DNA of 64,000 nucleotides from Polyangiaceae bacterium (GTDB lineage Bacteria > Myxococcota_A > Polyangia > Polyangiales > Polyangiaceae): NCBI GenBank assembly GCA_020846005.1, contig JADLEQ010000049.1, forward strand, positions 1 through 64,000, written 5' to 3'. Of the stretch, positions 1 through 64,000 are shown piece after piece. Under the pieces are notes generated by a model. That model was not told where the DNA came from, did no database searches, and saw only the letters and a program-made list of their open reading frames with translations. How positions within the stretch are numbered: position 1 is the first letter of the stretch; each line of letters begins with the position of its first letter. The position numbers and the translations under genes were made by a program.

Positions 1-95
1 CTCGCGAAGCGCCGCGGTGGTCGCGCGCGTTCGGGTTGGATACCGTAGGCACCGTGATGCCTGATACCGTGGTCGAGCGTGAACGGAGCCGCGCG

Positions 96-1736
96 ATGCG
101 GCTGGGCGGCCTCGGGCTGCTGCTCGCCCTGATGTCGGGGTGTGGCGACGCCGGAGGCACGTCCGGCGCACCGGCGCGTGACGCCGGCGCCTACGACGGC
201 GCGACCGACGCCGCCGCGTCGCGGGACGCCGTCGGGTCGCAGGACGCCGCGTGGGACGCTCCCGAGCCCGACGCGGTCACGACGGACGCGGAGTTCGACG
301 GCGGTTCGCTACCCGCCCCCACCGATGAGCACCTGACCGACATCGCGCAGGCTCCCGACCGCGTCCATTTCCGCACCAACCTCCGCTCGTTCAACAGCCG
401 CTACTACGCGGTGGTCGCCAACCGCGAGATCTACATCCGGGCCAACGCGGAGCGCACCGGGCTGCAGAGCAACTGGGAGCGCGTTGTCAACCTGCCCGCC
501 GGGCTCGCTGGCGACGTGGTGGGCATCGCCCTCGACGATCGGTTCCTCATGGCCGTCAACTCCGCACGTAAGCTCTACGAGATGGCAGGCGCTCTGGGAG
601 ATCCTTCCGGCTTCAGGTGGCAGGAGTATCGCGGGTTCCCGTTCGCGAGCGGGGCGCAGAACTACCTCCCGATCGACTCGATCAAGTGGGACAAGTCGGT
701 CGCCTCCGCCGAAGAGGACGAGAACTACACCGATCCGGCCGGCCACCTGTTCCCAGTTGGCTCCAGCACATGCGCTCATGTCGTGGTCCTGCGGGGTGGC
801 GGGCAGCAGATCGCGTTCAATGACGCGTGGCTGCCGGCCGACTTCGGCTCGGAGGTTTGCGGCCCCAGGCGCGGCCGCTTCCGCGCGCGCGCGATGAGCA
901 CGAGCGGGTCGACGACCGCAGTCATGAACAAGTACGGCGACATCTACACCCGCCACTGGGACTTCGACATCGGCGGTTCGAACACGCTCTTCTGGAGCTA
1001 CTCGTACTACGATCAATCCTCCGTGCCGAACCCGGTGGTCCAACTGCCTTCAGCCGCGTGGGTCCAGCAGCCGAAGGTCGACGGACGAATCACCGACACG
1101 CTCAGCATCCACAAGACCGGCAAGAACTGCGTGCATCGCATCCTCCGGGTCGAGGGGCTCGACGCGAACGGGCAGACGGGCTACTTCGAGCGTGACATCG
1201 CTGATCCTGCCACTGCGGGATGGGTGTTCCACGTCACCTCGCTTCCGATCCTCGGCCACTTCATCGAGAGCCCGGCCGGTGACACCAGTGATCGAGACCT
1301 GGGCGCGTCCGATGATCTCTCGTTCGGCTGGAACCTGGGGCAACTCCCACAACTCGACGGCGCCGTGCCCAGCGGCGGCGTCTCTACCGCGGATTTTGCC
1401 GCCGAACTGCTCGACTACAACCTCTACTGCTCGCCGGCCGCGCTGCGAGTGCACCTGACCGCCACCGACTACATCGACCTCGTGCTCCACTCCACCGAAC
1501 CCATCCGGTTGACGGAGATCCACACCCGTGGGCTCACGGAGCAGGCGCGAGCGCGCAACGGCGCGCTGGAAGTGCCCCGAAGCGTGCTCGACGACCTTCC
1601 GTCCCTGTCGCCGAAGGCCCGCGCCTTCGTCTCACGCTACTTCGCCGATCAGCAATTCACTAACGTCAACATCCAGGCGGACCTGCACACCGTACGCCTC
1701 GACGGTGGCGCAATCCAGTGGTCGCTGACGCGGTGA
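96..1736 (+). CDS. Secreted lipoprotein of unknown function
   Basis: The chosen ATG starts a 546-aa product at MRLGGLGLLLALMSGCGD, a clean signal peptide with a lipobox Cys. In-frame ATGs 20 and 13 codons upstream would put extra residues before the signal. About residues 20-85 are an Asp/Ala-rich low-complexity linker, common after lipoboxes in myxobacterial surface proteins. The rest is a globular domain rich in Tyr and Trp with several Cys. I do not recognise a family. It is convergent with the kinase gene on its right, with a 76-base gap. The upstream context is outside the window, so operon membership is unknown. Confidence 0.75.
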   Translation: MRLGGLGLLLALMSGCGDAGGTSGAPARDAGAYDGATDAAASRDAVGSQDAAWDAPEPDAVTTDAEFDGGSLPAPTDEHLTDIAQAPDRVHFRTNLRSFNSRYYAVVANREIYIRANAERTGLQSNWERVVNLPAGLAGDVVGIALDDRFLMAVNSARKLYEMAGALGDPSGFRWQEYRGFPFASGAQNYLPIDSIKWDKSVASAEEDENYTDPAGHLFPVGSSTCAHVVVLRGGGQQIAFNDAWLPADFGSEVCGPRRGRFRARAMSTSGSTTAVMNKYGDIYTRHWDFDIGGSNTLFWSYSYYDQSSVPNPVVQLPSAAWVQQPKVDGRITDTLSIHKTGKNCVHRILRVEGLDANGQTGYFERDIADPATAGWVFHVTSLPILGHFIESPAGDTSDRDLGASDDLSFGWNLGQLPQLDGAVPSGGVSTADFAAELLDYNLYCSPAALRVHLTATDYIDLVLHSTEPIRLTEIHTRGLTEQARARNGALEVPRSVLDDLPSLSPKARAFVSRYFADQQFTNVNIQADLHTVRLDGGAIQWSLTR

Positions 1737-1812
1737 GCCGCCGGGACCGCGCCGTTCGCGGGCCGCGAGTCGGGCCCCGCGGCGGATGGCGTGAGCCCCC
1801 CCCAAACCCAAC

Positions 1813-4800
1813 TCAGAGCGCCGCGACGAATTCCCGCCCGAGCTCGAGCGGGTGGGGGCGCGCGGCCGGATCGATCGCCGTAGCCGCTCGGAGAACGCGC
1901 GCCACGCCGGCGGGGAAGGCGCGGAGACGCTCCGGGTCCTCGAAAGGATCGGTGCGCATGTGCGCGATGATCCGGTCCCGTGGGTTCTCGATCTCGTCGA
2001 AGAACGCGCGGCCGGTGGTGACGTTGTAGATCGTGCCGGCGAGCGCGTAGACATCCGCGCGCGGGTCGAGCTCGACCGGATCGAGCACCTGCTCAGGCGC
2101 GATGTAGCCCGCCGTCCCCGCCACGAAGCGGCCGCCCACCTCCGGCGGCACGCGGATCGCGCGCACCATGCCGAAGTCGATCACCACGGAAGAGAGCGGC
2201 GGCACGACCGCCGGATCTCGGTGCTTGTGCGGGTCGAAGCGCTCCCCGCCCGCGAGCGGGAGGCGGAGCCAGATGTTGGCGGGCTTGATGTCCCGATGCA
2301 CGAGGCCGGCGCCATGCAGCGCGGCCAGCCCCGCGCACGACTCGAGCACCACCTGGCGCAGCTCAAAGAGCGTCATCAGCTTCGCCGAGGAGTACTGCTT
2401 GAGGTCGGCGCCGATCAGGTACTCGAGGACGAGGTACGGCATGCCCTCCGAGACGCCCCGATCGATGATGTTGGCGACGTTTGGGTGGTAGAGGCCCGCG
2501 AGCGCCTTGGCCTCCTCGACGAAGGAGGCGATGATGCCCTCGCGCTCCACGTCGGTGGCGCTGGCGAGCGCGTCGGCCTTCGGGATCTTCAGCACGAATA
2601 GCCGATCGGCGCCCGGCTTGCGGACGAGCCACACCGAGCCGATCCCGCCCTCGCCGAGCGCCTTGACGAGCTCGTAGCCCTCGATGAGCTTGGCCTCGCG
2701 CTTGCGCGCCCCAGGCGGCGGCGGCGGTGTCCGGCGCAGCGCTCCGCTCAGGGCCTCCTCCACCAGGCCGGAGGTGACCGGCCCGAGGGATGCGAGCCAC
2801 ACGTCCACCATCGCCAGATCGCGCCCGCGGACGGCGCGCGCGACCAGGCCCGCGACGCGCGGGGCGTTCACGCTCGCGACGCGGGACGGCGGGTCGTCCG
2901 CGTCCGCACCGGCGGGATGGAGCGCCTTCACTGGATCGGCGAGCGCGGCGTGGAGACGATCGGCCGCGTGCACGAGCAGGACGCAGAGCGCGTCCAGCTC
3001 CGGCTTGGGACCCGCCGCCAGCGAGAACTCGGCGAGCGCCGACGCGAGCCCCGCGAGCGCGACCGAGAGCTCGGTCTTGTCTGCGTGGAGGGACGCGAGC
3101 GCGGCCGCGGCGTCGTCGCCCCACGCGCCATCCGGCTCCCCGGAGGCGACCACGGTGCGCAGCACCTCGGCCCGATCGCAGCAGGTGGTGAGCGCCGCCG
3201 GCGACATCATGGGGAGCGCCGTCGTGAGCTTGGTGAGCACCGCGGGTCGATCGATGACGAGGGCCCACCACGCCGCGAACGGCCCGAGCCACTCCACGTC
3301 GTCCACCTCGCCGAGCGCCGTACCTCGCGTGGTGTCGACCACCCGCCAGAAGAGGGACGACAGCGCGCCCTCGAGCGCCGGCGGCAGCTCGCGCGAGCCG
3401 TCGACCAGGCCGTCCAGCTTGCGCAGCCAGAGGCAGGTGTCGTGCGCGGTCGGCCCGCGGCCGGGGCCCAGATCCGTGGCGGCGCCGCACGCGTCGAGCG
3501 CGTAGCCGCCGAGGCGGATGGCGAGGGACTCGAGCTGCACGTCGGCGGCGGGGTCCTCGCTCCCCGCGGCGCGCCGCTGGTTGACGAGATCGAGGATCTC
3601 GGCGGGCACGCGCGAGACCGTCTTCCACGTCTCCTCGAGGCTCGGCTCGGCGAGCGGGGAGCCGTGGGGGCGGGTCGCGAGCAGCGGCGCCCAGAGCCGG
3701 AGCGCGAGCGAGCGCGCGCACCCCTCGAGCGCGTTCATCGCCGCGGCGCGCTCGCGGAGCCGCCCGTCGCCGATCGCCAGCCGGCGCGCCTCCCCGAGCG
3801 CCGTGGACAGGCCCGCCGCGAAGCGCGCCGCCCGCGCGTCCGCCTCCTCGTCGTCGTACTGCGCGGCGACCCGCACCAGGTTCTCGAGGCCGAGCTCGAG
3901 ATCGAGCGGGTCGCGCTCGGCGCCGTCCACCGGGTCCGTGGTGGCGATCACCTCGATCCAACGGCGGGCGTCCTCGACGGACGCGGGCTCGGCGCGCCGC
4001 GCCATCTCGCGCAGGGCGCGGAACGGCCCCTCGATCTCCTCGCGGCCGTAGCCACGGCGAAAGAGCGCCGCGAGCCCTCGGGCGAGCGCGCGCGCGGCGA
4101 CGGCTCCGCCTCCACCAGCGAGCACGCGGGACGCGAGCATGTCCCAGATCGGGCGGCGCTCGAAATAGAGATAGGGGGTCGCCGCCGCGATCGCCGCCAG
4201 GGCCCAGTGCTCGTCGTCGCGCGACTTCAGGATCTGCACGAGCTGGCCGCCGAGCATCCCGAGACGTGAGGCCGGCAGCGACGCGAAGGCGGTGACCGCC
4301 CGCTGCCGCAGCACGAACGAGTCGCCGAGCGCCCAGTCGAGCAGGTTCCCCTCGAGCTGCTCGAGCTGCCCGGTGAGGCGCCCGAGGGCGCGCGCGGCGT
4401 GCACCCAGACGAGCGGCTCGGGATGCAGGAGCAGCGGCTGCAGCACCTGGAGCGTGTCGCCCACGATCTGCGGGTCTGCCGTGGGCGGGAGGCTGCCGAC
4501 GCTGATCTCGAGACAGCGCGCCGCGAGCACGCGGCCCCGGAGCGCCCCACGCGACGGCGTGCGGATCAGGGCGTCGAACGTCGACGGCGAGGAGAACACC
4601 CAATTGCCGAACCCGGGGACCTCGAGCGCGCTCGCGCCCGCCTCCCAGATCAGAATCTCGAGGCGCGCGCGCGCCGTCGAGTTCTCGGGGTAGGAGAGCG
4701 CCACGCCGTCGCCGAGCAGGGGAGCGCAAGGGAGCGCGTCGTGTAGGGGACCGCTGACCACCCGCTCGTGGGCCGCCGCGACCACCCTCGAGTGCCACTG

Positions 4801-5136
4801 CGGATAGGCCGCCGCGATCGCCAGCGCGGGCGTGACGTGGATGTCGCGCCGGCCTGCGGTCGCCGCGAGCCAGATGAGCGCCGGAGCGCCCTCGGGGAGC
4901 GCGAAAACCCGGCCGAGCGCGGCGACCACGTCCTCGGCCTGAGTGACGGCCGGGAGCTCGCGCCGGAGTCGCTCGGCCGCGGCTCGGCGCTCGCCGCCGA
5001 GCGACTCGCCGAGGTGGGTCTGGGCGGCGTGTGGCCCCGCCTGCCAGTAGGCGAAGAGCGCGCTCTCGAAGTCGGGTTCGGCGTCGAGCGCCTCGGTGAG
5101 GAGCGAGAGCGCGTCTTCGGCTTCAGGCGACAGCAT
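1813..5136 (-). CDS. Ser/Thr protein kinase with N-terminal HEAT-like repeats
   Basis: This 1107-aa product has a C-terminal Hanks-type kinase domain over roughly residues 815-1105. The glycine loop GEGGIGSVW, the lysine in FVLKIPK, the catalytic loop HRDIKPANIW and VIDFGMVR are all intact, so an active kinase is expected. About 800 residues before it are Ala/Leu-rich helical repeats that resemble HEAT/Armadillo folds (many AxxALG-type turns). No signal peptide or obvious transmembrane segment was seen, so it is probably cytoplasmic, with the repeat arm recruiting partners. The usual bacterial order is kinase first and sensor last; here it is reversed. It follows the vWA lipoprotein gene on the same strand after 155 bases. 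Substrates cannot be inferred. Confidence 0.9.
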   Translation of the reverse strand: MLSPEAEDALSLLTEALDAEPDFESALFAYWQAGPHAAQTHLGESLGGERRAAAERLRRELPAVTQAEDVVAALGRVFALPEGAPALIWLAATAGRRDIHVTPALAIAAAYPQWHSRVVAAAHERVVSGPLHDALPCAPLLGDGVALSYPENSTARARLEILIWEAGASALEVPGFGNWVFSSPSTFDALIRTPSRGALRGRVLAARCLEISVGSLPPTADPQIVGDTLQVLQPLLLHPEPLVWVHAARALGRLTGQLEQLEGNLLDWALGDSFVLRQRAVTAFASLPASRLGMLGGQLVQILKSRDDEHWALAAIAAATPYLYFERRPIWDMLASRVLAGGGGAVAARALARGLAALFRRGYGREEIEGPFRALREMARRAEPASVEDARRWIEVIATTDPVDGAERDPLDLELGLENLVRVAAQYDDEEADARAARFAAGLSTALGEARRLAIGDGRLRERAAAMNALEGCARSLALRLWAPLLATRPHGSPLAEPSLEETWKTVSRVPAEILDLVNQRRAAGSEDPAADVQLESLAIRLGGYALDACGAATDLGPGRGPTAHDTCLWLRKLDGLVDGSRELPPALEGALSSLFWRVVDTTRGTALGEVDDVEWLGPFAAWWALVIDRPAVLTKLTTALPMMSPAALTTCCDRAEVLRTVVASGEPDGAWGDDAAAALASLHADKTELSVALAGLASALAEFSLAAGPKPELDALCVLLVHAADRLHAALADPVKALHPAGADADDPPSRVASVNAPRVAGLVARAVRGRDLAMVDVWLASLGPVTSGLVEEALSGALRRTPPPPPGARKREAKLIEGYELVKALGEGGIGSVWLVRKPGADRLFVLKIPKADALASATDVEREGIIASFVEEAKALAGLYHPNVANIIDRGVSEGMPYLVLEYLIGADLKQYSSAKLMTLFELRQVVLESCAGLAALHGAGLVHRDIKPANIWLRLPLAGGERFDPHKHRDPAVVPPLSSVVIDFGMVRAIRVPPEVGGRFVAGTAGYIAPEQVLDPVELDPRADVYALAGTIYNVTTGRAFFDEIENPRDRIIAHMRTDPFEDPERLRAFPAGVARVLRAATAIDPAARPHPLELGREFVAAL

Positions 5137-5291
5137 GACCCGGGGTCCATCGTACGCCCAACTCGCCCGCGCGGGCCAAAGGGTGCGCGAAGCCGACCGG
5201 CGCGGCGCTGAACAGGCGCTCGGGTGCGTGCCAGGTCGCGCGGGCCGGGGCGCGGCGAGCGCCGCGGGCGGGCGCTAGCGGGCGCGGCGAC

Positions 5292-6551
5292 CTACTCGGG
5301 GATCGTCTCGGTGGCGCAGCCGAAGAGCACGTTGACGTTGCCCGTCGCGACGGCCTTGATCTGCGTGCAGCTCTGGGGGCAGGCGATGACTCGTGTCGGC
5401 GTGGTGTTGTCGTCGTAGTACCAGCCGCCGAGGACCGGATCACACGACGCCGCGTCGCTGACCTTGTAGAACTTCGTCTGGATCCCGTTCGTCGTGTCGA
5501 TCAGCTCGACGTTCACCTTGCCGGGGTCGAGCTGTTGGCCGGCGGGCGGCACCGGGATGGTCCACTCGCAGTCGAGCGCCTGCGCGCCCTCGACGATCTT
5601 GGTCGCGAGCTGGTTCGTGATTTGCTGGAACTGGGTGGCGCACCCCTGCGGCGTCGTGCAGCCGCAGATGTCCGTCGCGACGCCGCCCGTCTGCTGGATC
5701 GCGTTGGCCCAGGTCGTCCCGACGTTGGCGGCGTTCGCGCACATCGTGAACGCGTAGACCCCGCTCATCGACCACGCGGGCTGCCCGGAGGCCCCCTGCA
5801 GGATCGGATCGAGCGCCGTGAACTGCTGGACGAAGTTCGCGCCGGTCACGCCGGGCGGGAAGTCGCCCGCCTCGTCGTCGGTGACGATGACGACGTACTT
5901 GAGCGAATTGGCGCGCAGGTGCGGGCGGTAGTTCGGGAACTGGTTGTAGAGCACCTTCATGCCATCGGTGCTCTGCACGCCGGGGAGCGCCTGGTGGAAG
6001 TAGCCGGGGAGGTTGGTGTCGTTGGGGCACGGCTGGCCGGTGCCGAGCGGCGGCGCGACGCTGATCCCGGGCAAGATCCAGAACGGACACGTCGCGAGCA
6101 TGATGACGTGCACGTCGATCCCGCTCGCCACGATCTGCTGGGCGAACCCGTTCAGGTTCTGCTGCACGGCGGCGGCCTCCTCGACCATGCTGCCCGAGGT
6201 GTCGACCGCCCAGATGATGTCCGCCGGCTTCAGCGTGGGCTTCGCCACCTGCCCCACGCTGGAGCACTGGGCGTCTGGCTCCACGCCGCCCCCGCCGCCC
6301 CCGGCGTCGAGGAGGATCGAACCGCCCGAGCCACCGCTCGGCGGGACACCGCCTCCGCCGCCCGCAGCGACGCCTCCGCCCCCCGCCGTGCCCCCCGCGT
6401 TCCCCGCGTTGCCTACCCCTCCCTGGTTCCCGAACCCGCCCGTCCCGCCGCCTCCGCTCGCGGACGAACAGCTCCCCGTGGCCGCGGCGATTACCGCCAC
6501 GAGGGCGAGCCCCCAACGAGCCAAACCACGACCTCGCTCCCGGCGCTCCAT
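5292..6551 (-). CDS. vWA-domain lipoprotein
   Basis: The start chosen is the ATG of MERRERGRGLARWGL because it begins a signal peptide. The frame stays open 231 codons further upstream, but there it runs through the decayed CPBP gene. The 419-aa product has a hydrophobic signal ending at a probable lipobox (ATGSC), then about 50 residues of Gly-rich linker. A von Willebrand factor A domain follows, with MIDAS motif DTSGSM at about residue 117. Many Cys in the second half suggest disulfides in the periplasm or at the cell surface. A role in metal-dependent surface binding is inferred from the domain only. It is upstream of the HEAT kinase gene on the same strand. Confidence 0.85.
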   Translation of the reverse strand: MERRERGRGLARWGLALVAVIAAATGSCSSASGGGGTGGFGNQGGVGNAGNAGGTAGGGGVAAGGGGGVPPSGGSGGSILLDAGGGGGGVEPDAQCSSVGQVAKPTLKPADIIWAVDTSGSMVEEAAAVQQNLNGFAQQIVASGIDVHVIMLATCPFWILPGISVAPPLGTGQPCPNDTNLPGYFHQALPGVQSTDGMKVLYNQFPNYRPHLRANSLKYVVIVTDDEAGDFPPGVTGANFVQQFTALDPILQGASGQPAWSMSGVYAFTMCANAANVGTTWANAIQQTGGVATDICGCTTPQGCATQFQQITNQLATKIVEGAQALDCEWTIPVPPAGQQLDPGKVNVELIDTTNGIQTKFYKVSDAASCDPVLGGWYYDDNTTPTRVIACPQSCTQIKAVATGNVNVLFGCATETIPE

Positions 6552-6727
6552 GGCAGGGAGTCTACCGGCGCGCGCCCGCTCCGCAACGGTCGTGAGGCTC
6601 GCCTGCGTGGCGCCGAGCGCGATGGCGCTCCGCGTCGAGCATGACGACTCGCGGCGACGGACTTTTCGAGTGCTGGCGCAGCCCGCCTCGGGCGCGGGAG
6701 ACGCGCGGCCGCGCCGAGCGCACGAGC

Positions 6728-7724
6728 TCAGCCTGGGAACGGCTCGCGCAGCAGCACGAGAGCGCTCCGGGCAGCGTGGATCACCATCCCGGGCAGGAGG
6801 CTCCCGATGCCGCGGCGAGGCCAACCGAGGGCCGAGCCGCCAACGAAGCGGCTCGGAACCAGCGAGCGACCCCCGGCGACCCGCGCGCGGCGTGCGGCTC
6901 GAAGTGCCCGCTCGGCACCAGGAGCCACGCCGAGCCGGCGACGAGCGCCCGGCCCCAGGCGCGCCAGCGGAGGCCGGTTCGACGTAGCCCGGAGAGCACG
7001 TCCTCGCGGGAGGCGACGCCGAACGCGGCCACGACAGGGCACACCGCGCGGGCGCGTCTCCGGGCACTCCACCCAGGGCAGCCGGTCGCTCGAGCCAGGG
7101 GCGCTGCTGGGCAAGTGACCGCTCGATCCCGCGCGCGGCGAGCGCCGAACGGAGCCCCTGGACGAGCGCGACGACGGCGATCACCTCGATGAAGCGTCCT
7201 TCGACGGGCGTCACGGGGTCGACGATGAACGACGCGGCGCTCACGGCGACGAAGACGGCCAGCGCGCCGATGATGGCGAGGAGGGGCCGGCGCTCCCCCA
7301 GAGGAGGAGAGCCCCGCCATCGCGGCGGCGACGGCCAGGTTCAGACCCAGCACGAGGTAGGGCTCGAGCTCGAGCACCTGCCGGAGCTCACCGACCGTGA
7401 GCTGACGGCCTTCGATCGCGGTAGGGCGCACCGCGTCTCGTCGCATGCCGATGAGCTGGCTGCTCTCGAACGCGGCCTTCTCCCGGGTGAGGCAGAACGC
7501 GATGACCCCGCCGACGAGGGACGACACGGAGAGCACCAGGGTCACGGCCCGCGCGCCGCGGACGGGTCTCCGGTGGGCGCGTGCCTCCGAGCTGAACGCC
7601 TCGATGCGCTCCCACAGCGCGTCTCGCCGATCCTCGCTCACCCGCGCGCCGCAGCCCTCACAGGAATCGTCGCCGAAGTGGACGGGCTTGCCGCGGCGCT
7701 GCAGGAGACGTTCTCGTCCACCAT
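6728..7724 (-). pseudogene. Degenerate zinc-ribbon/CPBP-family intramembrane protease
   Basis: No single frame is open across this region, but protein-like segments follow each other in different frames. An ATG at 7724 reads MVDENVSC. A second frame gives a zinc-ribbon half (SCEGCGARVS) and a hydrophobic helix. After a frame change near the C5 run at about 7296-7300, a third stretch reads RRPLLAIIGALAVFVA and continues to about 7100. Another change gives REDVLSGLRRTG and SAWLLVPSGHFEP, and a last one gives RFVGGSALGW and SLLPGMVIHAARSALVLL before the stop. The order and motifs match a CPBP (CAAX/Abi) metalloprotease with an N-terminal zinc ribbon. Four frame changes and a lost ribbon Cys (RRGK where RCGK is expected) favour a pseudogene over a single sequencing error. 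Confidence 0.6.
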
Positions 7725-7787
7725 GACCCGAGGGGTGGACGATGGTTGATCTACGGCGGGGCAGCACCGCCCCCGGCGCCGCGACGC

Positions 7788-9017
7788 TCATGCCAGCGCC
7801 ACGTCCGCCGTTCGCGGGCCGTGGCTCCTCACCCGGACGGGGCGGTCGAGCGCGTCCTCCAGGTGGGCGAGGAGCGCGGCGCGGCGACGGGTGGGGTCGG
7901 CAGGGAGGCCCACCTCACCCGACGAGGCGACGACGCGCCACGGCAGCGGGCGGTCGAGCGCGTCCAGGTGGGTGCAGGCGACGGTGTCCAGGCGCGGGAG
8001 CGCGGCCCGCGCCGCGCCGAGGAGCCCGAGGTCGAGCCAGCCGCGGCGGAAGCGCCCCTGCCAGGGTCCCGCTGCGTTGTGGGGCTCCTCGAGGCACCCG
8101 AGGGCGTCCGTCTCCGTGGGCAGCGGCCCCGCGCCGTGCCGCACGTGGTAGGCGCGGTGCACGCCGATCACCTCGACGTCACGGGCGTCGCCCCACTCGG
8201 CCAGGAGCGCGAGCGCTCGGGCCGGGGTGCAGTCCCCCCAAGTGGTATGGGGTGGGAAGCCGAAGCGCTCGTCGAGCAGGAGCCCCTGGGCTCCCTCGAA
8301 CACCAGCGGGCCGTCTGCGGCGCCCGGGGGCCGCTCGCCCGGCTGGGCGACGCGCACGGGCGCGAGGGCGGCGACGGCGGCCTCGAGCCAGCGCTCCGTC
8401 ACTCCTGGATCGTCGAGCACGCGTCGCTCGAGCGCGAGCGCTCCGCCGGGCGCCCCCGCGAGCGGGAGCGCCGCGGCCTCGGCGCGCTTGCGCTCGCGGA
8501 CCCGCGCGAGCACCCGCGCGGCCTGCGTGCGATCCCGCAGCCGCGCGGGGGTGAGCACCTCGTCGGGGTGGGCGAGCGAGTCGACGACGACCTCGCCGAT
8601 CCCGACGCCGCAGCTCCCATGGCGGGCTGCCCCGCGCGCCAGCTCCCGGAGGCGGTTCAGCGCCTGGTGAAAGGGCGTCACGAGCCGGCAGCGCGCGTCG
8701 ATCGAGAGGCGGTCGAGCGCGTCGAGGACCCCGGTCGCCGCGAGCGCGCGCGCCTCCGCGGCGAGCGCCGTCGGGTGCACGACGACCTCGGGCCCGAGGT
8801 GCGCGCGGACACCGGGCACGAACGTCCCCGCCCCGAGCTGGGAGAAGGTGTGCGCGCGACCGTCGTCGAGCACCACGGTGTGCCCCGCCTGCGCGCCCCC
8901 GTTGAAGCGCACGACGAGCCCGGCCCGAGCGCGCCGCACGAGCCAGTCGACGACGTGCCCCTTGCCGGCGTCGCCGAACCCGAGATCGACGACCGCGAAC
9001 GCCGCGGGAGCGCTCAC
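7788..9017 (-). CDS. Divergent adenylosuccinate-synthetase (PurA)-like enzyme
   Basis: The GTG start overlaps the stop of the vWA gene (GTGA), which decides the start in a frame that stays open far upstream. The 409-aa product carries the PurA signatures. DLGFGDAGKG has the catalytic Asp16 and P-loop-like Lys19. NGGAQAGHTVV has catalytic His46. FEGAQGLLLD, a GRFRRGWLDL phosphate-binding segment and the guanine-recognition-like THLDALD are also present. Differences from housekeeping PurA include GDEGKG changed to GDAGKG, GVGIGEV in place of RGIGP, and a shorter length (409 against about 430). GTP-dependent activation of a carbonyl oxygen on a purine nucleotide, followed by aspartate or another amine addition, is the family reaction; the actual substrate is unknown. 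Its place in a vWA/pseudokinase cassette argues for a specialised paralogue rather than the housekeeping enzyme. Confidence 0.8.
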   Translation of the reverse strand: MSAPAAFAVVDLGFGDAGKGHVVDWLVRRARAGLVVRFNGGAQAGHTVVLDDGRAHTFSQLGAGTFVPGVRAHLGPEVVVHPTALAAEARALAATGVLDALDRLSIDARCRLVTPFHQALNRLRELARGAARHGSCGVGIGEVVVDSLAHPDEVLTPARLRDRTQAARVLARVRERKRAEAAALPLAGAPGGALALERRVLDDPGVTERWLEAAVAALAPVRVAQPGERPPGAADGPLVFEGAQGLLLDERFGFPPHTTWGDCTPARALALLAEWGDARDVEVIGVHRAYHVRHGAGPLPTETDALGCLEEPHNAAGPWQGRFRRGWLDLGLLGAARAALPRLDTVACTHLDALDRPLPWRVVASSGEVGLPADPTRRRAALLAHLEDALDRPVRVRSHGPRTADVALA

Positions 9018-9931
9018 CGCGCGGGGGGCGGCGGGGCGCCATCCCGGTCGAGCGATGCCGCGTACGGCCCGAGCGTACGCACGACCCGCGCCGTGCGCTC
9101 TCGCGTCGCGCCAGCCGCCTCGAGCAACCGCGCCAGCGCGTCGAGATCGCGCGCTACGCCCTCGCCCAGCGCGACGGCGCCTCCCGCCACGTAGCAGGTG
9201 TCCTCGGGCGTCTCCATGCAGATCACGGCGTCGCCCAGCAGATCGCGCCACACGCGCTCGCAGCCGCGCCGGCCCGGATCGGGGATGAGGAAGAACGGAT
9301 GGAAGGTCCGGCGGAGCTCCGCCACGACCTCGAGGGTCGGCACGTCCGCGTCGAGCCGCTCTCCGAGCACCGCCTCCACGTGCTCCTTGGGCAGGGCGGG
9401 CCACGGGGGCTCGTCGCCCGTGACGAAGAGGTAGCCCCTGTGCTTTCGCTTCACCCAGCAGTCCATCTCGGTGTGCGTCGCGAAGAAGTAGAGCGCGAGC
9501 TCGTACGACTCGTACTCGTTGCCGCCCCCACCCTCGAGGTAGATCGAGGTGAGCCAGCGATCCATCAGATCGGCGGTCGACTCGAATTGCCCGACCTGCA
9601 GCGGCGCGCGATCCCAGCCCGCGTTGCCGATGGCGGCGAAGAGCACCTGGGGATCGGGGACCTTGCAGCTCTCGAGCACCTTCATGAAGGAGGGGAGCTC
9701 GCGGCTGGCGAGCAGGCGCGGGATCTCGCCCATCGATCCAGACACGTCGAGCGCGAACACGACGCCGAGCGAGCGCGGGTGGTCCGGCGAGTCCCGCGAC
9801 TCGCGTGCCCGCACGCCCTTCGGGTTCATCAACGGATGGCACGCATCCTGGACGAAGACCTCCGCGCCCTTCGCCGCGCGCTGCGTGACCAGCGCGACGT
9901 GCGCCTCGTGACTGTAATCGCCGAATCCCAT
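9014..9931 (-). CDS. vWA-domain protein of the pseudokinase/PurA-like cassette
   Basis: The ATG start has a GAGGAG ribosome site just upstream. The 305-aa product has no signal peptide and is probably cytoplasmic. A vWA domain spans about residues 50-250, with an intact MIDAS: Asp62, Ser64 and Ser66 in DVSGSM, preceded by hydrophobic GVVFAL. An acidic stretch GYLFVTGDEPPW gives further metal-site candidates. The N-terminal HEAHVALVTQRA segment lies before the fold. It lies between the pseudokinase gene (25-base gap) and the PurA-like gene (4-base overlap), so the three are almost certainly cotranscribed. vWA proteins beside kinases usually act as metal-dependent scaffolds or phosphoprotein partners, as in TerY-P modules; that role here is inference. 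Confidence 0.85.
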   Translation of the reverse strand: MGFGDYSHEAHVALVTQRAAKGAEVFVQDACHPLMNPKGVRARESRDSPDHPRSLGVVFALDVSGSMGEIPRLLASRELPSFMKVLESCKVPDPQVLFAAIGNAGWDRAPLQVGQFESTADLMDRWLTSIYLEGGGGNEYESYELALYFFATHTEMDCWVKRKHRGYLFVTGDEPPWPALPKEHVEAVLGERLDADVPTLEVVAELRRTFHPFFLIPDPGRRGCERVWRDLLGDAVICMETPEDTCYVAGGAVALGEGVARDLDALARLLEAAGATRERTARVVRTLGPYAASLDRDGAPPPPAR

Positions 9932-9956
9932 GACGCTCTCCTCTCGACGGCTGCTC

Positions 9957-10958
9957 TCAACCCCACCCCGGCATGGGGAAGGGCACGAACCGGGGGGGGC
10001 CGAAGCACGCGCGGGCGACCTCGCCCACGCGCTCGCGCAGCGCCCACGCGTCGGCGTGCTCGGCCGGGTGGCGCACCACCTCAGTGACGAGCGCGGCCAT
10101 CGCCGCGGGCACCTCGGCCCCGTCCATCACCTGCGCGACCGCCAGCGCGGCCGCCCGCGCGTCCGCCGCGCGCGCCTCGGGGGTCGCGGGGGCCGCGGCC
10201 CCCCACGCGACCGGCAGCACCCCATGATCCTTCGCGTGCACGAGCAGGTGCGCCGCCTCGAGGGCGCCATGCGCCCAGCCGGCTGCGTGCGCGAACGCGA
10301 GCGACTCCAGGACCCGGCGCCACATCCACGCCACGTGCTCGGCGAGGACGCCTCCCGGGTAGTGCTCCCGCACGTCGACGAGGGTGTGGACGAAGCCCGC
10401 GCACCAGCGCAGGACGAGCGCGCTGCGGCCCTCGAGCGGTGACGCCGCGCCCGCCACGACGCCGGCACCGACGACGGCGGGGAGCCGGCGGGCGTGGTGG
10501 TGCGCGCCGGGCGCCTCCGACGCGACGAGCGCCTCGAGCACTCGCTGTTCGTGCTGGAGGCGCTGGGCCGCGACCGCGTCCGCGCCGGCCGCGAGCACCT
10601 TCACCACCACCCGCTCGGTGGGATCTCGCGCGAGCGTCGCCGCCCACACCTCACAGCGGCGCCCGACCCCGATCCGCCGGCCGATCGCCCACGGCCGGTC
10701 CGCGATCCAGACGCAGCGCTCCGCCCCGTGGGCGCGCGTCGCGCCCTCGTCCCACGCGCGGAGCGCCCGAGCGAACCGAGCGCGCGGCACCGCCGCCTCG
10801 TCGACGAAGACCGTCGCCCCGCAGTGGTCGCACACCGCCTCGCGCTGGAAGCGCGTGACGGTGAGGGGCGCCCCGCACCGGCTGCACTCGGCCGTGAACG
10901 TACGCCGGGGCGCGGCGTCGCCCTGCGGGTGTTGCTCTCCGTCGTCCGCGCTTCCCAA
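9957..10958 (-). CDS. Zinc-ribbon pseudokinase
   Basis: The product has 333 aa from a TTG start; an AAGGAG site four bases upstream and the lack of any ATG/GTG before the first domain support it. Residues 25-48 form a zinc ribbon (Cys25, Cys28, Cys43, Cys46). A protein-kinase-like fold follows. Lys120 in VVVKVL matches the ATP-binding lysine and Glu137 could be the helix-C glutamate. The catalytic HRD is replaced by HGA (230-232), and the DFG region reads AWG (251-253), so both key Asp residues are missing. It is therefore predicted to be a catalytically dead kinase used for binding. It is first in the cassette with the vWA and PurA-like genes and lies 126 bases after a methyltransferase gene. 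Confidence 0.75.
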   Translation of the reverse strand: MGSADDGEQHPQGDAAPRRTFTAECSRCGAPLTVTRFQREAVCDHCGATVFVDEAAVPRARFARALRAWDEGATRAHGAERCVWIADRPWAIGRRIGVGRRCEVWAATLARDPTERVVVKVLAAGADAVAAQRLQHEQRVLEALVASEAPGAHHHARRLPAVVGAGVVAGAASPLEGRSALVLRWCAGFVHTLVDVREHYPGGVLAEHVAWMWRRVLESLAFAHAAGWAHGALEAAHLLVHAKDHGVLPVAWGAAAPATPEARAADARAAALAVAQVMDGAEVPAAMAALVTEVVRHPAEHADAWALRERVGEVARACFGPPRFVPFPMPGWG

Positions 10959-11084
10959 ACGACTCCTTCGCGGAGCCCACCCTACGCCGGACGCCGCGAG
11001 CGGCGCAACGGGCCTGGGAGAACCGACGTGCGCGCTGGCCTCGGGCCGCCGCGCGCCGCCTGCGCCCGCTCGCCGTCCGCCGCC

Positions 11085-12014
11085 TCACCGCGCCGGCGCG
11101 TCGAGCGCCGCGAGCTCCGGGATGGCTCGGCAGGCGAGCGCGAAGTACTCGGGATCGAGCTCGAGGCCGATGCTCGCGTAGCCGAGGTGCTCCGCCGCCG
11201 CGACGGTGGAGCCGCCTCCCAGGAACGGATCCAGGACCACGCCCTCGCCGAAAGGGAGGGCCGCGCGCACGAGGCGGCGCACGAACGCCTGCGGCTTGAG
11301 CGACGGATGGTCCGCCAGGCGCCGCTCTGCCGGGCGCGTCGGGCCGCACGGGATCACGTCGGTGAACGGGCGCGCGGGCGACTCGCGCCGGAGGCCGCCC
11401 GTGCCCCACCGATGCAGGTTGTCGCGCACGGTCCCCTGGCAGGGCTTACGGAAGAGCCCCCAAGGTTCCCACGCGGAGCGCGGCATCACCGTCACGTCGG
11501 CCAGCTCTTGGTGCGCGTTCTTCGGGCGGTCGCCGCCGCGCAGCGTCTGCACGAGGCGGACGATCTCGCCCCGCTTCTCGAACCCGGCCTCGACGAGCGG
11601 GACCTGCACCAGGTGCGAGACGAGCGGGTTGCCCGCCACGAAGACGTGCGCGCCCGGCACGAGGACGCGCAGGAGCCGGCGAGCCCACTCGGCGAAATGC
11701 TCGGCCATCGCGCGGCGCTCGGCGGGCGTGAGCGTCGTGAACCGCGGGACGGGGCGGCGCACGTGCCCGCCGAGCGCCGGCGGGATGCGCCACACCCCCC
11801 CGCGCCCCGCCCGGAGCTTGCCGAGCTCGCGCTCACCGTACTCCCGCACGCCGTACGGGGGGTCGGTCACGACGGCGTGGATCGAGCACGGCTCGCGCGC
11901 CGCCAGCCAGTCGAGGCAGTCGACCTGCACGAGCTCGGCGCGCCCGACCCGCACGCTCCGAGGCGCACCGCCGCGAGCGCGCGCGGCCGGAGCGGGGGCG
12001 TCACGGCTCGTCAT
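11085..12014 (-). CDS. Orphan amino-DNA methyltransferase (DPPY type)
   Basis: The start is the ATG of MTSRDAPAP; an in-frame upstream start would add 14 residues of poor character. The 309-aa product contains motif IV VVTDPPYGV near residue 60. Motif I (VLDPFLGGGSTVAAA) lies near the C-terminus, the order seen in beta-class N6-adenine or N4-cytosine methyltransferases. KPQAFVRRLVRAA precedes motif I as expected. No restriction endonuclease or specificity gene is next to it, so it looks solitary: it may regulate transcription or mark DNA rather than defend. It is followed on the same strand by the pseudokinase cassette after 126 bases and preceded by a DUF4156 lipoprotein gene. Confidence 0.85.
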   Translation of the reverse strand: MTSRDAPAPAARARGGAPRSVRVGRAELVQVDCLDWLAAREPCSIHAVVTDPPYGVREYGERELGKLRAGRGGVWRIPPALGGHVRRPVPRFTTLTPAERRAMAEHFAEWARRLLRVLVPGAHVFVAGNPLVSHLVQVPLVEAGFEKRGEIVRLVQTLRGGDRPKNAHQELADVTVMPRSAWEPWGLFRKPCQGTVRDNLHRWGTGGLRRESPARPFTDVIPCGPTRPAERRLADHPSLKPQAFVRRLVRAALPFGEGVVLDPFLGGGSTVAAAEHLGYASIGLELDPEYFALACRAIPELAALDAPAR

Positions 12015-12091
12015 GGGTGTGGAGCGTACTCGCGCTTCTGCCCACCCTCCGACCACGGCTCCGGCTCAGCTCGCCTTCTCCGCGCGGGCGC

Positions 12092-12439
12092 TCACTGGCA
12101 GCGGTACGCGGTGCCCGTGATGGTGACGCTCGTCGTGGTGCCGTCGCCCTGGCCGAGGGTCGGGGGGTCGTGCTGGATGAGGGTCGCGCCGAGCTCCGCC
12201 GCCTGGTTCCGCAGGTCGTTCAGCGCGTACTCGATGAGATCCTCGTTCGACACCCACGCTCCGCCGAACGTCCCGCCGCCCTTGCCGGTGAGGTAGCCGA
12301 GCGACTGGCAGCCCGGGGGCGGCGGGTTGCGGCTCGCCGCGACCTTCGCCCCGGCGTCCGTCAGGCTGGCCGTCTTGCAGCCGGCCGGCAGCGTCCCCAG
12401 CGTCAGCGCGACCGCCACCGTGAGCGTGGTCTTCGTCAT
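12092..12439 (-). CDS. DUF4156-type small lipoprotein
   Basis: The ATG start lies behind a strong AGGAGG site. The 115-aa product has a short signal peptide with lipobox (TLPAGCK) and a domain typical of DUF4156 lipoproteins. That domain includes GCQSLGYLTGKGGG, a YALNDLRNQAAELGATL helix and a final TGTAYRC strand. It is probably an outer-membrane or periplasmic lipoprotein of unknown role. The frame is open far upstream across the acyltransferase gene, but only this start has a ribosome site and a signal peptide. A gap of 155 bases separates it from the acyltransferase gene. Confidence 0.85.
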   Translation of the reverse strand: MTKTTLTVAVALTLGTLPAGCKTASLTDAGAKVAASRNPPPPGCQSLGYLTGKGGGTFGGAWVSNEDLIEYALNDLRNQAAELGATLIQHDPPTLGQGDGTTTSVTITGTAYRCQ

Positions 12440-12594
12440 TCGAGCCTCCTGCTTCCGCCCTCGCAGATACCTGCGTCGAGCCTCGCGCGTCAAGGCGCGC
12501 ATCCGGTTACCGCCTGGCGGCGCCGCGGCACACCGCCTCGGGCAGGCGCCCCGGGGCCGGGGTTCTTCGATCGCGGCGGTCCACTGCTCCCCGG

Positions 12595-13818
12595 CTACGC
12601 TCCGCCGGCCCCGGAGCTTCCCGCGGGCGGGTGCGCGAACGGCGACGCCGCTCGCGCCACGTGCTCGGTGACGGCGGCGCGCTCTCGCTGGCAGAAGTCC
12701 GCGACCGCCGCGGCGAGGCGACGGTCCCGCAGGTGGTGTGCGCTCCGCGTCACGGTCGCCTCGAAGCCGCGCGGGCCCTTGTGCTCGCCGCCCGCGCCCG
12801 GCTCGAACACGCGCAGGCCGCGCTCGATCGCGTGGCGGACCCCCTCGTAGTAACAGACCACGAAGTGGAGGAACGGCCGCTCCTCGCGCGCGCCCCAGTA
12901 GCGCCCGTAGAGCCCGCCTCCACCGACGAGCGAGAACGCCATGGCGATGGGGCGCTCGCTCGCCCGGTCGCGCGCGAGCACCACCAGCACCGACTCGGGC
13001 ATCGTCTGGCACACCACCTCGAAGAACCGGCGCGTGAGGTACTGCCGCCCCCACGGAAACTTCTCCACGGTCGCGAGGTAGAGCTCGAACACCACGCCGG
13101 CGAGCCCCTCGCGCAGCACCGCAGCGCCGTCCAGCCGCTCGAGCCGCGTCGTGCGCTCGGCCTCGGCGAGCTCCCGCTTGAGCTGTACGCGCCTCTTGGA
13201 GGAGAACCGCGCGAGGAACTCGTCGAAGGTGCGATACCCCTCGTTGCGCCAGTGGAGCTGGACCCCGTGGCGCTCGATCAGTCCGGCGCCCGCGAGCGCG
13301 CGCTGGTCCTCGACGGTGGTGAAGAGCACGTGCGCGCCCGACGCCCCGAGCGACTCCGTGAGCGGCGGCAGCGCGCGAGCGAGCGCGGCTCGGAGCAGCT
13401 CCGGATCCTCTCCGGGAGCGACCAGCAGCCGCTCGCTCGTCGCCGGGGTGAAGGGCACCGCGAGGAGGAGCTTCGGGTAGTAATCGATGCGGAGGCGATC
13501 CTCGGCGAACCGCGCCCAGCCGTGGTCGAACACGAACTCGCCGTCCGAGTTGCCCTTCAGGTACGCGGGCGCGAACCCGAGGACGCAGTCTCCGCGGCGG
13601 AGCACGAGGTGGGCCGGCAGCCACCCGAGATCCGGCACCGCGCAGCCCGTCTGCTCGAGGGCGTCGAGCCACTCGTAGCGGAGGAACGGCGACGGATCGC
13701 CCCCCGCGAGGCGGCGGTACGGCTCGGCGCCGAGCCCGCGGACGGCGTCGAGCACCGCGACGGTGACGACGCCATCGGGTGCGAGCGGCGAGCTCCGGGG
13801 CGCCTGGGGAGGGCTCAC
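12595..13818 (-). CDS. COG3146-type GNAT acyltransferase (DUF482/peptidogalycan family)
   Basis: The GTG start overlaps the stop of the S9 peptidase gene by four bases. The 407-aa product matches the COG3146 family. It has PAYLKGNSDGEFVFDHGWA, then YYPKLLLAVPFTPATSERLL, and in the second half FSSKRRVQLKRE, TVEKFPWGRQYLTRRFFE and GGEHKGPRGFEAT. The family is predicted to have a GNAT fold and to transfer acyl or aminoacyl groups, but the substrate is not known in most cases. Its length is typical. Coupling to an exported S9 peptidase hints at handling of peptides or peptidoglycan-derived compounds, which is inference. Confidence 0.85.
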   Translation of the reverse strand: MSPPQAPRSSPLAPDGVVTVAVLDAVRGLGAEPYRRLAGGDPSPFLRYEWLDALEQTGCAVPDLGWLPAHLVLRRGDCVLGFAPAYLKGNSDGEFVFDHGWARFAEDRLRIDYYPKLLLAVPFTPATSERLLVAPGEDPELLRAALARALPPLTESLGASGAHVLFTTVEDQRALAGAGLIERHGVQLHWRNEGYRTFDEFLARFSSKRRVQLKRELAEAERTTRLERLDGAAVLREGLAGVVFELYLATVEKFPWGRQYLTRRFFEVVCQTMPESVLVVLARDRASERPIAMAFSLVGGGGLYGRYWGAREERPFLHFVVCYYEGVRHAIERGLRVFEPGAGGEHKGPRGFEATVTRSAHHLRDRRLAAAVADFCQRERAAVTEHVARAASPFAHPPAGSSGAGGA

Positions 13819-15851
13819 CGCGGGATCACGCCCAGGTGCTTCTCGAGGAAGAGGATGGCGAGGAGCGAGAAGGTGTCGCGGTTCTCCTTCTTCGTGAAGC
13901 CGTGCCCCTCGTTGCGCGCCAGCATGTACCAGACCTCCTGGCCGGCGCCGCGCACCGCGGCCACGATCTGCTCCGCCTCGGAGGCCGGGACGCGAGGGTC
14001 GTTCTGCCCGTGCGCCACGAAGAGCGGCCGCCGGATGCGCGCGGCGTTTGTGGCGGGCGAGATCCGCGTGAGGTGCTCGCGCATCGCCGGGTCGCGCTCG
14101 TCACCATACTCGGCGCGGCGCAGGTCGCGGCGGTACGCGCTCGTGTTCTCGAGGAAGGTGACGAAGTGGGCGATGCCGACCACGTCGACGCCCGCGGCGA
14201 GCCGCTCGCCGAAGTGGACGAGCGACGCCAGCACCATGTACCCACCGTACGAGCCCCCGATCACCGCGACGCGCTTCGCGTCGAGCTCCGGACGAGTCGC
14301 CACCCAGTCGAGGAGGGCGCCGATGTCCTTCACGCTGTCCTCACGCCTCACCCCGTCGTCCGCTTGGAGATAGGTCTTGCCGTAGCCGTCCGAGCCGCGC
14401 ACGTTGGGGACGAGCACGCTGATGCCGCTCTCGGCGACCAGGTACTGGATGAGCGCGGAGAGCTCGGGGCGGGCCTGCGCCTCCGGGCCACCGTGGATCC
14501 ACACCACGACCGGGCGCGGGCCGGCGCCCTTCGCCGCGTAGTAGAAGGCGGGGATGGATCGGCCGTCGAAGCTCGGGAAGCGCACGAGCGTCGGCTCGGC
14601 GAAGCGCTCGCGCGGCAGGCCGCCGAGCTCGCTCTCCGTCCACCGCTCGACGCGGCCGCGCCCGAGGTCGTACGTGTAGGCGTCGCCTGGCGTGGTGGCG
14701 CTGGAGAAGGTGAAGCCGAGCACGCTCGCCCGACGCGCGAACCGGAGCCCCGAGATCACGCCTCGCGGGACCCCGGCGACGACACGATCGCGCCGGCTCG
14801 CGGTGTCGAGGATCCGGAGCACGGAGTAGCCGTCCTCGTTCGTGGTGAAGGCGAGCGAGCGGGCGTCCGGCGAGAGCGCCACCGCCTCGACGTTCCAGCT
14901 CACGTGACGGGAGAGCGGACGCCACGGCGCCTCCGGCCTCGAGAGGTCGACCTCGTAGAGTTCGTTGAACTCGCCCGCGCGATCGCTGGTGAGCCACAGG
15001 CGCTGGCCGCTCGGATCGAGGGCGGCGGCGCGGTGCGCCGCGACGGGAGCCTCGGGCGTGATCCGCGTAACGGCGCCCGTCTCGGTGTCCGCGAGGAAGA
15101 TGCGAGAGTCGTTGATCGAGACGTACTCCTGCAGGAGCAGGCGCTTGCCGTCCCTCGACAGCTCGAGGGGCGTCCAGTGCCCGCTGCGCTCGAGGAACAG
15201 CCGCGAGGCGGACGCCGACTTGCCGTCGCTCCACCACACGTCCATGTCGCGCCCGTTGCGGGCGTTGCTCGAGTAGGCGAGCCGCGAGCCGTCCCACGCC
15301 CAGGCGTAGGACTCATTGCGGCTCCTGCCGTCCGTGAGCAGCCGGACCTCGCCGGTCGCGAGGTCCTGCCGATGAAGCTGGAACTGCTCGTTGCCCCCCG
15401 CGTCCGTGGCGAACACGATGGCGTCGGCGCGGCCCGGCACGAACGACGCGCGCGACGCGGGCTCCCCACCGAAGGTGAGCTGGGTCCGGGCGCCGAGCGG
15501 CGCGCGGACGAGGTGCGTCTGCGCCGTCTGGCCGAAGCGCGTCGTCACGAGCACCGCGCGCCCGTCGTCCGAGAGCGACGCGAGCGGCGCGGCGCGGGTC
15601 TCAAGGTAGCGCCCGAGGCGATCGCGGAGGGCGGCCGGGACGGCGGGCGTCCCATCGAGGACCAGCGCGGCGGGCGGCGCGGCGCTGACCGGCGCGTCGC
15701 TCGCGGCTGCGGGCGGCGCCGCGCTCGGCGGGCACGGGGCCGCCGCGGTCGCAACGGGCGGCGCGGCGGCCCGAGCGCGCGGCGGCGGAGCGGGCGAGCA
15801 GTGGGCGAGGAGCCACACCCCGAGGGCCCCGTAAATGGCGCGTGTGTGCAT
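13815..15851 (-). CDS. S9-family prolyl oligopeptidase-like lipoprotein
   Basis: The 678-aa product has a signal peptide and lipobox (GVWLLAHCSP), then an Ala/Pro-rich linker. A seven-bladed beta-propeller spans about residues 90-400, with repeated WxxDGSRLAYSS-like blade motifs. A C-terminal alpha/beta hydrolase contains the nucleophile Ser in GGSYGGYM (about residue 535), an Asp in NDPRVPASEAEQ and the His in NEGHGF. It should cleave peptides after proline or small residues in the periplasm or at the outer membrane. Its stop overlaps the start of the acyltransferase gene. It is divergent from the thioesterase gene, with 119 bases between. Confidence 0.9.
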   Translation of the reverse strand: MHTRAIYGALGVWLLAHCSPAPPPRARAAAPPVATAAAPCPPSAAPPAAASDAPVSAAPPAALVLDGTPAVPAALRDRLGRYLETRAAPLASLSDDGRAVLVTTRFGQTAQTHLVRAPLGARTQLTFGGEPASRASFVPGRADAIVFATDAGGNEQFQLHRQDLATGEVRLLTDGRSRNESYAWAWDGSRLAYSSNARNGRDMDVWWSDGKSASASRLFLERSGHWTPLELSRDGKRLLLQEYVSINDSRIFLADTETGAVTRITPEAPVAAHRAAALDPSGQRLWLTSDRAGEFNELYEVDLSRPEAPWRPLSRHVSWNVEAVALSPDARSLAFTTNEDGYSVLRILDTASRRDRVVAGVPRGVISGLRFARRASVLGFTFSSATTPGDAYTYDLGRGRVERWTESELGGLPRERFAEPTLVRFPSFDGRSIPAFYYAAKGAGPRPVVVWIHGGPEAQARPELSALIQYLVAESGISVLVPNVRGSDGYGKTYLQADDGVRREDSVKDIGALLDWVATRPELDAKRVAVIGGSYGGYMVLASLVHFGERLAAGVDVVGIAHFVTFLENTSAYRRDLRRAEYGDERDPAMREHLTRISPATNAARIRRPLFVAHGQNDPRVPASEAEQIVAAVRGAGQEVWYMLARNEGHGFTKKENRDTFSLLAILFLEKHLGVIPR

Positions 15852-15970
15852 CGGGGGGGACCTAGCATCGAGATCGGGGCGCGGGGAGCCGGGTGGGCGC
15901 CCGGGATCGGCGCGGTCCGGGCCTCGCGCGCGTCGCGGCGGTCGCCCGGCGCGGGTACGCTGCTCGTCCG

Positions 15971-16420
15971 ATGCTCACGCCTTTCGTCCACGTCGTGCGC
16001 CCGCGTTACGCCGAGGTCGACGCGCAGCGCGTGGTCTTCAACGCACACTGGCTCACGTACTTCGACGACGCGACGACCCGCTTCTACGAGGCGCTCGGCT
16101 TCGATCCGAAGACTGCGTTCTTCGACCGCCCGGTGTTCGACGTGATGGTCGTGCGCGCCGTGCTCGAGTGGCGGGGGCCGGCGAGCTTCGACGACGAGGT
16201 CCGGATCGAGGTCGCGACGGAGCACCTCGGCAACAAGTCCTTCTCGCTGTCGTTCCGCGCCAGTGTGGAAGGGAGGCCCGCGTGCGCCGCGACCGTGACC
16301 TATGTCTCCGTGGTGCCCGGCACCCACGAGTCGACGCCCGTACCCCCAGCGCTGCGCGAGGCCCTCGAGCGCGCGCGCCGCGCCCCCGGCGCCGACGGTG
16401 AGGCCGGACCGTCAGCCTGA
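15971..16420 (+). CDS. Hotdog-fold acyl-CoA thioesterase (4HBT type)
   Basis: The ATG at 15971 starts a 149-aa product of normal 4-hydroxybenzoyl-CoA-thioesterase-like length; an upstream in-frame start would add 26 residues of no recognisable family. RYAEVDAQRVVFNAHWLTYF matches the hotdog active-site segment, with Asp as the likely catalytic residue. The C-terminal tail is Ala/Arg-rich. It hydrolyses acyl thioesters of CoA or ACP; substrate length cannot be read. It converges on the acyl carrier protein gene with a 9-base 3' overlap (16412-16420). It faces the acyl-CoA synthetase/E1/E2/ACP operon, so it may release acyl groups from that pathway, although it is not in the same transcript. 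Confidence 0.85.
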   Translation: MLTPFVHVVRPRYAEVDAQRVVFNAHWLTYFDDATTRFYEALGFDPKTAFFDRPVFDVMVVRAVLEWRGPASFDDEVRIEVATEHLGNKSFSLSFRASVEGRPACAATVTYVSVVPGTHESTPVPPALREALERARRAPGADGEAGPSA

Positions 16421-16663
16421 GGGGACGCGCGGGCCGAGGTACTGCACCGCGCCCTCCAGCGTCGCGAGGCGCGCGTAGTCCCGCTCGGGGATGTCCACAC
16501 CCGTCGCGCGGTGGAGCGCGACCACGAAGGAGAGGAAGTCCATCGAGTCGAGGTCGAGCGTCTCGCGCAGATCCGCGTCGTCCGCGAGTCGAGCCGGGTC
16601 GCTCTCGGGCGCCACGGAGCGAAGGGCCGCGTCGATCGCGGCGCGCAGAGCCTCTCGGGTCAT
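16412..16663 (-). CDS. Acyl carrier protein
   Basis: An 83-aa acidic helical protein with the phosphopantetheine site LDSMDF (Ser40) and the usual layout, LRETLDLDSMDFLSFVVAL followed by the helix-III region. The ATG start overlaps the E2 stop (ATGA), so it is the last gene of the synthetase/E1/E2 operon. A free-standing ACP linked translationally to a 2-oxoacid-dehydrogenase E2 is unusual and suggests that the acyl group made by the complex, or by the acyl-CoA synthetase, is loaded on this ACP. It is unlikely to be the fatty-acid-synthesis AcpP because no fab genes are present nearby. Confidence 0.85.
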   Translation of the reverse strand: MTREALRAAIDAALRSVAPESDPARLADDADLRETLDLDSMDFLSFVVALHRATGVDIPERDYARLATLEGAVQYLGPRVPSG

Positions 16664-17901
16664 CGAATCGTCTCCGGTTGCTTGAGACCCCGCGCGATCT
16701 CGGTGAGGAACAGCCCGCCGCGGTGCCCGTCGCTCGCGCGGTGGTCGGCCGCGAGCGTGATCGTGAGGACGGGGCGGACGCAGAGCCCGCCGGCTTCGTC
16801 CACCCACGGCCGCGGCGCGACGCGGCCGAAGCCGACGAGGGCGACCTGGGGCGGGTAGACCAGCCCCGCGACGGCGTCGACGCCGCGCTCCCCGAGGCTC
16901 GTCACCGTCAGCGTGCCGCGCGAGAGGTCGCCGCTCCGGAGCTCGCCCGACCGAGCGCGCCGGGTCAGGTCGGCGAGCGCCTCCATCGTCGCGTCGAGCC
17001 CGAGGCGGTCGGCGTGCTCGATCGCCGGCACGAGGAGCCCGCCGTCTCGCAGCGCGATCGCGACGCCGAGGTGCACCTCCGCCGCGGGGACGACCCGGCC
17101 GTCCTCCCAGCGCGCGTTCATCTCCGGGAAGCGGCGGAGCGCCGCCGCCACCGCCCGCAGCAGCAGCGCGCCGACCACCAGCCGCCGCTCGATCGGCCGG
17201 GACTCGTTCTCCCGGGCGACGAGCTCGGTGGCGGCGCGCGCGTCGATCGTGAGCGACACATGATAGTGCGGGACCTCGCGGCTCGAGCGTTCCATAGCGG
17301 CCGCGATGGCGCGGCGCATGCGCTCCCCAGGCGTGGGGCTCGCGCCGGGCGGCGGCGCGGCGGGCGGTACCCTCGCGGGGGCGGGCGGCGTGGCGCCAGG
17401 CGCACCGTCGCGGCGCACCGCGGCGACGTCGTCGTGCGTGATCACGCCCCCCGGCCCCGTGCCGCGCACGGCGCCGAGGTCGACGCCGAGCTCTCGCGCG
17501 AGCCGCCGCGCTGCCGGCGACGACCGCGGCGCGGCGGCAGCGGACGGCGCGGCGGCAGCGGACGGCGCGGCGGCAGGGGACGGCGCGCCGGCAACGGACG
17601 GCGCGCCGGCAACGGACGGCGCGGCGGCGCCGGGCGGCGGCGGCGCGCCGGGCGGCGGCGGCGCGCCGGGCGCCTGGATGCGCGCCAGCGGCGTCCCCAC
17701 GGGGACCCGCTCACCTTCGGCGACGAGCAGCGTCTCGATCACGCCGTCGTGGAACGACTCCACCTCGATGACCCCCTTGTCGGTGTCGAGCTCGGCGACG
17801 ATCTCACCGCGGGTGACCCGCTCACCGGGCCGCTTGCGCCACGCGACGAGCGTCCCCGCCTCCATGTCGGCGCCGAGCGACGGCATCACGAACTCAGCCA
17901 C
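16660..17901 (-). CDS. E2 dihydrolipoyl acyltransferase of a 2-oxoacid-dehydrogenase-like complex
   Basis: The GTG at 17901 ([16 protein letters not shown]) is preferred; it overlaps the E1beta stop by eight bases. A GTG four codons upstream is also possible. The 413-aa product has one lipoyl domain (residues 1-75) with Lys in [10 protein letters not shown] long Ala/Pro linker follows, encoded by 18-base tandem repeats, then an E1/E3-binding domain ([13 protein letters not shown] to [11 protein letters not shown]). The catalytic domain has the active-site DHRASDG near the C-terminus. It transfers acyl groups from E1 via lipoyl arms to CoA, or possibly to the ACP encoded next to it. No E3 gene lies in this window, so E3 must come from elsewhere. 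Confidence 0.9.
17529..17618 (-). repeat. Five 18-bp tandem repeats in the E2 linker
   Basis: Five near-identical 18-base units (17529, 17547, 17565, 17583, 17601) encode six-residue Ala/Pro/Ser/Val steps of the E2 interdomain linker. Units one and two are identical, and units four and five are identical. Further Gly/Pro-coding repeats follow to about 17672. The tract probably varies in copy number between strains and sets the linker length. Confidence 0.85.
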
Positions 17902-18871
17902 GGACCACCCCACGCCCCGCTGCGACGATCCGCTCCACGCTCGGCAGGGCCGCGGCCTCGAGGTGCGCGGCGTACGGGATCGGCACCTCGCGGCTGCACA
18001 CCCGCGCCGGCGGCGCGTCGAGGTCGAAGAACACCGTCTCGACCACCTGCGCGACGATCTCGCCGGCGAGGCTCCCCGTCTTCCACCCCTCGTCGACGAC
18101 GAGCAGGCGCCGCGTCGCGCGCACGGACGCGCCGATCGCCTCGAGGTCGAGCGGACGGAGCGTCCGCAGGTCGATCACCGCGGCGTCGACGCCCTCCGCT
18201 GCCAGCGCCTCCGCCGCGGCGAGCGCCTTCGGCAGCGAGCCGCCCCACGCGACGATCGTGAGCTGAGTCCCCGCGCGGCGCACGATGGCCCGCCCGAGCG
18301 GCGCGGCGCCCGACGTCTCGTCGACCTCCCCCTCGAGGGGATACGAGAGGACGTGCTCGAATACGAACACCGGGTTCGGGTCGGCGTACGCGGCGAGCAG
18401 GAGATCCCGCGCGTCCTGGGGTGTGGCCGGCGCGACGACCTTGACCCCGGGCACGTGGGCGTACCAGTTCTCGAGGCTGTGGCTGTGCTGCGCCGCGAGC
18501 TGGCGCCCAGCGCCGGTCGCCATGCGCACGACGAGCGGAACGGCCACCTGCCCGCCGGACATGTGCCGCAACGTCGCCGCGTTGTTCACGATCTGGTCGA
18601 GGGCGAGGAGGCTGAAGTTCACCGTCATCACCTCGACGATGGGGCGCGCGCCCCCGATCGCCGCGCCGATCCCCGCGCCGACGAACGTGGACTCGCAGAG
18701 CGGCGTGTCCCGCACCTTCGCCGGCCCGAGCTCGGCGAGGAGCCCCTTGCTCACGGCGTAGGCTCCCCCGTACTTCCCGACGTCCTCCCCGAGGAGGAAG
18801 GCGCGGGGATCGCTCGCCAGGATCTGGCGGAGCGCGCCCCTCACGGCCTCGCGGTACGTCAGTCGCGTCAC
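17894..18871 (-). CDS. E1 beta subunit of a 2-oxoacid-dehydrogenase-like complex
   Basis: The GTG start overlaps the E1alpha stop by four bases. The 325-aa product shows the transketolase-like pyrimidine-binding domain, with the conserved Glu in [22 protein letters not shown] and [12 protein letters not shown]. The C-terminal domain has [11 protein letters not shown] and [11 protein letters not shown]. With E1alpha it forms a thiamine-diphosphate-dependent heterotetramer that decarboxylates a 2-oxo acid and reductively acylates the lipoyl arm of E2. Length and motifs fit the pyruvate, branched-chain or acetoin group; the sequence alone does not tell which. Confidence 0.9.
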
Positions 18872-19830
18872 GCGAGCACATCCCTCTCCAGGTCCTCGAC
18901 GGGCTCGAGCGGGCCGGCCTCGGCCTCGGCGACCGCGTCCCGCACGAGCTGCTCGACGCCGCGCTCGAGCGCTGCGCGGGCGTCGGCGTCCAGCCAGCCG
19001 CGGCGGCGGAGGTCGTCGTCCAGGAGCCGGATCGGATCGCGCTCCTCGGCCCAGCGCTTGACCTCCGCCTTGTCGCGGTAGAGCTCGGCGTCGTACATCG
19101 AGTGCGCCCGGAACCGGTACGTCCGGACCTCGAGGAAGGCGGGGCCGGGCGTGGCGCGCATCCGCTCGACGGCCCGGCGGGCGGCGTCCTCCACGGCCAG
19201 CACGTCCATGCCGTCGACCCGCTCGGTCGGGATACCGTACGTGGGCGGCTTCGCGGCGAGGTCCGGGACGGCCTGGTGCCGCTCGAGCGCCGTGCCCATC
19301 GCGTAGAGGTTGTTCTCGCAGACGAACAGCACGGGCAGGCGCCAGAGCGCCGCGAGGTTGAGCGACTCGTGGAACTCGCCCTCGGCCGTCGCCCCGTCTC
19401 CGAAGAAGCAGGCGGTGACGCCGGCGCGCCCGAGGTGGGTGTCCGCGAGCGCCAGCCCGACGGCGACGGGCAGCCCGCCGCCGACGATGGCGTGGCCGCC
19501 GTGGAAGCGTCGCTCGACATCGAAGAGGTGCATCGAGCCACCGCGACCGCGCGAGCAGCCGTTGGCGCGGCCGAACATCTCGGCCATCACCGCGCCGGGC
19601 GGGACACCACGGAGGAGCGCCTGGCCATGCTCCCGGTACGTCGCGAGGACGTTGTCGTCCGGGCCGAGCGCGGCGAGCACGCCGGCCGCGACCGCCTCCT
19701 CGCCGACGTAGAGGTGCAAGAAGCCGCGGATCTTGCCCAGACCGTAGAGCTCCGCGCACTTCTCCTCGAAGCGACGCACGAGCACCATCTGCCGGAGGAG
19801 CTCGACCGCGTGTTCACGCGCCGGGCTCAC
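18868..19830 (-). CDS. E1 alpha subunit of a 2-oxoacid-dehydrogenase-like complex
   Basis: The GTG start overlaps the stop of the acyl-CoA synthetase gene (GTGA). The 320-aa product begins [20 protein letters not shown], typical of E1alpha. It has the ThDP/Mg motif [15 protein letters not shown] followed by [10 protein letters not shown]. The [10 protein letters not shown] segment near residue 250 matches the conserved loop around the E1 active site. Its length (about 320) is nearer acetoin/pyruvate-type E1alpha than the longer branched-chain E1alpha, so an acetoin- or pyruvate-like substrate is slightly favoured, which is inference. All five genes of the operon are coupled by short overlaps. 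Confidence 0.9.
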
Positions 19831-21569
19831 CCCGCCCCCGTCTCCAGCGTCGAGGTGTCTCCCTCCGGGAGGCCCAGCTCTCGCGCCTTGAGCAGGCGCC
19901 GCAGGATCTTGCCGCTGCGGGTCCGCGGGAGCTCGGGGAGGAAGGCGATCTCGCGTGGCGCGACGGCGGGGCCGAGCCGCTTGCGCGCGAAGCCGACGAG
20001 CTCCCGCGCGAGATCGTCGGAGGGCTCGAAGCCGGGACGGAGCGCGACGAACGCCTTCACGATCTCGAGCGCCAGCGGATCGGGCTTGCCGATGACGCCC
20101 GCCTCGACCACTGCCGGGTGTTCGAGCAGCGCGCTCTCGACCTCGAACGGTCCGATGAGGTGCCCCGCGCTCTTGATCACGTCGTCGGCGCGACCGACGA
20201 ACCAGAAGTAGCCGTCCGCGTCGCGCGTGGCGAGATCGCCGGAGAGGTACCAGCCGTCAGCGAAGCACTGGGCGTAGCGCTCCGCCTGGCCGAGGTAGCC
20301 GCGGAACATGCTCGGCCACCCGGCGCGGATCGCCAGCTCGCCGCGCTCGCCGGGGGCGGTGACGACCTCGACGCCCGCCTCGGTGCGGCGCACGATGCCG
20401 GCCTCCACGCCCGGGAGCGGCCGCCCCATGGAGCCCGGGCGCACGTCCATCGACGCGTAGTTGGCGATCAGGATGCCGCCGGTCTCCGTCTGCCACCAGT
20501 TGTCGTGGAACGGCATCCCGAACGCCTCCTGGCTCCACACGACGGCCTCCGGGTTCAGCGGCTCGCCGACGCTCGCGAGGAAGCGCAGCGCGCCGAGATC
20601 ACGCGCGCGAACGGGCTCCGCCCCCGAGCGCATCAGCATCCGGATCGCCGTGGGCGCCGTGTACCAGACGTTCACGCGCTCGCGCTGGAGCAGGTCGTAC
20701 CAGCGCTCCACGTCGAGGTCGCCCTCGTCCACGATCGTGGTGACCCCGTTGGTGAGCGGCGCCAGGATACCGTACGAGGTACCTGTCACCCAGCCCGGAT
20801 CGGCGGTGCACCAGTACACGTCGCCGGGGCGGAGGTCGAGCACGAGGCGACCGGTCGTGTGATGCATGACGGCCGCGTCATGCACGTGCATCGCGCCCTT
20901 GGGGGCGCCCGTCGTGCCGCTGGTGAAGTGGAGGAGCGCGAAATCCTCTGGCTGCGTGGGCGGCACGACGAACCGATCACTCGCGGCGGTCATCGTGGAG
21001 TCCCAGGAGAGCGTCCGCTGGGGCGCGTCGCCGCCGACGAGGAGCACGTGGCGGAGCCCAGGGAGCGAGTCGCGATACGGCGCCACCTTGCGCTCGTAGA
21101 GCGCGGGGGTCGTGACGAGCACGCGCGCGTCGCCGAGCGCGAGGCGCTGGCGGGTCGGCTCGGGGCCGAACGCGCTGAAGAGGGGGCAGTAGACGGCGCG
21201 CGCCGCCAGCGCGCCGAGCGCGCTCACGTAGAGCTCGGGGACCCGGCCGAGGAGGGTGTAGACCCGCTCGCCGGGCTGCACGCCGAGGTGCCCGAGGACG
21301 TTGGCGAAGCGACCGACGGAGCGCCAGAGCTCGGCGTAGGTGAGGTCGCGGCGATCGCCGCGCTTGCCGAGCCAGCGCAGGGCCACGCGCGACGCGGCCG
21401 TCGACCCGGCGTGCCGCCCGACGGCCTCCCACGCGAGGTTCAGCCCGCGCCCGTCGGGGAGGCCGTCGAGGTGCCGCCGGGCGTCGTCCCAGGAGAACGA
21501 GGCTCGCGCGGCGGCCCAGTCCGCGAGGTTGGGGGGCTCGCGGAGCTGTTTGCGGAGGGAGGTCGGCAT
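19827..21569 (-). CDS. AMP-forming acyl-CoA synthetase (AcsA-like)
   Basis: The ATG of [15 protein letters not shown] gives a 580-aa product, close to the length of Bacillus-type AcsA; the longer reading frame upstream looks non-coding. The phosphate loop is [22 protein letters not shown] keeps the Trp that favours short acyl groups in acetyl-CoA synthetases. [16 protein letters not shown] and [18 protein letters not shown] follow, and the catalytic Lys is in [13 protein letters not shown]. It should make acetyl- or propionyl-CoA from the free acid. It is first in the operon, with the E1 and E2 genes and an ACP downstream. Its substrate and that of the E1/E2 complex may meet at the ACP or CoA. 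Confidence 0.88.
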
Positions 21570-21747
21570 CGGCGGGCGGCATGGTGCACCGCGCGTGCCA
21601 GCCCGAGATCGCTCGGACGGGCGGCGGGCGGCGCGCCAGAAGTGCGAGGCGTCAGCCGCGCGCCGCACAATCTTCGGGGCGGGGCGCGGGGGTTCGGGGC
21701 GGCGGCGCGCGCGCCGGGTCGGGACCCCCGGCGGGGCCCCGGTCCGC

Positions 21748-22554
<807 letters not shown>

Positions 22555-22618
22555 CCGCGCGGCACGCTAGCAGGCGCGCCGAACGCGAGGGAGGTGGCTC
22601 GGCGGCCGGGCCCCGCGC

Positions 22619-24841
22619 TCAGCGCTCGCGCACGCTCACCCTGCGGAGCACGTCCCCGACGGCCAGGCGCTCCCAACCCGGCTCGGCCCGGCCCACCTGG
22701 GTGTACTCGCCGTCCAGGTGGGGGAACCACCCGAGGGTCACGAAGAGCTGGCTCGACCCGGTGTCGCGCCCGGCGAGCGCCACGCCCACGCGCAGCGCCT
22801 CGTAGGGGAGCGGGGAGGTCTCGCAGCGCAGGGGCGCGCGGCCGGCGCCTCCGTAGCCGTCTCCGCCCGGGTCGCCGAATTGCACGACGAACCCGGGGGC
22901 CACGCGGTGCACGGCGGTACCGTCGTAGAACCCCGCGCGCGCCAGCTCCGCCACGCGGGACACGGCGGCGGGCGCGGCGGCGGGGTCGAGGAGGAGCACG
23001 AGCGGACCGGCGTCGCTGTCGACCTCCAGGCGGAGCTCGCCCTGCGGGACGCTCGCGAGCTCGGGCGGCGGGGTCGGGTCCGGCTCGTAGATGCGGCACT
23101 CTCGTCGTCGCTCGCCGAGCGCTCGCAGGCCGCGCTCCGCGCGCTCGCGCAGGACCGGCCACGAGCTCTTGCACGCGGCCTCGAGCGCCGGGCGGGCGCT
23201 CAACACGCCGAGCGCGGCGACGGCGTCGAGGAGCGCGGCGCGCGTCTCGACGGCGTCGCCGGGTCGCTCGCGCGCCAGCGCCGCGCCGAGCGCCTCGACG
23301 ACGGCGCGGGCCGGAGCGGGCGCGGGCACGGCGGCGTCGTCGCGGGCGGGGCGGTCGTGTCCACCGGGCTCCGACGCGAGGTCCGGGTGGGCCGCGAGGA
23401 GCTGCGCCGCGGTGGCCACGGTGCCCGCCTCGGGGGCGGCGAGCGCCTCCGCGAGGAGCCGATCGGCGCGGACCCCCGCCCCGGCGACGGGGAGCGCGTC
23501 GAGCGCCGCCTGGCGGACGACCGCGATCGGGTGGCGAGCCAGCTCCTCGAGGCGCCGCGCGTCGCCGCGCCGGGCGCGCGCTCGCGCCAGGACCCCCACC
23601 TCCGCGAGCAGCCCCTCGCGCCCGCCCTCCGGATCGCACGCGCGCAGCGTGGCGTCACGCGCGGAGGGCGCGAGGAGCGCGGCGGCGCGGCAGCGGAGCG
23701 CGATCTGCCGCCGGCGCACCCGGGGCTCCGCGCCGACGGGGAGCGCAGCGAGGCGCTCGAGCGCGGCCCGGGCGCCCTGCGCGTGCCGCTCGGGCGGCGT
23801 GAGCGCCTCGAGCGCGGCCCGCACGACGCCGTGGAGCGGGCCGAGCAGCGGGGCGGCATCGGCGGGCTCCGCGAGCGCGACGAGCGCGGGCAGCGCGTCG
23901 TGGAGCGCCGCCTGCCCGGCCGCCCCCACGCGCCCGAGCGCGATCGCGGCGTCCGCGCGCTCGGACGGATCGCGCGCGGCGTCCGTCAGCAGCCTGGCGA
24001 GCGGCGCGGCTGCGCCGGCGCCCGCGCGACCGAGCGCGCGGATCGCGAGCGCGCGGCGCCGCGGGCCGCCGCCCAGCGCCTCGACCGCGAGGTCGAGGAG
24101 GCGCGCCTGGACGGCCTCGCGCTGCGGCGGGAGGCGGGTGAACGCGAGGAGCGCGGAGTCGAGCGGCTCCTCGGCGCGGCCCGCGGCGTCGAGCAGCGCG
24201 ACCAGCGACGTGTCGTCGAGGCGCTGGCGGCGCGAGGCGAGGCGCCCGAGCGCGAGCGCCGCCGACTCCGCCTGCGGGCGGGGCGTCGAGAGCCAGGCCG
24301 TCAGCGTCCGCTCGCCCTCCGCGTGCGCGCAGCGGCCGATCGCGTCGGCGATCGCGTCGATCGCCGACGTGACGGCCTCCGGCGCCGGCGGCTGGGCGGC
24401 CAGCGACGCGGCCCGCAGCGCGAGCGCCCGCGTGGTCGTCCCCTCGCGCCCGCGGCACGCCCAGCCGAGCCCGTAGGCCGCCCACGCGATCACCTGCGGA
24501 TCCTCGTCGGCCAGCGCGCGGGCGAGCTCGGCGGCCGCCGCCTCGTCCGCGACGCGGGCGAGCGCGCGGGCCGCGGCGCGCCGGACGGTCACGTCGCGGT
24601 GCGTGAGGTCCACCTCGAGGACGGCGCGCGCGTCGCGGCGGTGCTCGATCGCGCTGAGCTCGGCGACGCGCGCCGGCGGCGGAGCGGCGGGGCCGGCGCT
24701 CGCGGTGATGGCGGGCGTCGCGGGCGCCGTCACGGAGGCCGCGCTCCCGGCTGGGGCGGGCGCCGGGCCGCGGCAGGAGGCGAGCGGGAGCGCGGCGAGC
24801 AGGGCCGCCGCGAACCGGACCCGCTCGGACGCGCGCCTCAC
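22619..24841 (-). CDS. HEAT-repeat lipoprotein with C-terminal cyclophilin domain
   Basis: The GTG start overlaps the stop of the DUF218 gene and begins a signal peptide with lipobox (AALPLASCRG). Of 740 aa, residues 60-560 are HEAT-like repeats (ALARVADEAAAAELARAL and similar). The C-terminal 170 residues form a cyclophilin-type peptidyl-prolyl isomerase. GTAVHRVAPGFVVQFGDPGG carries the catalytic Arg, Phe and Gln, and SSQLFVTLG completes the pocket. It probably works in the periplasm as a folding factor whose repeat arm binds clients. The repeat-first, isomerase-last order in a lipoprotein is uncommon. Confidence 0.85.
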   Translation of the reverse strand: MRRASERVRFAAALLAALPLASCRGPAPAPAGSAASVTAPATPAITASAGPAAPPPARVAELSAIEHRRDARAVLEVDLTHRDVTVRRAAARALARVADEAAAAELARALADEDPQVIAWAAYGLGWACRGREGTTTRALALRAASLAAQPPAPEAVTSAIDAIADAIGRCAHAEGERTLTAWLSTPRPQAESAALALGRLASRRQRLDDTSLVALLDAAGRAEEPLDSALLAFTRLPPQREAVQARLLDLAVEALGGGPRRRALAIRALGRAGAGAAAPLARLLTDAARDPSERADAAIALGRVGAAGQAALHDALPALVALAEPADAAPLLGPLHGVVRAALEALTPPERHAQGARAALERLAALPVGAEPRVRRRQIALRCRAAALLAPSARDATLRACDPEGGREGLLAEVGVLARARARRGDARRLEELARHPIAVVRQAALDALPVAGAGVRADRLLAEALAAPEAGTVATAAQLLAAHPDLASEPGGHDRPARDDAAVPAPAPARAVVEALGAALARERPGDAVETRAALLDAVAALGVLSARPALEAACKSSWPVLRERAERGLRALGERRRECRIYEPDPTPPPELASVPQGELRLEVDSDAGPLVLLLDPAAAPAAVSRVAELARAGFYDGTAVHRVAPGFVVQFGDPGGDGYGGAGRAPLRCETSPLPYEALRVGVALAGRDTGSSQLFVTLGWFPHLDGEYTQVGRAEPGWERLAVGDVLRRVSVRER

Positions 24842-25326
24842 CGGAGCCCTCGCCTGGCCACGGCCGACCGCGCCAGCTCGAGGAGCTCGGACGCTCGCTC
24901 GCGGGGCCAGCGCAAGGCGGCGCGCCCGGGCGGCGAGGGCGCGCCGGCCCCGACCGCGGCGAACCCCGCCGCGCGGAAGCAGCGGACGGCCCGCGGGAGG
25001 TGCCAGTCGCAGGTCACCACGACCACCGAGCGGAGCCCCAGGCCATGAGCGAGAGCGGCTGTGTAGCGCGCGTTCTCGGCGGTCGATACCGACCACCGCT
25101 CCCGCAGGATGGCCTCCGGCGGGACGCCGCCAGCGATGAGCGCGTCGGCGAGCGCGTCCGCCTCGGGGACGCCGTCCCAGCGCCGCCCGCCGCACGCGAC
25201 GACGCGGGGCGCCACGCCGGCGCGGTACGCCTCGATCGCGCGCCGGACGCGGCGGCCAGCGGCGCCGCCGAGGACGCCCCCCGAAGGTCGCACCCGGCAC
25301 CCGAGGACGGCGATCGCGTCAGCCAC
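24838..25326 (-). CDS. DUF218 (YdcF/SanA-like) protein
   Basis: The GTG start (VADAIAVLGC) is chosen because the family fold begins there; the frame is open further upstream, so a longer N-terminus cannot be excluded. The 162-aa product has the DUF218 signature: AIAVLGCRV, PEADALADALIAGGVP, STAENARYTAAL and VVVVTCDWHLPRAVRCF. These proteins are linked to envelope polysaccharide or vancomycin-sensitivity functions, but their chemistry is unclear. It is coupled by a 4-base overlap to the HEAT-cyclophilin gene. Confidence 0.75.
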   Translation of the reverse strand: MADAIAVLGCRVRPSGGVLGGAAGRRVRRAIEAYRAGVAPRVVACGGRRWDGVPEADALADALIAGGVPPEAILRERWSVSTAENARYTAALAHGLGLRSVVVVTCDWHLPRAVRCFRAAGFAAVGAGAPSPPGRAALRWPRERASELLELARSAVARRGLR

Positions 25327-25529
25327 CGCCCCACGATGCCGCGCCGGCCGGCGCGTCGGCAACCGGCGGGGCGCCGGGCCCCCGGAGAGGTGCCGGCCAC
25401 CGTGCGGGACGCGCGGCACTTTGTTATGTAGTTTCCAATAGTTACGTCCGAAAGGTGGTGACCGGAGCCGCTCGCTGCTAGGGTTTTTCCACAGGTCGCC
25501 GATCTCGGGCGCCAGAACCTCTTCCCCCG
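25327..25529. promoter_or_regulatory. AT-richer intergenic region between divergent DUF218 and pcnB
   Basis: This gap separates divergent genes and holds the least GC-rich stretch nearby (about 25419-25450, with TTGTTATG and CCAATAG). It probably carries promoters for both directions, but no pair of good -35/-10 boxes with 16-18 base spacing could be fixed. One near-match to a DnaA box (TTTTCCACA, 25485-25493) is alone and probably meaningless. Confidence 0.35.
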
Positions 25530-26969
25530 ATGGGGCGCCCCACGTCACACGATCCTACACTCCCCGCCGAGCTCCCCGAAGGACCCACCAACGCCAGAGG
25601 ACGCGGCCGCAGAGGGCGACGCTCCTCGAACGGCGCGACGGAGGTCGTCCGGGAGGGCGATCTGGTCGCCCGGGTTACCGTGTCGGACGCCGAGGCGCCG
25701 CCGTCCAGCGCGCCACCCCGTTCGCGCCGCCACCCGGTCCCCCCGGCCGAGCACGGCATCGATCTGGACGACGGCCGCCTCGATGAGGACGCCGCGCGGG
25801 TCGTGCGGCGTCTGGCGCGCCTCGGTCACGAGGCGTACCTGGTCGGTGGGTGTGTGCGCGACCTGCTCCTCGGGGCGACGCCCAAGGACTTCGACGTGGC
25901 GACCAGCGCCCGGCCGGAGGAGGTCCGCCGCGCGTTCCGCAACTCCCGGATCATCGGCCGGCGCTTCCGGCTCGTGCACGTGGTGTTCGGCGGCGGGAAG
26001 GTGATCGAGACCGCCACCTTCCGCCGCGATCCTCACGAGGGTGAGGACCGCAGCGGAGACGACCTGCTCATCCGCAACGACAACGTCTTCGGGGACGCCA
26101 ACGAGGACGCGGAGCGACGTGATTTCACCATCAACGGGCTGTTCTACGACGTAGAGCGCCGCTGCGTCCTCGACTGGGTCGACGGGATGCCAGACATCGA
26201 GCGGAGGACGGTCCGCACGATCGGGGATCCCGTGAAGCGGTTCCGCGAGGATCCCGTCCGGGTGCTCCGCGCCATCAAGTTCAGCGCGCGGCTCGACTGC
26301 GCGATCCACCCCGACGTGTACGACGCGATGGTGCTCTGCCGCGGGGCGCTGGCGATGGCGGCGCGCCCGCGCGTGTTCGAGGAGCTGTTGCGCCTGATGC
26401 GAGGCGGCGCGTCGCACCGCTCGATGTGGCTGGCGTGGGAGCTCGGCGTCCTCGACATCTTGCTGCCGGAGCTGGCGGCGTGGCTCTCCGACCAGGCCGA
26501 GGACGACTCGTCGTTCTGGCGCGCGCTCGACACCGTCGACCGCATCACGCTGGAGCAGGGGCCGCTCGACGACACCGTGCTGCTGGCCGTGCTGCTGCAC
26601 GGGCCCATCCGCGAGGGGTGCTCCGGCGCGCGCGATCGCATCGAGGCGGCGCGCGAGGCGTTCGAGCCGATCGTCGAGCGTCTCAACGTCCCACGGCGCA
26701 TCGTGGACGGCATCGCGCGGATCGAGGCGGCGCTGCCCAAGCTGACGGCGGGCGCGGGCTCGAGGTTCGCTCGGTCGCCGCTCGGCGCCGCCGCGTCGCA
26801 GGTGCGCGAAGCGTGGGAGGGCGAACCGCCCGAGGCGGAGGTGGACGAGGCGGAGGTGGAGTCGGAGGCCGCCTCCGAGCCAGACGCGAGCGGCGAGCCC
26901 CTGGTGGCGCGCCGCAAGCGGCGCCGCCGCCCGCGCCGGCGCCCGGGCGCTGCGGCGCCGCCGGCCTGA
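25530..26969 (+). CDS. pcnB: Poly(A) polymerase / tRNA-nucleotidyltransferase-family protein
   Basis: The 479-aa product has about 70 Arg/Pro-rich residues before the catalytic head. The core has YLVGGCVRDLLLGATP with the class-II nucleotidyltransferase GG and RD, the acidic pair in KDFDVAT, and IIGRRFRLVHVVF. That last segment is the pattern that separates PcnB poly(A) polymerases from CCA-adding enzymes. RRDFTINGLFYD and RFREDPVRVLRAIKF follow. The C-terminus ends in a strongly basic Arg/Lys tail (residues 460-475) suited to RNA binding. It should add 3' adenosines that promote RNA decay; a CCA-adding role is less likely. It converges on the FHA gene with a 17-base gap. Confidence 0.8.
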   Translation: MGRPTSHDPTLPAELPEGPTNARGRGRRGRRSSNGATEVVREGDLVARVTVSDAEAPPSSAPPRSRRHPVPPAEHGIDLDDGRLDEDAARVVRRLARLGHEAYLVGGCVRDLLLGATPKDFDVATSARPEEVRRAFRNSRIIGRRFRLVHVVFGGGKVIETATFRRDPHEGEDRSGDDLLIRNDNVFGDANEDAERRDFTINGLFYDVERRCVLDWVDGMPDIERRTVRTIGDPVKRFREDPVRVLRAIKFSARLDCAIHPDVYDAMVLCRGALAMAARPRVFEELLRLMRGGASHRSMWLAWELGVLDILLPELAAWLSDQAEDDSSFWRALDTVDRITLEQGPLDDTVLLAVLLHGPIREGCSGARDRIEAAREAFEPIVERLNVPRRIVDGIARIEAALPKLTAGAGSRFARSPLGAAASQVREAWEGEPPEAEVDEAEVESEAASEPDASGEPLVARRKRRRRPRRRPGAAAPPA

Positions 26970-26986
26970 GCGCGCCCCGGCGGCGC

Positions 26987-28015
26987 TCAGTTCGAGTTGA
27001 GCTCCACGCGCAGCAGCTTCTTGCCGACGAAGAGGTAGTCGCCGTGGGTGAGCGGCTGCTCGGCCTTGATGCGGACGTACGTCCCGTTGCGGCTGTCGTG
27101 ATCGGTCAGGACGAACCGCCCCTCGCGCTCCTCGACCGTGCAGTGGCGGGCCGACATGTACACGTCCCCGGGGAAGTTCAGGTCGCCGTCCTCCCTGCCG
27201 ATGTTCAGCGAGGTCCCGAGCGCGCACACGGTCATCCCGAGCGACCCGCCGTCGAGGATCTGGTTGAGCCGGAAGCTCGACGGGTACTTGGGCGATGAAT
27301 AGAAGAACGTGCCATCGGAGTCCGCGCTGTCCGACGCGCGCGGCGTCGGGTCCACGCGGAAGAGTTGCTCCCCGGCGACGAAGCAGTCGCCCGCCGACAG
27401 CTCGACGGCGCCGCGGACGCGGACGAACACGCCGTTCAACGACCCCTCGTCCCGGACGACCAGGCGCCCGTCGCGGTAGAACAGGTTGGCGTGCCGAGGG
27501 GAGATGAACGGATCGTCGGGGAACTCGATCTCGCCCTCGCGCCCGATGGCGTGCTCCTCGGCCTTGAGGTGGTAGCTGACGCCCTCCATGCCGTCGCCCC
27601 GGATCAGGATCAGCCGCGCGCGCGCCGGATCCTGCATGTCGCCGTAGAAGTAGACGTTCATGTGGAGAACGTCGTCGGGGACCGGCATGCCGCAGCGCCC
27701 GCAGAACTTGTGCCCGCTCGGGACGGGGGTCATGCACCCGGGGCGATCCGGCGTGCCGACGCAGACGTAGTACTTCGCTTGGTCCATCTGATCCTCCGAG
27801 GCGCTCGGCTCCGCGGGTGGCGGCGAGCCGGCGAATCTTGGACCATTTCCGGGGGGCTTGGGAAGGCCCTCTCCTGCGCCGGCCGCGGCGGGGCGCGCCG
27901 GCGGCGGCTCGAGGGCCAGCCCCTGGGCGCACCGCGGGCAGGCTGAGGTGCCGAGCGGCGCGAAGGCGTCGCAGCGACCGCAGACGACGCCGATCTCGAG
28001 CGCCGCCTCAGGCAT
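26987..28015 (-). CDS. Zinc-ribbon protein with two FHA domains
   Basis: The ATG of MPEAALEIGVVCGRC is preferred; an ATG eight codons upstream is possible. The 342-aa product has an N-terminal zinc ribbon (VCGRCDAFAP to ACPRC) and a second Cys cluster around KFCGRCGMPV. Two forkhead-associated domains follow. The first has IGREGEIEFPDDPFISPRH and DEGSLNGVFV; the second has IGREDGDLNFPGDVYMSARH and DHDSRNGTYV. The key Arg, Ser, His and Asn residues for phosphothreonine binding are present in both. It is probably a cytoplasmic adaptor reading Ser/Thr-kinase output; the window encodes one active kinase, but a link is only inference. Confidence 0.85.
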   Translation of the reverse strand: MPEAALEIGVVCGRCDAFAPLGTSACPRCAQGLALEPPPARPAAAGAGEGLPKPPGNGPRFAGSPPPAEPSASEDQMDQAKYYVCVGTPDRPGCMTPVPSGHKFCGRCGMPVPDDVLHMNVYFYGDMQDPARARLILIRGDGMEGVSYHLKAEEHAIGREGEIEFPDDPFISPRHANLFYRDGRLVVRDEGSLNGVFVRVRGAVELSAGDCFVAGEQLFRVDPTPRASDSADSDGTFFYSSPKYPSSFRLNQILDGGSLGMTVCALGTSLNIGREDGDLNFPGDVYMSARHCTVEEREGRFVLTDHDSRNGTYVRIKAEQPLTHGDYLFVGKKLLRVELNSN

Positions 28016-28060
28016 CGCGTCGTCCTCCGGCCGAGGCACTGGGCGCCGGTCGCCTCATGA

Positions 28061-28708
28061 TCACCGGAGGGTCGTGAACCGGGTCGCCACGTCCCCGAGC
28101 CCCTGGACGCCCATCACCCGGAAGAAGACGTGCTCCTTGCAGGTCTCTCGCGGCACGGTGCCGAAGTCACGAGAATCATACGGATATTTGCGATTGTCGC
28201 TGACCAGGTAGACCTTGCCCTTCGGCACCCGCAGGTTGGCGCGGACGTGGGGCTGAGCGACGGCGCCCCGGGCCACTCCGCGCTTGTGGGTCCCGCTCGC
28301 CAGCGCCTCCTCGTCGCAGCTCATGGTGTCGAGGCTGCCGCTGTTCGGGTCCGCGACGGTGAAGGTGGCCGGATCGCAGGCGCGCTCGTTGGGGATCTTC
28401 CGATCGTCGAGGTAGATGTGCTCGCCCTCGACGCGGACGTCCTGCCCCTCTTCGGCGGCGATGCGCCCGATCACGACGCGGGCCGGGGCGCCGGGCTCGG
28501 GGCACAGCACGAGATCCCCGAACTTCGGCGCGGTGGCGCGCCAGAGGAGGATCCAGTCACCCGGCGAGAGCGTCGGAGAGACGCTCGCCTCGAGGAAGGG
28601 ATCGTCGGTCGGCACCTGCCACCAGCGCAGCGCCAGCGCGCGCAGGCCGCCGACGATCAGCGCGACGACCAGCAGGACCCAGGCGAGCCCCCGGAGAAGG
28701 TTTCGCAC
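28061..28708 (-). CDS. Signal-peptidase-I-like protein with substituted catalytic lysine
   Basis: The GTG at 28708 begins an N-terminal transmembrane helix (LLRGLAWVLLVVALIVG), giving 215 aa. SVSPTLSPGD matches the box around the catalytic Ser (Ser42), and SDNRKYPYDSRDFGTV matches the conserved box E. At the place of the general-base Lys (KRVIG in the family) this protein has Arg77 in ARVVIGR. It is therefore either inactive, uses another base, or is a divergent member; it may not be the main LepB. A roughly 60-residue insert with two Cys lies between the boxes. It follows the trypsin-like gene on the same strand after 124 bases. Confidence 0.75.
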   Translation of the reverse strand: MRNLLRGLAWVLLVVALIVGGLRALALRWWQVPTDDPFLEASVSPTLSPGDWILLWRATAPKFGDLVLCPEPGAPARVVIGRIAAEEGQDVRVEGEHIYLDDRKIPNERACDPATFTVADPNSGSLDTMSCDEEALASGTHKRGVARGAVAQPHVRANLRVPKGKVYLVSDNRKYPYDSRDFGTVPRETCKEHVFFRVMGVQGLGDVATRFTTLR

Positions 28709-28832
28709 GCGGCAGAGTGTAACCCGCCGCGCGCGGCTCGGGTATTCCGTGGCGGAGCCCGGCGGCCAGACCGCCCGCCGCCACCCTGCCCGCGCTCCCG
28801 GCCCCGATCGGGCAGGCCCGGCGCGGCGCGAC

Positions 28833-29732
28833 TCAGCCGCCGCAGCCGGCGATCGGCGGGAGCTCCGCGGGCGAGGCGCCGTCCGCCACGAGCTGCGACG
28901 CGGCGAACACGGGTCGCCAGCGATCGAGGCGCGTGAGCTCGGAGAGCGCGCGCGTGCGCTCGTCGCCATCCATCACGGACGCGGACACGATCCCGACGAT
29001 CTCGCCGCCGGCCTCGTCGAGGACCGGTCCGCCCGAGTCGCCGGGGCAGATGGACGCGGGGACGCGCACTCGGGTGCGGTGGACCGAGGCGATCCGGCCG
29101 CCCACCCGGGCCTTGCGCCGGATGCCGTCGTGAGAGAGCGCGCAGCGGCCGAAGCCGAGCGGCTCGACCAGCTCCCCGACCACGGGAGGCGACCCCAGCC
29201 GGACGGGCGGGCCGTCGAGGCCGGCGAGCTCCCGATCGAGGACGAGGATCGCGATGTCGCCCGTCCCGCCCGCGTGCCCGCACGGCGGGGCGACGATCGC
29301 GCGCACACCGACCTCTCCCCAGGGCAGATGCGCGCCCCCGAGCTCGATCCGCACGCTGGCCGGCGCCACGTCCTGGGCGACGTACTCTCCGTGCCGGTCC
29401 CGCTCGCTCACGCAATGGTGCGCCGTGAGCACGCGAGCGTCGTCGATGAGGGCGCCAGTGCACGACACGTCCCCCACGACGACGCGCACGACCCAGTCGT
29501 CCTCGACGGCGACGGCGAGCGGCGTCGCGCGCACGTCGAGCGGACCGGCGCCCTCTCGCGCGGCGGGGGTCGCCGGGGCCGCGCGGACGGGCGCGGCGTC
29601 GAAGAGCGCGCAGCCGGAGAGGCCGGCGCCCAGCGCACCCGCGACGACCACCGCGCCGGCGAGCCGCCGGACGCGCGACACCGCGGGAGTCCCCCCGCGG
29701 GCGCCTCGCGCCGCCGGCGGCTCAGCGCGCAT
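28833..29732 (-). CDS. Trypsin-like serine protease lipoprotein
   Basis: The ATG of MRAEPPAARG gives 299 aa and overlaps the upstream TPR-like gene by 11 bases. The signal peptide ends at a lipobox (GAGLSGCALF). The protease domain has the catalytic His in VLTAHHC, Asp in GTGDIAILVLD and Ser in CPGDSGGPVLDE, so all three triad residues are present. Extra Cys could form the usual trypsin-fold disulfides. It should act in the periplasm or at the surface. Its substrate is unknown. The coupled upstream gene may supply a partner. Confidence 0.88.
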   Translation of the reverse strand: MRAEPPAARGARGGTPAVSRVRRLAGAVVVAGALGAGLSGCALFDAAPVRAAPATPAAREGAGPLDVRATPLAVAVEDDWVVRVVVGDVSCTGALIDDARVLTAHHCVSERDRHGEYVAQDVAPASVRIELGGAHLPWGEVGVRAIVAPPCGHAGGTGDIAILVLDRELAGLDGPPVRLGSPPVVGELVEPLGFGRCALSHDGIRRKARVGGRIASVHRTRVRVPASICPGDSGGPVLDEAGGEIVGIVSASVMDGDERTRALSELTRLDRWRPVFAASQLVADGASPAELPPIAGCGG

Positions 29733-30246
29733 CGGCTCGCTCTCCGGCGAGGATCGGAGCTCCGGCCGCTGGCGGCAGCTCGAGTCGAGCGAGGCGCAGC
29801 TCGGGCGCCCGGGAGGGGACCTCGCCGGACCCCCGCAGGGCGCTGGCGAGCCAGGTCGCGCGCAGCTCCGCCCGCGCCGCGAGCGCCGCACCGCAGCGCG
29901 TCGCCTCGCACGCCGCGACCGCGCGGCGCTCGGCGGCGTGCGCACCACGGAGATCACCGGCCGCGAGGTGGACGGACGCCAGCGCATGCAGCGCCCGCGG
30001 CTCGGCGACCGCGACCGCGGGCGCACGCGCGAAGGCGGCGTAGGCGACCCCGGCGAGGCCGCTCGCCGCGTGGCGCTCCGCGAGCTGAGCGAGCGCCGTG
30101 GCATCGCCAGGCTCCCGCGCCACGCGCGCCTCGAGCGCGCGGAGCTCCGGATCGAAGCGCCCGGCGAGCGCCTCCACCCGCAGCGGAGACGCCTCGGCGA
30201 TGACCGCCGCCGCCAGCGCAGAGACCGTGAGAGCCGACCGCCACAT
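29722..30246 (-). CDS. Secreted TPR-like protein
   Basis: The ATG of MWRSALTVSAL starts a signal peptide; a GTG six codons upstream is also possible. The 174-aa product is Ala/Arg-rich and helical, with repeats resembling TPR pairs (GDATALAQLAERHAASG and RALHALASVHLAAGDLRG). Two Cys (CEATRCG) could form a disulfide. It overlaps the start of the trypsin-like lipoprotein gene and may be its partner or regulator, which is inference. No specific family was recognised. Confidence 0.65.
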   Translation of the reverse strand: MWRSALTVSALAAAVIAEASPLRVEALAGRFDPELRALEARVAREPGDATALAQLAERHAASGLAGVAYAAFARAPAVAVAEPRALHALASVHLAAGDLRGAHAAERRAVAACEATRCGAALAARAELRATWLASALRGSGEVPSRAPELRLARLELPPAAGAPILAGERADAR

Positions 30247-30396
30247 GAGAGCCCGCGACACCACCGAGTACGAAAGGTTCCGACTCTCGTACGCGAGGAG
30301 AGCTTGGATCGATCCCGCGCAGCGAGCACGCGCCGCGCGGGCGCCTTCGCACCCACCTCCCCCTACAGGCGACGCGGCCGCGAGTCGCGCGCTCCC

Positions 30397-31503
30397 TCAG
30401 GCGCCAAGCACGAGGTCGTCGCGGTGCACGACGACCACGTCGTCGGCGGACCTCCCGAGCACGAGCTCCAGCGCCGAGCCCTTCTTCCCGGCGGCCCGCG
30501 CGACGTCGAGCGCGCCGAGCCGCGCGAGGCCCCGACCGACCTCCGCGCCGTCCGGCCCGACGACGAGGACGCCGTCGCCCGGCCCGAACTCGCCACGCAC
30601 GCCCAGCACCCCGATCGGCAGCAGGCTCGACTTTCCGCTCGCCAGCGCGCGCGCGGCGCCCTCGTCCACCAGGACCGTCCCGCGGGGGCGCAGCGTGTAG
30701 GCGATCCAGTGCTTGCGGGCCCGCAGCACCTCGCCGACGGGCGGGAACAGCGTGCCCACGTCGGCGCCGGCGAGGACCGCGCCGAGCACTCCGTCGCGAC
30801 CCGCGGGCGCAATGACGGCGGTCGCCCCCGCGCGCGCGGCTTTGCGCGCAGCGTCGAGCTTGCTCTCCATGCCGCCGCGCCCGACGACCGCGCCGGCCGT
30901 GACGACCTTCCCCACCTCCGAGCGCTCGTCGAAGATCGGGATGCGGTCTCCTCGCGGGTCGAGGACTCCCTCCACGTCGGTGAGCAGCACGAGGAGCTCA
31001 GCGGCCACGAGGGGCGCCACCATCGACGCGAGCTGATCGTTGTCGCCGAACCGGATCTCGTCGGTCGCGACGGTGTCGTTCTCGTTGACGACGGGCACCG
31101 CGCCGGCCTCGAGCAGCGCGCCGAGCGCGTCGCGGGCGTTGTTTAGGCGCTCGCGATCGGCCAGGTCCGCGTGGGTCAAGAGCACCTGGGCCGAGGTCAA
31201 GCCGACGGCGCCGAACGCCTCGTCCCAGCGGCGCATCAGCGCGCTCTGCCCAGCGGCCGCGGCGGCCTGGAGCGCGCCCATGTCCGACGGCCGCTTGCGA
31301 TACCCGAGGCGCTCGCAGCCGAGCGCGATCGCGCCGCTCGACACCACCACGAACGCCCGGGCGTCGCCTCGCGCGGCCGCGCGCGCGGCGGCGATCTCGC
31401 GCGCGAGCCGGTCGGGGAAGCCGGCGTCCCGCGCGAGCGCGCGCGAGCCGACCTTCACGACGACGCGACGCGCCTTGCCGAGCCTCGAGCGGGCGGGAGC
31501 CAT
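30397..31503 (-). CDS. proB: Glutamate 5-kinase
   Basis: The 368-aa product has the amino-acid-kinase fold: RRVVVKVGSRALA, FVVVSSGAIALGCERLG, NENDTVATDEIRFGDNDQL and the GRGGMESKLDAARKA loop. A C-terminal PUA domain (about residues 275-365) is present, as in bacterial ProB. It makes glutamyl-5-phosphate, the first step of proline synthesis; feedback inhibition by proline is known for the family. It follows the degenerate ABC-like gene after 12 bases. No proA was seen in the window. Confidence 0.95.
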   Translation of the reverse strand: MAPARSRLGKARRVVVKVGSRALARDAGFPDRLAREIAAARAAARGDARAFVVVSSGAIALGCERLGYRKRPSDMGALQAAAAAGQSALMRRWDEAFGAVGLTSAQVLLTHADLADRERLNNARDALGALLEAGAVPVVNENDTVATDEIRFGDNDQLASMVAPLVAAELLVLLTDVEGVLDPRGDRIPIFDERSEVGKVVTAGAVVGRGGMESKLDAARKAARAGATAVIAPAGRDGVLGAVLAGADVGTLFPPVGEVLRARKHWIAYTLRPRGTVLVDEGAARALASGKSSLLPIGVLGVRGEFGPGDGVLVVGPDGAEVGRGLARLGALDVARAAGKKGSALELVLGRSADDVVVVHRDDLVLGA

Positions 31504-31515
31504 GGGCGGCGTAGC

Positions 31516-32511
31516 CTACCGAAAACTCGCGGCGGCGGGCGCGACCTGGAGCGCCCCCGGGGCGCCCTCGAGCGGGCGGAGCTCGTAGAGCGGCGCCTCG
31601 GCCTCGACGGACGCCTCGGCGAGGTCGCGCTCGTCCCGCCCCTCACCCAGCGTGACGACCAGCCGCGCGAGGCCGTCGACCACGGCCAGGGCCGACGGCG
31701 CCTCCGCCACCGTCGCGCCGCGCCGGACGAGCGCCTCGCGCAGGCGGCCGCTCGCGTCGGGCGCGACGAGGACGTAGCCGGGAGCCGGCGCGTCGGCACG
31801 CGCGGGCGGCGCGAGCACGGCGCCATCGACCAGGTCGACGAGCTCGCCGCGCCCCGCGAGGCTCGCGACCGCCGGCTGCCAGTCCGCGCGCGCCGCCCCC
31901 CAGACGAGCGCGTGCCCGCTCGACAGCCGCTCCAGCACGCCGGCGAGCCACTCGGCGGACGGCGGATCGAGGCCCGCGAACGGCTCCTCGAACGCGAGCG
32001 CCGCGGGCCCTCCCCCCGGGAGCCGGAGCGCCGCGCACGCCACCGCGACCGCCCGGCGCTCGAGCAGGTTCAGCGTCACGCATCGCCGCCCCCCGAGCTG
32101 CTCGACGCCGAGCAGGGCGAGCGACTCGCGCGCGCACGCCCGCGCCTCGCGCCGGCTCCACCCCGCCAGGTGCCCGCTCGCCTCCACCACCTCGGCCGCG
32201 GTCCACCTCGCCGGCAGCTCCGCGGCGCGCGGCGCCAGCCCGACGACGCCGCTCGCGGTCGCCTCCCCCAGCGCGACCCCCGCGAGCGCCGCCGCTCCGC
32301 GCGCGACGACCGCCTCGCGCCGCAGCGCGAGGAACAGCGGGCTCGCGTCGCCGCGGAGGGCCACGCGGGGACCGGCGACGGTGAGCGTCAGGTCGGGCGC
32401 GAGCGGGACGCCGGCCAGGTCGATCCTCGCGTGCTCGAGCTCGAGGAGCGGCACCGCGCGTGGCGCCAGCGCCACCGGGGGCGTCGACTCCGGGGCGCCT
32501 CGCTCCCCCAC
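31516..32511 (-). CDS. Degenerate ABC-type ATPase-like protein
   Basis: The GTG start lies three bases after the stop of the small lipoprotein gene. The first half of the 331-aa product has the shape of an ABC ATPase, but the Walker A site reads RGDASPLF (53-60), without GxxGxGKS/T. The signature segment is LNLLERRAVAVACAAL, not LSGGQ. A Walker-B-like ALAFEEPFAGLDPPSA (171-186) is kept. It probably does not hydrolyse ATP in the normal way. The C-terminal part (residues 215-331) is unfamiliar. It may be a structural partner of a transporter or an evolutionary remnant that still is translated. No permease gene is adjacent. Confidence 0.6.
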   Translation of the reverse strand: MGERGAPESTPPVALAPRAVPLLELEHARIDLAGVPLAPDLTLTVAGPRVALRGDASPLFLALRREAVVARGAAALAGVALGEATASGVVGLAPRAAELPARWTAAEVVEASGHLAGWSRREARACARESLALLGVEQLGGRRCVTLNLLERRAVAVACAALRLPGGGPAALAFEEPFAGLDPPSAEWLAGVLERLSSGHALVWGAARADWQPAVASLAGRGELVDLVDGAVLAPPARADAPAPGYVLVAPDASGRLREALVRRGATVAEAPSALAVVDGLARLVVTLGEGRDERDLAEASVEAEAPLYELRPLEGAPGALQVAPAAASFR

Positions 32512-32514
32512 GCG

Positions 32515-32979
32515 CTAGTCCTCGATCTTGATCCCGCCGCCTGCGGGCGCCGGCGCCTCGCCGGCAGCGGGCGCTGGGGGCCCGAAGAGGTCGCTCGGCA
32601 CGACGGCGGCCCCGGGCGCGACCGCCGGCGCGCCGCCCGCTCGCGACGCCATGGCCGCGAACCACTGTTGGCAGCTCGGCTGCGAGTGCCCCGGCGGACA
32701 CACGCCGACGAACATCTCGCCGGCCGCGTTCACGGCGAAGCTGCCGTCCGGGCAGTCCATCTGCCGGATGGTGGCGGTGGCGTTCGTCACCCGACAGCCC
32801 GCGACCGCGGCGGAGGCCACCACGCGATCCGCCCGCGCGACGGCGTCGGCGACGCCTTGCTCCACGAAGGTGACGTACGCGCCGGGATCCGACTTCGCCC
32901 CCATCCCCGGCGTCGCGGCCGCGCCGCACGCACCGAGGCCGACGGCCCACACGGCGACGCAACCGGCGGCGCGCGTCAC
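32515..32979 (-). CDS. Small Cys-containing lipoprotein of unknown function
   Basis: The GTG start overlaps the stop of the upstream frameshifted gene (GTGA). The 154-aa product has a signal peptide with lipobox (GLGACGAAA), a helix GAYVTFVEQGVADAVARAD and paired Cys (GCRVTN, MDCPDGS, GVCPPGHSQPSCQQW) that look disulfide-bonded. The last 40 residues are Ala/Pro-rich. It is probably anchored in the outer membrane or periplasm. Its close coupling with the upstream lipoprotein suggests they work together. Confidence 0.7.
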   Translation of the reverse strand: MTRAAGCVAVWAVGLGACGAAATPGMGAKSDPGAYVTFVEQGVADAVARADRVVASAAVAGCRVTNATATIRQMDCPDGSFAVNAAGEMFVGVCPPGHSQPSCQQWFAAMASRAGGAPAVAPGAAVVPSDLFGPPAPAAGEAPAPAGGGIKIED

Positions 32980-34210
32980 GGGCCGACCAGCGCCTGGACC
33001 GAGCGGCTGAAGTCGTCGGCGATCTTCTCCGTGATCTTGGTCCGGCGCTCGGCCTCGGTGTCGTGCCGGCGAGTCGTCCGATCGACGTACTCGTCGCTGA
33101 CCGCCCCACCCGGGGCCGGCACGGCGGCCGCAGCGGGCGCCTCCGCCTGGCGGGGCTGCGACCGGCAGAGCACGGCCTCGACGGGCTCGTAGCTCACCGT
33201 GCCCTGCGCGGCGCGCGCGCGGTCGTTCGCCTGGCCCATGGATCGGTTGCCGAGCACCAGCATGACGATCCCGCCCGCGGCGACGACCGCCCCGGCGGTG
33301 GTCAGCTTGCCCCCGAGGCTCGTCGCGTCGGGATCGTCGGCCTGACCGAGCCCGAGGCCCAGGGCGAGGACCCCAGCGCCGATCCCGGTGAAGGCGCCTC
33401 CCCAGGCCGCGAGGGTACTGATCTGCCCCGGAGCGTGCTCGGCCGGCGCGGGGAGGGCCGTCCCCCGGGCGTCGTAGAGCAGGTCCGCGCGGCGCTTCTG
33501 TTGCGCGTCGTCGAGGTCGACGATCGACTTCTGGTAGTACCAGACCGCTCGCCCGCTCCCGACCTGCACCGCCTTGGCGGAGAGCACGCCCTCGTAGCCG
33601 AGCCCAGCCATGTTCGCCTTCGCCTGTTGCGCCGCAGCCACGGCCACGCCCCGGCACTGCTCGCGGACCTGAGGCGAGGCCCGATGGGCTGGAGCTGGCC
33701 GTTCCGGACCGCGAAGTAGCTGAGCTTCACCGAGAGCTCGCTGTCCCGCTCGATCTTGCCGGCGCTGAATTGATCGATCTCGAACAGCACCTCCACGCCC
33801 TGCGTGCGCGCTCGATCGATCCCCGACTGTCCGTCGCCCGGCTTCAGCGCCTGCCACGAGACCACCTGGTACCCTGCCTGCGCTAGCCGTACCTCGAGGC
33901 TGGACATCAGGACTCCGCAGTTCATCCTGATGAGATCGGACTGCGCGTCCGACACGCCGGCCTTGGTCGTCAGGCAGTTGTCGGGCGGCAGGATCCCGAC
34001 GCGCGTCCCGCGCCGAAGCACGGTCTTGGCGTCCGCCGCGAGCGCCTCGGCGCGATCCGGGAGCCCCGGGACGTACTCCTGGGCGTTGAGCTCGATCCCG
34101 AGCGCGTAGCTCTGCGGGGCCGGCGGCGGCGGGACGACGGGAGGCACGTACCCGACGCACGAGATCGCGGCGGCGGCGGTCGAGAGCGAGGCGAGGTGTC
34201 GGAGGCGCAT
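32976..34210 (-). pseudogene. Frameshifted lipoprotein gene
   Basis: The ATG at 34210 (MRLRHLASLSTAAAAISC) starts a lipoprotein signal and a well-formed domain to about residue 177 (VRNGQLQPIG). The correct continuation, ASPQVREQCRGVAVAAAQQA, is in another frame, so one base has been gained or lost near 33680-33682, in a GGGCC context. Downstream the second frame is coherent, with a glycine-rich transmembrane-like stretch (AWGGAFTGIGAGVLALG, then VVAAGGIVMLVLG), and it ends with the coupled stop used by the next gene. Intact, it would be about 410 aa. Either a recent pseudogene or a sequencing error; the clean second half favours error or very recent change. Confidence 0.7.
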
Positions 34211-34265
34211 GATGCTCCTGGATTTGGAGCCGTCCTAGCAGCCTGTGGCGGCGGCTGTCCAGCGC

Positions 34266-36803
34266 TCACCGGACGGAGATCACGTCCGTCAGCGCGAGCG
34301 GCGTGTCGCTCCGATACACGGCGAACGGCGCGAGCGCGCGGGCCAGCTCGAGCAGCGCGGGCGGGACGACGGGCGCCGACTCGATCTGGACTCCCTCCAG
34401 GCCGAGGAGCGCGCCGACCAGCGTCGTCTCGGGTCGCGGCAGCTCGTCGATCGGCGCGTCGCGCGGGAGCTCCGCGAGCCGCCGGGCGTGGGCGAGCGCC
34501 TGGCGGAGCCCGCCCAGCTCGTCGACGAGGCCGCGCTCGACCGCCTGGCGGCCCGTCCACACGCGCCCCTGCCCGATCGCGTCCACCGCGGCCTTCGTCA
34601 TCCGCCGGCCCTCGGCGACGCGGGAGAGGAACACGCCGTAGAACTGCCCGACCTTGCGCGCGAGCTCGCGGCGCTCGTCGTCCGTGTACGGCCGGTAGAG
34701 GCTCTCGGCGTCCGCGCGGGGCGCCGTGCGGTAGGTCTCGACCGAGACCCCGACGCGGCGGAGGAGCTCGGCCACGTCGGCCTTTCCGTAGAAGATCCCG
34801 ATGCTGCCGGTGATCGTGAGCGGGTTGGCGAAGATCCGGGTCGCCGGCGCCGCGACGTAGTACCCGCCGCTGGCGGCGGCGCCCCCCATGCTCACCACGA
34901 CGGGCATCGCCTCCGCCGTCAGCTTCACCTCGCGCCACATCACGTCGCTCGCCATGGCCGAGCCGCCGCCGGAGTCGATCCGCAGCACGACCGCCCCGTA
35001 GCGAGGATCCTCCCGGACGTCCTTCAAGGTGTCGCGGATGGTGTACGAGCCCACCATGCGCGTGCCGAACAGCGGCACCACCTGGCTGCGGCCGTCGACG
35101 ATGTTGCCGTCCACGTGGACCAGCGCGACGCGCCGCCCGCGCCCGAAGCGAGTCGGCGCCCGCGGCGCCGGCGCGTCGTCGACGACCGGCGTCTCGCGCC
35201 CGACGAGCTCGTCCACGCGAGCGTCGAGCTCGTCGTCGAAGGCCGTGCCGTCGACCAGCCCCGCCTGCTTCGCCTCGCTCGCGATGAACGGGCCGCCCGC
35301 GATGCGGCGGCGGAGCGCCGCGACCGCGAGCTGGCGGCCGCCGGCCACCGCGCCCGCCACCTCGCGCTCGTACTCCTGGAGGAGCTCGATCTTGTCGGCG
35401 CGGGCCGTCTCGCTCGCGCCCGTGCGCGTGAGCTGCTCCGGCGCGCTCTTGTGGTCGCCGATGCGCACGAACTCGGCCTTCACGCCGAGGTTCGCGAGCA
35501 GGCCCTGATAGTATGTGTGCTGCGACTTCAGCCCGGCGAAGCGGAGGCCGCCCGCGGGGTGGACGAGCACCTGGTTCGCCGCCGCGCAGACGAACAGCTC
35601 CTGCGCGCCAGCGTCCTCCAGGTGGCAGAGCACGCGCTTGCCGTGCCGGCGCAGGTGGTAGATGGCGTCGCGCAGCTCCTGAGCGGTCGCGAAGCCGTCC
35701 GCGGGGGCCGTACGGAGCTCGAGCAGGACCGCGTCGAGCGCGGGTTCGTCCTCCGCGAGGGACCAGAGCTGGCGCAGGAACGCGACGTGCTCGCGGCCGC
35801 TGCGCGTCGACTCGACCCGGACCCGGGCGGCCCAGCGCGGCGCGTCGACGCCGGCCGCGTCGCGGTGCGCGCGGAACGCGACCTCGGCCCGGAGGTTCCG
35901 GTCGGCGTGCAGCTCGCGGCCCGCCCCGAGCGCCGTCCCGAGCAGCGCGCCGGCCTCGACCTCGGACGAGCCGACGGGCGAAGAGCTGACGAAGGCGAGG
36001 CTGACCGTCGCGAGCCAGCTCTCGCTCGGCCGCCCGGCGTCGAGCCAGGCGCCGTCCGCGCGCAGCCTCCCGAACGGCAGATCGAGGCCGAGCACGGCGC
36101 GGGGCGCCCACGCGTCGGTGTCGGTCGAGTAGCTCGCCTCGAGGCCGAGCTCGACCTCGCGACGCCCGGTGGGCCGGATCGCGAGCGCGAGATCGTACGC
36201 CGGCCCGACGCGCACGCGCCCGTTGTCGGCGACGGTGAAGCCGCGCGCCACCGCCGCGAGGCCAACCGCGTCGAACGGCCGCTCCGTCCACCCGAACGAC
36301 CACGACGAGAGGCCGTGCCGGGCCGCGGCCGGCGAGTACGACCGCTGCCACGAGAACCCGAAAGCGGTCGCCTCGGAGGGCGCGAACCCGAGGCCCCACG
36401 TGAGGACCTGATACCTACCCCCCGCACGGGGTAGCAGGCCGGGAGCGTAGGCGCTCCGACCCACGGCCGGAGGATCGACGAGATCGAGCCGCAGGCCCGT
36501 CCCGAGCGAGAGCAGCGACACCGGGGCCGCGAACGAGAACGCGTGCCCCTGCCACGCCTGCTCCGCGGCCTCCTCCAGGTAGATCGAGCTCCAGCGGAGC
36601 TCGGCGCCCGGCAGCAGCGCGAGGTTCGCCGGGTTGAGCGTGAGCGTGGTGGCGTCGTCCACGGACGCGGTGGACCGACCGAACGCCGGGAGCTGCTGGG
36701 CGTCACTGGTCGCGCTGACGGCGAGCCCGGCGGCGAGGACGCCCGCGGCCGCGGCGCGGCGCGAGAGCGAGGGCCGGTCGAGCCGGGCGAGCGCGCGGGG
36801 CAT
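34266..36803 (-). CDS. SppA-type S49 signal peptide peptidase fused to an outer-membrane-barrel-like domain
   Basis: The 845-aa product has a signal peptide (residues 1-36, ending near SDAQQ). About 300 residues of beta-rich, outer-membrane-like sequence follow (TLTLNPANLALLPGAELRW, TWGLGFAPSEATAFGFSWQ, DLALAIRPTGRREVELGLE). Then come tandem S49 domains. The catalytic Lys is in RIGDHKSAPEQLT (about residue 450) and the Ser in MGGAAASGGYYVAAPA (about 644), about 195 residues apart as in SppA. It should degrade signal peptides or other membrane peptides from the periplasmic side. The N-terminal barrel-like part is not in classical SppA and may place it at the outer membrane. It follows the zincin gene after 48 bases. 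Confidence 0.85.
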   Translation of the reverse strand: MPRALARLDRPSLSRRAAAAGVLAAGLAVSATSDAQQLPAFGRSTASVDDATTLTLNPANLALLPGAELRWSSIYLEEAAEQAWQGHAFSFAAPVSLLSLGTGLRLDLVDPPAVGRSAYAPGLLPRAGGRYQVLTWGLGFAPSEATAFGFSWQRSYSPAAARHGLSSWSFGWTERPFDAVGLAAVARGFTVADNGRVRVGPAYDLALAIRPTGRREVELGLEASYSTDTDAWAPRAVLGLDLPFGRLRADGAWLDAGRPSESWLATVSLAFVSSSPVGSSEVEAGALLGTALGAGRELHADRNLRAEVAFRAHRDAAGVDAPRWAARVRVESTRSGREHVAFLRQLWSLAEDEPALDAVLLELRTAPADGFATAQELRDAIYHLRRHGKRVLCHLEDAGAQELFVCAAANQVLVHPAGGLRFAGLKSQHTYYQGLLANLGVKAEFVRIGDHKSAPEQLTRTGASETARADKIELLQEYEREVAGAVAGGRQLAVAALRRRIAGGPFIASEAKQAGLVDGTAFDDELDARVDELVGRETPVVDDAPAPRAPTRFGRGRRVALVHVDGNIVDGRSQVVPLFGTRMVGSYTIRDTLKDVREDPRYGAVVLRIDSGGGSAMASDVMWREVKLTAEAMPVVVSMGGAAASGGYYVAAPATRIFANPLTITGSIGIFYGKADVAELLRRVGVSVETYRTAPRADAESLYRPYTDDERRELARKVGQFYGVFLSRVAEGRRMTKAAVDAIGQGRVWTGRQAVERGLVDELGGLRQALAHARRLAELPRDAPIDELPRPETTLVGALLGLEGVQIESAPVVPPALLELARALAPFAVYRSDTPLALTDVISVR

Positions 36804-36851
36804 GCCGGCCGAGGCTACACCGCCGCCGCGCCCGCGCCACGGCCCTCGGGA

Positions 36852-38057
36852 TCAGCGCTCGAACCAGACGGACGCGGCGGTCGCCAGCAGGACGACCGCC
36901 CAGACGGGCCAGGTGGCGCGCCAGAAACCGCGGGCGTCGCGGCCGAGCGCGCGGGCGGCGCGGCGGCGCGCCGCGCTCCGGCCGACACGCCGCACCTCGG
37001 CGTCCGCCAGCGCGGCGCGCTCCCCGTCGTCCAGCGGGTCGGCGCCCTCGAGGTAGCCGACGTGGTGCTCGAGCTCGTGGCGGAGCGTCTCGGCGATCTC
37101 GGCGCGGACGTCGAACGGCTCGAGGGCGTGCTCGTCCTGGAACGTGCGGTGGTAGAGCCGGATCACGCCGGGCCCGGCGACGCCGTCCGGATCGGGGGGC
37201 GTGTAGGAGCCGAGGAGGGCGACCCCTTCGTCGTCGCAGTGCGCCGGGCCGGCGATCACCTCGACGGCGACGTCGCGCGGCCCGCGGTCGCCCCAGCGCT
37301 CGCGCACGATCTCGCCGACGAGGCGCTCGAACTGGTCGGCGTCGGGGAAGTCCTTGGCCTCGCCGCGCCCGACGGAGAGCACGCGCCCGAGCTCGCGCTG
37401 GATCGGCAGCGCGACCCACTCCACGGCGTCGCAGGACGGGCACGGGTGGGGCGCCTCGAGCCGCCGCGCGTAGTGGTGCGCCTCGTAGCTGTCGGCGAGC
37501 GCGTCGAAGTCGTCGCCGGAGAGGCGCTGGAGCTTGCGGGCGATCCGGCGCGCATCGCGGTCCCCATCCAGCTCGACCAGCCCGAGCGCGCGGACGAACG
37601 CGCTGTCGAGCCGGAGCGGCGACCCAGGGCGCGCGAGCGCGGCCGCGCGCTCCAGCGTGGTCGCCTCGAACCGCGCGCGGTGCACGTCGTCCGGGCCGAT
37701 CGAGCACGGCTCGAGGAACGGGAGCGTCGTGTCCAGCTCCGGATCGTCGAGCTCGCCGTCCCGATACGGGCCGAGCTCGAGCGTAGACGCCGGCCGGACC
37801 GCCCAGCGCGCGTCGCAGTTCGCGCATACGAGCTCGGCGAGCGCGTCCTCGAGCCGCCCGAGGCGCCGCGCGAGGGCGCGCGCGGCGTGATAGTCGGCGA
37901 GCGGGAGCGCGGCGAGCGGCCGCTCCGTGCCGTCGCGCCCGACCACTCGCAGCTCGACGTTCGCGAGCTCCTCCGCCCAGTGGGCGGCGGCGGGCCGGGC
38001 GGCGGCCGGCGCGAACGTGATCCGCACCCCGCTCGGCAGGTGGAACGACTCCTTCAC
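36852..38057 (-). CDS. Tail-anchored zincin metallopeptidase with zinc ribbons
   Basis: The GTG start gives 401 aa. Two zinc-ribbon Cys pairs (VCANCDARW and HPCPSCDAVEW) lie before a metallopeptidase motif, TLRHELEHHVGYLEG, which contains HExxH with a further His. A hydrophobic segment near the C-terminus (WPVWAVVLLATAASVWF) with a basic run before it suggests a tail anchor, domain facing the cytoplasm. The motif resembles small bacterial zincins of the minigluzincin/DUF1025 kind, but the ribbons are extra. Substrate unknown. It lies between an orphan methyltransferase gene and the SppA fusion gene on one strand. Confidence 0.65.
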   Translation of the reverse strand: MKESFHLPSGVRITFAPAAARPAAAHWAEELANVELRVVGRDGTERPLAALPLADYHAARALARRLGRLEDALAELVCANCDARWAVRPASTLELGPYRDGELDDPELDTTLPFLEPCSIGPDDVHRARFEATTLERAAALARPGSPLRLDSAFVRALGLVELDGDRDARRIARKLQRLSGDDFDALADSYEAHHYARRLEAPHPCPSCDAVEWVALPIQRELGRVLSVGRGEAKDFPDADQFERLVGEIVRERWGDRGPRDVAVEVIAGPAHCDDEGVALLGSYTPPDPDGVAGPGVIRLYHRTFQDEHALEPFDVRAEIAETLRHELEHHVGYLEGADPLDDGERAALADAEVRRVGRSAARRRAARALGRDARGFWRATWPVWAVVLLATAASVWFER

Positions 38058-38118
38058 GCGCTGGCGCTCACCGGCCGATCGCGTAGCGCGCGCGCGCGCC
38101 GAGCGCTCGCCGCGCCGC

Positions 38119-39159
38119 TCAGGCGGCCCGCGGGGCCCGCCCCGGGCCCTTGCGCCGAGCGGATCGCGGGGCGACGCGGATCGTCGCGGCGTGGCGCGCC
38201 GGCGCGCGGCCGGCCTCGAGGAGCCGGGCGGCGGCGAGCGCGATCGCGTCGGCGCTCTGGTCGACGCCGATCGCGCGGCGCCCGAGGCGCGCCGCCACCG
38301 CCAGGGTCGTTCCGCTGCCAGCGTAGGGGTCGATCACCACGTCGCCGGGCGCGGTGCACGCGAGGAGCAGCCGCTCGAGCAGCGCCTCGGGCTTCTGCGT
38401 GGGCCAGCCGGTCCGCTCCCGCGCGACGGGCGCCACGATCCCGATCTCCCAGACGTCGCCGAGCGGCGCCCCCGGCGTCGCGGCCTCGGTCACCGACGAC
38501 CTCGCGCGGCGGCCGCGCTCGTCGACCACCGCGCGCTGTCGGCGCGCCCCCCAGGTGGCGAGCGTGGACGGCGCGAGCGGCTCGTAGAGCTGGTGGAAGC
38601 GAGGCACGACCTGCGGATCGCGCACCCACCGCAGGAGCGTGTCGTGGACGCGCTGGAAGTTGCGCGTCTTCGCCGGCCAGCGGCGATAGCGCCACACGAT
38701 CTCGCTCGCGAACGCCTGCACCCCGAAGATCTCGTCTCCCAAGACTCGGACGTAGTGGCTGGTGCGCGGGTCGACGTGGACGACGAGGCAGCCCTCCGGC
38801 GCCAGCAGCGCCCGCGCGGCGGCCATCCGCGCGCCGAGCTCGTCCAGGTACTCGGCCAGCCCCGACCAGCGGTCGTCGAAGGCGGGCAGGGATCTCCGCG
38901 ACGGGCGACCGTCCTCGTCGCGGGCGCGGATGATCCGCTCGTGCGCGCGCCCGGTGAGGAACGGCGGGTCGAAGTACGCGAGGGCGACCGCGCCGCGCAG
39001 CTCTTCGGCGAGCGCCGACATCGCCGCCAGGTTGTCGCCGTGGACGAGGCGCACGTCCGCCTCGCCGGCGTGCGTCACGACGAGGTCGGCGGCCGGGAGC
39101 GGGCGGCGGGGCGCGCGCCCGGGCCACGAGAGCACGACAGGGTCCGACTCGCGGGGCAT
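38119..39159 (-). CDS. Orphan amino-DNA methyltransferase (DPPF type)
   Basis: The ATG of MPRESDPVVLSW gives 346 aa. Motif IV is YFDPPFLTGRAHE and motif I (IDPYAGSGTTLAVAARLG) lies in the C-terminal half, so the order is beta-class. WPTQKPEALLERLLL precedes motif I as expected. The variable central region (FASEIVWRYRRWPAKTRNF) is like that of Mod-type N6-adenine enzymes. No restriction gene is adjacent. It is divergent from trpS over 107 bases. It is not a copy of the methyltransferase at 11085-12014. Confidence 0.85.
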   Translation of the reverse strand: MPRESDPVVLSWPGRAPRRPLPAADLVVTHAGEADVRLVHGDNLAAMSALAEELRGAVALAYFDPPFLTGRAHERIIRARDEDGRPSRRSLPAFDDRWSGLAEYLDELGARMAAARALLAPEGCLVVHVDPRTSHYVRVLGDEIFGVQAFASEIVWRYRRWPAKTRNFQRVHDTLLRWVRDPQVVPRFHQLYEPLAPSTLATWGARRQRAVVDERGRRARSSVTEAATPGAPLGDVWEIGIVAPVARERTGWPTQKPEALLERLLLACTAPGDVVIDPYAGSGTTLAVAARLGRRAIGVDQSADAIALAAARLLEAGRAPARHAATIRVAPRSARRKGPGRAPRAA

Positions 39160-39266
39160 CGACGCGGGCGATCGTACCGGCGCGGGGTGTCCGCCGGCCA
39201 AGTTCGCGTCGCCCCGTCTCGGCGCCTCGCTTGCGCCACCGAGGTCGGTTCGCTAGCCGTTCCGGG

Positions 39267-40265
39267 GTGACCTCCCCAGGACGGATCTTCTCGGGCATGC
39301 AGCCGACGGGCGGCCTCCACATCGGCAACTGGCTCGGCGCGCTCCGGACGTGGGTCGGCCTGCTGGAGTCGGGCAAGGACGCCCTCTTCTGCGTGGTGGA
39401 CGCCCACGCCACCACGGTGGACTACGAGCCCTCGGAGATGCGGGGCCGCATCCGCGAGGTCGCGCTCGCGTACGTCGCCGCCGGGCTCGACCCGGCGCGC
39501 TGCACGCTGTTCGTGCAGAGCGACGTGAACGAACACATGGAGCTCGCGTGGTACCTCGCGACGGTGACGCCGATGGGGGAGCTGCACCGGATGACGCAAT
39601 TCAAGGAGAAGAGCGACCAGCACAAGCAGAACGTGAACGCGGGGCTCTTCACCTACCCCATCCTGATGGCCGCGGACGTCCTCCTCTACAAGACCACGCT
39701 GGTCCCCGTCGGGGACGATCAGGTCCAGCACCTGGAGCTCGCGCGCGAGGTCTGCCGCAGGTTCAACGCGCGCTACGGCGAGGTGTTTCCCGAGCCCATC
39801 CCGTCGTTGTCGGAGACACCGCGGCTCCTCGGGCTCGACGGGAAGTCGAAGATGAGCAAGACGCGCGGCAATGACATCGGGCTGTTCGAGGAGCCCGCGA
39901 GCCTCGAGCGCAAGCTCCGGGGCGCGTTCACCGACCCGGAGAAGCTCCGCAAGGGCGACCCGGGCCACCCGGAACGGTGCAACGTCTTCACGCTGCACAA
40001 AGCCGTGAACACGCCGTCGCGGGTGGCGGAGATCGACCGAGATTGCCGGTCGGGCGTGCTCGGCTGCGGGGACTGCAAGCGCGAGTGCGCCGCGGTGTTG
40101 AACGCGGCGCTGGCGCCCATCCGTGAGCGGGGGGAGGCCCTGCGCGGCGCGCCGGAGCAGCTGGACGCCATCCTCGCCGACGGCGCGAGCCGTGCACGCG
40201 CGATCGCTCGCGCCACCATGCGCGAGGTGAAGGACGCGATGGGGCTCGGGGTGGGGGGCCCTTGA
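39267..40265 (+). CDS. trpS: Tryptophanyl-tRNA synthetase
   Basis: The GTG of TSPGRIFSGMQPTGGLHIG gives 332 aa, the usual TrpS length. The class-I HIGH-like motif is GGLHIGNW, and the KMSKS motif is KSKMSKTRGND. MAADVLLYKTTLVPVGDDQ is the conserved tryptophan-binding stretch. A Cys group (GVLGCGDCKRECA), present in some TrpS proteins, could bind metal. It charges tRNA-Trp in the cytoplasm. Its stop overlaps the start of a small lipoprotein gene (TTGA). Confidence 0.95.
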   Translation: MTSPGRIFSGMQPTGGLHIGNWLGALRTWVGLLESGKDALFCVVDAHATTVDYEPSEMRGRIREVALAYVAAGLDPARCTLFVQSDVNEHMELAWYLATVTPMGELHRMTQFKEKSDQHKQNVNAGLFTYPILMAADVLLYKTTLVPVGDDQVQHLELAREVCRRFNARYGEVFPEPIPSLSETPRLLGLDGKSKMSKTRGNDIGLFEEPASLERKLRGAFTDPEKLRKGDPGHPERCNVFTLHKAVNTPSRVAEIDRDCRSGVLGCGDCKRECAAVLNAALAPIRERGEALRGAPEQLDAILADGASRARAIARATMREVKDAMGLGVGGP

Positions 40266-40729
40266 GCCCGCGGTGGGCGGCGTGTCTCGTGGTGCTGGTC
40301 GTCGCCGGGTGCGAGCGCCGGCCCGTCGACGACGATCCGGAGCGCGTGGTGGCCGAGCTGATCGCGCGATTGCAGCGTGTGCACGGCGATCCGGCCGCCG
40401 CGCGCCGGGCCTACGATCTACTCTGGGCACCTGCGCAACAGAACCTCGCCGAGCGCGCCAAGCGCACGAGCGCGCTCACCGGGCGCAAGGTCGCGCCGGA
40501 GGAGATGCTCGCACCCTCGAGCTTCTACTTGCGCTTCACGCCGGTGCGGTACGCCGCGCGCGTCGAGGCCGAGTGGGCCGAGGTGACCGTCTTCGGCGAG
40601 GACTCCGCCACCCACCGTGAGCAGGTCCGGTGCGTGCTCGAGGACGGCCGTTGGCGAGTCGCGCTGTCGCTGCCCGAGCCGGCCCCCATCCAGGTCCGCG
40701 AGGCGGCGCCCGGCAGCCCGCGAGAGTGA
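40262..40729 (+). CDS. Small lipoprotein of unknown function
   Basis: The TTG start overlaps the trpS stop by four bases, so translation is coupled. The 155-aa product has a short signal with lipobox (VLVVAGCERR) and then a helical region (VVAELIARLQRVHGDP) resembling the NTF2-like or DUF4878-type lipoproteins. A beta part follows (YLRFTPVRYAARVE, EWAEVTVFG, VRCVLEDGRWRVAL). It is probably periplasmic. No further function can be given. Confidence 0.75.
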   Translation: MSPRWAACLVVLVVAGCERRPVDDDPERVVAELIARLQRVHGDPAAARRAYDLLWAPAQQNLAERAKRTSALTGRKVAPEEMLAPSSFYLRFTPVRYAARVEAEWAEVTVFGEDSATHREQVRCVLEDGRWRVALSLPEPAPIQVREAAPGSPRE

Positions 40730-40752
40730 GGCGGGTCCGCGAGACGCACGAA

Positions 40753-40787
40753 GGGCGGGTCGGACCGCGATCGCGTTCCGCCCGCCC
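40753..40787. terminator. Possible bidirectional terminator
   Basis: GGGCGGG (40753-40759) pairs with CCCGCCC (40781-40787), and the stem continues with four more pairs after one bulged T. It sits between convergent genes (trpS-lipoprotein and cdnL). There is no U-run on either side, so it may work only weakly or with Rho. Confidence 0.4.
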
Positions 40788-40827
40788 CGTGCAGGAGCCG
40801 CCCGCCAGGGCGCTCCCTTCGCCGACC

Positions 40828-41334
40828 TCAGTTGGCGAAGAAGATCGCCTCGATCTCGGTCTTCACTTCGTCCTCGGTCTGCGCGCGAGCGATCGCGATC
40901 TCCTTCACGATGAGGGACCGCGCGGTGTCGAGCATGCGGCGCTCACCGAAGGAGAGCTGCTTGCTCGCCTTCAAGCGGTACAGATCACGGAGGACCTCGG
41001 CGACATCGTAGATCGAGCCCGTCTTGATCTTGTCCATGAACCCGCGGTAGCGGCGGTTCCACGTCTGCGTGTCGAAGCCGATGGTGCGCTCGCGCAGGAT
41101 GTCGAAGATCTCACGGATCTCGGTGTCGCTGATGACCTGACGGAGGCCGACCGCGTTCGCGTTCGACACGGGGACCATGATCTTGCGGTCGGTATCGAGG
41201 ATGCGGAGCACGTAGAAGCGCTGGCGGCTCCCGGCGATGTCCTTCTCGTCGATGCTGATGACCTCGGCCACCCCCTGTGCGGGGTAGACTGCCTTGTCAC
41301 CAACCTTGAACTCGACCTCGTGGCTTCCCTGCAT
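40828..41334 (-). CDS. cdnL: CdnL/CarD-type transcription regulator
   Basis: The ATG of MQGSHEVEFKVGD gives 168 aa, close to CdnL of Myxococcus; an in-frame start further up lacks family similarity. The N-terminal RNA-polymerase-interaction domain has FKVGDKAVYPAQGVAEVISI and FYVLRILDTDRKIMVPV. The C-terminal helical domain has WNRRYRGFMDKIKTGSI, ASKQLSFGERRMLDTARSL and VIKEIAIA-like ends. CdnL proteins bind the RNA-polymerase beta subunit and stabilise open complexes at many promoters, including rRNA promoters, and are essential in myxobacteria. About 700 bases upstream have no gene. Confidence 0.95.
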   Translation of the reverse strand: MQGSHEVEFKVGDKAVYPAQGVAEVISIDEKDIAGSRQRFYVLRILDTDRKIMVPVSNANAVGLRQVISDTEIREIFDILRERTIGFDTQTWNRRYRGFMDKIKTGSIYDVAEVLRDLYRLKASKQLSFGERRMLDTARSLIVKEIAIARAQTEDEVKTEIEAIFFAN

Positions 41335-41731
41335 GACGTCTCCTTCTGCGTCTGCGGCTCCCCGCACTCCGCCCGGCCATGTGCCGAGGCGAAGGGCGGA
41401 GTCTCTCGAAGCTAGCTGGCGGACCCTGCGCCCGAGCGCAGGGCGACCTCCAGCGGCAAGACACTGCCGCGGGGCCGTCGAGCCTGCGGCGCGCGTGGAG
41501 CGGGCCGGCCAAGCTGGAACGCCCGCGGACGGGTGTTCGACGGTGCGCGGGGCGAAAGCATCAGTGACGGGCGGGGCCCTCGCCGGGCCGAAGCCCTCGA
41601 AGGGTGATGGAACTACGCGGTAATGTTCGCAGGGCCGAGCTGCTCTGGAATTCAGCGCAGCTTTCCGCCAGGCGCCGCACCTTAGCCCAGCAGGCCGCGC
41701 GCGTCAACGGATTGTCGCTCTCCCGCCGCAC

Positions 41732-41836
41732 GGGGCAGGGCCGGACAGGGCAGGACAGGACGGGACACGGCAGCGCGGGGCAGGAAGGGGGCAGGAACGG
41801 GGCCGGACGGGGCCGGACGGGGCCGCGCGGGGCAGG
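41732..41836. repeat. G-rich degenerate decamer tract
   Basis: About ten steps of roughly ten bases each, mostly GGGGCAGGAC or GGCCGGACGG-like; two adjacent decamers (41801-41820) are exact copies. The plus strand is nearly free of T, giving a purine-rich strand with many GGG/GGGG runs that could form quadruplexes. It is in non-coding DNA downstream of the Ppx/GppA gene. Confidence 0.75.
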
Positions 41837-41939
41837 ACTCGACGCCGGGGCGGGTCATTCGGATCAGATACCCGGGCGAAACCCGGGCCCCAGGCGGTTC
41901 ATTCCCGGGGATCTGCGCGGCGTGCGCCGCGGGCACGGC

Positions 41940-41957
41940 GCCGGCGCCCGCGCCGGC
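41940..41957 (-). terminator. Possible terminator hairpin after the Ppx/GppA gene
   Basis: A perfect 8-bp stem (GCCGGCGC/GCGCCGGC) with a 2-base loop, about 95 bases past the Ppx/GppA stop in its reading direction. A second hairpin (CCCGGG with CGAAA loop, 41871-41887) follows. No U-run; intrinsic termination is therefore uncertain. Confidence 0.3.
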
Positions 41958-42051
41958 CTGAGCGCCTGGCGCGCGCCTCGGCGGCGGCCGCGCCCAGCGA
42001 CGGCTCGTCCCCGGCGGCGCGCCTCCGCCGCGGGCGCCCGGGCGGAGCCGC

Positions 42052-42963
42052 TCAGCGGGTGAGCGCGCGGAGGACCAGGCCCCAGCGGACGCCACCATCC
42101 GAGACGACCAGCTCCCGGGCGCCGGCCCAGCCCATCACGCCCTCGACGAGCGTGGCGCCGGCCGCGATCACGTCCGCGCGCCGCGGATCGAGCCCCGTGA
42201 GCTCCCGGCGCCCCGCGATCGTCAGCGCGCGCAGGCGGCTCGCCTGGTCGGTGACGGTGACGGCGCTCAGCGCGGCTCCGTGGATGCGCGACGGATCGTA
42301 GTCGCGGAGGCCGAGCGCGAGCGCCGCGAGCGAGGTGACCGTCCCGGCGACGCCCACGAGCGGGCCGCGGGGCGGCGGCGCCGATCGCAACGCGGCCGTG
42401 ACGTCGGCGCGCAGGCGCGCCACCTCGTCGGGAGATGGTGGATCCGACGCGAAGTGGCGCTCGTGCAGGCGCACCGAGCCGAGCTGCAGGCTGCACGCCG
42501 CGCTCGGCGCGCGCCCCACGGCGCCCACGACGATCTCGGTGCTCCCGCCCCCTACGTCGAACACGGTGGCGTCGCCTTCGAGCCCGAGCCCGCGCAGCGC
42601 CCCGGAGAACGTGAGCGCCGCCTCCTCCTCCCCGGAGATGACCCGCGGCGTGACGCCGAGGAGCGCGCCCGCCTCGGCCGCGAACTCCCGCCCGCCTCGG
42701 GCGTCTCGCATCGCGCTCGTGCCGACCACCTCGAGCCGATCGACCCGCGCCCTGGCGAGCCGCCCCGCGTAGCTCTCAAGGCACGCGAGCGTGCGCGCGC
42801 GCGCGGCGGCGGTGAGCGCCCCGCTCGCGCCCACCCCCTCGCCGAGCCGCGTGATGGTCGCCACGTCCTCGACCGTGACGAGCCGGTCGCCGCGTCGCTC
42901 GACGACGAGCAGCAGCACCGAGTTCGTGCCGATGTCGATGGCGGCGACGCGATCGAGCGACAC
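42052..42963 (-). CDS. Ppx/GppA-family phosphatase
   Basis: The GTG start gives 303 aa, the length of short single-domain exopolyphosphatase/GppA proteins. ASKHA-fold motifs are clear: AAIDIGTNSVLLLVVE, TSAMRDARGG, VISGEEEAALTFSGA, VFDVGGGSTEIV and GVAGTVTSLAAL. The catalytic Glu in SGEEEA is present. It removes phosphates from polyphosphate or pppGpp. It follows the OmpA lipoprotein gene after 48 bases, probably in one transcript. Confidence 0.9.
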   Translation of the reverse strand: MSLDRVAAIDIGTNSVLLLVVERRGDRLVTVEDVATITRLGEGVGASGALTAAARARTLACLESYAGRLARARVDRLEVVGTSAMRDARGGREFAAEAGALLGVTPRVISGEEEAALTFSGALRGLGLEGDATVFDVGGGSTEIVVGAVGRAPSAACSLQLGSVRLHERHFASDPPSPDEVARLRADVTAALRSAPPPRGPLVGVAGTVTSLAALALGLRDYDPSRIHGAALSAVTVTDQASRLRALTIAGRRELTGLDPRRADVIAAGATLVEGVMGWAGARELVVSDGGVRWGLVLRALTR

Positions 42964-43011
42964 CGTGGCGATCTCGTGCCGATCCGCGCGCCGCGAGGCG
43001 AGCGCGGATGC

Positions 43012-43815
43012 TCAGCGGGTCAAGCTGTTCAGGTTGAGCATCTCCTCCACGTTCGGGAGGACGACGAGCTCGACGCGCCGGTTGCGTTGGCGCCCCTCGT
43101 CGGTGTCGTTGCTCGCGACCGGATCGGTGTCCGCGTAGCCGGCCGCGCTCCAGTTGCGAGCATCCAGGCCGCCACCCTCCGGCAGCGCCTTGACCAGGAA
43201 CACCAGCACCGAGCGCGCCCGCATCGTCGAGAGCCCCCAGTTGTCCTTGAAGAGGCCGCCGGCGAGCGGCTTGCTGTCCGTGTGACCCGCGACCTGGAAC
43301 TCGCGCTTGGCGAGGTCGGAGTCACCGCGGATCGCCTCCGCCACCTGCCCGAGGATGTCGGTCCCCTCCCTGCGCAGCGTGTCCTTCCCAGAGTCGAAGA
43401 GGACATCCCCCGGGAGCGCGATGAGCATGCGGTTGTCCCGGACCTCGACCTTCAACCCGAGCTTGGTGAGCTTCTCGAGCTTCGCCCGCAGCTCCTCGAA
43501 GCGCTTGCGCAGCTGATCGAGCTGCTCGGCGCGGCGCTTGTACTCCTCGAGCGCCTTCGTCGCCTCGGCCAGCGTGGTGCTGAGGTTCTCGGCGCTCACG
43601 CCGCTGTCCTTCAGCTTGGTGCGGAGGTCGTCGACCTCGTGCAGCGCGTCCGCGAGATCGGCCTCGCACTTCTTCGTCGCCTGGCGCTGTGCGCTCAGCT
43701 GGTTGCGGAGCGCGTCGTTCTCGCGCGTCTTCTGATCCCACTCTTCCTTCGAGTAGCCGCAGGCGACGACGGCGACGGCGAGGAGGGGCGCAGCGATCCG
43801 AAAAATCCGGTTCAT
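43012..43815 (-). CDS. OmpA-family lipoprotein with coiled coil
   Basis: The ATG of MNRIFRIAAPLLAVA gives 267 aa with lipobox AVVACGYS. A coiled coil spans about residues 25-120 (KTRENDALRNQLSAQRQATK and following heptads). The C-terminal OmpA/MotB peptidoglycan-binding domain has GDVLFDSGKDTLRREG, GHTDSKPL, LSTMRARSVLVFL and GYADTDPVASNDT, ending in QRNRRVEL. It should tether the outer membrane to peptidoglycan, with the coiled coil spanning the periplasm. It is read away from the H1-like gene. Confidence 0.92.
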   Translation of the reverse strand: MNRIFRIAAPLLAVAVVACGYSKEEWDQKTRENDALRNQLSAQRQATKKCEADLADALHEVDDLRTKLKDSGVSAENLSTTLAEATKALEEYKRRAEQLDQLRKRFEELRAKLEKLTKLGLKVEVRDNRMLIALPGDVLFDSGKDTLRREGTDILGQVAEAIRGDSDLAKREFQVAGHTDSKPLAGGLFKDNWGLSTMRARSVLVFLVKALPEGGGLDARNWSAAGYADTDPVASNDTDEGRQRNRRVELVVLPNVEEMLNLNSLTR

Positions 43816-44147
43816 GGCGGGGGCACCTGGTGCTGGGAGCGGAGGACACGCCCGCGAATTCGTGCGGCCCTGGGGGCGCCCGCGTACCCGCCGCAATTCG
43901 AAGCGTCAAGTGCCGGCAGTTACGAAGGAAATCGAAGATGCACCGGGGCCACCACGCCGGCGCCACCACCTGGACGGGCGCTCCGGTGCGTAACTATTGC
44001 ATAGCAAGAGGGGCGCCGCCTTGGCTCCGGCCCGTCCCCGCCTGAACTTTTTTCGTTGACACACCACATTAGGTGGCAATATACGTCGTGCAACCTACCG
44101 CGAATGGGCGTCATGTACGTCCACCGTGGTGCATGAGGAGGCAACCG
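43816..44147. other. Divergent intergenic region between OmpA lipoprotein and H1-like genes
   Basis: These 332 bases hold the promoters of the two divergent genes. The right part is AT-richer and has a clear sigma-70-type promoter for the H1-like gene. A minus-strand TTGACG at 43904-43909 could be a -35 box for the OmpA gene, but no good -10 box follows. Confidence 0.55.
44056..44085 (+). promoter_or_regulatory. Sigma-70-type promoter of the H1-like gene
   Basis: A perfect TTGACA (44056-44061) is followed after 16 bases by AATATA (44078-44083) or after 18 bases by TATACG (44080-44085), in an unusually AT-rich spot. A short inverted repeat CCAC-ATTAG-GTGG overlaps the spacer and may be an operator. 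The H1-like start is 62-70 bases downstream, with GAGGAG as ribosome site. Confidence 0.65.
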
Positions 44148-44336
44148 ATGGCTGCGAAGAAGACGAAGACGAAGACCGCACGTAAGCCCGCCGCGAAGAA
44201 GGCCCCCAAGGTCGCGAAGAAGCGCGCGACCAAGAAGAAGGCCCGCAAGGCAGCGAAGAAGACGGCGAAGAAGGCGCCCGCGAAGCGCCCGGCCCGCCGC
44301 AAGAAGGCCGCCAAGAAGGCCGCCAAGAAGGCCTGA
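44148..44336 (+). CDS. Histone-H1-like Lys/Ala-rich DNA-binding protein
   Basis: The ATG lies seven bases after a GAGGAG site and 12 codons after the -10 region clears. The 62-aa product is almost only Lys, Ala, Arg, Pro and Thr, with repeated AKK and KKA steps (MAAKKTKTKTARKP and KKAAKKTAKKAPAKRP). It has no hydrophobic core and resembles the C-terminal tail of eukaryotic H1 and the H1-like HctB-type proteins of some bacteria. It should bind DNA by charge and affect nucleoid packing. A strong promoter and a terminator-like hairpin show it is an independent unit. Confidence 0.85.
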   Translation: MAAKKTKTKTARKPAAKKAPKVAKKRATKKKARKAAKKTAKKAPAKRPARRKKAAKKAAKKA

Positions 44337-44450
44337 GCCGCCCGGGAAGCGGAATCCAGAGGCCCGGCGCGTCGAACGGCCGCGTCCGGGCCCCCGGAAT
44401 TCCCGCTCCCTGGCGTCCAGCCACCGAGCGGCGCCCACGGGCGTCGCACC

Positions 44451-44473
44451 AGAGCCCGCCTCGAGCGGGCTCT
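44451..44473. terminator. Terminator hairpin between convergent genes
   Basis: A perfect 9-bp stem AGAGCCCGC/GCGGGCTCT with loop CTCGA, about 115 bases after the H1-like stop and 39 bases before the stop of the 536-aa gene on the other strand. The plus-strand side continues GTCGTCTCTGG, only mildly T-rich. It could serve both directions. Confidence 0.55.
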
Positions 44474-44511
44474 GTCGTCTCTGGGGCAGGGGCCACCGAG
44501 CCGCCGCGGGC

Positions 44512-46122
44512 TCAGGTGGCGCCGTGTGGCTCCCGATCGCCGAGGTAGAGCCTGAGCGCGCCTGCGGCGGCGCGACGATCGAACGGCACGCCCTCCAGCA
44601 CGTCGCGCCGGGAGATGTCCTCGAAGAGCTGCAGCAAGTAGCCGTGGAACGCGACACACTCGTCGATCGCGCGCTCGAGGCGAGCGGGGTCGACGAGATC
44701 GGTGTCCTCGAGCCGGCCCATCGCGGCGAGGAAGCCGTCGAACCTCGGGTAGTCGGCCGCGCGGAGCAGCGGGTACCCCATGGCGCGGAAGTACGCGAGG
44801 AACTCGCGGACGAACTGGAAGCTCTGCGCGCCGGCCCACCGGTCCTCGGACGGCGAGTGCTGCGCCTTCGCGGCGAAGGCGCGGACGATCTGGGCGAACA
44901 TCCACACGTCGCGACGTAGGCGCTCGCTCGTCTCTCGCCGCGCGGCGTGGTCGTCGAAGACGCCTCCCTCCTCCAGGCGGACGCCGAGCGCGTTGCCGAG
45001 GAAGAGCACCGCGTTGCGGAGCGCCGGCCGAAGGTTCGCGACGGTCGCGAGCACCGCGGCGCGCACCTCGGAGTCGGTCGCTCCGGCGTCGACGGGCGGC
45101 AGATCGTGCTGGAACGCGCGCCGGAGCTCGAGCCGCGAGTTGCCCGCGATCGCCTCGAGCGCGCTGCGGATCGCGAGGAACCGGTAGGCGGCACCACGGA
45201 GCGAGTCGGCGCGACCCACGAGCTCACCGGCCGGCGCGGCCAGCACCTCGCGCCCGAAGCTCTCCGCGAGCAGCTCTCCGGCGCGCCGGCGCAGGTGGTC
45301 GCCGAGCGCGCGGGCGTCGGATCGGAGGACCGCGAGCACGAGGTACGCCCGCCCCGCGATCCGGCGACGCCGGCCGCTCTCGGTGGCGATCCGCCCGAGG
45401 AGGCGGAGGTAGCGCAGCATGCGAAACAGCGACAGGAACGCCAGGGCGACCAGCCGCTGGGCGACGCCGCCGGGGACGCTGCGGATCAGCTCGAGCACCT
45501 GCGCGCTGCGGATGCGATCGAACTCGGGCCGAAACTCCAGGGCGCTCAGCGGGTTGAAGTAGGCGTTGTGCCCCACCTCCCGCTGGACACCGGCGAGCAG
45601 CGCGTAAAACAGCCGAAACGGCACGCGCGGCGCCCGGAGCACGCCGTCGAGCACCTCGATGGTGCTCGTGAGCCCGTGCCGGAGCGCGAGCAGACCGTCC
45701 TCCGGGGTCGCCTGCGCCGTGCCCTCGCGCGACAGCTTGGAGCGCAGCTGGTCCTCGGGCAGCACCGTCTCCAGGTACCGGTGGAAGACGAACGCGCGAT
45801 CCCGTGAGCCGAGGAGCTGGCGGCAGAGCACGACGCTGCGCGAGAGCCCCTCGCGGAAGCACAGGGTCGCGTCACGGAAGTCCTGCGCCACGACCGGCGC
45901 GCGGCGCGGGGGCCCGGGGTGATTGCGCGGGTTGGCGAAACACGCGCTCGCCTTGAGCAGCACCTCGAGCTCGAACAGCGCGTCGTCCTTCGCGTCGATC
46001 GTGAGCGCGCCGAACCAGGCGTCGCGCGCCGCGCGCTGCTCGCCGCGCAGACCCCGGGTGCGGAGGAGCAGCTCCGAGTAGACCTCGTCGTCACCGCTCG
46101 GGGCTCGCGCCAGGGCTCGCAC
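44512..46122 (-). CDS. Large helical protein of unknown function
   Basis: The GTG start gives 536 aa. No signal peptide or convincing transmembrane segment was seen, although one stretch near residues 215-245 (LVALAFLSLFRMLRYLRLLG) is hydrophobic with basic ends. The protein is Leu/Arg/Ala-rich and mostly helical, with no known catalytic motif. Codon use and composition match the neighbours, so it is a real gene. It is 56 bases after the RND exporter gene on the same strand and may be its cytoplasmic partner, which is only inference. Confidence 0.75.
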   Translation of the reverse strand: MRALARAPSGDDEVYSELLLRTRGLRGEQRAARDAWFGALTIDAKDDALFELEVLLKASACFANPRNHPGPPRRAPVVAQDFRDATLCFREGLSRSVVLCRQLLGSRDRAFVFHRYLETVLPEDQLRSKLSREGTAQATPEDGLLALRHGLTSTIEVLDGVLRAPRVPFRLFYALLAGVQREVGHNAYFNPLSALEFRPEFDRIRSAQVLELIRSVPGGVAQRLVALAFLSLFRMLRYLRLLGRIATESGRRRRIAGRAYLVLAVLRSDARALGDHLRRRAGELLAESFGREVLAAPAGELVGRADSLRGAAYRFLAIRSALEAIAGNSRLELRRAFQHDLPPVDAGATDSEVRAAVLATVANLRPALRNAVLFLGNALGVRLEEGGVFDDHAARRETSERLRRDVWMFAQIVRAFAAKAQHSPSEDRWAGAQSFQFVREFLAYFRAMGYPLLRAADYPRFDGFLAAMGRLEDTDLVDPARLERAIDECVAFHGYLLQLFEDISRRDVLEGVPFDRRAAAGALRLYLGDREPHGAT

Positions 46123-46178
46123 GGGGCCGGGAGCCTACCACCGGGCTGCCCGGCCCGCGCGACCCGGGGGCCGCTCGG

Positions 46179-48692
46179 TCAGAGGCGCGCCCGCCGGCGC
46201 TGCCAGCGGCCCACGCTGTAAATGACGGCCGGGAGCACGAGCATCGCCGTGATCTGCGTGCTGGCCTCGCCGAGCGCGGCGGCCTGCCCGAACGAGCGCA
46301 CCGCCCCGTTCACGCTGAAGAGCAGCGCGAGGTAGCCGAGCAGCGTCACCAGCGAGCAGGCGATCACGGCCCCGCCCGTCTCGACGAAGACGCGCTCGAG
46401 CGCCTCGTCGCCCTCGATCTCGCGCCGCGCCATGATGTTGATGCCGTAGTCCGCCCCGACGCCGATGCTGATGGGGAGCGCGACGAAGTTGAGGAAGTTC
46501 ATCTTCACGTCGAGGAGGGCGAGGGCGCCGACCATCCACATCACCCCGAGCGCGAGCGTCGCCAGGGCCGCGAACCCCGACCGGCGGAAACGGAACGCGA
46601 TCAGGATCACGAGGACGGTGCCGAGGAAGCTCGCCAGCGCGACGCGAGGCGCGTCCTCGCCGATGTTGAGCAGCATGTCGCTGTAGACGACGGCGTCCCC
46701 GGTACCGCGGATGACGTCGCCGTTCGGCAGCCGCACCTCACGGAAGGCGTCCGCCCACGTCATGAGATATCGGGCGTCCGAGAGGCTCTTCCCCGGCGTC
46801 GGCGCGACGTAGACGATGCGGCCCCGCGAACCGTCGCGCTCGGAGAAGGGCTGGGCCGCCAGCGACGGCAGATCGTCGATCCCGATCGGATCGAGCGACT
46901 TCGGCAGGTGGGGCTGGAGCTGCTCCCACTCCTCGTCGGAGACGAAGCCGCGCTTCCTGGCGCGCTCGAGCTGATCGACCAGCTCCTCTAGCAGCTCGAT
47001 CTTCTCGTCTTGGTCCTTCGGGACGAGCGAGAAGATGCTCACCACCTTGCCGAAGGGTTTGGCGTCCGGGGGGGCGGCCTCCCGCCTGCGCTCGAGCTCC
47101 GCCACCAGGGGCTCGACCTGGTCGAGGCGGTCCGTCAGCACGGCGCGCCCGCTCTGGCTCATCCGGCCGACGACTCGATTCACGCGCACCGCGAGCTCCC
47201 CCGCGGCGGTCACCTTCTGCTCGTTCTGGATGTTGTGGAGGTCGTACTCCATCGGGTCGCCCGCGAAGTAGCGGATCGTCAGCGCGCACGTGGCGAACGC
47301 GGACAGCACGCCGACGACCGCGATCGGGAGCGAGAACCTCCGCGAGAGCCACGCGAACGGCTTGCCGTAGAGCCCGCTCAGGCGATCCCGAAAGGTCGGC
47401 GTCTCGGGGAGCGGGCGCAGGCGCTCGCTCACGACCAGCAGCGCCGGCAGCACCGCGAACGTCGCCACCCAGCACAGGAACATCCCGGCGCCGCCGATCA
47501 CGCCGAAGTGGCGGAACCCGCGGAAGTCGGTGGTCATGAGCGCCCCGTAGCTGACCATCGCGACCCCGGAGACGGCGAGCGTCGGCGCGTGGGTGTCGCG
47601 GGTCGCGGCGCGCAGCGCGTCTTCGACGGATCTGCGCTCGACCCGCCGGGCCTCGAGGTAGCGGGCCATGTAGATGATGGAGAAGTTCATGCCGTTGCCG
47701 GCGATGATGCTCACCAGGAATCCGGTCGCCGTGTTCAGGTGCCCGATGGCGAGCTCGGCGAGGGCGAACGCCCAGGTGCAGCCGATCCCGATCGTCGTCC
47801 CGAGCGCGAGGAGCACGCGGACCCGCAGGAAGAAGAGGAACACGACCCCGAGGATCATCGCGACGCCCGCGGCCCCGATGCTCTGGAGATCCTCCTTGAC
47901 GGCCCGATACTGCTCGGCGCTCGTGATGAGGGACCCGGTGAACGAGTGGCGGAAGCTCGGGTCGCGCCGCTCGAAGCCGAGCTCGGTGACGAGGGCAGAC
48001 ACGCGCTGCTTCAGCTCGAACGCGCGCAGATCGGCGCTGGCGAGCGGCGTCCGCACCACGACCGCGATGAGCCGCCCGTTCTCCCCCAGGTAGTAGCCAC
48101 CCGCGCCCGGCTCCGTCTCTTTGGTGTCCGTGACCTTGCGCGCGAAGCGCTGCTGGAGCGTCGCGGCGTCGACGCGCGGCGGCTCCTCGTCGTCGTCCAG
48201 GTTGGTGCCCGCTTTGCGGCCGACCTCCCAGTCGTAGCGGGCAGTCACGTCCTCGTGCAGCTTCTCGATCTCCGAGAGCTCGGCGTAGAGGTGCTTGTGC
48301 AGCTCGAAGAACGCCTGCGCTTCGCGGGGGCCGTCATCGACGCCGGAGACCCACTCCCGCGGCAGCTGCCGCAGGCGGGGCGCGACCGCGTCCACGAACT
48401 CCCGGAGCAGCGCAGGGTCGTCCGCCTCGGCGACGAGCACGAGCGTCGACATCCCCTCGAGGCGCTCGCGGACGCGCTGCAGCTCGATCACGCTGGGCTT
48501 GTCGTCCGGGAGCAGCTCGCTCAAGCTGCTCCTGAGCTCGAGCTGCCTCGCGAGCCAAATCGAGGGGAAGAGCGTCGTCGCGACGACCGCGATCACGACC
48601 CACGGCGACCGGAGCTGGACGGTCGCGAGCCGATCGAGCAGCCGCGCGAGCCACGTGGGCGGCCGGGCGGCGGGCGGCGGGACCGAGCTCAC
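46179..48692 (-). CDS. RND/MMPL-family exporter
   Basis: The GTG start gives 837 aa. A first transmembrane helix (WVVIAVVATTLFPSIWLA) is followed by a large periplasmic domain, five helices including GTTIGIGCTWAFALAELAIG and FLVSIIAGNGMNFSIIYMA, a second periplasmic domain and five more helices (VALPISIGVGADYGINIMAR). This is the duplicated layout of MMPL/RND pumps, close to hopanoid- or lipid-exporting members. The two conserved Gly/Asp-rich helix ends (GNGMNFSI and GVGADYGI) are likely the proton path. It would move lipids or lipid-linked products through the inner membrane. The AgmX-like gene is 43 bases upstream. Confidence 0.9.
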   Translation of the reverse strand: MSSVPPPAARPPTWLARLLDRLATVQLRSPWVVIAVVATTLFPSIWLARQLELRSSLSELLPDDKPSVIELQRVRERLEGMSTLVLVAEADDPALLREFVDAVAPRLRQLPREWVSGVDDGPREAQAFFELHKHLYAELSEIEKLHEDVTARYDWEVGRKAGTNLDDDEEPPRVDAATLQQRFARKVTDTKETEPGAGGYYLGENGRLIAVVVRTPLASADLRAFELKQRVSALVTELGFERRDPSFRHSFTGSLITSAEQYRAVKEDLQSIGAAGVAMILGVVFLFFLRVRVLLALGTTIGIGCTWAFALAELAIGHLNTATGFLVSIIAGNGMNFSIIYMARYLEARRVERRSVEDALRAATRDTHAPTLAVSGVAMVSYGALMTTDFRGFRHFGVIGGAGMFLCWVATFAVLPALLVVSERLRPLPETPTFRDRLSGLYGKPFAWLSRRFSLPIAVVGVLSAFATCALTIRYFAGDPMEYDLHNIQNEQKVTAAGELAVRVNRVVGRMSQSGRAVLTDRLDQVEPLVAELERRREAAPPDAKPFGKVVSIFSLVPKDQDEKIELLEELVDQLERARKRGFVSDEEWEQLQPHLPKSLDPIGIDDLPSLAAQPFSERDGSRGRIVYVAPTPGKSLSDARYLMTWADAFREVRLPNGDVIRGTGDAVVYSDMLLNIGEDAPRVALASFLGTVLVILIAFRFRRSGFAALATLALGVMWMVGALALLDVKMNFLNFVALPISIGVGADYGINIMARREIEGDEALERVFVETGGAVIACSLVTLLGYLALLFSVNGAVRSFGQAAALGEASTQITAMLVLPAVIYSVGRWQRRRARL

Positions 48693-48735
48693 GCGCGCGA
48701 CGCCTGCGGAGAGACGAACCTGAGCCGCTGCTGGC

Positions 48736-49296
48736 TCACGGCTTGAAGTCGAACGGATAGACGACCGTCGTGTCCATCCCGCGTGACGAGGGCGGGAACG
48801 GGAGCTTCCGGATCTCGGCGAGCACGCAGTCGACAGCCTTCGGGAGCCGGATGTCGCTCTTGTCGGCCACGAGCTCCGCTGTCTTCACCTTGCCCTCCGC
48901 GTCCAGCACGAAGCGGACGACGAGCGCGCCGCGCAGGTTGGGCGTCCCCTCGCGGGCCGCGTCGAAGCAGGCCCGGATCGGCTTCCGGTGGTCCTGCACG
49001 ATCTTCTGCAGCACGGCGGTGGTGCGCGTCTCCGTTTGATCGCTGCCCGGCGGCGTCGCCGCCGCGCCGGCGGAGGCGGACGCGGCCGGGGGCGCCGCCG
49101 AAGCGGGCGCCGCCGGTGAGGCCGACGCCTCGACGGGCGGCGCCTCGTCGCGGTCCGGGTCACGCTCCGCGCGCGGCGCGGCGGACGCAGTCGGCGGGTC
49201 ACCGCCGGCCCCGGGCGCGGCCGGCGCCGGCCCGCCGCCGCACGCCGCGGCTACGGGCAGAACCATCGGGACGAGGATGCGGGGAAGTGTCTTCAT
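48736..49296 (-). CDS. AgmX/PglI C-terminal-domain lipoprotein
   Basis: The ATG of MKTLPRILVPMVLPV gives 186 aa with lipobox AAACGGG. A Pro/Ala/Ser-rich linker spans residues 25-85. The C-terminal domain (VLQKIVQDHRKPIRACFDA, LRGALVVRFVLDAEGKVKT, VLAEIRKLPFPP) fits the AgmX/PglI C-terminal family, related to TonB C-terminal domains and known from myxobacterial gliding-motility proteins. It is probably a periplasmic connector. It is transcribed toward the RND exporter gene and divergent from the retropepsin-like gene. Confidence 0.8.
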   Translation of the reverse strand: MKTLPRILVPMVLPVAAACGGGPAPAAPGAGGDPPTASAAPRAERDPDRDEAPPVEASASPAAPASAAPPAASASAGAAATPPGSDQTETRTTAVLQKIVQDHRKPIRACFDAAREGTPNLRGALVVRFVLDAEGKVKTAELVADKSDIRLPKAVDCVLAEIRKLPFPPSSRGMDTTVVYPFDFKP

Positions 49297-49544
49297 GCAG
49301 GACCTCGGGGCGCTCCGCCGCCCGGGAAGCGAACGCGGGCGGCCCCCGGAGACTACCCGCGCTTCGGCGCGAGCGGGCGCCTCTCGGCGGCTCCAAGGGG
49401 CGCGATGGCGCCGAGCGCCGGTCCGGGCCCGGGCGCTCACGACGACGCGCGCCCGGGAGCGGAGCCTCGACCTGGCGCCGGCCCTGGGCTATCCCTCGCC
49501 CGCTTCTCGCCACGGCTCGGCGGGGAAGGCCGACCGGCGATCGA

Positions 49545-50975
49545 ATGTCCCTCGTGTCCCTGCTGCGACCCTGCGTGCGCGCGCTGGCGCCGGGCCTCAC
49601 CGTGGCTGCGCTGGCGACGGCGTGCGGCCCGGTCGCCGAGGGGGCTCGACCGGTCGAGATGCCGGCGCTGGCGAAGAAATGGTTCGAGCGCGCCCAGGCG
49701 AGCTACCGCTCGACCGACATCGAGGACGCCCAGTCCGCCATCGAGAACGCGCTCAGGGTCGCGCCGGAGCACCCGGAGGTCCGGCTCCTCGCGGCGGAGA
49801 TCGCGCTGGCGCAGCTCGAGTTCGCGCGAGCGGTCCAGGTGTTGGAGGGGGTCGAGGGCACGCGCGCCGGGGGCGTCCGGGGCCGCGCGCTCTGGTACTC
49901 GGGTCAGATCGAGAAGGCCGCCGACGAGCTCGAGCAACTGCTCGAGGATCCCGAGGTGCGCGACCCCTGGGCGAAGGAGGTGAGCAAGCTCGCTCGCCGT
50001 GGGAGCGGGCGGCGCCCCTTCGAGCTCTCCGGCGGGCTGCTGGCGGTGATGGAGATGCCCATGGTGGCGTCCACCTGGATGATCGTCCCCCTGGAGATCA
50101 ACGGCGAGCCAGCGCTCGGGGCCATCGCGACGGGCACGCCCGAGACGCTGATCGACTCGAGCGGCGGCGGCGCCGAGGCCTCGTGGGTGAGCCTGCGATT
50201 CGGCGACCGCGTAGAGGTGCGCGACGTGCCGGCGCTCCCCAAAGACCTCTCCGGCATCTCGCGCCAGCTCGACGCCCCGATCAAGGTGCTCCTCGGCGTG
50301 AACCTGCTGCGTCACCTGCACCCGACGCTCGACTTCGGTGGCGGTCAGTTCGTGGTCCGCACGTTCGATCCCCCGCCCCCGCCCGCCGCGACGACGGTCC
50401 AGCTGAGCTACATCCGCGGCGGCGGGATGGCGCTTCAATGCGGGTTCGGCGCGGCGGACTCCGCGCCGACCGGCGCGTTGCTGATCGACACGTCGATGAC
50501 GTTCCCCCTCGCGCTGGACGCAGGCGGCTGGAAGAAGGCCGGCGTGCCGGAGTCCAGGCTCAAGCCAGTCCCGAGCGCCGGGAAGCTGAAGAGCGGGACG
50601 CTGCCCATGCTGCGCCTGGGCGCGTTCGAGATCCCGAAGGTGCCGGGCGTCCTCGGCGCGCCGATCGAGCAGCTCGAGGAGGAGATCGGCGTGGATCTCG
50701 ACGGCCTCCTCGGCTCCGGCATGCTCGCGGCGTTCCGCGTCACCTTGGTGGACCGCGGGCGCACGATGTGGCTGGAGGATCTCCCGAGCGAGTCGCTGAG
50801 CGGCGACCCGCGGCGGCCGCCGCCGCCCGAGGAGCCCGGCGACGCGGAGCCCGCCCCCGCGCCGGAGCCGCGCCCAGCCGCGAGCGGAGCCCCCGCCCCA
50901 GCCGCGAGCGGAGCCCCCGCCCCGGCCACGAGCGGAGCCCCCGCCCCAGCCACGAGCGGAGCGCCGCCCCCATGA
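49545..50975 (+). CDS. Lipoprotein with TPR-like region and retropepsin-like aspartic protease domains
   Basis: The ATG of MSLVSLLRPCVRALAP gives 476 aa; the lipobox is ALATACGPV. Residues 45-150 are TPR-like (KWFERAQASYRSTDIEDAQS). Two halves of a retropepsin-like fold follow. LGVNLLRHLHPTLDFGG and GLLGSGMLAAFRVTLVD match the family's GxLGxxxLxxxxxxxD pattern. At the expected catalytic DTG or DSG sites there are LIDSSGGG and LLIDTSMT, so one or both may be altered. The tail is a Pro/Ala repeat encoded by 24-base units. Its stop overlaps the coaD start (ATGA). A role as periplasmic peptide-binding or protease protein is uncertain. Confidence 0.7.
   Translation: MSLVSLLRPCVRALAPGLTVAALATACGPVAEGARPVEMPALAKKWFERAQASYRSTDIEDAQSAIENALRVAPEHPEVRLLAAEIALAQLEFARAVQVLEGVEGTRAGGVRGRALWYSGQIEKAADELEQLLEDPEVRDPWAKEVSKLARRGSGRRPFELSGGLLAVMEMPMVASTWMIVPLEINGEPALGAIATGTPETLIDSSGGGAEASWVSLRFGDRVEVRDVPALPKDLSGISRQLDAPIKVLLGVNLLRHLHPTLDFGGGQFVVRTFDPPPPPAATTVQLSYIRGGGMALQCGFGAADSAPTGALLIDTSMTFPLALDAGGWKKAGVPESRLKPVPSAGKLKSGTLPMLRLGAFEIPKVPGVLGAPIEQLEEEIGVDLDGLLGSGMLAAFRVTLVDRGRTMWLEDLPSESLSGDPRRPPPPEEPGDAEPAPAPEPRPAASGAPAPAASGAPAPATSGAPAPATSGAPPP
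50877..50972 (+). repeat. Four 24-bp tandem repeats in the retropepsin-like gene
   Basis: Units at 50877, 50901, 50925 and 50949 encode eight-residue ASGAPAPA-like steps at the C-terminus. The last unit is slightly changed and carries the stop/start overlap with coaD. Copy number probably differs between strains. Confidence 0.9.
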
Positions 50976-51460
50976 GCGCGAACCACCTCGTCATCTACGC
51001 GGGCAGCTTCGACCCGCCCACGTACGGCCACCTCGACCTCGTCGATCGGTGCTCGAAGCTCTTTCCCCGGACGATCGTCGCGCTCGGGCGCCACCCTTCG
51101 CGCCACCCGCTGTTCACGGTGGACGAGCGCCTCGAGCTGCTGCGCGAGGTGTGCGCGCCCTACCCGAACGTCACCGTCGACTCGTTCGACGGCTTGCTCA
51201 TCGACTACGGCACGAGGGTCGGTGCGCGCGTGATCGTGCGCGGGCTGCGCGCCGGGACGGACTTCGAGTACGAGCTCCAGATCGCGCACGCCAACGCGGA
51301 TCTCGGCCCCGAGATCGACACCGTGTTCTTGCCGACGCGCGCGCACAACTCCTTCATCAGCGCGTCCCTGGTGCGCGAGATCGCGAGCCACGGCGGAGAC
51401 GTGAGCCGCTACGCGCCCCCGGCGGTGTGCGCCGCGCTCGGGCGCAAGTTCGATCGGTGA
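50972..51460 (+). CDS. coaD: Phosphopantetheine adenylyltransferase
   Basis: The ATG overlaps the stop of the upstream gene, so it is translationally coupled. The 162-aa product has the nucleotidyltransferase motif YAGSFDPPTYGHLD (TxGH), VIVRGLRAGTDFEYELQ and the C-terminal ISASLVREIASHGGD. It joins 4'-phosphopantetheine and ATP to dephospho-CoA in the cytoplasm. Full length and all usual binding residues are present. Convergent with the M50 protease gene over 34 bases. Confidence 0.95.
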   Translation: MSANHLVIYAGSFDPPTYGHLDLVDRCSKLFPRTIVALGRHPSRHPLFTVDERLELLREVCAPYPNVTVDSFDGLLIDYGTRVGARVIVRGLRAGTDFEYELQIAHANADLGPEIDTVFLPTRAHNSFISASLVREIASHGGDVSRYAPPAVCAALGRKFDR

Positions 51461-51494
51461 GCCGGCACGCTCGCCGGGCGGCGGGGCCGGCGCG

Positions 51495-52637
51495 TCAGGG
51501 GGCGGGGCGTACGCTCGCCCCGACCGGGGGGAACGCGGGCCAGCGTTCGAGCTCTGGGAGCCCGCGCAGCGCCATCGGCGTCGGCATGAACAGCGCGACG
51601 AAGCCGACCAGGCACCCGATCGCGACGCGGCGCCGCACCGGGGACAGCTCGCCCGGCTCCGTCGGTGGGTGGGCGGCCCCGCCCACGCGCTGCATCAGAG
51701 TGAGCATGGCGAACCACATCAGCCAGAAGAGGCTGTTCTCCACCACGCGCGAAGGCGTCATCGTCCCGCGCCCCTGCAGCACGGGAACCCCCAGCACGAC
51801 GAGGTTCATCGCGAACAGGCCGAGGAGGGCGGGCCGCACCCAGCGCGCGTAGCGATCCTGCGCGGTGCCGAACAGCGCGTACGCGACGTGGCCTCCGTCG
51901 AGCTGTCCCCAGGGCACGAGGTTGATCATGGTGACGAGGAGGCCGGCCCAGCCGGCGAGCGCCGTCGGGTGGAGCATCACGTCGTGTCCCGCGGGGATGG
52001 GGCCAACCGTGGCGCGCTTGAGCGCCCAGTAGAGGAGGCTCTGGCCCTCCTGCACGTACACGCCGCCGCCGAGCGGCTCGACCGGCGACAGCGAGAGCCC
52101 GACCCAGAGCACGGGCAGCGCGACGACCATCCCCGCGATCGGACCCGCGGCGCCGATGTCGAGCAGCGCGTCGCGGGAGCGGATGCGCCCCCGCATGGCG
52201 ATGATCGCGCCGGCCGTGCCGAACGGGCTCAAGAACGGGAGGGGGATGAAGTAGGGCAGCGAGGCGGGCACCCGGTGGATCTTCGCCGCCACGAAGTGGC
52301 CGAGCTCGTGCGAGACGAGGATCGCGAGGAGCGGGACGGCGAACTGCCAGCCGCGCCATAGGCCGAACAACAGCTCGCGCGTGCCGCCCGCCAGCGCCGG
52401 CGCGCCGTACGCGCCCGCGTGGGCTAGCCCGGTGAGGAAGACGCTCAGCACCGTGAGCACGAACAGCACGGCGTGCACACCCCAGCGCGGCGGCACCGGC
52501 GCCTCGGGCTCGAGCGTGGGCCGCTCTTCGTGCGCCTCGATCGGGGCCCCCCGCGGCGCGTCCCAGCGCGGGACGAGCGCGGGATCCACCGGGGGGAAGC
52601 TCGGCGGATCGCCGCCGGAGGGAGGGCTCGCGCTCAC
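51495..52637 (-). CDS. Site-2-protease-family (M50) membrane metalloprotease
   Basis: The GTG start overlaps the stop of the SctL/FliH-like gene. The 380-aa product has a Pro-rich cytoplasmic N-terminus of about 50 residues, then about eight transmembrane helices. The zinc motif SHELGHFVAAK lies near residue 110, and the third ligand region GQLDGGHVAYALF near residue 250. M50 proteases cut membrane-anchored anti-sigma factors or signal-peptide remnants; the target here is unknown. It is last in a five-gene coupled operon. Confidence 0.9.
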   Translation of the reverse strand: MSASPPSGGDPPSFPPVDPALVPRWDAPRGAPIEAHEERPTLEPEAPVPPRWGVHAVLFVLTVLSVFLTGLAHAGAYGAPALAGGTRELLFGLWRGWQFAVPLLAILVSHELGHFVAAKIHRVPASLPYFIPLPFLSPFGTAGAIIAMRGRIRSRDALLDIGAAGPIAGMVVALPVLWVGLSLSPVEPLGGGVYVQEGQSLLYWALKRATVGPIPAGHDVMLHPTALAGWAGLLVTMINLVPWGQLDGGHVAYALFGTAQDRYARWVRPALLGLFAMNLVVLGVPVLQGRGTMTPSRVVENSLFWLMWFAMLTLMQRVGGAAHPPTEPGELSPVRRRVAIGCLVGFVALFMPTPMALRGLPELERWPAFPPVGASVRPAP

Positions 52638-53308
52638 GGGGCGGGCTCACCGCCGAGCGCCGCCCGGAGCGCAGAGGCCAGCCGCGCGAGCTGCGGCGCG
52701 AGCTCGCCGTCGATCACGCCGACGTCCGTCTCGAGGCGCACGGAGCCGCGCTCGCGAGCCGCGCTCGCGACGATCTCGATGGCGCCGCCAGGCACGCCCA
52801 GCCGCGCGACGTCGCCGGAGAGGAGCGCTGCGTCTTCCGGGTGCGCCACGACACGGACGCGCTGCGCGCCTCGCGCCTCGGTCAGCGCCTGGCGCGCGAG
52901 CGCCGTCACGCGACGCGGCTCGACGGCGAGGGCCTCGCCGAGGAGCCGCTCGGCGAGCAGCGTCGCGAGCTCCACGACCCGATCGAGCGCGCCGGCGTCC
53001 GCGCGCGCCACGCGAGCGGCGAGCTCGATCTCGCGCGCGGCGAGGGACGCCACTCCCTCCGCGCGGCCCTCCTCCGCCGCGCGCTGGCGCACGTCGCCGC
53101 TCGCCGCGCGGGCGGCTTCGACGCACGCGTGGGCCTCGGCGCGCGCCGCCGCGAGCAGCCGCTGCGCAGCGGCGTGCGCGTCGACGACCGGCGCGGCGAT
53201 GGTCGCGCCGCGCGGAACGACGCGAGGCTCGGGCGCGCCAAGGGCCGGGAGCGCCGATGCGTCCGCGACGCGCTCCGCCGGCACCACACGCCCGCGGGCG
53301 AGCGTCAC
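52634..53308 (-). CDS. SctL/FliH-like stator protein
   Basis: The GTG start overlaps the stop of the 71-aa gene, which decides it over a GTG four codons upstream. The 224-aa product has a helical N-terminal half rich in Ala, Glu and Arg (AHAAAQRLLAAARAEAHAC and following), then a domain ending GSVRLETDVGVIDGELAPQ with QLARLASAL after it. This arrangement is that of FliH/SctL (YscL, HrpE) proteins that bind the export ATPase of flagella and type III secretion. No ATPase, SctQ or other secretion gene is in the window. It may serve a secretion ATPase encoded elsewhere, or have a different role. Confidence 0.75.
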   Translation of the reverse strand: MTLARGRVVPAERVADASALPALGAPEPRVVPRGATIAAPVVDAHAAAQRLLAAARAEAHACVEAARAASGDVRQRAAEEGRAEGVASLAAREIELAARVARADAGALDRVVELATLLAERLLGEALAVEPRRVTALARQALTEARGAQRVRVVAHPEDAALLSGDVARLGVPGGAIEIVASAARERGSVRLETDVGVIDGELAPQLARLASALRAALGGEPAP

Positions 53309-53520
53309 GACGCCTCCCACTCCTCCAGCGCGCGAGCGACCCGACCGAGCTCGGCCGCGAGCGCGGCGGCCCGCGCCCCCCGATCGACGTGACCGAGCCG
53401 CGCGACGAGCTCCAGGACCTGCGGCTCCGGCGCCTCGAGCGGCCTCACGAGCTCCGGCCCGCGCCCGCCGAGCAGGTAGCTCACGGCGACGAAGGCTCGC
53501 TCACGACGACAGGACGGCAT
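53305..53520 (-). CDS. 71-residue protein of unknown function
   Basis: The ATG of MPSCRRERAFVAVSYL gives 71 aa; its stop overlaps the SctL/FliH-like start. The start lies 10 bases after the MBL-fold gene stop. Two helical segments (VLELVARLGHVDRGARAAAL and AELGRVARALEEWEAS) contain little else. It looks like a small partner protein. No family was recognised. Coupling on both sides makes a real gene likely. Confidence 0.65.
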   Translation of the reverse strand: MPSCRRERAFVAVSYLLGGRGPELVRPLEAPEPQVLELVARLGHVDRGARAAALAAELGRVARALEEWEAS

Positions 53521-53530
53521 CGCGGCGACC

Positions 53531-54391
53531 CTAGCAGCTCGCCGGGCGCGCGGGCCGGTGGCGGCCGTCCGGCGCGAGGGTCGCGCGGCCATCCGCGACG
53601 AGCTCCTCGAGGTGCGCGCGCAGGCTGAGCTCGGCGAGCGGCCAGAGCTCCCGGGGCGTGTCGTCGTAGGCGTTCGCGACGAGCTCGTGGGCGTGCGCGC
53701 CCTCGGCGTGCGCGAGGAGCGCGCGCACCACCTTCGCCTCCCGCGCGAGCCGGTGCTGCACATAGTGCGCGAACACCGCGCTCGGCTGGTGGATGGGCTG
53801 CCCGTGCGCGGGGAGCGCCACCTCCGCGCGGAGCGCGGCGAGCCGCTCGAGCTGACGCCGGTACTCGCGCATGTCGCCGTCGCCCGGCGCGATGAGGATG
53901 GTACCGGTGCTCGCGACCATGTCGCCCACCACGAGCTGACCGGCGGCGGCCTGATGGAGGCAGACATGCCCCGGGGCGTGCCCGGGCGTGTGCAGCACCT
54001 CCCACGCCGACGGCTCGGGCCCCTCGAGCACGAGGCGCTCTCCGTCGCCGAGCGCCCGGTCGACGGCGACGCCCTCGAGACGATCGGCGGTCGCCTCGTG
54101 CGCCCACAGCGGCAGCCCGAGCTCGCCGGCGAGGAACCCGGCGCCGCCGACGTGATCCGGGTGGTGGTGCGTCACGACGAGCGCGACCAGGCGCCGCCCG
54201 CGCGAGGCGAGCGACCGCGCCCAGGCGAGCCACTCGCGCCGCTCGTCGTCGTAGGGCGTCGCGGGCTCGACGAGCAGCACGTCCCGCGCGCCGATCGCGT
54301 AGGCGTTGGTGTGCGTCGCCGGGGGCAGCGTGGGCGTGCGCGCCGCGAACGCCTCGACGCCCGGCGCCACGTCGACGGGCCGGAGCGTCAC
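53531..54391 (-). CDS. Metallo-beta-lactamase-fold hydrolase
   Basis: The GTG start overlaps the thiolase stop by four bases. The 286-aa product has the metal-binding motif VVTHHHPDHVGGAGF, then a His in TPGHAPGHVCLH, an Asp in VVGDMVASTGTI and a further His in LPAHGQPIHQPS. A C-terminal helical extension (residues 200-286) fits the LACTB2/glyoxalase-II-like group. Hydrolysis of an ester, thioester or RNA is possible; linkage with a thiolase suggests thioester or acyl metabolism, which is inference. Confidence 0.88.
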   Translation of the reverse strand: MTLRPVDVAPGVEAFAARTPTLPPATHTNAYAIGARDVLLVEPATPYDDERREWLAWARSLASRGRRLVALVVTHHHPDHVGGAGFLAGELGLPLWAHEATADRLEGVAVDRALGDGERLVLEGPEPSAWEVLHTPGHAPGHVCLHQAAAGQLVVGDMVASTGTILIAPGDGDMREYRRQLERLAALRAEVALPAHGQPIHQPSAVFAHYVQHRLAREAKVVRALLAHAEGAHAHELVANAYDDTPRELWPLAELSLRAHLEELVADGRATLAPDGRHRPARPASC

Positions 54392-55569
54392 GCTCGCTCG
54401 ACCACCACCGCGACGGCCTCGCCGCCGCCGATGCACAGCGTCGCCAGGCCGCGCCGCGCGCCGCGGTCGCGCATCGCGTGCAGGAGCGTCACCAGGATGC
54501 GCGCGCCCGACGCGCCGATCGGGTGCCCGAGCGCGACCGCGCCCCCGCGGACGTTCACGCGCTCGGGATCGAGCCCCGCGAGGCGCGTGCACGCCAGGGT
54601 GACACAGGAGAACGCCTCGTTGATCTCCCAGAGGTCGATGTCCGCGACGCCCAGGCCGACCTTCGCCAGGGTGCGCTCGATGGCCTTCGCGGGCGCCGTC
54701 GTGAACCACTCCGGAGCCTGCGCCGCGCCCCCCCACCCCACGACGCGCGCCAGCGGCTGGAGCCCGAGCTCGCCGACCGCGCGCTCCGTCGCGAGCACGA
54801 GCGCGGCGGCGCCGTCGTCGATACTGGAGGCGTTGGCCGCCGTGATCGTGCCGTCCTTCTGGAACGCGGGCTTCAGCTTGTCGAGCTTGCCCGGGTCGCC
54901 CTTCTTGGGCTCCTCGTCCTCCTCGACACGCAGCGGATCGCCGCGGCGCTGCGGCACCTCCACGGCGACGATCTCGGCGCGGAACGCCCCCTCGGTCTGC
55001 GCGGCGAGCGCGCGGCGGTAGCTCTCGCGCGCGAAGGCGTCCTGCGCCTCTCGACCCAGGGAGTACTCCTTCGCGCAGAGCTCCCCCGCCATCCCCATGT
55101 GGTAGTCCTGGTAGGGGTCCCAGAGGCCGTCGAGGATCATGCCGTCCTCGAGCTTCCCGTCCCCCATCCGGTACCCGGTACGCGCCTGGCGCAGGTAGTA
55201 GGGGACGTTCGACATCGACTCCATGCCGCCCGCCACCACGACGCTCGCGTCGCCGAGCGCGAGCTGCCGCGCCGCGAGCACCACGGCCTGCAGCCCCGAG
55301 CCGCAGACCTTGCTCACCGTCGTGCACGGCGCCGCGTCGGGCACGCCCGCGTAGAGCGCCGCTTGACGCGCCGGCGCCTGCCCGATGCCCGCGGAGAGCA
55401 CGTTGCCCATATAGACCTCGTCGACGCGGGCGGGCTCGATCCCGGCGCGCGCGATGGCCTCTCGGATCGCGACCGCGCCGAGCCGCGGCGCGGGGAGGGC
55501 GCTCAGCGCGCCAAGGTAGGCGCCGATGGGGGTGCGGGCGGCGCTGGCGATGAAGACGGGCTGGGTCAT
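54388..55569 (-). CDS. Acetyl-CoA acetyltransferase (thiolase)
   Basis: The ATG behind a GGAGCC site gives 393 aa, the normal length. The nucleophile Cys89 is in TVSKVCGSGLQAV. NEAFSCVTLA, GGAVALGHPIGASGAR with its His, and CIGGGEAVAVV with the second Cys are all present. It joins or splits acetyl-CoA units: acetoacetyl-CoA formation for polyhydroxybutyrate or ketone metabolism, or beta-oxidation. It starts the five-gene operon. No PhaB/PhaC or HMG gene is nearby, so the pathway is open. Confidence 0.92.
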   Translation of the reverse strand: MTQPVFIASAARTPIGAYLGALSALPAPRLGAVAIREAIARAGIEPARVDEVYMGNVLSAGIGQAPARQAALYAGVPDAAPCTTVSKVCGSGLQAVVLAARQLALGDASVVVAGGMESMSNVPYYLRQARTGYRMGDGKLEDGMILDGLWDPYQDYHMGMAGELCAKEYSLGREAQDAFARESYRRALAAQTEGAFRAEIVAVEVPQRRGDPLRVEEDEEPKKGDPGKLDKLKPAFQKDGTITAANASSIDDGAAALVLATERAVGELGLQPLARVVGWGGAAQAPEWFTTAPAKAIERTLAKVGLGVADIDLWEINEAFSCVTLACTRLAGLDPERVNVRGGAVALGHPIGASGARILVTLLHAMRDRGARRGLATLCIGGGEAVAVVVERA

Positions 55570-55700
55570 GACGGCTCCTGAGGGGCGCGCACGGTGGGTG
55601 CGCGGCTGGGTCACGCGCGGCGGTCGGCTGCCGGGCGGGCGACCCGCGTGCTGTAGCCCGCCGGGCCAGCGCCCGCTAGTCTCGGGGCGAGGGCCTCACC

Positions 55701-56309
55701 ATGCATCAGATCACCGTCCAGCACGCCGCGCTCGCCATCGTCCAGCGCAAGGAGCTCGCGGAGCTCGTCGGGTTCGAGTCCCGGAACAAGTACGCGATCG
55801 AGACCACGGACGGCCAGCCGCTCTGGTTCGCCGCCGAGCAGGGAAAGGGGCTGCTCTCCACGGTGTTCCGCCAGCTCCTCGGACACTGGCGGACGTTCGA
55901 GATCCACGTGTTCGACACCGCGCGGCAGCTCGTCTTGCGCGCGATCCACCCGTTCACGCTCTTCTTCCAGCGGCTCGAGGTCTACAGCGCCGACGGCCGC
56001 CCGCTCGGCCGGCTCCAGCAACGCTTCTCCATCCTGTCGAAGCGCTTCGACGTGCAGGACGCGCGCGGCGCGACGGTGCTGTCCGTCCGTTCCCCCCTCT
56101 GGAAGCCGTGGACCTTCTCGTTCCAGCGCGATGGCCGCGAGCTCGCGGTGGTGAAGAAGCAGTGGGGCGGCGCCGTCCGGGAGCTCCTGACGGACGCCGA
56201 CCGGTTCCGCGTCGACTTCCTCGCGCCCGAGCTCGGGCCGGACGAGCGCGCCCTGCTGGTGTGCGCGGGGATCTTCATCGATCTCCAGTATTTCGAGAAG
56301 CAGGCCTGA
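55701..56309 (+). CDS. Scramblase-like (Scramblase/LURP-type) protein
   Basis: The ATG of [16 protein letters not shown] gives 202 aa. The beta-barrel-like pattern of phospholipid-scramblase and LURP-one proteins is visible ([55 protein letters not shown]). A hydrophobic C-terminal segment ([15 protein letters not shown]) ends the chain. It may bind or move membrane lipid. It is divergent from the thiolase operon and stands alone. Confidence 0.8.
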
Positions 56310-56427
56310 GGGTCTCGGGGCGCGCGGAGGGCTACGCCGCAGTGCGTCGCGAGGCGAGGCGCGCCTCGCGGCCTTCCCCGCTGACGGTTTGGGCTATGAC
56401 TCGGCCGCCCGCCGCGAGAGGTACCGA

Positions 56428-57990
56428 GTGAAAGTCGCGATCCCGAAGGAAGTCCGCCCTGGTGAGCGGCGCGTCGCCGCAACCCCGGAGACAGCCGCGC
56501 GGCTCGCCAAGCTCGGGTTCTCGGTGCACGTGGAGTCCGGCGCCGGCGAGGGCGCCTCGTTCACCGACGACGCCTACCGGGCCGCGGGAGCGGAGGTCCA
56601 CGACGACGTGGAGGAGCTGTGGGCCCAGGCCGAGCTCGTGCTCAAGCTCCAGCCGCCGGACCTCAACGCCCGCGTGGGGCGCCACGAGGCGGACCTCCTC
56701 CCCGAGGGCGCGACGCTCGTCTCGTTCATCTGGCCCGCCAAGAACCGCGAGCTCGTCGATCGGTTGGCCGCGCGCCGCGCGACCGTCCTCGCGATGGACC
56801 AGGTGCCACGGATCACGCGCGCCCAGAAGATGGACGCCCTCTCGTCGATGGCGAACATCGCCGGGTATCGCTCCGTCATCGAGGCGGCGAGCTTCTTCGG
56901 CCGCTTCTTCACCGGCCAGATGACGGCCGCGGGGAAGGTCCCGCCCGCGAAGGTGCTGGTGATCGGCGCCGGGGTGGCGGGGCTGGCCGCGATCGGCGCG
57001 GCGCGAGGCCTCGGCGCGATCGTGCGCGCGTTCGATACTCGCCCGGCGGTGCGGGAGCAGATCGAGAGCATGGGCGCCGAGTTCCTCGAGCTCCGCGTGG
57101 CGGACGAGGACGGCACCGGTGAGGGCGGCTATGCCAAGGAGATGAGCCCGGCGTTCATCGCCGCCGAGCTCGCGCTCTTCGAGGCGCAGGCCCGCGACGT
57201 CGACATCATCATCACGACCGCGCTCATCCCCGGGCGGCCAGCGCCCGTGCTGCTCACCGAGCGCGCGGTCGAGGCGATGAAGCCCGGCAGCGTGATCGTG
57301 GACCTCGCCGCGGAGAACGGCGGCAACTGCGCGCTCACCCGCCCGGGTGAGGTCGTCTCCCACGGGGGCGTCACCATCGTGGGCTACGTGGATCTGCCGA
57401 GCCGGCTCGCCCCCACGGCGAGCTCGCTCTACGGCAACAACCTCGCGCACCTCCTCGCCGACATGGGCGGCGCCAAGAGCTGGCACATCGACCTCGAGGA
57501 CGAGGTCGTCCGCGGCGCGATCGTCCTGCACCGAGGCGAGCTGCTCTGGCCGCCGCCTCGCCGGGAGGCGCCTCCCCCCGACGCACTCAAGCGCACGCGC
57601 AAGAGCGTGCCGCCCCTGGCGCCCGCCCCCGAGAAGCCGAAGGCACGCCCGGAGCGCGGGATCGTGGCGCTCGCCATCGCGGGCATCGCTCTGCTCGGGC
57701 TCGGGCTGGTCGCCCCGAAGGAGTTCGTCGGGCACCTCACCGTGTTCGTCTTGAGCTGCTTCATCGGCTGGCAGGTCGTCTGGAACGTGACGCCCGCGCT
57801 CCACACGCCGCTGATGAGCGTCACCAACGCGATCAGCGGCATCATCCTGGTGGGCGGGATGCTGCAGATCTCCGGCCCGCCGACGGCGCCGGCCACGGTC
57901 CTCGGCGCGCTCGCCATCCTGCTCGCGATGATCAACGTCGCCGGGGGCTTCCTCGTGACGCAGCGCATGCTGCGGATGTTCCAGCGTTGA
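56428..57990 (+). CDS. pntA: NAD(P) transhydrogenase alpha subunit
   Basis: The GTG ([18 protein letters not shown]) gives 520 aa, close to E. coli PntA. Two Rossmann-type regions bind NAD(H) ([17 protein letters not shown]). The C-terminal part has a linker and about four transmembrane helices ([39 protein letters not shown]-like helices), so the alpha1 and alpha2 segments are fused. With PntB it couples proton movement to hydride transfer between NADH and NADP+, giving NADPH. pntB follows after 7 bases. Confidence 0.95.
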
Positions 57991-57997
57991 GTCCCCG

Positions 57998-59431
57998 ATG
58001 ACCGAGAGTCCCCTCACCGTCGCGTACCTCCTCGCCGGGGTGCTGTTCATCCTCAGCCTCGGGGGGCTCAGCGCGCAGGAGACCGCGCGGCGCGGGAACG
58101 TGCTCGGGATCACCGGGATGCTGCTGGCGATGGGCGTCACGGCCGCGAGCCCGGCGGTGACGGGCTACCCGGTGCTCGCGGGGGCGCTCGGCGTGGGCAC
58201 GCTCATCGGCGCCGTCCTGGCGGCCCGCGTGGCGATGACGAGCATGCCAGAGCTGGTGGCGGTGCTGCACAGCTTCGTCGGCGCCGCGGCGGTGCTCGTC
58301 GGGATCAGCGGGTACCTCGCGCCGCCGACCGAGCTGCACGGCGTCGCGCGCACGATCCACGACGTGGAGACGTTCCTCGGCGTGTTCATCGGGGCGGTGA
58401 CGTTCACCGGGTCGATCGTCGCGTTCGGCAAGCTGCGCGGCACGCTGGCGAGCCGTCCGCTCCTGCTCCCGGCGCGACACTGGGCCAACCTCGGCATCGT
58501 CGCCGGTTGCGTGGTGGTCGGCGCGTACTTCCTGCGCGACCAGCCGCCGGAGGCCGGGCTCCGCCCGCTGCTGGCGATGACGGCCCTCGCCGGCCTGCTC
58601 GGCATCCACCTGGTGATGGCGATCGGCGGCGCGGACATGCCGGTGGTCGTGTCGATGCTGAACAGCTACTCGGGGTGGGCCGCCGCGTCCGCGGGGTTCA
58701 TGCTCGGGAACGATCTGCTCATCATCACCGGGGCGCTGGTCGGATCGAGCGGCCTGATCCTGAGCATCATCATGTGCCGCGCCATGAACCGATCGATCAC
58801 GAACGTCATCTTCGGCGGGTTCGGCGCGGAGGCGGGCGCGGCGCCCGCGCGCGCGGCGAGCGCCGAGCAGGGCGAGGTCGTGAGCGTCGACGCTCCAGGC
58901 ACGGCGACGCTCATGCGCGAGGCCCGGCGCATCGTCATCGTGCCCGGCTACGGCATGGCCGTCGCGCAGGCGCAGTACCCGCTCTGGGAGTGCGCCCGGC
59001 TCCTCAAGGCCGGCGGCGCGACCGTGCGCTTCGCGATCCACCCCGTCGCAGGGCGCCTCCCGGGCCATATGAACGTGCTGCTCGCCGAGGCCAAGGTGCC
59101 GTACGACATCGTGCTCGAGATGGACGAGATCAACGAGGACTTCCCGGAGACGGACGTGGTGCTCGTCATCGGCGCCAACGACATCGTGAACCCCGGCGCT
59201 CTCGACGACCCCTCCAGCCCCATCTACGGCATGCCGGTGCTCGAGGTGTGGAAGGCGAAGGCGGTCGTCGTGATGAAGCGCAGCATGGCGAGCGGCTACG
59301 CGGGCGTCGACAACCCGCTCTTCTACGGCGAGAACACCAAGATGCTGTTCGGCGACGCGAAGAAGAACGTCGACGCGATCCTCGCCGCGCTGCAGCAGCC
59401 GGCGCCCGCGGGCGAGCGCGCGGCGGCCTGA
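57998..59431 (+). CDS. pntB: NAD(P) transhydrogenase beta subunit
   Basis: The ATG gives 477 aa. The N-terminal half is membrane-embedded, with about eight helices ([36 protein letters not shown]). The C-terminal NADP(H)-binding domain has [17 protein letters not shown] and [15 protein letters not shown], which contains the conserved GAND region. It forms the proton channel and NADP site of the complex with PntA. Typical length. A strong hairpin follows the gene. Confidence 0.95.
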
Positions 59432-59443
59432 GGGCGGTCGGCG

Positions 59444-59469
59444 GCGGGCGCGGAGAGGATCGCGCCCGC
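59444..59469. terminator. Hairpin between convergent pntB and HEAT lipoprotein genes
   Basis: A perfect 9-bp stem GCGGGCGCG/CGCGCCCGC with loop GAGAGGAT, 12 bases after the pntB stop and 23 bases before the stop of the convergent gene. No U-run, so efficiency is uncertain, but the position suits a shared terminator. Confidence 0.5.
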
Positions 59470-59492
59470 GCTGCCCTCGCGGGGCGCGTCCG

Positions 59493-60857
59493 TCACTGCG
59501 GACGCGGGGGCGGTGCGGGCGGGGCGCCAGGCGGCGGGCCTCCAGCGCCAGGCGGCGGCCCGCCGGGGTGACCGGGGTGGCCGGGCGGGAGCGCGCCGGG
59601 GTGACCCGGGGGGAGCCCCGGCGGAGTGAGGATGGAGCCCGAGGCGGGCGGCATCGCCAGGCGCCGGAGGGCGTCCTCCACGCGGCGCTTCACGTGGGCG
59701 TCGTCGCCCTTGTCCGCCTTCTCGTACTTCTTCAGGAGGCGCTCGAACACGGCCTTCGGCGCGCCGAGCTCCTTCATCACGTCGACGGCGCCGGTGCGCG
59801 CCATCCAGTTCGCCTTCGGGTCGGTGACCAGGTCCTCGAGGACCTTGAGGAGGCGGTCCCGCTTGTACCAGGGCTTCACCTTCTCGAACCACTCCGTCCC
59901 GAACTTGTCGTTCGGGCGGAACTCCGTCTGCGCGGCTCGCAGGTTCGCGAGGCCGCTCCACGACGGCCGCTCGCCCGTCCGCGGCTTGGCCTCGAGGATC
60001 GAGAGCGTGAGCTCGTAGCCCTTCTTGCTCGGGTTCGACGGCCGCGGGAAGCCCGTCCACGACTTGATGAGGCCGCTCCAGCAGCCGTCGTACACCTGCT
60101 TCGGCGTCTCCTTGTCTTTCAGCAGCTTCTCGAAGACGGGGAGCGCGCGCTCGTCGCCGCTGCCGTACAGACGATCGCAGAGGAAGGCTCGGACGGTCAC
60201 GCTCGGGTCCTTCTCCATGCGCTCGAGCACCTTCTCGAACGTCCCCGGGACGCCCTCGCCGAAGCTCGTCAGGAACCAGCTCAGCGCCTCTTTGCGCACG
60301 GTCTCGTCGGCGTGGTCCGCCATCTGCAAGAGGAGCGCCTTCACGTCCTCAGCCTGCTTGTGCCGCGAGCCGACGACCCGCAGCATGGCCGCGAGCACGG
60401 CCGGCTCGGTCTCCTTCTTCCCCGCCTCGACGACCGCGCCCTGCGCAGACGCGTCCACCCCGAAGGCCGACTGCAGGAGCTGGGCGGCCTGGAGGCGGAC
60501 CGCCGCGCTCGCGTGACCGATGTGCTTGCGGCCGACGTTGGCGTTCAGCGTGCCGAGGTTCTTCTGCGCCGCGGCGCGGCTCCTCGCCCTGCGGAACCGA
60601 TCGTAGCCGGCGCATTTCGGGTCGACCGCGGGGCCGACGAGCGTGCACTCGGCCATCCCGGCGACGAGGCGGTCGTAGAGCTCCTCGCTGAGCTCGGCCT
60701 TCGGATCGCGGAGGAACGCCTCGACATCGTCGGCGGGCGCGGCGGAGGCCGCTGCGGACGCGGAGGCGCTCCCGGCCGGCGCGGTGTCCCCTCCCTTGGC
60801 ACAGGCGGCGAGCGCGGCGCAGGTGGTGACGACGGCGAAGGATCGGGGAAGCTTCAT
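59493..60857 (-). CDS. HEAT-repeat lipoprotein
   Basis: The ATG of MKLPRSFAVVTTCA gives 454 aa; lipobox ALAACAKG. After a short Ala/Ser linker, residues 100-400 are HEAT-like helical repeats (AAVRLQAAQLLQSAF, VLAAMLRVVGSRHKQAEDV, KVLEDLVTDPKANWMARTG). The last 45 residues are a Gly/Pro/His-rich low-complexity tail (PPGHPGALPPGHPGHPGG). It is probably a periplasmic or outer-membrane scaffold. It is divergent from ettA. Confidence 0.8.
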   Translation of the reverse strand: MKLPRSFAVVTTCAALAACAKGGDTAPAGSASASAAASAAPADDVEAFLRDPKAELSEELYDRLVAGMAECTLVGPAVDPKCAGYDRFRRARSRAAAQKNLGTLNANVGRKHIGHASAAVRLQAAQLLQSAFGVDASAQGAVVEAGKKETEPAVLAAMLRVVGSRHKQAEDVKALLLQMADHADETVRKEALSWFLTSFGEGVPGTFEKVLERMEKDPSVTVRAFLCDRLYGSGDERALPVFEKLLKDKETPKQVYDGCWSGLIKSWTGFPRPSNPSKKGYELTLSILEAKPRTGERPSWSGLANLRAAQTEFRPNDKFGTEWFEKVKPWYKRDRLLKVLEDLVTDPKANWMARTGAVDVMKELGAPKAVFERLLKKYEKADKGDDAHVKRRVEDALRRLAMPPASGSILTPPGLPPGHPGALPPGHPGHPGGPPPGAGGPPPGAPPAPPPRPQ

Positions 60858-60885
60858 GGGGTCTCCTGGTCCGGGGACGGCCGAG

Positions 60886-60905
60886 CCGCCCCGCCACGGG
60901 GGCGG
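60886..60905. other. Inverted repeat in the divergent ettA intergenic region
   Basis: CCGCCCC and GGGGCGG arms with a 6-base GCCACG spacer, about 30 bases upstream of the HEAT lipoprotein start and 100 bases upstream of ettA. It might be an operator or a leader hairpin. In such GC-rich DNA a repeat of this size can arise by chance. Confidence 0.3.
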
Positions 60906-61006
60906 AGTCTACACGTCGTCGGGCCGCCTGCCATGGGCTCGCGCCGCGCGGAGGCCGCGCGCGCGGCCCCCGCGCGGCCGGCCCGAATTCGGGCTAGGCA
61001 GCCCGC

Positions 61007-62680
61007 ATGCCCGAGTTCATCTACACGATGCAGGACGTGTCCCGGGTGCACCCCCCGGACAAGAAGGTCCTCAGCAACATCACGCTGGCGTTCTTCCCGG
61101 GCGCCAAGATCGGCGTCATCGGGAGCAACGGCTCCGGGAAGAGCTCGCTCCTCCGGATCCTGGCGGGGGTGGACCAGGACTTCCTCGGCGAGGCGCGGCC
61201 GCACCCGGGCACGCGCATCGGGTACTTCGCGCAGGAGCCGGACCTGGGCGCGGCGCAGACGGTCCGCGAGGCGGTCGAGCAGGCGGTGAAGCAGCAGCGC
61301 GCCATCCTGGACGAGTTCGAGCAGGTGAGCGCGCGCCTCGGCGAGCCGCTGAGCGACGCCGACATGAACGCCGCGCTGGAGCGCCAGGCCGCCCTGCAGG
61401 ACCAGATCGACGCGGCCGATCTGTGGAACCTGGACAGCCACGTCGACGTCGCGATGGACGCCCTGCGCGTCCCGCCGGGGGACGCCGAGATCGCCCGGCT
61501 GTCCGGCGGCGAGAAGCGACGGGTCGCGCTGTGCCGGATCCTGCTCGAGCGACCCGACCTGCTCCTGCTCGACGAGCCGACCAATCACCTCGACGCCGAG
61601 AGCGTCGCCTGGCTCGAGCGCTTCCTGAAGGACTACCCGGGGACGGTCATCGCGGTCACGCACGACCGCTACTTCCTCGACGACGTGGCCGAGTGGATCC
61701 TCGAGCTCGACCGGGGGCACGGCTACCCGTTCAAGGGGAACTACTCCGGCTGGCTCGAGCAGAAGAGCGCCCGCCTCCGCCAGGAGGAGAAGCAGGAGAG
61801 CGCGCGCCAGCGCAAGCTCAAGCAGGAGCTCGACTGGGTGCGCGCCTCGCCCCGCGCCCGGCAGGCCAAGAGCAAGGCGCGCCTGGCGGCGTACGACGAG
61901 CTGGTCGCCCAGTCGAGCAAGGGCCCCAGCGACCCGACGGAGATCTCCATCCCGCCGGGGCCGCGCCTGGGCGACGTGGTGATCGAGGCGGACGCCCTGA
62001 CGAAGGCGTTCGGCGACCGCCTGCTGTTCGAGGGGCTCAGCTTCCGCCTGCCGCGCTCGGGCATCGTCGGGGTGATCGGACCAAACGGCGCCGGGAAGAC
62101 GACGCTCTTCCGCATGCTCGTCGGGGAAGAGCAGCCGGACTCCGGCGCGCTCCGCGTGGGTGACACGGTGAAGATCGCGTACGTCGATCAGAGCCGCGAG
62201 TCCCTCGCGGGCGACCAGAACGTGTGGCAGGAGATCTCACGCGGCGAGGACAAGATCGTCCTCGGCAAGCGGGAGGTGGCTTCCCGGGCATACTGCTCGT
62301 GGTTCGGCTTCAAGGGGAGCGACCAGCAGAAGCTGGTGAAGAGCCTGTCCGGCGGCGAGCGCAACCGCGTGCACCTGGCGAAGCTCCTTCAGGCGGGCGG
62401 GAACCTGCTCCTCCTCGACGAGCCGACCAACGACCTCGACGTGGACACGCTCCGGGCGCTGGAGGAGGCGCTGCTCGGCTTCGCCGGGTGCGCGGTCGTA
62501 ATTTCGCACGACCGGTGGTTCCTCGACCGGATCGCCACCCACATGCTCGCCTTCGAGGGCGACAGCAAGGCCGTGTGGTTCGAGGGCAACTATCAGGCGT
62601 ACGAGGAGGACCGCCGGCGCCGCGTGGGCGCCGACGCCGATCAGCCGCACCGCCTCAAGTACCGCAAGCTCACGCGCTGA
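61007..62680 (+). CDS. ettA: Energy-dependent translational throttle protein EttA
   Basis: The ATG of MPEFIYTMQDVSRVHPP gives 557 aa, nearly the length of E. coli EttA. Two ABC domains each have Walker A (GSNGSGKSSLL, GPNGAGKTTLF), signature (LSGGEKRRVAL, LSGGERNRVHL) and Walker B (LLLLDEPTNHLD, LLLLDEPTNDLD). The inter-domain region contains an arm-like insert and the P-site linker (KLKQELDWVRASPRARQAK). It binds the ribosome E site and gates the first peptide bond by ATP/ADP ratio. Confidence 0.93.
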   Translation: MPEFIYTMQDVSRVHPPDKKVLSNITLAFFPGAKIGVIGSNGSGKSSLLRILAGVDQDFLGEARPHPGTRIGYFAQEPDLGAAQTVREAVEQAVKQQRAILDEFEQVSARLGEPLSDADMNAALERQAALQDQIDAADLWNLDSHVDVAMDALRVPPGDAEIARLSGGEKRRVALCRILLERPDLLLLDEPTNHLDAESVAWLERFLKDYPGTVIAVTHDRYFLDDVAEWILELDRGHGYPFKGNYSGWLEQKSARLRQEEKQESARQRKLKQELDWVRASPRARQAKSKARLAAYDELVAQSSKGPSDPTEISIPPGPRLGDVVIEADALTKAFGDRLLFEGLSFRLPRSGIVGVIGPNGAGKTTLFRMLVGEEQPDSGALRVGDTVKIAYVDQSRESLAGDQNVWQEISRGEDKIVLGKREVASRAYCSWFGFKGSDQQKLVKSLSGGERNRVHLAKLLQAGGNLLLLDEPTNDLDVDTLRALEEALLGFAGCAVVISHDRWFLDRIATHMLAFEGDSKAVWFEGNYQAYEEDRRRRVGADADQPHRLKYRKLTR

Positions 62681-62714
62681 TCCGCCGCGACGTGCGCGCG
62701 CGACCCGAGGGCGC

Positions 62715-64000
62715 TCAGCGCACCTCCGGGTAGCACGAGCCCGCCTTGCAGACCTCGTTGCCCGTGCAGTCGGTGTCCGCGTTGCACGGCTTGCGCAGCA
62801 CGGAGGTCACCCACTGCGCGATGTGGTTGCCGCCCTTCTTCTGGTAGGGGAACCAGTAGGCCGGCGTGCTCGCGTCCTGCCCCGTCGCGGCGCGGTCGGG
62901 ATCGAACGCCGACATCCAGAGCTGCACGCGCTGCTCCTCGTACAGGCGGAGCCCGAAGGCGCGGCCGGCGCTGAACGTGAAGAACATCGCCCGCCGGTTG
63001 CCGTCGTACGTGTAGATGCCGGGCGCCCACTTGGGCCAACTGGTCCACTTGCCGCCCGTCGCCGCGACGAGGTGGACGGCCTGACCTCCGTTGGCGTTCA
63101 CGTACCAGAGCTCGCCGTCCTGCTGCGCGACGCCGGCGTCCGGATCGGGCGGCGCGCCGTTCGACATCGAGTTGTTGTTGAGCGCCGAGCGGTTGAAGAT
63201 GACCCAGTCCTCGATGGGCGCGAACGACGGGTAGTAGTTGTTCGCGCCCGTGAACGGCACGATCAGCTTGTGGTTGGACCACGTTCCGCCGACGTAGTCC
63301 GCCGTGCCGATCGCGGCCGAGCTCACCCCCGCGCCGAGGCCGAACGCCGGCCCCGACGGGTTCGCGTACACGACCTTGGCGCCGCTGGGCGACCAGTCCG
63401 GCTGCGACGCGTTCGGCACCACGCCTTGCACGATCACCCCCGTCGAGAGGTCCTGCTGGTCGATGCGGTTTCCGCTCGCGAGCAGCATCTGCGAGCCCTC
63501 GGGGGAGAACGAATAGAACGCGTAGCCGTTGCCGGTGAGCGGCGTGCCGGTCGGCGTGTTCAGCTGCTGGCGCGTCTGCACCGAGAACACGCTGTAGGGA
63601 GACAGCCCGGGGAAGTCCCTCCCGAACGAGATCTTGGCGCCGTCCCGCGACAGCGCGTGACACCCGATGCACATCGCCGCGCCGGCGGTGAACGGGACCA
63701 GGAAGTCCTCGCCCTCCTGGACGGGGTAGCCGAAGTCGAAGCGGATGATCGCGCCGCCCGTGTTCCAGTAATAGAGGCCACCCGTGATCGGCTCCCGGGT
63801 GATCCAGAACGTGCGCTGCTCGCTCTCGCCGACGGCGCCCGGCGTCGCGCCGTTCACGCCGCGGATCGTCCACTCGACGGCGGGGCCGCCAGCGGCCGCC
63901 AGCCCGAGCTCCGTCCAGAACGCCGGATCCGGCGTGTGGGAGCAGCCGCCGTTCAGGGACTCGGGGCACCCCACGTACTCGATGAGCTTCAGCGTCGCCG
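62715..64000 (-). CDS. Partial secreted protein with haem-c motif and beta-propeller-like region
   Basis: The frame is open to the right edge, so the 5' part is outside the window; the visible part has about 428 residues. It contains a CxxCH haem-c attachment site (AMCIGCHALSRDG) and Trp/Gly-rich repeats resembling TolB/WD40-type blades (FYSFSPEGSQMLLASGN, QPDWSPSGAKVVYANPSG). The C-terminus has Cys pairs (DTDCTGNEVCKAGSCYP) like small secreted domains. It is probably an exported electron-transfer or surface protein. Confidence 0.75.
   Translation of the reverse strand, partial: ATLKLIEYVGCPESLNGGCSHTPDPAFWTELGLAAAGGPAVEWTIRGVNGATPGAVGESEQRTFWITREPITGGLYYWNTGGAIIRFDFGYPVQEGEDFLVPFTAGAAMCIGCHALSRDGAKISFGRDFPGLSPYSVFSVQTRQQLNTPTGTPLTGNGYAFYSFSPEGSQMLLASGNRIDQQDLSTGVIVQGVVPNASQPDWSPSGAKVVYANPSGPAFGLGAGVSSAAIGTADYVGGTWSNHKLIVPFTGANNYYPSFAPIEDWVIFNRSALNNNSMSNGAPPDPDAGVAQQDGELWYVNANGGQAVHLVAATGGKWTSWPKWAPGIYTYDGNRRAMFFTFSAGRAFGLRLYEEQRVQLWMSAFDPDRAATGQDASTPAYWFPYQKKGGNHIAQWVTSVLRKPCNADTDCTGNEVCKAGSCYPEVR

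Follow-up and report, generated by a model that had tools for sequence, protein, structure and literature searches.

A pseudokinase, a vWA protein and a divergent homolog of adenylosuccinate synthetase (PurA) are encoded by three genes that make up one functional unit, found in many bacterial lineages and in phages. The PurA-like proteins are a clear new subfamily of PurA, for which loss of aspartate use can be predicted from the residues of the active site. The unit apparently has no prior name or assigned function in the literature searched; no description of the triad was found there, and since most subscription journals lie outside that search an earlier description is possible.

The window, the whole 64,000-nucleotide stretch of Polyangiaceae DNA that was analysed, carries the cassette at 7788-10958 on the minus strand, in the order zinc-ribbon pseudokinase, vWA protein, PurA-like enzyme. 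The original prediction, made from the letters of this stretch, described three same-strand genes with one 4-base overlap, encoding a pseudokinase, a vWA protein with a MIDAS site and a divergent PurA, and all three open reading frames are present where it placed them. Gene 1 (9957..10958, minus strand, 333 aa) has a TTG start at 10958 with AAGGAG upstream. Its stop lies 25 bp from the start of gene 2 (9014..9931, minus strand, 305 aa), which is preceded by GAGAGGAGAG. Gene 3 (7788..9017, minus strand, 409 aa) begins with GTG at 9017, so that its start and the stop of gene 2 share the four nucleotides GTGA at 9014-9017. A gene for an N6/N4 DNA methylase lies directly upstream of the triad in the window, and is not among its recurrent neighbours.

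Co-occurrence of the three genes in order, the test set by the original prediction, is borne out in a collection of 73 bacterial loci selected solely through their vWA gene. All three genes are present in 69 of these loci and contiguous in the same order in 64, with median hit-to-hit gaps of 41 and 82 bp. For a set selected through a single member, such recurrence of order and adjacency is far beyond chance. Full triads cover 48 genus-level groups from many bacterial phyla, and triads are located on plasmids and in large phages as well. Among viral loci, 25 of 49 have all three genes, and many phages have the vWA and PurA genes alone near each other. Overall, bacterial species representatives with the module number in the hundreds, and viral contigs with it exceed 300.

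The first protein carries at its N-terminal side the pattern CxxC-x14-CxxC (residues 25-46; Cys25/28/43/46, 10821..10886, minus strand), which is consistent with a zinc ribbon and gives weak Pfam zinc-ribbon matches. In other lineages a J-domain-like segment with the HPD motif replaces it. By sequence the window protein is weak as a kinase (Pfam 0.04; PADLOC 9e-8), its phage relatives pass the Pfam Pkinase model, and its structure model (pLDDT 91) resembles PknB of M. tuberculosis (E 1e-8, probability 1.00). The kinase fold and the VAIK Lys are present. The family alignment shows a degenerate HRD-to-DFG segment (HGALEAAHLLVHAKDHGVLPVAW, 10203..10271, minus strand) in which HRD has become HGA and DFG has become AWG; the term pseudokinase is therefore correct for the window protein. 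Across the family the HRD Asp is kept in 16 of 65 bacterial and 0 of 30 phage kinases, and the His of DHG is invariant. The family as a whole has a kinase fold with its catalytic Asp residues mostly lost. A plain tblastn search with the window kinase found no relatives in phages, which surface with profiles only. Genes upstream in Rhizobium and Vibrio phages, initially called kinases, turned out to encode another protein.

A Pfam search of gene 2 returned no vWA match. Its AlphaFold model (pLDDT 91) resembles the integrin beta-I, TFIIH p34 and VWF A3 domains (E 8e-7 and weaker), and the protein as modelled is a Rossmann-like vWA fold with a MIDAS-like DxSxS site. This site is the motif DVSGS (9734..9748, minus strand), with D62, G65 and S66 invariant; DVSGS and a TGD motif are nearly invariant throughout the family. 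A vWA paralogue is also found in the NMNAT-vWA-NadE clusters of Myxococcota.

Gene 3 matches PF00709 with E=3e-55. Against the adenylosuccinate-synthase equivalogs it scores 150 bits for a cut-off of 402, and it falls so far under the curated cut-offs of all of them that "divergent" is the right word. Residues were counted in an alignment of 140 non-redundant family members in E. coli PurA numbering; the reference row agrees with PDB 1KJX at all but a single position, which is close to the C-terminus and away from the sites counted. D13, K16, H41 and Q224 are near-invariant, the guanine-site D333 is kept in 138 of 140 sequences, and the GTP/catalytic loop of gene 3, GFGDAGKG (8958..8981, minus strand), retains both D13 and K16. 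The L-aspartate loop has changed to [WFY]QG, and the loop with T300, T301 and R303 is absent: in the window WQGRFRRGWLD (8031..8063, minus strand) stands in place of the PurA sequence TTGRRRRTGWLD. In PurA, R303 contacts both aspartate and the 2'-O of IMP (PMC8342488); here neither R303 nor R143 is conserved. T301 is replaced by Gln and V273 by His in 140 of 140 members, the latter being His294 of gene 3 (8136..8138, minus strand), beside the ribose. N38 becomes Gln in 137 of 140, T129 becomes Cys or Val, and R305 becomes a hydrophobic residue. In a phylogenetic tree the triad proteins form one clade (support 100/100), apart from housekeeping PurA and from phage PurZ.

The neighbourhoods of many triads suggest a link to NAD. 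In actinomycetes, sampled by an even draw of genomes in which only triads with adequate flanks were counted, a regulator of NrtR type (Nudix plus winged-helix) adjoins 22 of 23 triads. The NrtR_WHD model scores above cut-off in 14 of the 17 triad-adjacent Nudix proteins scanned, and regulators with this domain stand beside the triad in several proteobacteria too. Three proteobacterial triads stand at the end of NAD-synthesis operons. At L019 and L032, genes for PncA-like, PncB, NadE and NadM-Nudix proteins lie upstream of the triad with NrtR divergent, and at L079 the string PncA-like-PncB-NadE accompanies the triad, with no NadM found. One jumbo phage (L108) has the gene string NrtR-NadV-vWA-PurA-kinase. 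Enrichment of NadV in triad phages was considered and rejected, its frequency of 4 in 36 being no higher than the 22-33% reported for phages of comparable size (PMC9503650), and the phage side of the NAD link thus rests on few loci, namely L108, L104 and a NadV-like match in L120.

NrtR is absent from the window's own genome, and triads from Myxococcota, Chloroflexi and Variovorax lack NAD genes nearby; the link may therefore be one of regulation and confined to certain lineages. ADP-ribose is sensed by NrtR (PMC9503650), and the family can regulate other things too, as its member AraR governs arabinose use (PMC4666351). A search for operators turned up a shared palindrome-like element, TTGYWACTTGCAWWWWRCAA, that lies between nrtR and the kinase gene at L008, L012 and L291 (L263 duplicates the L291 location); the other loci searched lack it. 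Because the element was derived from its own sites, it is a candidate operator and a lead only. The original prediction did not include the NrtR and NAD link, the J-domain form of gene 1, the occurrence in phages or the altered aspartate site.

We propose, with not quite even confidence, that gene 3 encodes a GTP-dependent ligase of PurA type that joins a 6-oxopurine nucleotide to a partner other than aspartate, under control of the vWA protein and pseudokinase, in the service of NAD- or ADP-ribose-linked metabolism. As judged from the sequence alignment of the active site, the enzyme would use GTP to phosphorylate O6 of the nucleotide, and an amine other than free L-aspartate would then displace the phosphate. 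Acting through its metal site, the vWA protein, together with the pseudokinase and its zinc-ribbon or J-like head, may serve to hold, load or gate either the enzyme or the enzyme's target, and the product would feed NAD- or ADP-ribose-linked metabolism. In many lineages, the window's genome not among them, NrtR would sense an ADP-ribose-like signal and turn the operon on. Because the triad so often lies beside a switch or enzymes that control NAD, it may represent a branch of NAD metabolism, or of nucleotide metabolism, that has so far gone unrecognised. A more specific version, which we regard as speculative and rather doubtful, is a branch of NAD or ADP-ribose metabolism, also carried by large phages, in which the controlled ligase builds or repairs a dinucleotide carrying a modified purine, such as a hypoxanthine form of NAD or ADP-ribose. 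Should the NAD link hold, NAD biology gains an enzymatic step that phages possess as well, in what is a main battleground between phages and bacteria. The substrate of the new subfamily is directly testable, because its loss of aspartate use is predictable.

Other readings were weighed against this ligase. A spare or condition-specific adenylosuccinate synthetase, an ordinary PurA, would account for the PF00709 match and the intact GTP site. It is highly improbable, since a second, canonical PurA is encoded in 30 of 31 triad genomes and in the window's own, which makes gene 3 a paralogue, so that neither outcome named in the original prediction as counting against it (no co-occurrence elsewhere, or a sole and normal PurA) was observed; the aspartate loop and R303 are lost, V273 is His throughout, and no PurB-like gene recurs nearby. 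Synthesis of a modified purine nucleotide for DNA by a PurZ-like enzyme, raised in the original prediction, would suit a PurA fold carried by many large phages, some of whose members are annotated "2-aminooxy adenylosuccinate synthetase" through phrog_1211. We consider it very unlikely. PurZ has Ser at D13, which the triad family keeps throughout; it retains N38, T129 and V273, all altered here; and in the tree it groups with canonical PurA, outside the triad clade. Gene 3 scores 64 bits against the NCBIfam PurZ cut-off of 300, DatZ, MazZ and polymerase partners are missing from the recurrent neighbours, and the family is common in bacterial chromosomes. By residues and tree alike, the C1 mycobacteriophage genes with this label are not PurZ, which corrects a widespread annotation.

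That the PurA-like protein is instead a non-enzymatic GTP or purine sensor, or a scaffold subunit of a vWA-pseudokinase complex, would fit its heavily changed substrate site and the regulatory or scaffold-like look of its partners. This too is unlikely, as a pure scaffold needs none of D13, K16, H41 and Q224, which persist in 140 diverse sequences. TerY-P triads consist of a vWA protein, a PP2C phosphatase and a kinase, and a stress or conflict module of that kind, in which a vWA and kinase switch controls an enzyme effector, would explain why vWA and kinase genes adjoin an enzyme gene on plasmids and in phages. The kinase weakly resembles the PADLOC kinases PD-T4-6 and MkoA, and vWA proteins of conflict systems are predicted to be peptide-binding chaperones (PMC9503650). 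The analogy nevertheless fails on the phosphatase, since neither the genes next to the window triad nor the recurrent neighbours include a PP2C; the catalytic Asp of the kinase is mostly lost, PADLOC has no system matching the set, and some triads sit in NAD-synthesis operons, a housekeeping-like setting. We think this arrangement improbable; a stress or conflict role in general is conceivable.

Among known systems, PurA itself (PF00709; E. coli 1ADE and 1CG0) shares with gene 3 its fold, GTP loop, D13, K16, H41, Q224 and D333, and differs in having the loop TTGRRR where the gene 3 family has [WFY]QGx; the gene 3 family also has a vWA gene as its neighbour. Phage PurZ, which joins dGMP and aspartate in S-2L and phiVC8 (PMC8342488), is likewise a PurA-fold paralogue found in phages, but with Ser for D13 and other gene partners. 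TerY-P also sets a vWA protein beside a kinase-fold protein, whereas the triad described here lacks the phosphatase and has a pseudokinase and a PurA-like third gene. The ARG-centred anti-ADP-ribosylation systems (PMC9503650, section 3.8) combine Nudix or WYL regulators with vWA chaperones, much as many triad loci have an NrtR-type Nudix-HTH regulator and a vWA protein nearby. An ADP-ribosylglycohydrolase and linked phosphatase are not among the recurrent neighbours of the triad, and neither a PurA-like protein nor a pseudokinase is a component of those systems as described. The NrtR-regulated NAD-synthesis operons share a gene string of regulator, PncA-like, PncB, NadE and NadM with the triad at L019 and L032; the triad genes, which the literature searched does not mention, are an addition to that operon.

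The three genes lie on the same (minus) strand, as open reading frames, where the original prediction had placed them. Gene 1 (10958-9957), with a TTG start and AAGGAG upstream, encodes a zinc-ribbon kinase-fold protein of 333 residues; gene 2 (9931-9014) encodes a vWA protein of 305 residues; gene 3 (9017-7788), with a GTG start, encodes a PurA-like enzyme of 409 residues and overlaps the vWA gene by four bases (GTGA). The PurA-like protein matches PF00709 (3e-55) and scores far below every curated adenylosuccinate-synthase cut-off. Because sequence support alone for the kinase-fold and vWA identities is very slight in the window, both structures were modelled, with alignments of relatives taken from the collected loci as input. 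Each model reached a pLDDT of 91. The top structural match for gene 1 is Mycobacterium tuberculosis PknB (E 1e-8), and gene 2 matches integrin beta-I, TFIIH p34 and VWF A3 domains. An ARAGORN call of tRNA-Glu (CTC) at 9103-9175, within the vWA coding region on the same strand, is probably spurious. An N6/N4 DNA methylase gene (PF01555, 4e-16; 11085-12056, minus strand) lies directly upstream of the kinase gene and is not recurrent among neighbours of triads. Elsewhere in the window, a protein of 1107 residues (1813-5136, minus strand) carries an apparently intact C-terminal Ser/Thr kinase domain (HRDIKPAN, DFG).

The original prediction had proposed counting how often the three genes occur together in order. 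A profile built from the vWA protein alone was searched against a bacterial and archaeal species collection, with at least 574 relatives, and against IMG/VR viral contigs, with 309; the best 78 and best 80 loci, respectively, were kept. Among the 73 bacterial loci of that best 78 with enough flank, plasmid loci counted, the full triad occurs in 69 and is contiguous as kinase-vWA-PurA in 64. Full-triad loci among those kept represent 48 genus-level groups in Myxococcota, Pseudomonadota, Chloroflexota, Acidobacteriota, Verrucomicrobiota, Planctomycetota, Fibrobacterota and Actinomycetota. Plasmids of Variovorax, Rhodococcus, Agrobacterium, Rhizobium and Acetobacter carry triads, as do C1 mycobacteriophages (Gizmo genes 267-270, for example). 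Among the best 80 viral loci, 25 of the 49 with flank have the full triad, and the remainder mostly vWA plus PurA. It is close to certain that the triad is one functional unit. In even draws of genomes, the vWA gene was present in about 9% of the class of Actinomadura (28/297), 11% of the window's phylum (32/284, some being the paralogue) and 1.5% of the class of the Rhodocyclaceae locus L019 (4/274).

Several Myxococcus-type loci have a second vWA gene. Such pairs, frequent in myxobacterial and related triads (L033, L047, L053, L059, L064, L065, L071, L074, L078), are mutually adjacent or flank PurA on both sides. In 27 viral loci a coiled-coil-like protein of about 134 residues is encoded immediately 5' of the vWA gene (L104:6597-6998, for example). 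Several large phages encode a TROVE (Ro60-like) protein within about 3 kb of vWA-PurA (L010:10392-11900, Pfam 1e-17; nine further viral loci, L095, L101, L102, L118, L121, L124, L125, L137 and L158, have one nearby), a hint that the context may be RNA-related.

In the kinase family the VAIK lysine is present in 58/65 bacterial and 27/30 phage members. Asp stands at the HRD position in 16/65 and 0/30, and at DFG in 10/65 and 10/30; the histidine of the DHG motif is invariant. At the N-terminus, most bacterial loci encode a zinc ribbon; actinomycetes, alphaproteobacteria and many phages have a J-domain-like segment with HPD in its place, where Pfam DnaJ matches are correctly positioned and under the cut-off. 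The vWA family retains D62, G65, S66 and D173 throughout. The vWA protein and pseudokinase may act as a holder, loader or gate, a role for which we judge the chances evenly balanced.

In a midpoint-rooted tree of 65 rows, bacterial and phage triad PurA proteins form a single group (support 100/100) apart from canonical PurA and PurZ. We aligned 140 non-redundant members with E. coli PurA, whose numbering is used here. Nearly all retain D13, K16, H41 and Q224, and 138 keep D333. Other positions vary together: N38 becomes Gln in 137, V273 His and T301 Gln in all 140, T129 becomes Cys or Val, and R305 a hydrophobic residue. The aspartate loop has a one-residue deletion relative to E. coli PurA, and R303, which in PurA contacts aspartate and the IMP 2'-oxygen (PMC8342488), is not conserved. 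Nor is the R143 column, a weak point since an arginine is frequent four residues away. Read directly, these residues suggest that GTP-dependent activation of a 6-oxopurine would be retained and that the L-aspartate partner and ribose-phosphate recognition would be altered. The protein is likely to be an enzyme with changed specificity. A separate canonical PurA is encoded in 30 of 31 triad genomes, the one exception being a metagenome-assembled Chloroflexi genome, and in the window's own genome.

Gene neighbourhoods suggest a link to NAD metabolism. In L019 and L032 (Accumulibacter) the triad ends a gene string encoding a PncA-like protein (named by sequence resemblance only, with no Pfam match at 0.001), PncB, NadE and NadM-Nudix, with NrtR, a Nudix plus winged-helix regulator, divergent. 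In a third lineage (L079), PncA-like, PncB and NadE genes occur, NadE 33 bp upstream of the kinase gene. In many further groups the triad has a Nudix gene as its neighbour, placed upstream, divergently or downstream; 14 of 17 such proteins scanned have the NrtR winged helix above cut-off. It is likewise above cut-off in the regulators of L019 and L108, the latter a 512-kb phage contig with the order NrtR-NadV-vWA-PurA-kinase. Across 37 triad genomes, chosen after the link had been seen, 10 of 33 NrtR_WHD copies lie within 10 kb of a triad, against about 0.1 expected by chance. Since that choice was post hoc, an even draw of actinomycete genomes is the fairer test; there an NrtR-type regulator gene adjoins 22 of 23 triads with adequate flanks. 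In the phage locus L104, NadM and NadV are close by; NadV shows no enrichment across triad phages taken together. Myxococcota relatives of the window's organism place a vWA paralogue (about 24% identical; L187:6163-10467, L188, L189) between NMN-adenylyltransferase-like and pyruvate-kinase-like genes and NadE. NrtR is absent from the window's genome. NrtR regulators sense ADP-ribose (PMC9503650), and the family also includes regulators of sugars (PMC4666351). The evidence favours a role of the module in NAD- or ADP-ribose-linked metabolism, which we consider somewhat probable. The Nudix box is degenerate in proteobacterial regulators adjoining triads and intact (GX5EX7REUXEEXGU) in those of Streptosporangiaceae (L080:7039-7788, for example), so nucleotide hydrolysis may be an additional activity of some, judging from this motif.

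The original prediction had pointed to TerY-P triads, in which vWA proteins pair with kinases and phosphatases, and to PurA paralogues recruited to modified-purine synthesis. Membership was tested both for TerY-P (vWA protein, PP2C phosphatase and kinase) and for PurZ, the phage paralogue that joins dGMP and aspartate, and the module belongs to neither. Phage records such as NC_031080.1 and NC_070967.1 name the triad PurA '2-aminooxy adenylosuccinate synthetase', a label that neither residues nor tree support. No published account of the triad was found in the literature searched, a search with most subscription journals outside it. The triad PurA proteins are regarded as a new PurA subfamily whose gene context is also new, and the kinase-vWA-PurA combination has no known counterpart among the systems compared.
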